From: Bacilli bacterium
Lineage (GTDB): Bacteria > Bacillota_I > Bacilli_A > RF39 > UBA660
Assembly (NCBI GenBank): GCA_022791775.1
Contig: JAAVZT010000035.1
Coordinates: 1-33,016, forward strand
Reading direction: 5' to 3'
DNA length: 33,016 nucleotides
Part shown: positions 1-33,016 of the stretch, in pieces
Layout of the letters: each line of letters starts with the position of its first letter
How positions within the stretch are numbered: position 1 is the first letter of the stretch
Made by a program: the position numbers and the translations under genes
Notes under the pieces: generated by a model
What the model saw: only the letters and a program-made list of their open reading frames with translations
What the model was told of the DNA's origin: nothing
Databases searched by the model: none

Positions 1-1419
1 AGCTCCTCCACTCATATCATATATTCCACTAATATTTCCTGTGGTACTTGCTAGATATCCTATATTTGTATTATATGGCTTGGTTACATTTTCTGTATTT
101 CCTGTTTGATTACAAGTTTCATCATTTATGTCACAGGTAGGTTCTAAGACAGCAGCATATCCTGTTTTATAATCTGAATTATTATTTATTCGAATGCGTC
201 CTAAATTGCCATAAATACTATGGGATAAATAAGCAACGGCTCCCCATTCGGTATTCTTCATCATATGAGAATCATAATCTCTTTGATAGTTATAACTATT
301 TTCATGCATATTTGCTAAAGTGATTCCTCGCCAGCTGTATGTATTTGGTTTAATCTGAATTTGTGAAGTATCTTTTACATTTTGTATTCCTTCTTTTGTA
401 GTCGTGGCGTCTTTATAACCTGTTTCAAATTTTCCCACCCACATTCCATTGGTGTCAAATACAGTAAAGGCAGGGTGCGTTAACCATTCATCTTTTTTCG
501 TTCCACTTTTAGCTTGCGTGTTTTTATTTTCAAATACTATTTCTATAGCTTGCATGTTATTTGTAATTTCTGAACCTAACTCATAATAAAGACCATCATT
601 AAAAATCTTATAACGATATCTTGGTACCCATACAAAATATGATTCAATATTGCCTTCTGGAATTTGTTCTCCATTTTGATAAGTTATTGTTTCGTTTTCT
701 AAAATAACAGCATTCGCCCAATTCTTTTTCCGATAGCTATACCATTCTCTTTGTACATCTGCTTTGTACACACTTCCATCATCGGCAATCGTAACTGGTA
801 TTAATCCATCCTTTAATATAGGATCTGCTCCATTTAAAATATCTTCAGTATAAGTTCCGCGATAATTATTATAGCTGCCTGTAATGCTTACCTTGCTTAT
901 AAATTCTTTTCGCATCGTATTCTCATCTGTTATTTCTATATCCCCGTCAAGCCACAAACGTAATTCAAATTCTTTAGTTGAATTTCCTTCAATGATTCCA
1001 TTTTCTAGTTGATAAGATTTTAGGGAACCATTTACTAATTTTTCTGCTATTGGCAATTGATTTAACAGTGTAATATTATTTTGATTCATTTTTAATTTTA
1101 CATATTTTTCATTTAAGCTGGTGCCATTTAATAATTCTAAATTCACTTGATAATTTAAACTGTTACTGCACTTATTGGTTAAACGAGCAATATAAGGAGC
1201 TAATTTTAAGCCCTCTTCGTCGCTAATAGGGTATGTTTTTAGTAACATAATATCTGAATTTTGATTTTCTTCGAAATTTAAATCGAAACATTTGCTTGTA
1301 ATGACATTAGCATTTAAACTTGCTTTTTCTATTTTCCAGTATGCATATGAACCACTGATAAAAATGACTATTGTTATGAAAAGCACGATCATTAAAGTGA
1401 TTATATTTTTCTTTTTCAT
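1..1419 (-). CDS. Membrane-anchored surface protein with lectin/FGE-like region, paralogue A (C-terminus cut off by window edge)
   Basis: An open frame of 473 codons runs from an ATG at 1419 to the left edge, so the C-terminus is missing. The protein starts with a short positive stretch and one hydrophobic segment (about residues 5-24) ending in SYAYW, typical of a signal anchor or uncleaved signal peptide, so most of it should lie outside the cell. It is collinear with the next gene and shares blocks such as ESYFVWIPRYRY, EWLTHPAFT, MWVGKFET, HMMKNTEWGAVAYLSHS and IYDMSGG. The last block resembles the core of sulfatase-modifying-factor/C-type-lectin folds (the GNVWEW-type region), but no ligand or enzyme activity can be assigned. 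Its Shine-Dalgarno (AAGGGGTGAA) overlaps the TAA stop of the upstream paralogue, so the two are very likely co-transcribed and translationally coupled. The family is common in uncultured gut Firmicutes, from memory; its function is unknown to me. Confidence 0.75.
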   Translation of the reverse strand, partial: MKKKNIITLMIVLFITIVIFISGSYAYWKIEKASLNANVITSKCFDLNFEENQNSDIMLLKTYPISDEEGLKLAPYIARLTNKCSNSLNYQVNLELLNGTSLNEKYVKLKMNQNNITLLNQLPIAEKLVNGSLKSYQLENGIIEGNSTKEFELRLWLDGDIEITDENTMRKEFISKVSITGSYNNYRGTYTEDILNGADPILKDGLIPVTIADDGSVYKADVQREWYSYRKKNWANAVILENETITYQNGEQIPEGNIESYFVWVPRYRYKIFNDGLYYELGSEITNNMQAIEIVFENKNTQAKSGTKKDEWLTHPAFTVFDTNGMWVGKFETGYKDATTTKEGIQNVKDTSQIQIKPNTYSWRGITLANMHENSYNYQRDYDSHMMKNTEWGAVAYLSHSIYGNLGRIRINNNSDYKTGYAAVLEPTCDINDETCNQTGNTENVTKPYNTNIGYLASTTGNISGIYDMSGGA

Positions 1420-1429
1420 AATTCACCCC

Positions 1430-3292
1430 TTATATTGAGAAGACTACTCGAAAGCTTGTCATGCCTTCTTGAGCTCCCGTTCCTGAAGAAAAAGCAAATA
1501 TTCCAGCTCCTTGTCCAAACATAACTGATGAACCTCGAAGCATCCAAGGGGCATTATTGGTTATAGCCCAAATTTCATCTGCATACCAAGACCCAATGTG
1601 ACGCGTATAATTTGAATTGGTGGAATATAATTTTGACCCAAACGGCCCCATTTCTCCTGTCGCATCTCCTAATATTCGAATGCTGGCATTGTTCATATTA
1701 TTTTCTAAGTAGCCATATGTGTCGTAATATTTAGAGTTCGGAAAAGCTTTTCCTGCTGATAAGTTTCCGACTTCGTTTCCATATGTTCCATTAAATCCAG
1801 AATTTTCACTACTGCTTTTTCCGCTTAATGGCTTTCCTTCTTTATCTGTCATCACGCTCATAACATATTCATAACTTCCCCCACTCATGTCATAAATTCC
1901 ACTAATGTTTCCTGTCGTACTCGCTAAATATCCTACTTCTGTGTTGTATGGTTTTGTTATTTCTGCTGTGTTGTTATATTGATTACATTCTTCATTGGTT
2001 CCTGTATATCCACAAGTTGGCTCAGTTACAGAAGCATAGCCAGTAATATAATCAGAATTGTTATTGATACGAATGGAAGCCATTTGTCCATATTTACTAT
2101 GGGATAAAAAGGCTACTGCTCCCCATTCGGTATTCTTCATCATATGAGAATCATATTCTCTTTTATATTGATAACTATTTTCAAAAGCATTTATGATTTG
2201 AATTCCTCGCCAGCTATGTACATTTGGTTTAATTGTTATTTTAGAGGCATCTATTATATTTTGTTTACAATCTTCCGAATTCGTGGCACCTAGAAAACTT
2301 GTTTCAAATTTTCCCACCCACATTCCATTAGTGTCAAATGCGGTAAAGGCAGGATGTGTTAACCAGTCTCCTTCTTTTGTTCCTTTTTTAATCTGTTGTT
2401 CTTTAGATTCAAACTCAATTTTAATTTCTTGTTCTTTTTGTTCGACGTTAGTTAAATTCGCATATAATCCTTTATCAAATATTTGATAACGATATCTTGG
2501 TATCCACACAAAATATGATTCTATATTGGTTTCTGGAATAATTTCATTTTCTTGATAAGAAACACTTTCGTCTGTTAAAATGACTGCATTCGCCCAATTT
2601 TTCTTTTCATAGCTATACCATTCACTATTTTCATCAGCTTTTCGTACTTCTCCATTTGCGGCGATGGTTACTGGAATTAATCCATCTTTGATGACAGGGT
2701 CTGTTCCATTTAAAATGTTTTCGGTGTACTTTGTATCATAATCAGCTTCGATGGTTACTTTTCCTTCAAAAGTTTTATTCATTACTTCTGTATTTTCACT
2801 ATTTACTCCTCCATCGATCCATAAACGCAGTTCATAGTTTTTTTCCTCATTTGCATTAATGGTAAGTTCTTCTAAAATATAGCTTTTCTTAGCTTGTTTA
2901 AGGCTAGGAGTTGTCTCTTTTAATTCACTTACTTTTTTTATTAAGTTTGTATTTAATAAACTTTTTATATATTTTTCGTTCATGGTGCTAATTTGGTCTA
3001 TTTCTAAACGAATTGTATATTTTGCCTTCTGCGCACATTCATTACGAATCGTAAACGTATAAGGTGTTAACTTCTTTCCATCTTCATCACTAATGGGATA
3101 TGCTTCTAATAACTGAATATTACTATTTGCTTGTTCTTCAAAGATGAAACGAAAGCAGCCAGTTGTTACTAAATTGGTTGTAGTTTGTGCTTGAATATAA
3201 AGCCAATAAGCATAGCTAAAACCTACTATTCCAAGGATTATCACAATGATGCTTATCGTTCCAATCATCCACATTTTTTGTTTTTTTTCCAT
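1430..3292 (-). CDS. Membrane-anchored surface protein with lectin/FGE-like C-terminus, paralogue B
   Basis: Full-length paralogue of the partial gene at 1-1419. I chose the ATG at 3292 (MEKKQKMWM, 620 aa): the AGAGG at about 3302-3306 abuts the upstream ATG at 3301, but is spaced 9 bases from this one. One transmembrane segment (about residues 8-28) ends in FSYAYW, followed by a beta-rich middle region with a conserved Cys near residue 45 and an acidic ISDEDG motif. The C-terminal half carries ESYFVWIPRYRYQIF, MWVGKFETSF, NTEWGAVAFLSHS and IYDMSGGSYEYV. It ends in WMLRGSSVMFGQGAGIFAF and SFRVVFSI, the ending expected of formylglycine-generating-enzyme/C-type-lectin folds, also used by target-binding proteins of diversity-generating retroelements. 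I see no reverse transcriptase or template repeat here, so a displayed binding protein or adhesin is only an inference. It has its own promoter after the rpoC terminator. Confidence 0.8.
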   Translation of the reverse strand: MEKKQKMWMIGTISIIVIILGIVGFSYAYWLYIQAQTTTNLVTTGCFRFIFEEQANSNIQLLEAYPISDEDGKKLTPYTFTIRNECAQKAKYTIRLEIDQISTMNEKYIKSLLNTNLIKKVSELKETTPSLKQAKKSYILEELTINANEEKNYELRLWIDGGVNSENTEVMNKTFEGKVTIEADYDTKYTENILNGTDPVIKDGLIPVTIAANGEVRKADENSEWYSYEKKNWANAVILTDESVSYQENEIIPETNIESYFVWIPRYRYQIFDKGLYANLTNVEQKEQEIKIEFESKEQQIKKGTKEGDWLTHPAFTAFDTNGMWVGKFETSFLGATNSEDCKQNIIDASKITIKPNVHSWRGIQIINAFENSYQYKREYDSHMMKNTEWGAVAFLSHSKYGQMASIRINNNSDYITGYASVTEPTCGYTGTNEECNQYNNTAEITKPYNTEVGYLASTTGNISGIYDMSGGSYEYVMSVMTDKEGKPLSGKSSSENSGFNGTYGNEVGNLSAGKAFPNSKYYDTYGYLENNMNNASIRILGDATGEMGPFGSKLYSTNSNYTRHIGSWYADEIWAITNNAPWMLRGSSVMFGQGAGIFAFSSGTGAQEGMTSFRVVFSI

Positions 3293-3333
3293 TGTTATCA
3301 TCCTCTAATCAATATTTTCTATTCTACAATCAA

Positions 3334-3362
3334 ATTGTATCACATTCTATTTCTTTATTGAA
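3334..3362 (-). promoter_or_regulatory. Promoter for the paired surface-protein genes
   Basis: Extended -10 (TGATACAAT, 3334-3342) with a weak -35 (TTCAAT, 3357-3362) at 17-base spacing. It lies between the rpoC terminator and the start at 3292, so the two surface-protein genes need not depend on rpoBC read-through. Confidence 0.5.
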
Positions 3363-3371
3363 GAAAAAATC

Positions 3372-3398
3372 AAAAAAAAGAATAGTACTTTTCTATTC
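3372..3398 (-). terminator. rpoC terminator overlapping the stop codon
   Basis: On the minus strand a perfect 6-bp stem (GAATAG/CTATTC, loop AAAAGTA) is followed by eight T. The rpoC TAG stop lies inside the 5' arm. Confidence 0.85.
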
Positions 3399-6300
3399 TT
3401 CATTTTCTTCTGACATTAATTTTTCTTCCAAAAACTCGCTTGGCTCATCATCCATAAATTCTTTTTCTAAAATCATATCAATGTCACTATATTGTTTCGC
3501 ACCAGTTCCAGCTGGAATTAGTTTTCCAATGATAACATTCTCTTTTAAACCTCTTAAGTAGTCTACTTTTCCTTTGATTGCTGCATCTGTTAAAACTCTT
3601 GTTGTTTCTTGGAATGAAGCTGCAGAAAGGAAAGAATCAGTTTCTAAAGAGCTTTTGGTAATACCTAGCATAATTGGACGTCCTTTAGCAGGAACTCCAC
3701 CTTTTAAAATAACTGGTTTATTTGCTTCCGTAAAGTCATGTAATGACACGGTTAATCCTTCAACTAATTCTGTATCTCCCGCATCTACAATTCGAACTTT
3801 GCTAATCATTCGTTTTACAATTAATTCAATGTGTTTATCAGAAATGTCTACACCTTGTAATTTATATACCATTTGAATTTCTTTTAAAATGTATTCTTGC
3901 GCTGTAATTGGATCTGTAACAGCTAATAATTCTTTTGGACTAATGGCTCCTTCTGTTAATTTGTCTCCAGCACTAACCATATCGCCTTCATGAACACGTA
4001 ACTTCATATTGTAATTTGTTACATGATCTCTTGCTTCTACTTCATTTTCAACAACAATTTTATATTTTCCATTATCTTCTTTAATACTTGCTACTTTACC
4101 ATTGATTTCAGAAATAGTTGCTTTACCTTTTGGATTACGCGCTTCAAATAATTCTTCTACACGTGGAAGACCTTGGGTAATATCATCTCCACCCGCAACA
4201 CCACCAGTATGGAATGTACGCATGGTTAACTGTGTTCCTGGTTCTCCGATAGATTGAGCAGCCATAATTCCAACAGCTTCACCTGTTTCTACCAAGTTTC
4301 CAGTTGCAAGGTTTCTTCCATAACATTTTTGACAAACTCCAGTTGGGGTTTTACAAGTAAGTGCGCTACGAATTTCAATACTTTTTAATCCAGCATCTTC
4401 AATTTTCTTAACGATGTTTTCAGTGATCATTTCACCTTTTTCTAAAATTAATTCTTTTGTTTCTGGATTTATTATTTTTTGAGCACTATAACGTCCTAAA
4501 ATACGTTCTCCTAATGATTCAATGATGGAACCATCTTTATCATTAATTAAATCATGAACTTCTACACCATGGATTGAACCACAATCAAATTCTTTGACGA
4601 TTATATCTTGAGCAACGTCTACCAAACGTCGTGTTAAGTATCCTGAATCGGCTGTACGAAGAGCTGTATCAGCAGATCCCTTTCTAGAACCATGACTCGA
4701 TAAGAAGAATTCGGATACATCCAATCCTTCACTAAAGTTAGAAGTGATTGGAATTTCTACTGTCGATCCGTCTGGTTTTGCCATTAATCCACGCATTCCT
4801 GCTAATTGAGAGAAGTTTGAAATAGATCCACGTGCTCCTGAGTTCATCATCATGAATAGTGGATTCTCATAATCATTATTTGATAATTCTTCCAATTCTT
4901 TTTGAATTTTTTTGTTGGCTTTTGTCCAAACATCTATGACATTATTATAACGTTCTTCTTCGGTAATTAAACCTCTTTTATATTGTTTATTGATTTTTTC
5001 AACTAAAGCATTTCCTTCATCAATTACTTGATGTTTGGTTTTACTTGGAACAATATCTGCTGCTGATACTGTAATACCTGCTATTGTAGAGTATTTAAAA
5101 CCTAAATCTTTTAATTTATCTAACATGATACTTGTTTCGGTTGTTTTATATCGTTTAAATACTTGTGCAATAATTTGTCCCAATGTTTTTTTCACGAATG
5201 GTTTTGTAACTTCCATTTCAGATATTGCTTTTTCGATATCTGTTCCCATACTCAAGAAATATTTGCTTGGTGTAATTCCTTCAATATTTTCTTTTGTTCC
5301 TTCATTAATATAAGGATAGCTATCTGGTAAAATTTCATTAAATATTATTTTACCACACGTCGTTACTAAATATTTATCTTTTTGTTCTTCTGTAAATAAT
5401 TTGTGTTTAAAGGAACGAACTGGAACAGCAATTCTTGCATGAAGAGTGATTTCTTTTCGTTCGTAAGCCATTAATACTTCATTTGGATCTTTGTACACTT
5501 TTCCTTCATGATTTTCTCCAGCTTTTTCCATCGTAATATAGCAATTTCCAAGAACCATGTCCTGTGATGGTGTAACAATTGGTTTTCCATCTTTCGGATT
5601 TAAGATATTATTCGCCCCCAGCATTAATAATCTAGCTTCAGCTTTTGCTTCTTCAGATAAAGGGATGTGAATAGCCATTTGATCCCCATCAAAATCGGCA
5701 TTAAATCCTGTACAAACAAGTGGATGTAAGCGGATTGCTTTTCCACCAACTAATTTCGGTTCAAAAGCTTGAATTCCTAAACGATGCAAAGTTGGAGCAC
5801 GATTTAACATAACTGGATGTTCTGTTATTACATCTTCTACTACATCCCACACCACGTCATCACGTGTTTCAATTAATTTCTTGGCACCTTTGATATTATG
5901 GGCAAGTCCTCGTTCTACTAAACCATGAATTACATGTGGTTTGAATAATTCTAAGGCCATTTCCTTTGGAATTCCGCATTGATACATTTTTAAATTAGGA
6001 CCAACAACAATAACAGAGCGTCCGGAATAATCTACTCGTTTTCCTAATAAGTTTTGACGAAATCTTCCCTGTTTTCCTTTTAACATGCTAGAAAGACTTT
6101 TTAATGGACGATTTCCAGCTGCCGTTACGCTTCTGCCACGACGACCATTATCTAATAAAGAATCAACAGCTTCTTGAAGCATTCTCTTTTCATTTTGAAC
6201 AATAATAGATGGAGCGCCCAATTCTAATAATTTTTTTAAACGATTGTTTCGATTAATAATTCTTCGATATAAATCATTTAAATCACTCGTAGCAAATCGA

Positions 6301-7040
6301 CCACCATCTAATTGAATCATAGGTCTTAAATCAGGAGGAATTACAGGTAATACATCAATAATCATCCATTCTGGTCGATTTCCAGATTCTTCAAAAGATA
6401 CAAGGCATTCTAAACGTTTACCTAATCGAATTCTTTTTTGACCAGTAGCTCCTTCTAATTCATGACGCAAATCATCTATTTCCTTGGCAATATCTACTTC
6501 ACTTAATAATTTTTTGATTGCTTCTGCTCCCATGCCAACTTGGAAACTACTTCCATATTTTTCGTAATATGCCCGATATTCTTTATCGGATAATGTTTGT
6601 TTTTTGGCAAGTGGAGCACTTCCTGGATCTAATACAACATAACTGACAAAATATAAAACTTCTTCTAAATCTCTTGGAGACATGTCAAGAACAAGTCCCA
6701 TTTTAGAAGGAACTCCTTTAAAAAACCAAATGTGAGAACAAGGAGCAGCAAGTTCAATATGCCCCATCCGCTCTCTTCGCACTTTGCTTTTCGTTACTTC
6801 TACACCACAACGATCACAGATCACATTTTTGTAACGTAATCTTTTATATTTTCCACAAGAACATTCATAATCTTTAGTTGGTCCAAATATTTTTTCACAA
6901 AATAGCCCATCGCGTTCTGGTTTTAGTGTACGATAATTAATTGTTTCTGGCTTTTTTACTTCTCCAAATGACCATTCCCGTATCTTTTCTGGGGAAGCGA
7001 TTCCAATTTTTATTCCTTTAAAATTATTAACGGCTATCAT
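3393..7040 (-). CDS. rpoC: DNA-directed RNA polymerase subunit beta'
   Basis: Largest catalytic subunit of RNA polymerase, 1215 aa, close to the 1199 aa of Bacillus subtilis. The N-terminal zinc site has Cys60, Cys62, Cys75 and Cys78. The catalytic magnesium loop [10 protein letters not shown] is at residues 447-456 (Asp449, 451, 453). The second zinc site uses Cys820, Cys896, Cys903 and Cys906. The trigger-loop region ([21 protein letters not shown]) is intact. The C-terminus is acidic (ending SEENEE). No large lineage-specific insertion is evident. The ATG overlaps the rpoB stop as ATGA, with a GGTGAG ribosome site inside the end of rpoB, so the two subunits are translationally coupled. A terminator sits directly at the stop codon, making rpoC the last gene of the unit. 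Confidence 0.98.
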
Positions 7041-10000
7041 AGAATCTCACCACTTTCCATATCTTCATCGTCCAGCTTTATATCTTCTGGAAACTCTAAA
7101 TCATCAAGATCTTGTTCTTCAAATTCTTCTTCCTCAGGATCTTCCATTTCTGGTTCTTCTCTTGACTCTAAATCTGAAATATCTATTTCATCTATCTTAA
7201 TGGTTTCCTCTTTTTCTTCTTCTTCTTCTATTTCTTTTAAATCTAATAAATTGTCTTTATTATCTAGTATTTGAACATCTAATCCTAAAGCTTGGAATTC
7301 TTTTATTAAAACACGGAATGATTCTGGAACTCCAGCTTGATTTACGGTTTTTCCTTTTACTAAGGCTTCATATACTTTTACACGACCAATAATGTCATCG
7401 GATTTAATGGTTAAAATTTCTTGAAGAACATGGGCTGCACCATATGCATATAATGCCCAAACTTCCATCTCTCCAAATCTTTGACCACCAAATTGAGCTT
7501 TTCCTCCAAGTGGTTGTTGTGTTACTAATGAGTATGGTCCTGTGGCTCTAGCATGAAGTTTATCGTCAACCATGTGGTGTAGTTTTACCATGTACATTAC
7601 ACCCACATTTACTTTATTTTCAAAAGGTTCTCCTGTACGGCCATTAATTAGTTCAACTTTTCCATCTTCGCTCATGCCTGCTTCTAACATTTCTTCGCGA
7701 ATATCCTCTAGGTTAGCTCCATCAAATACTGGGGTTGCATAATGGACACCCATTTTCTTTCCTGCCATTCCTAGATGAACTTCTAAAATTTGGCCAATAT
7801 TCATTCTGGAAGGTACTCCAAGTGGATTTAACATGATATCAACAGGCCGTCCATCTGGCAAGTATGGCATGTCTTCTTCTGGTAACACAAGAGAAATAAC
7901 ACCTTTATTTCCGTGGCGACCACTCATTTTGTCTCCTACTTGAATTTTTCTTTTTTGAATAATATAAACACGAATTATTTTAAAGACACCAGCTGGTAAT
8001 TCATCAGAATTTTCTTTTGTATAAACTTTAACATCGTGAACGATTCCACCTGCACCATGTTCTACTTTTAAAGATGTGTCACGTACTTCACGGGTCTTTT
8101 CACCAAATATAGCATGTAATAGTTTTTCTTCACTCGTTAATTCTTGTACTCCTTTTGGTGTAACTTTTCCAACTAAGATATCTCCTTCTTTTACTTCGGT
8201 TCCGATTCTCACAATACCTTCTGAGTCTAGGTTTCGTCTTGCTTCTTCTCCTACATTTGGAATATCTCGCGTGATTTCCTCTGGTCCTAATTTTGTATCA
8301 CGGCATTCAATATCATAATGTTCAATATGAAGTGATGTATAAACATCATCTTTTACTAGTTTTTCATTTAAAATGACGGCGTCTTCGTAGTTATATCCAT
8401 TATATGTCATAAAGGCTACAGTCATATTTTTTCCTAAGGCCAATTCACCTTTGTCACAACTTGGACCATCTGCAATGACTTGCCCCATATGAATCGAATC
8501 ACCTTTTTTAACAATTGGGCGATGATTAAAACTAGAAGAGGCATTACTGCGCTCAAAGTTTGCAAGATAATAAATATCTTTGCCTTTTGCATTTTTAATA
8601 ATTATTTTTTTAGAATCGGCATAGTCTACTACACCATCGGCTTTTGCTACAACACATGATCCAGAATATTTGGCAGCAACACATTCCACTCCAGTTCCAA
8701 CAATCGGAGCTTCTGCTTTTAATAATGGAACAGCTTGACGTTGCATGTTAGAACCCATTAGGGTACGATTCGCATCATCGTAGTTTAAGAATGGAATACA
8801 GCTTGTTGTTACTGATACAACTTGACTTGGAGCTACGTCAACGAAGTCAACTTCTTCTCTTTTAATCATGACGTTATCTCCATTAATTCGAACGATAATT
8901 TCATTTTCTATAATGCGATTTTGGTCATCGATTTTTACCGTTGCTTGTGAAATATAATAATCGGCTTCTTCATCGGCAGTCATATAAACAATATCATCCA
9001 TTTGAACAACGCCATCTATTACGCGACGATATGGGGTCATAATGAAACCATATTCATTTATTTTGGCATATCCTGCTAAAGAGGTAATTAATCCAATATT
9101 TTGTCCTTCTGGAGATTCAATTGGACAAATTCTTCCATAATGCGATGCATTTACATCTCGAACATCCATTCCAGCACGATCCCTTGAAAGTCCTCCAGGT
9201 CCTAAAGAAGAAAGACGTCTTTTATCAGTTAATTCAGCGATAGGGTTAATTTGATCCATGAATTTAGATAACTGAGAACTTCCAAAAAATTCTTTTAAGA
9301 CAGCTGTTACTGGTCGAATATTAATTAGAGATTTTGGTGTTACATCTTCAATTTCTTGTGTTGTCATACGTTCTCTTATTACACGTTCCATCCGTGACAT
9401 ACCAACACGAAATTGATTTTGAATTAATTCACCGACTTGTCTTACACGACGATTTCCTAAATGGTCGATTTCATCCGTATTTCCAATACTATTTTGAAGA
9501 TTTAAATAGTAGGAAATAGAAGCAAAAATGTCTGGAATGGTTAATCTTCTCTCAGTAATATTTTGATCATTTCCAATTACTTTAATTATTTTATCAGGAT
9601 TATTCTTATCAAATATTTTAATTTCTTGAATCGTATCATAATTATCTAATTCTTCATTAATCATGACTTTATGAAGTCCAAAACCATCTTTTAAAATTGG
9701 CTTAATTGTTTCTAATATATCTTTAGTAATAATGGTTCCTTTTTTCACAATGATATCTTTTCCATTTTTAATATCTTCTGCTAATGTTTGGTTTAATAAA
9801 CGATCACTTACATTTAGTTTCTTATTGAATTTATAACGCCCTACTTTTGCTAAATCATAACGAAAACGATCAAAGAATCTTGTTACTAATTGGTTCTTTG
9901 AAGAATCTAGGGTTGCAGGTTCTCCAGGTCTTAATTTTTCATAAATTTCAATTAAAGCTTCATCACTATTTTTGGTACTATCTTTTTCAAAAGTGTTCAA

Positions 10001-10651
10001 TAAATAGTCATTTTCTCCGAATACTTGAATAATATCTTCATTGCTAGAAAGTCCTAGTGCACGTAAGAACGTTGTAACTGGTACTTTTCTAGTTCGATCA
10101 ATTCGAACATACATAATGTCTCTAGCATCTAGTTCAAATTCCAACCAAGTTCCTTTGTTTGGAATCATTTCTCCACTAATAATACGACGGCCATTTTTAT
10201 CTATTTCACGCTTAAAATATACGCTTGGAGAACGTACTAATTGTGATACAATAACTCGCTCTGCTCCATTAATAATAAACGTTCCAGCATCTGTCATTAA
10301 AGGCATATCTCCCAAGAAAATTTCTTGTTCTTTTACTTCTCCTGTTTCATGAATAAATACTCTTGCTTGAACTTTTAATGGTGCAGCATAATTGACCATT
10401 CTTTCTTTGGCTTCTTTGATTGAATATCTAGGTTCATCAAATGAATAATCGCCAAAATCGATTGTGACATTTCCAGTGAAGCTTTCTACTGGAAATAAAT
10501 CTTCAAATACCTCTTTAATGCCTTGCTCTAAAAAGTTATTATAGGACTTTTTTTGGATTTCTAAAAGATCGGTTAATTCCATTGTATTTTTACTTTTAGA
10601 AAAACTTCTTCTTTCACGATAATCTCCGAATTTTTTTAATGTGTAAGCCAC
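7037..10651 (-). CDS. rpoB: DNA-directed RNA polymerase subunit beta (predicted rifampicin-resistant)
   Basis: Catalytic beta subunit, 1204 aa from the GTG at 10651 ([17 protein letters not shown]). I prefer this start because GGGGTG lies about 5 bases upstream and the longer frame to 10717 would begin at the predicted transcription start. Classic beta regions are present: [59 protein letters not shown], and the switch/clamp region near the end ([19 protein letters not shown]). In rifampicin cluster I, Lys463 replaces E. coli Gln513 and Asp476 replaces His526; both changes are known resistance substitutions elsewhere. The last roughly 60 residues form a strongly acidic tail rich in Glu and Asp. 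The gene has its own promoter overlapping the methyltransferase stop, and rpoC follows with an ATGA overlap. Confidence 0.98.
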
Positions 10652-10683
10652 GATTTCACCCCATCTAATATAATTTATTTTTT

Positions 10684-10704
10684 GATTTTTTTGCGCAAAA
10701 AATC
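10684..10704. promoter_or_regulatory. Palindrome in the rpoB leader
   Basis: A 21-base near-perfect AT-rich palindrome centred on GCGC, with one extra base in one arm, lies in the predicted leader between the rpoB promoter and the start codon. It is not followed by a T-run on the minus strand, so it is not a simple terminator. A leader hairpin controlling rpoB expression, or a protein-binding site, is possible; neither can be shown here. Confidence 0.4.
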
Positions 10705-10723
10705 TACACGTCACCAATTTCTA

Positions 10724-10752
10724 ATTCTAACAGTCGATAATATCAATGTCAA
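10724..10752 (-). promoter_or_regulatory. Strong sigma-A-type promoter for rpoB
   Basis: Perfect -35 TTGACA (10747-10752), 17-base spacer, extended -10 TGTTAGAAT with hexamer TAGAAT at 10724-10729. The TGA stop of the upstream methyltransferase is contained in the TTGACA box. This predicts an rpoB leader of about 65 bases. Confidence 0.8.
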
Positions 10753-11342
10753 CTAAATTCTGACGTCATAACATAAAACCCTTTTTCTTTTTTTATAATT
10801 TGACATTTGGCTACTTTTTCGACTTCTTTTAAAATTGTTTTGGCACCTTGATCTTTTCGGATTACAAACCATAATCTTCCCTTTTCTTTTAAATGATTTT
10901 TAGCATTTAGTAAAATATCTAATACGACTTTTTTTCCTGCTCGTATAGGAGGATTGGTTAAAATAATATCGTATTGCTGTTCTATTTTTTCGTAGGTATT
11001 GGAAACAAAGGCTACCCCTTTTACTTGATTTCGGGTGATATTTTGTTCAGTCAAATGGATCGCTCTTTTATTGACATCACACATGGTGATATTTGATTTT
11101 TTAAAAAAACCTGCAACAATTCCTAAAAAACCATATCCACATCCAACGTCTAATATTTCTAAATTTGTTCTATTTTCATATTCTAAAAATGTTTCGATTA
11201 ATAAGCGACTACCAAAATCTATTTTATCTTTTGAAAATACACCATTATCACTCAAAAAAGATAATTTATGATTTTGATATGTATAAAAAATCGTTCGAAT
11301 TTCACTCTTTTGAAATTCGTTATTGGTAAAATAATGTTCCAA
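10749..11342 (-). CDS. Class I SAM-dependent rRNA methyltransferase, YbxB/RsmC-like
   Basis: Small SAM-dependent methyltransferase, probably modifying 16S rRNA guanine-N2 as in the RsmC family. The SAM-binding motif is DVGCGYGFLG and the catalytic motif IV is TNPPIRAGK; the segment SDNGVFSKDKIDFGSRLL is typical of the family. In Bacillus subtilis the homologue ybxB also lies directly before rpoB, so the context agrees. No in-frame ATG precedes the first conserved block. I chose the TTG at 11342 (MEHYFTNNEF, 197 aa) because GGTGAT lies just upstream and this length fits the family; a TTG at 11357 adds five residues with a poorer ribosome site. Unlike many Firmicutes, no rplJ-rplL precedes it; ftsK does. 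A strong promoter lies upstream. Confidence 0.88.
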   Translation of the reverse strand: MEHYFTNNEFQKSEIRTIFYTYQNHKLSFLSDNGVFSKDKIDFGSRLLIETFLEYENRTNLEILDVGCGYGFLGIVAGFFKKSNITMCDVNKRAIHLTEQNITRNQVKGVAFVSNTYEKIEQQYDIILTNPPIRAGKKVVLDILLNAKNHLKEKGRLWFVIRKDQGAKTILKEVEKVAKCQIIKKEKGFYVMTSEFS

Positions 11343-11381
11343 AAAATCACCATTCAATCTTAAAAGAATACTTGTGACAAA

Positions 11382-11410
11382 ATTTTATCAAAATTTCGTG
11401 CTACTGTCAA
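11382..11410 (-). promoter_or_regulatory. Promoter for the methyltransferase-rpoBC unit
   Basis: Perfect -35 TTGACA (11405-11410), 17-base spacer and extended -10 TGATAAAAT (hexamer TAAAAT at 11382-11387). It drives the methyltransferase and probably adds to rpoBC transcription, because no terminator lies between these genes. Confidence 0.8.
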
Positions 11411-11441
11411 ATTATTATTCCATTTCTTTTCAAAATTTTAC

Positions 11442-11469
11442 AAAAAAAAGAAGGACTTACTCTTCCTCT
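11442..11469 (-). terminator. Probable ftsK terminator
   Basis: On the minus strand an AGAGGA arm pairs with TCCTTCT, with one bulged T, followed by eight T. The gene's TAA stop lies in the loop. Confidence 0.55.
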
Positions 11470-13745
11470 TTCGTTTCTAATTTGATTAAAACTTCACGTG
11501 GTTTCGAACCATTTTGTGGTCCAATAATTCCACGTTCTTCTAATAAATCTACAATTCTAGCTGCTCGGTTATAGCCTAAACGGAAACGTCGTTGTAATAA
11601 AGAAGCGCTTATTTTTCCTGTTTTTACTGCAAATTCTACTACTTCATTGTAAAGTGGATCATCATATTCTTCTGGTTCGCTTGTTGCTCCAGCTAAATGT
11701 GAATCATTTAAATTAGTTGTTAAGTTTTCATCATATTTGGCTTGTTGTTCTTTGCATACATGTTCAATCACTCTTCGAATTTCATCATCAGAAATAAAGC
11801 AACCTTGAACACGAATTGGCGTATTTTCTCCCATTGGCAAATAAAGCATATCTCCTTTTCCCAAGAGTTTCTCGCCACCAGGCATATCTAAAATGGTTCT
11901 AGAGTCGATTTGACTGGATACTGCAAAGGAAATACGAGATGGAATATTTGCTTTTACTACTCCTGTAATAACGTCGGTAGATGGCCTTTGGGTCGCAACA
12001 ATTAAATGAATCCCAGCGGCTCTAGCCATTTGTGTGATTCGCATAATGGATTCTTCTACTTCTTTACTTGCTACTAACATTAAATCAGCAAGTTCGTCAA
12101 TTACAACTAAAATATAGTGCATTTTGGGAAGTGGTGCAGAAGCATTTCCACGGTTTTGCTCATCTACCCAATCATTATATCCCCCAATATTTTTGACGCC
12201 TTTTTCAGCGAATGTATCATATCTTCGCTCCATTTCTACTACTATTTTCTGTAAAGCTAAAGAGGCTTTTTTAGGGTCTGTCACAACGGGACACAATAAA
12301 TGAGGCACGCCATTATAATTTGATAATTCTACTTTTTTAGGATCTACTAACATAATTTTGACTTGATCTGGGCGATATAACATTAGTAAAGAAGCTAACA
12401 TACTGTTTACGCAAACAGATTTACCACTTCCTGTCGATCCAGCTACCAATAAATGAGGCATTTTGGAAAGATCGGCAGTTTGAGGACGACCCATGATATC
12501 TTTTCCAAGTGCCACTAACATTTTGGCATTTTCTTGACTTTTCGGAATATTTCCTAGAATTTCTTTAATTTTAACTGGACTAATGACAGGATTCGGTATT
12601 TCTATTCCGATCGTACTTTTGCCAGGAATCGGAGCTTGAATTCGAACATCTTTTGCTGCAAGAGCTAATGCAATCTCTTTATTAATGCCGACAATACGAC
12701 TTACTTTGGTTCCTGAAGGAACTACTACTTCATATTGCGTTACACTTGGCCCCATATGAACATCAACTACTCGTCCAGCAATTTGAAAATCTTTTAATAC
12801 TCTTTCCAAATTTTGTTTATTACTAATTATAAATTGATTTGAATTTACTTTTTTGGGTTTATCTGGATTATCTAAAATATTAATACTAGGTAATTTATAA
12901 TCAGCATTTACAAAGCTAATATTTCCTTCCCCATCATCAGATGCTACTGTATTTGGTAAAATTGGGTCTTCTTTCATAACTGGTTCTGTTATTTTAGGAG
13001 AAGCAGACTCTTTTTCATAATTTCGCAATTCTTCCATACTTTGAACAACAATTCGCTCTTCTTCTTTTGATTCTTCAAATTCTTGGTCTTCTTCATAATC
13101 ATATAAGATAGGCTTTTCTGGTTTTACTCTAGGAATTCTTTCATGAGATTTTATTTTTTTGATTCCTCCACCCATATTATTTAATACATTGCCTAGATTT
13201 AAGTTAAAGATTAAAATGAACCCAAAAATAGCCATAAATGCTAATACAATATAAGTCCCTGTACTTCCAAATAAAGAAGAAGAACAAAATGCAAAGACTG
13301 CTCCAATAATTCCTCCTCCAATTACAATAGAGGTCTGTCCAGAAGAAGCTAACGCATTATTGTTACCAATTGAAGCTACCCGAGACATATAATTATCTAG
13401 TGTAGATTGAAAGATATCAGAAGCATTTTGACATTCATAAATAAACTTAAAATGACTCACAATTAAGATTGCAATGATTATAATATATATTCCTAATAAT
13501 TTAGCGCTAAAAAAATTTGGAAGCTTGCGTTTCAGCAACATATAAAATCCTAAAAATAGAAGTAAAATTAAAATGGCTGGCCACCATTCTCCAAGTAAAA
13601 ACATAGCAAATTTTTTTAGCATACTCCCCACAGGTCCAAATCCAAAGCCTATTAAACCAATTAGAATTAAAACGAGGCCTGTTAATTCTACAGAATATGT
13701 AAATTTTGATGCTTCTGAATCTTTTGTTTTTTTCTTTTTTGCCAT
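11457..13745 (-). CDS. ftsK: DNA translocase FtsK/SpoIIIE
   Basis: Membrane-anchored ATP-driven DNA pump that clears chromosome arms from the division septum (or moves the chromosome into a forespore in spore formers). It has 762 aa, close to SpoIIIE of B. subtilis. The N-terminal quarter has about four hydrophobic segments, followed by a charged linker (about residues 200-290). The RecA-like motor has Walker A GSTGSGKS (Lys442) and Walker B ILVVIDELADLM. The C-terminal winged-helix gamma domain (LLQRRFRLGYNRAARIVDLL), which reads polar sequence signals, is intact. The ATG at 13745 has GGTGG upstream and its own promoter. Downstream is the methyltransferase-rpoBC unit, separated by a terminator and a new promoter. 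Whether it acts in sporulation or only in division cannot be told from this window. Confidence 0.96.
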   Translation of the reverse strand: MAKKKKTKDSEASKFTYSVELTGLVLILIGLIGFGFGPVGSMLKKFAMFLLGEWWPAILILLLFLGFYMLLKRKLPNFFSAKLLGIYIIIIAILIVSHFKFIYECQNASDIFQSTLDNYMSRVASIGNNNALASSGQTSIVIGGGIIGAVFAFCSSSLFGSTGTYIVLAFMAIFGFILIFNLNLGNVLNNMGGGIKKIKSHERIPRVKPEKPILYDYEEDQEFEESKEEERIVVQSMEELRNYEKESASPKITEPVMKEDPILPNTVASDDGEGNISFVNADYKLPSINILDNPDKPKKVNSNQFIISNKQNLERVLKDFQIAGRVVDVHMGPSVTQYEVVVPSGTKVSRIVGINKEIALALAAKDVRIQAPIPGKSTIGIEIPNPVISPVKIKEILGNIPKSQENAKMLVALGKDIMGRPQTADLSKMPHLLVAGSTGSGKSVCVNSMLASLLMLYRPDQVKIMLVDPKKVELSNYNGVPHLLCPVVTDPKKASLALQKIVVEMERRYDTFAEKGVKNIGGYNDWVDEQNRGNASAPLPKMHYILVVIDELADLMLVASKEVEESIMRITQMARAAGIHLIVATQRPSTDVITGVVKANIPSRISFAVSSQIDSRTILDMPGGEKLLGKGDMLYLPMGENTPIRVQGCFISDDEIRRVIEHVCKEQQAKYDENLTTNLNDSHLAGATSEPEEYDDPLYNEVVEFAVKTGKISASLLQRRFRLGYNRAARIVDLLEERGIIGPQNGSKPREVLIKLETKEEE

Positions 13746-13762
13746 ACCTTACCACCATATGT

Positions 13763-13791
13763 ATTATAACTTAGTTCGATATTGTTTGCAA
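13763..13791 (-). promoter_or_regulatory. ftsK promoter
   Basis: -35 TTGCAA (13786-13791), 17-base spacer, perfect -10 TATAAT (13763-13768). The predicted 5' leader is only about 11 bases long but includes the GGTGG ribosome site. Confidence 0.75.
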
Positions 13792-13813
13792 AGCATTTTA
13801 CCCTTTTTTGACG

Positions 13814-13834
13814 AAAAAAAAGCTAGTGTAGCTT
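13814..13834 (-). terminator. Terminator of the CDP-alcohol phosphatidyltransferase/HD gene
   Basis: Perfect 6-bp stem AAGCTA/TAGCTT with a CAC loop followed by a run of T on the minus strand. The TAG stop of the gene begins the 3' arm. Confidence 0.85.
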
Positions 13835-14902
13835 CTTCTTTAAATATTTTAAAAAATGGTGTTTGCTCATTTCTTTTTGATTTGTTATTTCGCGATGAAA
13901 TAGTAATTTTAATAACAATTTTGGATGCATAATAAAATCCATAGAATCGGCTTTATCCACAAAAGAGATCAACCAACTTTCTTTATAACACGGAAGACTT
14001 TTGTTTAAAGGAAACATATGTTTTTTGATAATATCATCAATTTTCTCATTCATGAGCTCAGGAAATATTCTCCATGCATTTTTGCGAGCTTCTTCGGCAT
14101 GCACAAAGCCATGTTTTTGTAAAAAAGGTTTTTTTTCATGAGCATTTTGCCAAGGGTGATCATAGAAATCATGTAATAATCCACCTATCGCTGCTGCTTT
14201 GTCATCCCATTTTAAACGTTTAGCAATTGTATAGGCATCAAAAGATACTCTTAACGTATGTTCATAAACAGATTCCCCTATGTGATGCATATATTCTTTT
14301 CGCTTTTGAAATTCTGGGTGAACTAAAATTGGTTTTACGTATTGAAAAAATTCTTTATAATTCTCAATTAGTCTTTTTTTTTTACTTTTCATGCTAAAAT
14401 AGCTTTTAATATAGGAAAGAAGACTACATATTTGCATAAACAATGTAAAATAGATCAAGTAGTCAATGGGAATATTCCAAGAAGAGAACATTAGATCAAA
14501 TAAACCTATTACAATGGTACTAAAAATAATCCATGTTTTTATTTTACCAATCATTAAGGAATTGGCAACGCCCTTTCTTAAATAGAAATAAAGATTTAAA
14601 AAAGCAATTATACTTTCTAAAATTAATAAATAAAAAAAGGAATGATTTTTACAAATGAGAATGATTAATAAACCTATTACTAATATTTTATCCGAAATGG
14701 CATCTAACTTTGCACCAAGTTCGCTTTCTACATGCCATCTTCTAGCAAAAAAGCCATCAAATGTATCTGTTAATGCAATTAAAATAGCTAAAATGATTAG
14801 AATTCTAATATGGCCCATTAATCCTAAATAAACTACTAATGGTGTTAAAATAATTCGAGATAATGTTAGCATATTAGGAATATGTTTTTTCAAAATTTTC
14901 AT
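13823..14902 (-). CDS. CDP-alcohol phosphatidyltransferase fused to an HD phosphohydrolase domain
   Basis: Two-domain membrane enzyme of 359 aa. Residues 1-170 form a CDP-alcohol phosphatidyltransferase (PgsA/cardiolipin-synthase-like) with several membrane helices and the complete signature DxxDGxxARx8Gx3Dx3D: Asp46, Asp49, Gly50, Ala53-Arg54, Gly63, Asp67, Asp71. After a basic linker (KSKKKR), residues from about 190 to the end form an HD-superfamily phosphohydrolase with His215, the His244-Asp245 pair in LLHDFYDHPW, a conserved KHMFPL block and a late Asp in VDKADSMD. In Firmicutes, HD proteins of this kind are usually separate genes, so the fusion is unusual. The likely first activity is transfer of a phosphatidyl group from CDP-diacylglycerol to glycerol-3-phosphate. 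Removing the resulting phosphate with the HD domain would be a logical but unproven second step. The start has a good GAGGTGA site; terminator and promoter make it monocistronic. Confidence 0.88.
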   Translation of the reverse strand: MKILKKHIPNMLTLSRIILTPLVVYLGLMGHIRILIILAILIALTDTFDGFFARRWHVESELGAKLDAISDKILVIGLLIILICKNHSFFYLLILESIIAFLNLYFYLRKGVANSLMIGKIKTWIIFSTIVIGLFDLMFSSWNIPIDYLIYFTLFMQICSLLSYIKSYFSMKSKKKRLIENYKEFFQYVKPILVHPEFQKRKEYMHHIGESVYEHTLRVSFDAYTIAKRLKWDDKAAAIGGLLHDFYDHPWQNAHEKKPFLQKHGFVHAEEARKNAWRIFPELMNEKIDDIIKKHMFPLNKSLPCYKESWLISFVDKADSMDFIMHPKLLLKLLFHREITNQKEMSKHHFLKYLKKKLH

Positions 14903-14927
14903 TTATTCACCTCATTTTTTTGCTTTT

Positions 14928-14956
14928 ATTATAGCAAATAAATCATTTTTTCGCAA
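14928..14956 (-). promoter_or_regulatory. Promoter of the CDP-alcohol phosphatidyltransferase/HD gene
   Basis: -35 TTGCGA (14951-14956), 17-base spacer, extended -10 TGCTATAAT (TATAAT at 14928-14933). It abuts the terminator of the preceding gene. Confidence 0.75.
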
Positions 14957-14991
14957 AATAAAAGACACTTTTATTCTATGCATGTGTCTTT
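14953..14991 (-). terminator. Terminator after the ferritin-like gene
   Basis: Eight-base stem AAAGACAC/GTGTCTTT with a 15-base loop, followed on the minus strand by TTATTTT. The TAA stop of the gene overlaps the first arm. Confidence 0.7.
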
Positions 14992-15439
14992 ATAAATATT
15001 TTTTCATTTCGTCTAAATTATGTTGTTCTGTTTTTAAAAAATGTTCCATAAGTTCCATGATTTCTTCATCGGTTCCCTCATATTCATTTTTTAATTTTGC
15101 GACTTCAATAATACCTTTATTATTTCCTTCCATCATCATTTTTGCAATTTGACTATCAGAATCATCTATTTTAGTTTTCATTTCACTCATCATTTCACTG
15201 CTTTTTTTAGCCATCGTGCCAATATGTTTTTCTTCGCAACCATATTTTTTTAAAATGCTGACTATTTGATCTCCTATTTTATCATACTCTTCTTTTTGCG
15301 AATGAAGGGTATTTCGAAATTCTTCTTGATGAGCTTTATCAATTACACTTTCAATTCCTATAGTTCCCATTTCTGCACATTGATATAATTTATTTAATAT
15401 TTTAATATCATTGTTTTCTTGCATTTCTTTTTCTTTCAT
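14990..15439 (-). CDS. Small helical ferritin-like protein, function unknown
   Basis: I chose the ATG at 15439 (MKEKEMQENN, 149 aa) because GGTGATAAT directly precedes it; the frame also opens at 15472 without a ribosome site. The protein is almost wholly helical, rich in Lys, Glu and Met, with regularly spaced acidic and histidine residues (EEFRNTLHSQKEEYDKI, LMEHFLKTEQHNLDEMKKYL). This pattern suits a four-helix bundle of the ferritin-like/DUF2383 type that may bind iron or another metal. No signal peptide or membrane segment is seen. It starts about 47 bases after the RNase J-family gene with no terminator between, so the two are probably co-transcribed. I do not recognise a named family member and assign no reaction. 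Confidence 0.6.
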   Translation of the reverse strand: MKEKEMQENNDIKILNKLYQCAEMGTIGIESVIDKAHQEEFRNTLHSQKEEYDKIGDQIVSILKKYGCEEKHIGTMAKKSSEMMSEMKTKIDDSDSQIAKMMMEGNNKGIIEVAKLKNEYEGTDEEIMELMEHFLKTEQHNLDEMKKYL

Positions 15440-15486
15440 ATTATCACCATTAATAATATGGCAATTTTGCAATATTTTATACCAAT

Positions 15487-17121
15487 TTATATTTCTTGTA
15501 CTACAGCAATAATCATGGGTTTACATTCTGTTTCGCTATATAAAAATTTACTTAATTCTGTTCTAATTTCCGTTTTAATTTTATTATATTCTACAAAAGT
15601 ATCTGTTATATTTCTTGTAATTACTTCTTCTGAAATACGTTTTATTTCACTCATCATTTCTTTAGAATCTTTTACATAAACGAATCCTCTTGTTGTTACT
15701 TCAGGACCTACTAAAATTACTTTATCTTTCTTACTGATAGTTGCACTAATTAATACTATTCCATTTTCACTTAACATTTCACGATCTTTTACTACTAACT
15801 CGCCGACATCATCACTACTTTTTCCATCAATCAGACAATCTCCTACTTTGATACTTTTAAAATTATCCAATAATTTACCATTTTCTAACTCTACTACATC
15901 TCCATTTTGTTTTAATAGGATATTTTCTGTCGGAATACCAAGGCTATTTGCTAAATTTGCATTTCCGACCATATAACGGTATTCTCCTTTCACTGGCATA
16001 TAATAAGTTGGATTTAATAACCGGATCATTAACATTAAATCTTCACTTGATGGATGATGTAATATATTACTAGTTTTTGGTAAGTTTATGATTTTGCAGC
16101 CTGCCATCGCTAAATCATTTTCAATTTTTACTAATAACTTTTCATTTGAATCATAACGCGGTTCAGCAAAACAAATTGCATCTCCCGCTTTTAAATTTAT
16201 ATATTTATCGTAACCATTAATAATTTTACTAATGGAAGCATATGGGTTTTCTTTGTCATCACAAATTAATAAAATCGAATTGCTATCTTTTATATTCGAA
16301 AGATCTCCTAATAAATCATCTGAACAGGTTAAATATCCTTCTTTTCTGCCAAATTGGATGACATTTTGAAGTTTTTTTCCCATTACTACAATTTTACGAT
16401 GGGAATTTTCTGCCCCGCTTAAAATATCTTGAATGGTATATAGATGAGTTGGCAAAACAGAAAACATAATTCTACCCTCTTGTTTATTTATAATATCTTT
16501 AAAAAAGTCTTCTAAACGGTGAGTTGGAGAGGTATGGCCAATATGCTCTGAGAAACTTGACTCTGATAACAGACATAAGACGCCCAATTTTCCAATATAA
16601 GCGATTTTCCCTAAGTCCATTCCGTATGCTCCTGCCATTTTAGGATCTATGATAAAGTCACCCGTATAGCAAATTGCTCCATCTTTGGTGTTCATAACAT
16701 ACATGACAGCATCAGGACAACTATGACTCATACTGATTGGAAAAATACTTACCCGTCCAAAATTTAATTTTTTATGGGGAACTATCTCCACAATATTTTT
16801 TTCTGGTACACCACTTTCTAAAAGTACGTACTTCGTAAATTTTGTTGCATATAGCTTTATGTCTGGTATGATTTTTACTAAATCAGATGCCCCACCCATA
16901 TTTTCATAATGTCCATGGGTCAAAAATACGCCTTTAATTCTTTTTTTATTTTTTTCTAAATATTCAAAATCAGGAATAATGTAATCTATCCCAAAAGAAG
17001 TTCCTGTTGCATATTTTAAACCACAATCAAAAACAAATAAGTCTTTATCTACTTCAATGCAATATGTGTTTTTTCCTGATTCATCTAATCCACCCAAACT
17101 AAAAATTTTTATTTTACTCAT
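15487..17121 (-). CDS. RNase J-family metallo-beta-lactamase/beta-CASP protein with a degenerate metal site
   Basis: Collinear with RNase J over 544 aa (start SKIKIFSLGGLDESGKNTY; end of the C-terminal domain VQEI). RNase J normally acts in mRNA decay as a 5' exonuclease and endonuclease with two metal ions held by HxHxDH and further His/Asp residues. Here motif II reads His69-Gly-His71-Tyr-Glu73-Asn74, so the usual Asp and last His are replaced. Motif III His133 and motif IV Asp155 remain. The HVSGH-type motif is NILHH (Asn352 in place of the first His, His356 kept) and the later PVHGEYR is PVKGEYR (Lys378). It is most likely a non-catalytic or weak J2-type partner of an RNase J1 encoded elsewhere. 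Beginning with a weak ribosome site, it has a good promoter and precedes a ferritin-like gene. Confidence 0.88.
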   Translation of the reverse strand: MSKIKIFSLGGLDESGKNTYCIEVDKDLFVFDCGLKYATGTSFGIDYIIPDFEYLEKNKKRIKGVFLTHGHYENMGGASDLVKIIPDIKLYATKFTKYVLLESGVPEKNIVEIVPHKKLNFGRVSIFPISMSHSCPDAVMYVMNTKDGAICYTGDFIIDPKMAGAYGMDLGKIAYIGKLGVLCLLSESSFSEHIGHTSPTHRLEDFFKDIINKQEGRIMFSVLPTHLYTIQDILSGAENSHRKIVVMGKKLQNVIQFGRKEGYLTCSDDLLGDLSNIKDSNSILLICDDKENPYASISKIINGYDKYINLKAGDAICFAEPRYDSNEKLLVKIENDLAMAGCKIINLPKTSNILHHPSSEDLMLMIRLLNPTYYMPVKGEYRYMVGNANLANSLGIPTENILLKQNGDVVELENGKLLDNFKSIKVGDCLIDGKSSDDVGELVVKDREMLSENGIVLISATISKKDKVILVGPEVTTRGFVYVKDSKEMMSEIKRISEEVITRNITDTFVEYNKIKTEIRTELSKFLYSETECKPMIIAVVQEI

Positions 17122-17173
17122 AATTCAGCTCTTTTCTAATATTCAAAATATAAAGTTTTTTTCATTGGGTTTT

Positions 17174-17202
17174 ATTATAACAAAGAAAAAAAGATTTTTC
17201 AA
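17174..17202 (-). promoter_or_regulatory. Promoter of the RNase J-family gene
   Basis: -35 TTGAAA (17197-17202), 17-base spacer, perfect -10 TATAAT (17174-17179). The -35 box is also the loop of the terminator of the upstream gene, so the two signals overlap. Confidence 0.75.
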
Positions 17203-17206
17203 TCTT
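17186..17206 (-). terminator. Terminator after the deacetylase-like gene
   Basis: Stem AAGATT/AATCTT with a GAAA tetraloop followed by T-run on the minus strand, about 25 bases after the stop codon at 17231. Confidence 0.75.
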
Positions 17207-17230
17207 CCTTTCATTTTCTTTTTCGAATAT

Positions 17231-18016
17231 TTAGGACGGTTTCTTTTCTTCTAATATTAATTCACTTAAGAAAACCGGCATTAGTCCTTTGTAATTGATT
17301 TGATTTAATAAAATTTTGACATCTTCTAATTTGGCACTTTTTTTAATTAATATAATCGACCCACTATTTATTTTACTTTTTACATTTGCTAAATTGTAAG
17401 TTGTTAATTCTAATGATGGTTTTACTAAATAATTTTTATTTTTCTGACATATTTGAGCATTAAAGGTATTAACGATACAAATATTATGATTTTGATTGAT
17501 GGAATCTAATAAACCATTGGTATCTTTAAAAAATTTAGAATCATGATTAATTTGTTCCAAATAACTATCTCGCTTAAAAGTATCTTTTGTAATTAAAATG
17601 GAAGCTTTTATTTCTTTTTGAGCGAAATATTCTTGTACTTCTTTATTATCTTCTATAATTAGACTAATACTTCTTTTTTGAGGATTTCCCTGGGTGATCA
17701 TTTTATCTTTATGATCTTCTAATGAAATCTCAGGTTTTACTTGATCGAATACTAAATAATATTTATTAAATGCCCCAAATGATTTCATTTTTTGAAAACT
17801 TTTATCGACATTTACAGTCAAGCCATTTACTCCTGGGATAATGGTATTTTCATAAATAGTTGCATTTACATAACTCGTATTATTTTCATTGGCAACATCC
17901 GATATGGTTTCATAAATTGGGTCTTTTTCTCGCATTAATAAAGCAATTTTTTCTGTATAATAAAAACTAAATAACATGATGGCTGTAATGCCAAAGTATT
18001 TATAAAAATTTTTCAA
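17231..18016 (-). CDS. Membrane-anchored protein resembling an inactive NodB-type polysaccharide deacetylase
   Basis: A 261-aa protein with one N-terminal hydrophobic segment (about residues 7-28, FGITAIMLFSFYYTEKIALLM) and a predicted extracytoplasmic remainder. Its C-terminal half follows the layout of polysaccharide deacetylases: a beta strand (SISLIIEDN) where active enzymes have TFDDG, a KEIKASILIT strand like NodB's KATFFV, and an ending INSGSIILIKK then GLMPVFLSELI like the usual GSIILLH and GYKFVTLSELL. The catalytic Asp-Asp and metal His residues are missing, so if the fold is right it is not an active deacetylase. I rate this assignment as tentative. The start codon is TTG with GGTGA about 9 bases upstream. 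It lies 43 bases after ssb without a terminator, so they probably share a transcript. Confidence 0.55.
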   Translation of the reverse strand: MKNFYKYFGITAIMLFSFYYTEKIALLMREKDPIYETISDVANENNTSYVNATIYENTIIPGVNGLTVNVDKSFQKMKSFGAFNKYYLVFDQVKPEISLEDHKDKMITQGNPQKRSISLIIEDNKEVQEYFAQKEIKASILITKDTFKRDSYLEQINHDSKFFKDTNGLLDSINQNHNICIVNTFNAQICQKNKNYLVKPSLELTTYNLANVKSKINSGSIILIKKSAKLEDVKILLNQINYKGLMPVFLSELILEEKKPS

Positions 18017-18059
18017 AATTTCTTCACCATTAAACTATATTCTTTAGGATTTCATTTCA

Positions 18060-18398
18060 TTATTCTTTTTTCTCTTCTTTGGTTGATGGAGCTACAAAAC
18101 TTATGGATTGGGCAATGACTTCTGTAATATATTTTTTATTTCCTTCTTCATCATTATAGCTTCTTGTTTGTAAACGTCCACGTAAAGCGATCGCGTCTCC
18201 AATTTTACAATATTTACTCGTATTTTGAGCAATTCCATTCCATAAAACACAGCGAATAAAGTCTGCTTCATACATTCCTTCTGAGTTTCGATAATTTCTT
18301 GGTACAGCTATATCAATGATGGTTCTTTTTTTCTCTTCATCAAGTTCTTCTAGAGTGGGAGTTTTTGTTAATCTCCCTACTAAAATGACATTATTCAT
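18060..18398 (-). CDS. ssb: Short single-stranded DNA-binding protein, SsbB-like
   Basis: OB-fold single-stranded DNA-binding protein, 112 aa from the ATG at 18398 (MNNVILVGRLTKTP), chosen because GGAGGAAAT lies directly before it. Conserved elements include NVILVGRLTKTP, the aromatic contact region IRCVLWNGIAQNTSKYC, the GRLQTRSY strand and YITEVIA. It ends STKEEKKE and lacks both the long flexible tail and the acidic DDIPF-type tip that recruits replication proteins. In length and ending it matches B. subtilis SsbB (competence-linked, 113 aa) rather than the essential SsbA in rpsF-ssb-rpsR. A second SSB is therefore expected elsewhere. It has its own promoter and is followed closely by a membrane-anchored deacetylase-like gene. 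Confidence 0.93.
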   Translation of the reverse strand: MNNVILVGRLTKTPTLEELDEEKKRTIIDIAVPRNYRNSEGMYEADFIRCVLWNGIAQNTSKYCKIGDAIALRGRLQTRSYNDEEGNKKYITEVIAQSISFVAPSTKEEKKE

Positions 18399-18417
18399 AT
18401 TTCCTCCTTTCCGGTTC

Positions 18418-18446
18418 AATTTAACAATTCTTTTTTATTCCTTCAA
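18418..18446 (-). promoter_or_regulatory. Probable ssb promoter
   Basis: -35 TTGAAG (18441-18446), 17-base spacer, extended -10 TGTTAAATT (TAAATT at 18418-18423), followed by a strong GGAGG ribosome site. Confidence 0.5.
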
Positions 18447-18471
18447 ATCTCTTTTTTTCATTATTTGAAGT

Positions 18472-18510
18472 GAAAAAAAATCACAAATTTCTTTTTATTG
18501 TGATTTTTTT
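18472..18510. terminator. Terminator after sufB, symmetrical
   Basis: Nine-base perfect stem (AAATCACAA/TTGTGATTT) with A-runs on one side and T-runs on the other, so it can work on both strands. It lies about 37 bases downstream of the sufB stop. Confidence 0.85.
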
Positions 18511-18543
18511 ATCATTTTGATCCTATTAATATTCAAAAAAACA

Positions 18544-19842
18544 TTATTCTTTAAGAAGTCGATTTAATTCGACAGCATATTCCATCGGCAATTCTTTTTT
18601 AAAGTCTTCCATAAATCCTAATATAAGTAATTCTTTGGCTTCTTCTTCAGATAACCCTTTGCATTTTAAATAAAACATTTTTTCTTCACTCACTTTTGAG
18701 ACACTTGCTTCGTGTTCTAAAACAGAGCTATCATTACTTACCATATTTTTAGGATAAGTGTCGCTTTTTGAAATAGAATCCATTAAAATAGTATCGCATT
18801 TTACGTGAGCTTCTGAACAAATAGCATTTTTTTGAATTTTCGTTGTTCCCCGATAATTGGCAATCCCGCCTTTTTCGGCAATTGATTTACTTACAATATT
18901 ACTTTTTGTATACTTTCCCAAATGAATCATTTTTGCACCTGCATCTAAAAATTGAGCTTGTTTCGCATAAGCGATACTTATGGAATTTCCAACTGCATAA
19001 TCTCCCTTTAAAATACAAGAAGGATATTTCATGGTTACTTTACTTCCAATATTTCCATCTACCCATTCCATTTTCCCCTTTTCATCCACGATTGCACGCT
19101 TGGTAACTAAATTATAAACATCTGTGGACCAATTTTGAATGGTTGAATATTTACATTTGGCGTTTTTTCCTACAAAGATTTCTACGACTCCAGCATGTAA
19201 AGAATTTTTAGAATAACTTCGAGCGGTACATCCTTCTATGTAAGATAATTCAGCGCCTTCATCGACGATGATAATAGTTCGTTCGAATTGTCCTAAAGCT
19301 GCTGTGTCAATCCGAAAATAACTTTGTAAAGGTCTATCTAATTTTGTAAATGGCGGGATATAGATAAATGTTCCTCCACTCCATACAGCTCCATTTAAAG
19401 CTGTAAATTTGTTTTCTTTATAATTCACTAAAGAATTAAAATATTTTTGAAACAATTTTGGATGTTTCTGTAATGCCTCATCGGTACTCATAAATATGAT
19501 ATCCTTTGAAATATTTGCATTATGATAGATTACTTCACTTTCATATTGATTACTTGTTCCTGCTAAATATTTTTTTTCGGCATCTATTACACCTAAATCA
19601 CAAAATAATCCTCTAGTTTTTTCATCGATTTGATTCCAATCATTTGTTACTTCTTGATTTGTACTTTTGTAATATAAAAATTCATCAAAATTAATATCTA
19701 AAACGGGGCCAAAAGAAGGAACTTTTAATGTTTGAAAAGCTTCCAATGATTGCAGCCGAAAATCTGTCATCCATTTTGGCTCCTTCTTTTTCTCAGATAA
19801 ACTGATTATAAATTCTTTGGTTAATTTTTCTTTCATTTCCAT
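18544..19842 (-). CDS. sufB: Fe-S cluster assembly scaffold SufB (stand-alone)
   Basis: SufB forms the scaffold with SufC and SufD on which iron-sulfur clusters are built. About 432 aa, a little shorter than the usual 465-495. The beta-helix core is present with NGAVWSGGTFIYIPP, RTIIIVDEGAELSYIEGC and GIANYRGTTKI; the active-site Cys in HVKCDTILMDS corresponds to E. coli Cys405 and LEHEASVSKVSEE holds the His-Glu pair (E. coli 433-434). No sufC, sufD, sufS or sufU is adjacent: upstream is a divergent gene, downstream a terminator and ssb. The start is uncertain (GTG 19845, ATG 19842 or ATG 19836). The -10 box lies so close that the mRNA would have almost no leader. Confidence 0.95.
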   Translation of the reverse strand: MEMKEKLTKEFIISLSEKKKEPKWMTDFRLQSLEAFQTLKVPSFGPVLDINFDEFLYYKSTNQEVTNDWNQIDEKTRGLFCDLGVIDAEKKYLAGTSNQYESEVIYHNANISKDIIFMSTDEALQKHPKLFQKYFNSLVNYKENKFTALNGAVWSGGTFIYIPPFTKLDRPLQSYFRIDTAALGQFERTIIIVDEGAELSYIEGCTARSYSKNSLHAGVVEIFVGKNAKCKYSTIQNWSTDVYNLVTKRAIVDEKGKMEWVDGNIGSKVTMKYPSCILKGDYAVGNSISIAYAKQAQFLDAGAKMIHLGKYTKSNIVSKSIAEKGGIANYRGTTKIQKNAICSEAHVKCDTILMDSISKSDTYPKNMVSNDSSVLEHEASVSKVSEEKMFYLKCKGLSEEEAKELLILGFMEDFKKELPMEYAVELNRLLKE

Positions 19843-19852
19843 CACTTTTTTT

Positions 19853-19882
19853 ATTATATCGCATATCTCTTTTTTTCACCAA
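19853..19882 (-). promoter_or_regulatory. Probable sufB promoter, nearly leaderless
   Basis: Perfect -10 TATAAT (19853-19858) with a weak -35 TTGGTG (19877-19882) at 18-base spacing. Transcription would begin near 19846, directly at the candidate start codons. Confidence 0.5.
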
Positions 19883-19911
19883 TTGAATTTTTTGATTTTG
19901 ATTGATATAAT
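19883..19911 (+). promoter_or_regulatory. Promoter of the unknown-unknown-spoVS unit
   Basis: -35 TTGAAT (19883-19888), 17-base spacer, extended -10 TGATATAAT (TATAAT at 19906-19911). Its -35 abuts the -35 of the divergent sufB promoter. Confidence 0.78.
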
Positions 19912-19936
19912 CTTGATAAGATACGGAGGTCTATTC

Positions 19937-20455
19937 ATGAATTTCTTTTCACCTATTATGAACGATAATATCATTTATTTAAATGAATGGATGAGATATA
20001 ATGAATCTTTTCGAGAAAATCTCCAAATAGTGGGTCCTGATTTAGTGTGTCGGATCAATGGTAACATTGAATCAATTAATATTAGTGATTATTATTTGCC
20101 AAATATCCTTTATAATACGAATCTTCGAGAGGCTTTAAAGAATACGAATCAACTTACTGCAGAAGATTTATTTCGTATTATTCGCGTCAATGTGCTCGCA
20201 GAAGTTTTAGCAAATCCACCAAGTAATTCTTTTCATGATTTGTATATTACGAACATGGATTTAAGGAATGATGAACAGGGTACTCCATTTATCTCTTTTA
20301 CTGACAATTATGGGCATAAATTTAAAATATCTCAAAACTTGGAACAAGTTCTTTCCATGTTTCAAAGATTGCAAGAGCAAGATGGGCAAGTTCGTTTTTC
20401 AAAATTAAAAATGGAATTGGAGCGATTAAAAAATGAAACATCAGAAAATATGTGA
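19937..20455 (+). CDS. Hypothetical cytoplasmic protein, first gene of the spoVS unit
   Basis: 172 aa from the ATG at 19937 (MNFFSPIMNDNIIYL), set by a strong GGAGGT site 7 bases upstream. No signal peptide or membrane segment is visible. The middle part (SINISDYYLPNILYN, TAEDLFRIIRVNVLAEVLAN) looks alpha-helical, followed by a beta-like stretch (PFISFTDNYGHKFKIS) and a C-terminal helix with heptad-like spacing (LEQVLSMFQRLQEQDG, LKMELERLKNE). I do not recognise the family. It overlaps the next gene by 23 bases, and both precede spoVS on the same strand, so they form one transcription unit from the promoter at 19883-19911. Confidence 0.75.
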   Translation: MNFFSPIMNDNIIYLNEWMRYNESFRENLQIVGPDLVCRINGNIESINISDYYLPNILYNTNLREALKNTNQLTAEDLFRIIRVNVLAEVLANPPSNSFHDLYITNMDLRNDEQGTPFISFTDNYGHKFKISQNLEQVLSMFQRLQEQDGQVRFSKLKMELERLKNETSENM

Positions 20456-20819
20456 TTTTAATGTTTATCTAGATGGAGAAGGAACGTTAGAAGAACGGAA
20501 AAATTTGGAACAATTTATGCTAGATGGTAATCAGTATTTTGATTATTTAAGTGAAAATGCGCAAACACAAATTCAGAATTATAATACACAGTTAGCAAAA
20601 ATGTCTTCTGATGAGAAAATTTCTGTCTTAAAAGATAAGCTTACCCGTATTGCCGAAAAGAAAGTACAACAATTTCACAGAGTTCAAAAGGAAGAACAGA
20701 AAAGTAAAACATTAAAACGCGGTTTTGAACGTCGAGCAGGGTTTATTAATGCTTCGATTCTTCTTTATGCTATTTTAAATTTAGGGATTATGATAGCAGT
20801 TCTATTTATTATTTTATAA
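20433..20819 (+). CDS. Hypothetical tail-anchored membrane protein
   Basis: 128 aa. The first 100 residues are highly charged and helical with coiled-coil character (LEERKNLEQFMLDG, ISVLKDKLTRIAEKK, QFHRVQKEEQKSKTLKRG). A single hydrophobic C-terminal helix (about residues 105-128, ILLYAILNLGIMIAVLFIIL) should anchor it in the membrane with the charged part inside. The ATG lies within the end of the preceding gene, with GGAG about 11 bases upstream, so translation is coupled. The two Cys/DFNVYLDGEGT features near the start give no known motif. Unrecognised family. Its position beside spoVS suggests a linked role but proves none. Confidence 0.7.
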   Translation: MKHQKICDFNVYLDGEGTLEERKNLEQFMLDGNQYFDYLSENAQTQIQNYNTQLAKMSSDEKISVLKDKLTRIAEKKVQQFHRVQKEEQKSKTLKRGFERRAGFINASILLYAILNLGIMIAVLFIIL

Positions 20820-20875
20820 TTGTTGGAATTTTTCTTCTTTATTGCCATATATTTAATTAGAATGAAGGAGGAATT

Positions 20876-21136
20876 ATGGAAATATTAAAAGTATCTAGTA
20901 AGTCAAATCCTAGTAAAGTTGCGGGAGCGATTGCTAATATTTATCGAGAGCAAAAAGAAGTAGAAATTCAAACGATCGGGGCTGGAAGCTTAAATCAAGC
21001 CATTAAAGCCATTGCAATTGCTAGAGGATTTGTTGCTCCAAGTGGAGAAAATCTTGTTGTTGTACCCGCTTTTAATGACATTGTTATTAATGATGAGCAA
21101 AAAACAGCCATTAAATTAATCGTCTTAAATAAATAG
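20876..21136 (+). CDS. spoVS: Stage V sporulation protein S
   Basis: 86 aa, the standard SpoVS length, with the family hallmarks MEILKVSSKSNPSKVAGAIA, IGAGSLNQAIKAIAIARGF and FNDIVINDEQKTAIKLIV. SpoVS is a small Alba-like fold protein needed for late spore development in B. subtilis, but it is also widespread in bacteria that do not form spores, where its role is unsettled. The start has a perfect AGGAGG site. It lies 56 bases after the hypothetical membrane-protein gene with no terminator between, and its TAG stop forms part of a terminator hairpin. No other sporulation gene is in the window, so this gene alone does not show that the organism makes spores. Confidence 0.96.
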   Translation: MEILKVSSKSNPSKVAGAIANIYREQKEVEIQTIGAGSLNQAIKAIAIARGFVAPSGENLVVVPAFNDIVINDEQKTAIKLIVLNK

Positions 21137-21167
21137 AGATATCTTCTAATCAGATATCTCTTTTTTC
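21135..21167 (+). terminator. spoVS terminator shared with the convergent methyltransferase gene
   Basis: Ten-base perfect stem AGAGATATCT/AGATATCTCT with a 7-base loop and a T-rich run on the plus strand. The spoVS stop lies in the 5' arm and the opposite gene's TAG stop in the loop. Confidence 0.9.
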
Positions 21168-22033
21168 TTTTTTTCCCATCGAGCATAGAGACCACATGGC
21201 AAAATCATATTACTATCTTTCATTCTAATTCCTAATTCATCACTTTCAATTTGACCATTCTGTTTTTGATTTACTGTTAAATTTAAAATATTTTCTAAAA
21301 TCGTTTTCGATAAACCAGTACTATAAGAATTAATTACAAAAAGTAGCGGATCTTCACTTAATAATTCAGTTGTAAGTTCTACTAATGAAAATAAGTCTTT
21401 TTCAATATTCCATATTTCATTTTTACTACCGCGGCCAAAACTTGGGGGATCCATTAATATAATATCATAGTGATTGCCTCGTCTTATTTCACGACGGACA
21501 AACTTTAATACATCATCAACAAAAAAGCGTATTGGTTTATTTTCTAAATGATTACTTTTCACATTTTCTTTGGCCCAATCGATCATTCCTCTAGAAGAAT
21601 CTACATGTACTACTTCTGCTCCTTCTTTTAGGGCTGCAATGGATGCTCCACCAGTATAAGCAAATAAATTTAAGACTTTAACTTTTCGGTCGGCTTCCTT
21701 AATTGTTTTTCGAATTAAATTCCAATTATAAGCCTGTTCTGGAAATAAGCCAGTATGTTTAAATCCCATTAATTTTAAATTAAATACTAGGTCTTGATAA
21801 GTTATTTGCCAAGTGTTTGGTAACTTGGAATTTTTAATTTTCCAGTTTCCTCCACCTGTGTTACTGCGATTATAAACAGCATCTGCTTTGCTCCATAAAT
21901 TTGTATTTCTATTTTTTTCCCATATAATCTGAGGATCTGGTCGAATTAAAATAATTTGGTTCCATTTTTCTAACTTTTGACCATTTTGCATATCTAATAG
22001 TTGATAATCTTTAAAATCATTTACCGTTTTCAT
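21146..22033 (-). CDS. Class I SAM-dependent 23S rRNA methyltransferase, RlmI/RlmK-like
   Basis: 295 aa, belonging to the COG1092-type rRNA methyltransferases that make 5-methylcytosine or N2-methylguanine in 23S rRNA. The SAM site is LNLFAYTGGASIAALKEGA, the next strand ends in a conserved Asp (VVHVDSSRGMIDWAKEN), and the catalytic motif is ILMDPPSFGRG. The N-terminal PUA domain found in RlmI is absent; the protein starts with a shorter family-specific region (GLFPEQAYNWNLI), as in the small Firmicutes versions. It ends in a basic KKKK segment. It lies convergent to spoVS, sharing a terminator. The ribosome site is weak (GAAGAAAA). Which base is modified cannot be decided from sequence. Confidence 0.85.
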   Translation of the reverse strand: MKTVNDFKDYQLLDMQNGQKLEKWNQIILIRPDPQIIWEKNRNTNLWSKADAVYNRSNTGGGNWKIKNSKLPNTWQITYQDLVFNLKLMGFKHTGLFPEQAYNWNLIRKTIKEADRKVKVLNLFAYTGGASIAALKEGAEVVHVDSSRGMIDWAKENVKSNHLENKPIRFFVDDVLKFVRREIRRGNHYDIILMDPPSFGRGSKNEIWNIEKDLFSLVELTTELLSEDPLLFVINSYSTGLSKTILENILNLTVNQKQNGQIESDELGIRMKDSNMILPCGLYARWEKKKKEISD

Positions 22034-22095
22034 ATTTTTCTTCTTTCTAATTTTATCTTATAATAGATACTCTTTTAAATCAAGAAATTGTAATC

Positions 22096-22124
22096 ATAAA
22101 AAAATAGAATATTTTTATTCTATT
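22096..22124 (-). terminator. Terminator of the ABC exporter operon
   Basis: Nine-base perfect stem AATAGAATA/TATTCTATT with an AAAA loop, followed by seven T on the minus strand. The TAA stop of the second ABC gene is in the 5' arm. Confidence 0.88.
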
Positions 22125-23923
22125 TCTTCAAACTGGCTATTGTATAAATCTGCATAAAATCCATTTTGATTCATGAGTTCTTCATGATTTCCGATTTCTA
22201 CAATGTCGCCTTCCTTCATCACTAAAATTAAGTCCGCATTTTTAATTGTTGAAAGACGATGAGCAATAATAAAAGATGTTCTACCTTTCATTAATTCATC
22301 CATAGCTTGTTGAATTAATACTTCTGTTCTAGTGTCTACGTTACTTGTTGCTTCATCTAAAATCATTACTTTTGGATCTGCTAAAATGGCTCGCGCAATA
22401 GTAAGTAATTGTTTTTGTCCTCCAGAAACATTATTTGTTTCTTCATTTAATATCATATTATATGCATCAGGCAGTGTTTGAATAAAATGATGAACATGGG
22501 CCATTTTGGCAGCATCAATTACTTCATCGTCGGTGGCATCCAGTTTTCCATATCGAAGATTTTCCATAATGGTACCATTAAACAGCCAAGTATCTTGCAA
22601 AACCATGCCAAATATATTTCTTAGATCACTTCTTTTAAATTCATTTATATTATGGCCATCAATTAAAATTTCGCCTTCTCTAACTGTATAAAAGCGCATT
22701 AAAAGTTTGATCATTGTTGTCTTTCCTGCTCCAGTAGGACCAACAATCGCTATTTTTTGACCAGACTTTACTTTTGCATTAAAATCTTTAATAATTATTT
22801 TATCAGGATTATATCCAAATCTTACATGTTTAAATTCAATGTTTCCTTTTATTTTATCTAGAGGTACTGGAAGTGTTCCATTATCTTCTTCTTCTTTTTC
22901 ATCTAGAAAATCAAAGATACGTTCTGCGGAAGCAATCATGGATTGAATTTGATTCATTACCTGTGCTAGTTGCGCAATTGGTTGTGTAAAGTTTTTGGAA
23001 TATTGAATAAAGGATTGGATATTTCCCACATTAATTCGTCCTTTTGCACAATAATAAGCTCCAACAATCGCAATTATGGCATAATTTAAGTTTCCAATAA
23101 AATTCATAATCGGGAACATCATTCCAGAAAAGAATTGACTTTTCCAACCTGACTCATATAATTTTTGATTTTGCTTTTGAAAATCGTCTAATAATTTTTC
23201 TTCCGCATTAAACGCTTTTACTACGGTATGTCCACCTAGCATTTCTTCGATCTCACCGTCAACACTTGCTAAGTATTCTTGTTGACTTTGGAAATACTTT
23301 TGACTATGTTTCATGATAAACATTACAAATATAGAAGCAATTGGCAATACAAGAGCAGTTAAAATAGCCAAACTGATATTAATCGTACACATCATGATAA
23401 ATATTCCGATTACTGTTACAATAGAAGTTACAAATTCGGTTGCGCTTTGATTTAAACTTTGTTGAAGTGTATCAATATCATTTGTAATTACAGATAATGT
23501 TTCCCCCGTTGTTTTCGAATCAAAGTATCGCATTGGTAATTTTTTTATTTTTTCCGAAATCTCTTTTCTTAAACGGTAAGTCGTTTTTTTGCTAATAGAT
23601 GACATTACCCAGGTTTCTACATAAGAAAAGAAAGCACTTAAAATATATAATCCTAATAAGAATAATAAAATGGTTGCAATTGCTTCAAAATTAATTCCGC
23701 CTGTCCCTGAAATTTTAGCAATCAAACCCGTATATAATTCTTGTGTGGCATTTCCGAGAATTTTTGGGCCTGCTATAGAGAAAATGGTACTTGAAATGGC
23801 TACTAAAAAAACAATTATCATTCCAATTTTATATGTACCAATGTATTTGATTAATTTCTTTAGTGTTCCTTTAAAATCTTTTGCTTTTTCGATGTTCGGA
23901 GGGCTCATTCTTTTTTTAGCCAT
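22115..23923 (-). CDS. ABC exporter half-transporter with canonical ATP site (BmrC/LmrC-type partner)
   Basis: 602 aa from the ATG at 23923 (MAKKRMSPPNIEK), chosen because AAGGAGG lies 9 bases upstream; the ATG at 23932 abuts that site. It combines a six-helix exporter domain (about residues 30-340) and an ATPase domain with Walker A GPTGAGKTT (Lys401), a Q-loop (MVLQDTWLFNG), the signature VSGGQKQ, Walker B VMILDEATSNVD with its catalytic Glu, and H-loop IIAHRLST. It overlaps the preceding ABC gene by 8 bases (ATGGCTAA), so the two subunits are coupled and almost certainly form a heterodimer. Substrates of such pairs include drugs, lipids and peptides; none can be deduced here. This subunit supplies the canonical Walker B and H-loop residues. 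Confidence 0.95.
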   Translation of the reverse strand: MAKKRMSPPNIEKAKDFKGTLKKLIKYIGTYKIGMIIVFLVAISSTIFSIAGPKILGNATQELYTGLIAKISGTGGINFEAIATILLFLLGLYILSAFFSYVETWVMSSISKKTTYRLRKEISEKIKKLPMRYFDSKTTGETLSVITNDIDTLQQSLNQSATEFVTSIVTVIGIFIMMCTINISLAILTALVLPIASIFVMFIMKHSQKYFQSQQEYLASVDGEIEEMLGGHTVVKAFNAEEKLLDDFQKQNQKLYESGWKSQFFSGMMFPIMNFIGNLNYAIIAIVGAYYCAKGRINVGNIQSFIQYSKNFTQPIAQLAQVMNQIQSMIASAERIFDFLDEKEEEDNGTLPVPLDKIKGNIEFKHVRFGYNPDKIIIKDFNAKVKSGQKIAIVGPTGAGKTTMIKLLMRFYTVREGEILIDGHNINEFKRSDLRNIFGMVLQDTWLFNGTIMENLRYGKLDATDDEVIDAAKMAHVHHFIQTLPDAYNMILNEETNNVSGGQKQLLTIARAILADPKVMILDEATSNVDTRTEVLIQQAMDELMKGRTSFIIAHRLSTIKNADLILVMKEGDIVEIGNHEELMNQNGFYADLYNSQFEEIE

Positions 23924-26129
23924 GTAATTCATCCTCCTTTAGTTGGGAAAGAGCAATTTCCTTATAAATGTCACATGTTTCTAGTAATTCAGCATGTGTT
24001 CCCTTTCCAACAATAGCTCCTTTGTCTAAAACTATAATTTGATCTGCGTGCATGATAGTACTAATTCTTTGTGCGACAATAAATATCGTTGCATTTTGTA
24101 TTTCTTCTCCTAATGCTTTTCGTAAATTTACATCTGTTTTATAATCGAGAGCTGAAAAGGAATCGTCAAATATATAAATATCTGAATTCGTTGCTAAAGC
24201 TCGAGCAATCGAAATTCTTTGACGTTGTCCACCTGAAACATTGGTTCCACCCTGACTAATTTCACTTTCATATTGTTGTTCTTTTTCTTCGATAAAAGCA
24301 CTTGCTTGGGCAATTTTAGCAGCCCGGTTCATATTTTCATCACTTTGGTCTTCAGCTCCAAATAGAATATTGGAGCGGATGGTTCCACTAAATAATATTC
24401 CTTTTTGAGGAACATATCCAATCTTGGAACGCAATTCATGGATATTTGTTTTTCTGATATCTACTCCATCAATTAAAATTTTTCCACCCGTTACATCAAA
24501 AAAGCGCGGGATTAAATTAATTAAGGTTGATTTGCCACTTCCTGTGGATCCAATAAAGGCTGTAGTTGTTCCTGGTTTTGCTACGAAATTAATTTCTTCT
24601 AAAACGTCTTCTTCTGCATCTGGATATCGAAAATATACATCCTTAAATTCCACAATGCCTTTCTTTGAATCATCAAAATTAACAGGATCTTTTGTTTCAA
24701 TAATTGAATTTTCTTTTTTCAAAACTTCAGCAATTCTTTTTACTGAAACCCAAGCTCTTGGCAACATAATCGATACCATAGATAACATTAAAAATGACAT
24801 AATTACTTGCATCGTATAAGTGATAAATGCCATTAATGTTCCAACTTGTAGTGTTCCCATATCGACTTGTTTCGCTCCAACCCAAATAATTAATATGGCT
24901 ACTCCATTCATGATAAAGTTCATAGTTGGCATCATTATTCCCATTACTCGATTGCAAAACAAATTTGTTTTCGCTAATTCTTGGTTTGCCGCATCAAATC
25001 TTTGCTCTTCATGAAGTTCTGTGCTAAATGCTCGAATAACTGGAATTCCTGTCAATATTTCTCTTGATACTAAATTTAATTTATCTACTAGTTTTTGAAC
25101 TAATTTGAATTTTGGCATCGCAAATATGAATAAAATAATAACAATTAATAAAATCAAACCTATGGCTAATCCTATTACCCAATTCATTGAATTTCCCATT
25201 ACTTTTAGTAAGGCTCCTATTCCTAGCAAAGGACTGTAAACCACAATTCTTAAAACCATAACAAATAACATTTGCACTTGTTGAATATCATTGGTACTTC
25301 TTGTAATTAAACTTGCCGTACTAAATTCATCAAATTCTTTATTAGAAAAACTCATAATTTTTTCAACCAATTTATTACGAAGTAAAAAGGCAAATCTTGC
25401 AGCTGTACGGCTTGCTAAAAAACCAATTAATACTGCGACGATCATGATTAAAGCCGCAATACTTATCATAACTATTCCGTTTGAAATAATATATGACATT
25501 TGTAAATCATCCAAATTTAATCCAATTTTTAAATATTCATTTTTTATGGACTCAATAGCAATCTGTTTTATCATAGAGTTTTCATAATTTGCAAACGTTT
25601 TTTTATATGTTTCATAAATTTCTTTTTTTATTTTTCCATCTAATTTATTAAAAGCTTTTAATGGATTTTCGTCTAGATTAGAAGGTAATTTTAACTGCTC
25701 TATTACTTCTTGATTTCCTGAATCAATTGCTTCTACTAAAATCATTAAAAAAGCAAATTCCTCTTCTAACAGTTCTTTTTGATCCTTAGAAATATCTTTT
25801 CGAATATAGATACTCTCATTTCGTAAAAGTGGATATTTTTTTCCATACTTTTTTTGATCTCGCTCTGATAATTCGAGATATGATTTTTTTTCATAAATCT
25901 GTTCTATTTCTTCTTTTTGATCTGAAAGAGATAGTATTCCTTCATATATATCACTTCGTATTGCAGATGGAATCGTACTATCAATTCCTTTTTCTTGAAT
26001 TCCTACGTTTATTATACTCGCTGTATAATCTGGTAAAGATAAGTCACAGGTCGCCTGAATCCACAATAATACAATGATACAAAGGATAGGAAAAGTAAAT
26101 TTTTTTAATATTCCTCCAATTTGTTTCAT
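23916..26129 (-). CDS. ABC exporter half-transporter with degenerate ATP site and large extracellular loop (BmrD-type partner)
   Basis: 737 aa from the ATG at 26129 (MKQIGGILKK), set by AAAGGAGGAATT. After the first helix comes an unusually large extracytoplasmic segment of about 180 residues (about 35-215), charged and helical, recalling the extracellular domain of BmrD; the remaining helices and the ATPase follow. Walker A is GSTGSGKST (Lys533) and the signature VSGGQRQR is intact. However, Walker B is IYIFDDSFSALD, so Asp656 replaces the catalytic Glu, and the H-loop is IVAQRIST with Gln687 for His. This is the usual degenerate site of heterodimeric exporters, with hydrolysis carried by the composite site using the partner. 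A strong promoter and an operator-like palindrome lie upstream; no regulator gene is adjacent. Confidence 0.95.
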   Translation of the reverse strand: MKQIGGILKKFTFPILCIIVLLWIQATCDLSLPDYTASIINVGIQEKGIDSTIPSAIRSDIYEGILSLSDQKEEIEQIYEKKSYLELSERDQKKYGKKYPLLRNESIYIRKDISKDQKELLEEEFAFLMILVEAIDSGNQEVIEQLKLPSNLDENPLKAFNKLDGKIKKEIYETYKKTFANYENSMIKQIAIESIKNEYLKIGLNLDDLQMSYIISNGIVMISIAALIMIVAVLIGFLASRTAARFAFLLRNKLVEKIMSFSNKEFDEFSTASLITRSTNDIQQVQMLFVMVLRIVVYSPLLGIGALLKVMGNSMNWVIGLAIGLILLIVIILFIFAMPKFKLVQKLVDKLNLVSREILTGIPVIRAFSTELHEEQRFDAANQELAKTNLFCNRVMGIMMPTMNFIMNGVAILIIWVGAKQVDMGTLQVGTLMAFITYTMQVIMSFLMLSMVSIMLPRAWVSVKRIAEVLKKENSIIETKDPVNFDDSKKGIVEFKDVYFRYPDAEEDVLEEINFVAKPGTTTAFIGSTGSGKSTLINLIPRFFDVTGGKILIDGVDIRKTNIHELRSKIGYVPQKGILFSGTIRSNILFGAEDQSDENMNRAAKIAQASAFIEEKEQQYESEISQGGTNVSGGQRQRISIARALATNSDIYIFDDSFSALDYKTDVNLRKALGEEIQNATIFIVAQRISTIMHADQIIVLDKGAIVGKGTHAELLETCDIYKEIALSQLKEDELHG

Positions 26130-26140
26130 AATTCCTCCTT

Positions 26141-26160
26141 TTAGCATAAACTATGCCTAA
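26141..26160. promoter_or_regulatory. Operator-like inverted repeat before the ABC operon
   Basis: Near-palindrome TTAGCATAAACTATGCCTAA (plus-strand reading; one base unmatched) lies between the -10 box and the start codon, a position suited to a repressor. No candidate regulator is adjacent. Confidence 0.4.
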
Positions 26161-26162
26161 TC

Positions 26163-26191
26163 ATTATATGTTAATTATATTGATAAGTCAA
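26163..26191 (-). promoter_or_regulatory. Promoter of the ABC exporter operon
   Basis: -35 TTGACT (26186-26191), 17-base spacer, perfect -10 TATAAT (26163-26168). Confidence 0.82.
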
Positions 26192-26194
26192 TTT

Positions 26195-26226
26195 AAAAAG
26201 AATCATTTTTTAATCTGATTCTTTTT
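26195..26226. terminator. Terminator of the phosphoketolase unit
   Basis: Stem AAGAATCA/TGATTCTT with a 10-base loop, flanked by A and T runs on both sides. The TGA stop of the last gene lies in the stem. Confidence 0.78.
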
Positions 26227-26799
26227 TTTTCGTAATTTTTTTAAATATTCTTTTAAATCTTTTGCCATTTTTTTTTCAATTAATTTCACATCCGTAATTG
26301 GAATTTTTATTTCATAATTCTCAATTTCTGATTTTTTTATTTCTCGATAGCAAATTTTATAATCTTCTATTTTTAAACCAAGATAAACTTTTTTTAATTC
26401 CAATGGCTCAGTTAATAAATTGGGATAAAATAATTTATATGTATTGTTTTGGAATTCGATTTGAAATAAAGCTAATCTTTCATATGGCATATCTAGTTTA
26501 ATGGCCGTTAAAATTTTAGGTAATTTGAAGTCAAAGCAAGCTAATGCAAAATCTGGAATACCAGCATAAAAAATGGGTTTTTTAAGACCATATGAAATAA
26601 AAGGCTCGGGACTTGAAATCATACTCTCTTCTATTATTTTATCTATGCTTTCTTCATCTTTAATAAAATATATGCCTTTTGTTGCTCGTTTGATAATTTC
26701 ATTTTTTAAGATACTTTTGACTTTCAAAGTTGGTTGAAGAACAGGATTTACTAAAAAATTTGCCTTCAAATATAATTCTTCAATTATCACAACTATCAC
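26203..26799 (-). CDS. Hypothetical protein overlapping xfp
   Basis: Up to 198 aa; unrecognised. It overlaps the end of the phosphoketolase gene by 20 bases. The start is uncertain: the frame opens with GTG codons at 26799 and 26790 and a TTG a little later, none with a good ribosome site, so translation may depend on coupling to xfp. The sequence mixes alternating hydrophobic strands ([39 protein letters not shown]) with a very basic C-terminal helix ([20 protein letters not shown]). No signal peptide or membrane helix is evident. A beta-rich ligand or RNA-binding protein is conceivable but not shown. It is the last gene before the terminator. Confidence 0.6.
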
Positions 26800-29152
26800 T
26801 TGTCCAATTCCACTGACGTATTTCTTCCATATCTATTCCATATTCTTTAATATATTGATGATGCTTTTCTAACATTTCATCACAATAAACTATTGTTTTT
26901 TCTTTATTTGAAGTTTCTACATGTTCTAATACTAGCTTTGTTAAATGATAACGATCTAACTTATTTAATACTCGCATATCAAAAGGTGTCGTGATCGTAC
27001 CTTCTTCTATATATCCGCGGACATGCATGTTTTGATTTGCTCTTTTATATGTTAATTCATGAATCACATTTGGATATCCATGAAAAGCAAAAATAATAGG
27101 TTTATTTAGAGTAAAAATCATATTGTATTCTTCATCTGTTAATCCATGAGGATGATTTTGTTTGGGTTCTAAACGCATTAAGTCTACAACATTTACTACT
27201 CTAATTTTTAATTCTTTACAAAATTTTCGCAAAATGGTTACACATGCTAGTATTTCTAATGTAGGAGTATCCCCAGCACAAGCTAAGACAACATCAGGCT
27301 CGCTTCCTTGATCATTACTTGCAAACTCCCATATTCCGATTCCTTGTTTACAATGTTGCATTGCTTGGCGCATTGTGAGCCATTGTGGCCTAGGATGTTT
27401 ACTGGCAATGATCAAATTAATATAATTTTCAGAACGAATACAGTGATCAAAGCAAGAAAGAAGACAATTTGCATCTGGTGGAAGATAAATTCTTACTGTA
27501 TCTGCTTTTTTAGTTAATAAATGATTTATAAATCCTGGATCTTGATGAGTATATCCATTATGATCTTGTTGCCATGCATGACTAGAAAGCAGAATATTTA
27601 AAGATGGAACTTTTTTTCGCCAAGATATTTCATTAGCCATTTTTAGCCATTTAGCATGTTGGCCTACCATAGAGTCGACAATCCGAATAAATGATTCATA
27701 ACTGTGAATAAAACCGTATCTCCCAGTCAATATATATCCTTCTAATAATCCCTCGCATACATGTTCGGATAATATAGAATCAATAATTCTTCCTTTATGC
27801 GATAAAAATTCATCTGTTTCATATATTTGAGCTAACCATTGGCGATTGGTAACCTCAAAAGCTGAATTTAATCGATTAGACAATGTTTCATCAGGTCCAA
27901 AAATACGAAAATTATTTTGATCTTGGTTCTTTGCAATAATTTCTTTTACAAAACTCCCTAGTACTCGCATATCTTCTTTTTGAATACAACCAGGATTTTC
28001 AACTTCTACTTTAAAATCCCAATAATTCGGCATATCTAATTGTTTTTTTTCTTTTCCACCATTTGCGTGAGGATTCGCTCCCATTCGAAATTCACCATTT
28101 GGCGCTAATTCTTTTAATTCTGATTTTAATTTTCCTTTTTGATCAAAAAGTTCTTCTGGCCGATAACTTTTTAACCAATTTTCTAATCTTGCCAGTGATT
28201 CAGGATGTTCTTTTGTTACTTCAATTGGAACTTGATGAGCTCGAAATGAACCTTCAATTATTTTCCCGTCAATCATTTTGGGACCTGTCCAACCTTTTGG
28301 AGTACGTAGTACAAGCATCGGCCATAATGGACGCGTAGAATCTTTTCCATTACGGGCATTGGTTTGAATCAATTTTATTTTTTCGACTATTTCATCTAAT
28401 GCTGAGGCCATTTTTTCATGCATCTCAAATGGGTCCTCACCTTCTACATAAAATGGTATCCAGCCATAACCACGTAAAAGAGCATCTAATTCTTCTTTAC
28501 TAATTCTAGCTAAAATAGTTGGATTAGCAATTTTATATCCATTTAAATGAAGAATTGGAAGCACTACACCATCTTCTATCGGATTTAAAAATTTATTTAT
28601 ATGCCAGCTGGTTGCTAAAGGCCCGGTTTCTGCTTCGCCATCTCCAATTACACAAGCAGCGATCAAAGTAGGATTATCTAAAACTGCTCCAAAAGCGTGA
28701 GATAAACTATAACCTAGTTCTCCTCCCTCATTAATACTTCCTGGCGTTTCTGGTGTGGCATGACTTCCAATACCACCTGGAAAACTAAATTGCTTACAGA
28801 GTTTTCTTAAGCCTTCTTCATCTTCTGTAATATCTGGATAAAATTCTGAATAGGAACCTTCCAAATAAGTGTTTGAAACTGGAGCTTGGCCGCCATGTCC
28901 TGGACCACATATATAAATCATATTTAGATCAAACTTTTTGATAATTCGATTTAAGTGTACATAAATAAAATTTTGTCCTGGTACTGACCCCCAATGACCA
29001 ACTAATTTTTTTTTGATATCATCAAATGTCAAAGGTCTTTTTAATAAAGGATTGTCTTTTAAATAAAGTTGCGCACATGATAAATAATTGGCTGCGCGCC
29101 AGTAAGCATCCATTTTATATTTTAAATCTTCTGTTAAAATTTTTTCTTTCAT
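26780..29152 (-). CDS. xfp: Xylulose-5-phosphate/fructose-6-phosphate phosphoketolase
   Basis: Thiamine-diphosphate enzyme that splits xylulose-5-phosphate (and often fructose-6-phosphate) with phosphate to acetyl phosphate plus glyceraldehyde-3-phosphate (or erythrose-4-phosphate). At 790 aa it is the standard length. Hallmarks: YICGPGHGG near residue 80, the substrate loop [14 protein letters not shown], cofactor motif [14 protein letters not shown], the second-domain [20 protein letters not shown] and [11 protein letters not shown], and ending NWTSD. It points to pentose or heterolactic-type fermentation giving acetyl phosphate for ATP. The start has an AGGGGAATC ribosome site and a promoter with a perfect -10 box. 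A small unknown gene overlaps its 3' end; no acetate kinase or transketolase lies nearby. Confidence 0.98.
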
Positions 29153-29173
29153 ATGATTCCCCTATCTTGTTTT

Positions 29174-29202
29174 ATTATACAATATCTTTTCCTGATTGAC
29201 TA
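29174..29202 (-). promoter_or_regulatory. xfp promoter
   Basis: Perfect -10 TATAAT (29174-29179) and a -35 of four matches (TAGTCA, 29197-29202) at 17-base spacing. A small inverted repeat (CTAGA/TCTAG, 29200-29215) overlaps the -35 and could be an operator. Confidence 0.62.
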
Positions 29203-29900
29203 GAATAAAATCTAGGAATATTCTTATATTTTTTCGACTTTTTTCTCTTATAAATTGGCTATCAAATAGACATACAGATTGGGAGCTTTTAGAATAACTT
29301 TAGAAATCTTACTTGGTCAACCTGAAAATCTAGATTCTAATCTAATGGTAATGGATTATTGACCTTTAAACATTAAAAGATTTTTAACAAGTGAAGTTAT
29401 CTAAATAAAATCCTCCTATTTTTTATTCATTTAGGTAGAGATTTCTAGTAATTATAATAAAAACGATGGAAATAAATATTACCATTTACAAATTGATTAT
29501 CAAGCTATGCTGATTCATTTATTGATTTCGACACTAATTTTCAAGGGCTTGAAAACAATATGTCTTAGTCATTTAAAAAATCAAAATCACGTCAAAACAT
29601 AAATTAAATTATTTTGCTTTTATTTATACAAAACAATAGTATTTAAATGGAGTTATTTATTATAAATATGTGGATATTCTCCTTTTTAAATTATTTGAAA
29701 TATTTCTAAAATTATTAAAAGTTAGAATGGCTGAATTATTTTTTAAATTTCCTATATTACAACTAGAACCAAATTATAATCCTGGTACAACATTTGAAAT
29801 AAAAGAACAAAATTTAAAAAAATTTTTTTACCTATCCCATTAAATCACGAAAATTACTATCATTAATAATTTATCTTTCAGAATATTCATTCGAAAATAC
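29203..29900. other. AT-rich region without an intact gene; possible decayed coding sequence
   Basis: About 700 bases with no credible open frame on either strand. On the plus strand, 29284-29398 reads as a protein-like stretch interrupted by stops (ITLEILLGQPENLDSNLMVM, then a stop, then LNIKRFLTSEV). This loosely recalls the middle of 6-pyruvoyl-tetrahydropterin/QueD-type enzymes. A second short frame (29728-29844, 38 aa, MAELFFKFPILQLEPNYN) shows no ribosome site. I interpret it as decayed sequence, but noncoding sequence is equally possible. Confidence 0.3.
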
Positions 29901-29929
29901 TTGAATTTTTTAAATTACTATACTATAAT
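29901..29929 (+). promoter_or_regulatory. Promoter of the tRNA-Arg/tRNA-Pro unit
   Basis: -35 TTGAAT (29901-29906), 17-base spacer, perfect -10 TATAAT (29924-29929), 22 bases before the tRNA-Arg. Confidence 0.8.
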
Positions 29930-29950
29930 TAGATTGCATTTTATAAAAAA

Positions 29951-30027
29951 GCACCCATAGCTCAATTGGATAGAGCGTTAGACTACGGATCTAAAGGTTA
30001 GGGGTTCGACTCCCTTTGGGTGCACCA
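29951..30027 (+). tRNA. tRNA-Arg (anticodon ACG)
   Basis: Complete cloverleaf: acceptor GCACCCA/TGGGTGC, D arm GCTC/GAGC with TTGG, anticodon stem TTAGA/TCTAA around loop CTACGGA (anticodon ACG), T loop TTCGACT, discriminator A and an encoded CCA (30025-30027). The ACG anticodon needs A-to-I editing by TadA. Confidence 0.97.
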
Positions 30028-30074
30028 TATTTTATGTAACACTTTTTATAAAATAGCATAGAAATATAATAAGT

Positions 30075-30151
30075 CGAGAAGTAGCACAACTTGGTAGTGC
30101 ACTACATTTGGGATGTAGGGGTTGCAGGTTCAAATCCTGTCTTCTCGACCA
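30075..30151 (+). tRNA. tRNA-Pro (anticodon TGG)
   Basis: Complete cloverleaf: acceptor CGAGAAG/CTTCTCG, anticodon stem CTACA/TGTAG around loop TTTGGGA (anticodon TGG), T arm with TTCAAAT, discriminator A and encoded CCA. It lies 47 bases after tRNA-Arg and shares its promoter and terminator. Confidence 0.97.
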
Positions 30152-30162
30152 TTTTGATTTTT

Positions 30163-30187
30163 ACTCCTATTTATAGGAGTTTTTTTT
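30163..30187 (+). terminator. Terminator of the tRNA unit
   Basis: Seven-base stem ACTCCTA/TAGGAGT with a TTTA loop followed by a run of T. Confidence 0.9.
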
Positions 30188-30188
30188 A

Positions 30189-30211
30189 CAAAAAAAAGAG
30201 ATTTCTCTCTT
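30189..30211 (-). terminator. Terminator of the thioredoxin-like gene
   Basis: On the minus strand AAGAGA/TCTCTT with a GAAA tetraloop is followed by eight T, directly at the TAA stop. It is back to back with the tRNA terminator. Confidence 0.85.
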
Positions 30212-30761
30212 ATTTTTGATACCCTATTTTTTCTAAGAATTCTGATAGATAATCATAGGTATCATAACCAATTATTCCATCTTTCATTTTTCCGTTTTCA
30301 AATGCAACTATCATAGGAGTTAACTGAAATTCTCCAAATGTTTTTGTTTCTCCATTTATCGTTTCTTTTTGATCAAGAAAGCTTGCTAATTCTTTATAAT
30401 CATTAGAATCTACATCAATACTTTTAGCATTTAAATAAATTGTTTTAAAGTTATAATCAGATTGTGCTTTTTGAATGGAAGGTAGCATCTTTTGACAATA
30501 TGGGCAATCGCTTTTTCCGATGAATAATATAAATTTCTCTTTATTCTTTACCTTTTTTAATATTTCTGAAGGGGTTAAATTTATAAACATGCTTACATCA
30601 TATATCTCTTGATCAGAAGTGGGTGAATCTATATTATTCTTTTTCATATTTTCCGTTCCCACTTTGGAAAGTATAATAAAATTTAAAAAAGTATTTAGTA
30701 TTAAAATACCTATCATTATATATATAGCATATAATATTTTATTTTCTTGCTCTTTTTTCAC
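30210..30761 (-). CDS. Membrane-anchored thioredoxin-like protein (CPYC)
   Basis: 183 aa with one N-terminal hydrophobic helix (about residues 10-31, YAIYIMIGILILNTFLNFII) and a thioredoxin fold outside the membrane. The redox motif is SDCPYCQKMLPSI (the Cys-Pro-Tyr-Cys pair near residues 85-88), with the cis-proline in QLTPMIVAF. The layout resembles bacteriocin-transport accessory/thiol-disulfide proteins of Gram-positives, and it may form, break or isomerise disulfides in exported proteins; the partner is unknown. The start codon is GTG at 30761 with GAGGATTAC upstream; no ATG is available. It has its own promoter with TTGATA and TATAAT boxes. Upstream is a small regulator pair on the same strand. 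Confidence 0.85.
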   Translation of the reverse strand: MKKEQENKILYAIYIMIGILILNTFLNFIILSKVGTENMKKNNIDSPTSDQEIYDVSMFINLTPSEILKKVKNKEKFILFIGKSDCPYCQKMLPSIQKAQSDYNFKTIYLNAKSIDVDSNDYKELASFLDQKETINGETKTFGEFQLTPMIVAFENGKMKDGIIGYDTYDYLSEFLEKIGYQK

Positions 30762-30784
30762 TAGTAATCCTCATTTCAAAGATT

Positions 30785-30813
30785 ATTATACATGGCTTTT
30801 ATAATATTATCAA
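30785..30813 (-). promoter_or_regulatory. Promoter of the thioredoxin-like gene
   Basis: -35 TTGATA (30808-30813), 17-base spacer, perfect -10 TATAAT (30785-30790). Confidence 0.8.
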
Positions 30814-30831
30814 ATATTTCTAGTAAATTTT

Positions 30832-31053
30832 TTATAATTTCTTTTTTATCTCTTTATACCTTTTCATTCTTTGAATTGCTTTTTGTTCCTCTTTCAATAT
30901 TTGAATTTTTTGAAATGGCAGATCATCTATTTCAATGGCTCCGTTTCGTAATGAAATTTGAATTTTATGATGATTTCCTTTTAATGCAGAGATAATAATG
31001 ATATCATTTTCTTCTAAAATTATTTCTGTTAATGGTCGTTTTATAAATCTCAT
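30832..31053 (-). CDS. Small hypothetical protein coupled to an XRE regulator
   Basis: 73 aa, unrecognised. The N-terminal two thirds look beta-rich (EIILEENDIIIISALKG, HKIQISLRNGAIEIDDLPF) and the end is a basic helix (EEQKAIQRMKRYKEIKKKL). Its ATG overlaps the stop of the XRE regulator as TAATG, so the two are translated together. A regulator followed by a small basic partner could be a toxin-antitoxin-like pair or a two-part regulator, but no toxin family signature is visible. Confidence 0.6.
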   Translation of the reverse strand: MRFIKRPLTEIILEENDIIIISALKGNHHKIQISLRNGAIEIDDLPFQKIQILKEEQKAIQRMKRYKEIKKKL

Positions 31054-31292
31054 TAGTCTTCCCTTTCAATGCTTTTGAATACGTCATCTTCAAAAAAATT
31101 TTGAAGAGGAATTTTTAGTCCTTCACAAATTCGAATAATGGTTAGCATTTTGGGATTTTTAGATTTTCCAGCGATCAAATTTTGAACTGTACTTTGTGTT
31201 AAACAACAAATGCTAGCTAATTTATTTACAGAAATATTTTGTTCTTCACAAATCGATAATATTTTTACCGATACAGCCTCCGATAATTTCAC
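31053..31292 (-). CDS. XRE-family helix-turn-helix regulator
   Basis: 79 aa from the GTG at 31292 (MKLSEAVSVKILSICEEQ), chosen because AAGGTGG lies 7 bases upstream; the frame opens earlier at 31322 without a ribosome site. The helix-turn-helix is clear: ISVNKLASICCLTQSTVQNLI, followed by AGKSKNPKMLTIIRICEGLK and a LQNFFED tail. It is a cytoplasmic DNA-binding protein that probably represses its own unit. The 73-aa gene follows with a one-base overlap. An extended -10 (TGATATACT) lies upstream but the -35 is poor. Confidence 0.85.
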   Translation of the reverse strand: MKLSEAVSVKILSICEEQNISVNKLASICCLTQSTVQNLIAGKSKNPKMLTIIRICEGLKIPLQNFFEDDVFKSIERED

Positions 31293-31454
31293 TTTTGACC
31301 ACCTTAATAAAAAGTATATCAATTAAGATACGAAATCTATTAACCACGGAAGGTTAAATTGTGCCCATTTCTTAATAAAAAATACTTTTTCCTTTCGATG
31401 GCTTCATAATACTAATTTTTTCTAGCAGTTTTTGTCGATTAAAAAATTTTTCAA

Positions 31455-31482
31455 TAAAAAAATCTCATTTTTTGAGATTTTT
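31455..31482. terminator. Symmetrical terminator beside the left tRNA-Lys-like repeat
   Basis: A stem with TCTCA/TGAGA core extended by A/T pairs and flanked by A and T runs, so it can act on both strands. It follows the encoded CCA of the tRNA-Lys-like copy by a few bases. Confidence 0.75.
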
Positions 31483-31489
31483 TTATAAA

Positions 31490-31563
31490 TGGTGGCTCGT
31501 TTGGGATTTGAACCCAAGACCCTTTGATTAAAAGTCACATTGACTATCCTATTATTATTAGTC
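31490..31563 (-). pseudogene. tRNA-Lys-like sequence (TTT), left copy of a 61-base direct repeat; 5' end degenerate
   Basis: On the minus strand the 3' two thirds of a tRNA are clear: anticodon loop CTTTTAA, variable GGGTC, T arm TTGGG-TTCAAAT-CCCAA, acceptor strand ACGAGCC, A, CCA. The anticodon stem has one mismatch (TGTGA against TCAAA). A D-arm-like GACT/AGTC can be drawn, but no GGCTCGT exists to complete the acceptor stem. Bases 31490-31550 match 32956-33016 with three differences. It looks like a tRNA-derived attachment repeat or a decayed tRNA. Confidence 0.55.
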
Positions 31564-31638
31564 TTTTTTAGGATATTTTGTGTATGCTAATGTAATTTTA
31601 TATAGTTTTGTATTAATTATTATAATTTTCTAAACATG

Positions 31639-31663
31639 AAAAAAACACCGAATTATCGATGTT
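31639..31663 (-). terminator. Terminator downstream of the HD gene and structured region
   Basis: On the minus strand AACATCGA/TCGGTGTT (one G-T pair) with a four-base loop is followed by seven T. Confidence 0.75.
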
Positions 31664-31757
31664 TCCTAACATTTTAATGGTGCCTCTAGTTGTCAGATAC
31701 CGAACCCCTAGAAGATTATTTACCCTACCTCAAGTACAACTAGATTATACCGCAAAC
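31664..31757 (-). ncRNA. Possible structured small RNA downstream of the HD gene
   Basis: Minus-strand segment with a perfect TATAAT (31744-31749, weak -35), a 9-base inverted repeat (TCTAGTTGT/ACAACTAGA) enclosing about 42 bases, a GGGGTTCG block, an end reading AGAGGCACCA, and the terminator at 31639-31663. The tRNA-like ending suggests a degraded tRNA or a small RNA; there is no open frame. Part of it (GTTTGC... to GTACTTGAG) recurs at 32891-32925. Confidence 0.3.
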
Positions 31758-31779
31758 TTTTAAACATTGAAACAAGTTT

Positions 31780-32793
31780 TTAATTCAGTTCTTTAATATC
31801 AAGAATATAAGCAAATTTACTATCAGTGTATTGTTCTAATCTATCATAAAAATCTTGTGCCTTACTTGAACAATCTAAAATTCTTTTTGCTTCAGCAAAA
31901 TATTTTACTAAAGGAACAGTATTTCTTTTTTTAGTATCAAAAGATATATAAAATGTATCGAGTGGCTTCTCTTCTAACCTAATTAATAAATTAGAATTAT
32001 TGAACTTTCTCCATGAAGAAAAATTTTGATAAAATATTTTGCAAATGTCTGTTTCCTTTTTAGTATATAAATCTTCTAGGGTGATAAGTCCTTTTTCAAC
32101 AGATAGCTTTACAATTTCTGATACAAATTTCATAACATACTTATCAACATTTCCTTGTAGTTCTTTGGCATAATTATAAACCATCGATACAAATTTTTCT
32201 GCCATTTCAATACTTTTAAATCCTATTTCATCATTTCCATCCTCATTTTTTAAAACCGTTATATCATAGTATACTTCTTTAATCTGTTCTAATGTATGAG
32301 TATGTAACCAAATGTAACACGTATGCAACACTCCATCTAGTCTATCAGTACAAAGTTTAGGAGATTTATTTTCTAATATATGATAGTTAGAAATATCTTC
32401 TAATTCAACTAAACTGATATCATCCTCTTTTAAGTAGGATAATAAAACTTTATCTTTCTTTGCCATATCACTTAGTTTTTTTTCTGATGATTCCTGATTA
32501 ATATAATCTCCAAAAACATAATCGATGCAGTGAGCAAAACAAGGAGTTCCGATATCATGTAATAAAGCAGCTATAGTCTCTTTTTTATTATGAGTAAAAT
32601 GCCATGTCATATGAGCGACTACTATACTATGATCATATCTAGTATAGAAAAATAAAGGACTATATAATTTTGTATAATCACAGCCACAAAATTGAGTAAT
32701 AAATTTTAATCTATTTAGGGTATCAGTAGTTAAATATTTATCTATAAAACTAGGATAATCTTTATCAATAAATATATTTAAATAATCTTTCAT
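31780..32793 (-). CDS. HD-domain protein, dNTP triphosphohydrolase-like
   Basis: 337 aa from the second of two adjacent ATG codons (32793; GGTGA is 7 bases upstream). The N-terminal half has the HD-superfamily metal site: His in RYDHSIVVAHMTWHF, the His-Asp pair in AALLHDIGTPCFAHCIDY and a later Asp in CTDRLDGVLHTC. The spacing and the DIGTPCFAHC segment resemble dGTPase/SAMHD1-type phosphohydrolases more than second-messenger HD-GYP enzymes. Hydrolysis of a nucleotide phosphate is likely, the exact substrate unknown. The C-terminal part is helical and unrecognised. An extended -10 (TGATAAAAT) lies upstream. The gene stands alone between two tRNA-Lys-like direct repeats, which suggests a mobile cassette; a role in nucleotide-depletion defence is possible but only inferred. 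Confidence 0.8.
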   Translation of the reverse strand: MKDYLNIFIDKDYPSFIDKYLTTDTLNRLKFITQFCGCDYTKLYSPLFFYTRYDHSIVVAHMTWHFTHNKKETIAALLHDIGTPCFAHCIDYVFGDYINQESSEKKLSDMAKKDKVLLSYLKEDDISLVELEDISNYHILENKSPKLCTDRLDGVLHTCYIWLHTHTLEQIKEVYYDITVLKNEDGNDEIGFKSIEMAEKFVSMVYNYAKELQGNVDKYVMKFVSEIVKLSVEKGLITLEDLYTKKETDICKIFYQNFSSWRKFNNSNLLIRLEEKPLDTFYISFDTKKRNTVPLVKYFAEAKRILDCSSKAQDFYDRLEQYTDSKFAYILDIKELN

Positions 32794-32811
32794 CATTACT
32801 TCACCAATAAT

Positions 32812-32820
32812 ATTTTATCA
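32812..32820 (-). promoter_or_regulatory. Extended -10 element of the HD gene
   Basis: TGATAAAAT on the minus strand, 19 bases before the start; the -35 region is poor. Confidence 0.4.
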
Positions 32821-32841
32821 TTTTTTCATAATGATTAATAT

Positions 32842-32864
32842 AAAAAAATCTCAAAATATTTGAG
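32842..32864 (-). terminator. Terminator upstream of the HD gene
   Basis: Minus-strand stem CTCAAA/TTTGAG with a TAT loop followed by A then seven T. It would end transcripts arriving from the right-hand tRNA-like repeat. Confidence 0.75.
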
Positions 32865-32955
32865 GTAATTACTTGAAGATTTAGCCCCATCTCAAGTACA
32901 TACTCAAAGTGAGGATAAAGCAAACCGAATCTCAAGAGTTGGGATATATACTTCA

Positions 32956-33016
32956 TGGTAGCTCGTTTGGGATTCGATCCCAAGACCCTTTGATTAAAAG
33001 TCACATTGACTATCCT
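32956..33016 (-). pseudogene. tRNA-Lys-like sequence (TTT), right copy of the 61-base direct repeat, cut by window edge
   Basis: Same arrangement as the left copy: anticodon loop CTTTTAA, mismatched anticodon stem, T arm with loop ATCGAAT (the first T replaced by A), acceptor strand ACGAGCT, A, CCA. The 5' part lies beyond the window, so a complete tRNA-Lys here cannot be excluded. Confidence 0.5.

Follow-up and report, generated by a model that had tools for sequence, protein, structure and literature searches.

A fused CDP-alcohol phosphatidyltransferase and HD phosphohydrolase gene with a candidate slippage site at its linker in a family of small-genome Bacilli

A gene that joins a CDP-alcohol phosphatidyltransferase to an HD phosphohydrolase raises the question of whether two consecutive steps of phosphatidylglycerol (PG) synthesis have been brought together in one protein. 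An initial annotation of the window, by which is meant the whole stretch of 33,016 nucleotides analysed, had proposed exactly this, with the transferase making phosphatidylglycerol phosphate (PGP) and the HD domain then removing its phosphate. The gene itself, the origin of its two halves, the other lipid genes of the genomes that carry it and the linker between its domains were considered.

Architecture and distribution of the fused gene

The single unbroken frame that had been reported at 13823..14902 was confirmed and assigned to the minus strand, where it runs from an ATG (14902 end) to a stop and encodes 359 aa; the plus strand across the same interval contains many stops. A promoter-like sequence (TTGCGA, 17 bp and TATAAT with TGC before it; 14928..14956, minus strand) was read by eye ahead of the gene, as was a ribosome-site-like GAGGTG between this sequence and the ATG. 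The gene fuses a CDP-diacylglycerol-alcohol transferase of six helices, which is a second paralogue resembling PgsA, to a cytosolic-type HD phosphohydrolase. Residues 7-145 (14465..14884, minus strand) make up a CDP-alcohol phosphatidyltransferase domain of second-paralogue type, as judged from PF01066 (E 3e-22), the paralogue tree and a fold match to 7drk, and the complete signature described earlier for residues 46-71 was recovered by the motif scan as DTFDGFFARRWHVESELGAKLDAISD, a full D..DG..AR........G...D...D (D46..D49-G50..A53-R54........G63...D67...D71; 14690..14767, minus strand). Membership of the CDP-alcohol phosphatidyltransferase superfamily is given by this motif in a helical membrane protein and by the score above the gathering cut-off. 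Residues 212-318 (13949..14269, minus strand) make up the HD phosphohydrolase domain (PF01966, E 1.5e-8, likewise above the Pfam gathering score), which was placed in the HD superfamily by its H...HD...D metal site and its fold. The metal site, for which only His215 and His244-Asp245 had been named, is complete and larger than that, as 37 aligned sequences showed no variation at H207, H215, H244, D245, H268, H295 and D316, H207 sitting just before the start of the PF01966 match. An AlphaFold2 model of the whole protein (pLDDT 93.7) gave matches to PGP synthase (7drk, Z 16.4) and PIP synthase for residues ~1-175, and to the HD hydrolases 2pq7, PgpH (4s1c) and YqeK for residues ~180-343. No paper describing a transferase-HD fusion was found in a literature search.

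The two-domain reading was upheld by the recurrence of the same fusion, as a single open frame with conserved neighbours, in 10 other genomes (44-54% identity), and because these belong to one clade the fusion is neither a chance event nor an assembly error. Among 146 genomes of the order, it is intact in eight, from three genera (g1, g35 and g58). A scan of GTDB contigs added the intact loci L001, L002 and L006, two that are cut by contig ends (L003 and L004) and one, L005, that is out of frame at the join; the locus L051 of genome G113 is out of frame at the same place. Outside the family, no fusion was found at E<=1e-25 in a non-exhaustive sample of 395 genomes of the class. In the window the gene is followed downstream by a gene for an FtsK/SpoIIIE-type DNA translocase (11457..13745, minus strand; named from sequence) and preceded upstream by genes for a DUF2383 protein (14990..15472, minus strand; PF09537 and synteny) and an RNase J-like protein (15487..17121, minus strand; named from sequence). 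The setting common to the fused loci is the same, with the RNase J-like gene and the DUF2383 gene each upstream in nearly all of them and usually ftsK, the FtsK/SpoIIIE-type gene lying downstream in most of the other loci. In the tree of transferase halves, the 14 fused rows are set apart by one branch (support 98/97), and in that of the HD halves the 12 fused rows share one branch (support 100/97) nested among standalone HD genes. Both sequence trees are consistent with a fusion that arose once, within a single family-level group of Bacilli with small genomes, when a standalone HD gene was joined to the transferase paralogue.

The transferase half and the PgsA-slot gene

The transferase half falls, in the paralogue tree, within a second lineage of PgsA-like proteins apart from canonical PgsA, which in relatives is encoded between an HTH_25 gene and recA. 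Whereas the canonical PgsA of two relatives scored 140.6 and 158.8 bits, over the pgsA cut-off, the fused protein reached only 76.8 bits against TIGR00560, the PgsA equivalog, for which the curated cut-off is 109.1. A second difference was seen in helix 4, where canonical PgsA of the order and S. aureus PgsA carry R[DE]......[LI][RK], unlike the fused proteins and almost every other member of their lineage, in which an aliphatic residue and Asn, typically as LE......LN, take the place of the Arg and the Arg/Lys. This Arg/Lys pair presumably binds the acceptor phosphate in PgsA. As these residues are absent and the score lies below the pgsA cut-off, the acceptor of the fused transferase may be something other than glycerol-3-phosphate. 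Second-lineage paralogues were found alongside an intact PgsA in most genomes searched, and the fused genomes of g35 and g58 contain both transferase lineages; as both enzymes are present in these other fused genomes, the fused transferase there has a different job or is redundant. The candidate role of single housekeeping PgsA was rejected for the fused protein when PF01066 searches gave a separate canonical PgsA in the other fused genomes, a view revised for G000, the genome of the window, whose own copy lacks the motif. That of a replacement cardiolipin synthase was rejected because a PLD-type cardiolipin synthase (Cls) is also encoded in G000 and in several fused genomes. G134 encodes a further CDP-alcohol transferase (L107:1822-2931), whose C-terminal extension of ~220 aa has no Pfam match.

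PgsA ordinarily belongs to the core set of conserved enzymes. In G000 (C29), the frame that occupies the PgsA slot between HTH_25 and recA (L133:7175-7765, minus strand; 196 aa) gave no PF01066 match; its pgsA match, of 39 bits, covers the second half of the protein, and its D..DG..AR..G...D...D motif is replaced. The same kind of protein is encoded by open frames in the PgsA slots of G487 and G488 (L140 and L141), the genomes of L003 and L004, with 53-62% identity to that of G000, the G488 frame being cut by a contig end. Because the second codon positions of the three genes differ far less (17-19%) than the third positions (44-52%), purifying selection on a PgsA-slot protein without the catalytic motif is indicated in these three genomes. 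To judge by its sequence, the PgsA of the window's lineage appears to be catalytically dead. No other transferase of PgsA type was found in G000 and G487 besides the fused one, the second match of G000 being PssA-like and adjoining Psd. The phosphatidylethanolamine pathway is represented in that genome by a pssA-like gene overlapping psd (L106:7178-8616).

The fused transferase is thus the only PGP synthase candidate in the G000 assembly, which is 91% complete. As YqeG and Cls are kept in G000, PG is probably still made there, and with the catalytic motif gone from the PgsA-slot gene, PGP synthesis in the window's lineage of three genomes is probably carried out by the fused paralogue, though the helix-4 difference argues for caution. 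The suggestion that the first domain makes PGP was consequently found plausible for this lineage, where G000 and its two nearest relatives have lost the PgsA motif and YqeG and Cls are kept, and weakened by the score below the pgsA cut-off and the absence of the helix-4 pair. It could instead be that the acceptor is not glycerol-3-phosphate and that PG is no longer made via PGP in this lineage. Such an interpretation would explain why almost all members of the paralogue family have an aliphatic residue and Asn in place of the helix-4 Arg and Arg/Lys, and would suit the coexistence of the paralogue with an intact PgsA in most genomes searched, yet it was considered unlikely, if by no means negligible, as G000 has kept YqeG and Cls despite the loss of the PgsA motif and PGP synthase is the closest match in both sequence and fold.

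The HD half and the PGP phosphatase question

Had the HD domain been the missing phosphatase that makes PG, as was proposed, the genomes with the fusion might have been expected to lack a dedicated enzyme for this step. They do not, since every fused genome searched encodes, by homology, a YqeG-family protein above the cut-off. In G000 this protein scored 95.5 bits against TIGR01668 (cut-off 89.1) and 35.2 bits against PF09419, PGP_phosphatase (cut-off 20.4), and a PAP2 phosphatase is present as well. The physiological role of YqeG in B. subtilis was left undetermined (PMC5080769). In Pfam and NCBIfam scans, the fused protein itself gave no match to the models of known PGP phosphatases (PgpA, PgpB/PAP2 and YqeG). 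On the refuting condition set in the initial annotation itself, and at the level of homology, the candidate role of missing PGP phosphatase was accordingly rejected because of the YqeG of all fused genomes searched; the HD hydrolase probably does not fill that role, and its action as a redundant PGP phosphatase is unlikely. In one genus (G053 and G116; L108 and L109), an unfused second-lineage transferase was observed within ~2 kb of a YqeG gene, and a functional link between the two is possible.

The origin of the HD half bears on the same question. Its close relative is a standalone gene of ~165-210 aa, present in many genomes of the order, which adjoins mnmE in the oriC cluster in 13 of the loci read and normally lies between jag and mnmE. 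No second close HD copy was found in the fused genomes among the matches listed, and for this reason the fused HD looks like a relocated copy of the standalone gene, whose job it presumably still does. The idea of two consecutive lipid steps in one protein sits poorly with a domain that stems from a standalone gene away from lipid genes. What speaks for coupled PGP synthesis and dephosphorylation is that the domains are adjacent, that the di-metal HD site is complete and that the transferase is probably the PGP synthase of its lineage. Set against the YqeG scores in G000 and all fused genomes searched, the PAP2 protein of G000, the descent of the HD half from an oriC-cluster gene of many relatives and the folds of the known PGP phosphatases (PgpA, PgpB, PgpC and YqeG/Gep4), none of which is known to be an HD protein, this model was judged very improbable.

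A substrate for the HD domain was also sought. Assignment as YqeK was rejected at 19.6 bits against TIGR00488 (cut-off 70.15), and YqeK, an Ap4A hydrolase, was above the cut-off in none of the 15 genomes searched within the order. The comparison with PgpH, which has a 7TM-HD architecture, concerns the fold of the HD part only (Z 11.8), the membrane part being here a CDP-alcohol transferase. No hint of a substrate came from the genes next to the standalone HD gene (jag and mnmE), next to the second HD paralogue or next to the HD gene in a different family of the class. Judged from fold only, a nucleotide-type substrate would be most likely. Standalone relatives of the HD gene in that other family (L150 and L153) were observed near genes that, in size and order only, resemble the S10 ribosomal operon.

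The poly-A run at the linker and its known counterparts

The longest A/T homopolymer of the window, an A10 run on the minus strand (T10 on the plus strand; 14374..14383), lies at the linker between the two domains and is a candidate slippage site. Runs of A9-A11 were found at the linker in 11 of the 14 fused genes, at gene nucleotides 509-531, nine of the 14 having A10 or A11. The run is missing from three fused genes, namely L003, the nearest relative with a readable linker, which has A5 only, and L050 and L001. The comparison set, 251,676 nt of further coding DNA taken from loci in the same genomes, contained five runs of at least nine A and none of at least ten. Three more T9 runs were seen on the plus strand of the window (26222-26230, 26268-26276 and 29006-29014).

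The run might have no function and simply reflect the many Lys codons of the linker and the AT-richness of the genome, in which case L005 and L051 would represent frameshift errors or decaying genes. The linker is indeed Lys-rich, AAA is the preferred Lys codon (6890 AAA and 1134 AAG) and three fused genes do without the run, but of 738 Lys-Lys blocks counted in these genomes no more than 5 extend to A9, and A10 is not reached in any. Linker runs were correspondingly in excess over Lys-Lys blocks (Fisher p 1.5e-18) and over blocks of at least three Lys (1.5e-8), these p-values being optimistic owing to relatedness, and a simple rate model in which three clades each have at least one run gave ~6e-9. 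Furthermore, the run persists in codon phases 0, 1 and 2 and amid varying surrounding residues, and it is rare elsewhere, occurring in 1 of 17 unfused paralogues and in none of 13 pgsA-slot genes. A by-product of composition was therefore given only a small chance of being the right explanation.

The pattern sought in genes with programmed transcriptional slippage, at least nine A at a conserved place and beyond background, was found in 11 of the 14 genes. In the fused genes that are in frame, a slip at the run would lead to a stop within 0-9 codons. The opposite arrangement was seen in L005 and L051, from sister genomes that share an A11 run at the linker (L005:3780-3790 in the former), where the frame stops right after the run and a complete HD domain goes on in another frame. 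These sequence features suggest transcriptional slippage or phase variation, either of which would yield two products from one gene, and the A run is probably a slippage site at the junction of the two domains. The chief rival to transcriptional slippage is phase variation, in which slippage during DNA replication would alter the length of the run, so that the HD domain would be on in some cells and off in others, with A11 in L005 and G113 as the off state. Two sister genomes out of frame at the run would accord with this, and homopolymers of this kind should be hypermutable (PMC1088944), but the remaining fused genes are in frame and the two exceptions are sisters sharing A11, as for a fixed state, in consensus sequences of metagenome-assembled genomes, which hide mixed run lengths. 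Phase variation was regarded as improbable on this balance.

A joint explanation, given slightly less than an even chance, would combine transcriptional slippage with the displacement of PgsA. The fused transferase would have taken over PGP synthesis in the window's lineage, and YqeG would remove the phosphate from PGP. The HD domain would keep the older job of the standalone gene, that of a YqeK/PgpH-like di-metal phosphohydrolase, now at the membrane. RNA polymerase would slip at the A9-A11 run of the linker, such that one gene would provide both the transferase alone and the transferase-HD fusion; in L005 and L051, with the run out of register, a slip would be required for any fusion to be produced. 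The further proposition that a slippery linker is maintained for two products and that the replaced PgsA is kept as a conserved membrane pseudoenzyme is more doubtful and is put forward tentatively.

The locus is of more interest for its probable slippage site and the apparent displacement of a dead PgsA than for the coupling first proposed. Loss of the PgsA motif beside a retained fused paralogue offers an example of the displacement of a core enzyme of lipid synthesis, and the poly-A run, if a true slippage site, would bring a lipid enzyme into the set of cellular genes for which transcriptional slippage has been predicted. It is also a caution that a domain fusion does not amount to a two-step pathway unless the second step has been checked as uncovered elsewhere.

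Among known systems, PgsA (TIGR00560; S. aureus 7drj/7drk) gives the N-terminal half its best sequence match and one of its best structure matches, sharing the fold and the complete D..DG..AR...G...D...D motif. The fused transferase differs in scoring below the cut-off, in forming a clade separate from the PgsA of the same genomes, in having no helix-4 Arg/Lys pair, in lying outside the pgsA-recA locus and in carrying an HD domain. YqeK, PgpH (a c-di-AMP phosphodiesterase) and 2pq7 have the HD fold and the conserved His/Asp metal site in common with the fused HD domain, which is nevertheless far below the YqeK cut-off and joined to a lipid transferase. The YqeG/Gep4-type PGP phosphatase (TIGR01668, PF09419), the expected next enzyme of the pathway and present in G000, is unlike the fused HD domain in its HAD fold and in being a separate gene elsewhere in the genome, its bacterial function being assigned by homology. 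For the linker, the nearest parallel is dnaX of Thermus thermophilus, whose A9 slippage site gives ~50% short product (PMC1088944). Both genes have at least nine A at the join of two parts and stops soon after in the other frames, but slippage in dnaX gives long and short subunits, whereas in the fused gene it is only predicted. The long product of Shigella mxiE depends on a slip (PMC1088944), and the same is predicted for the two relatives represented by L005 and L051.
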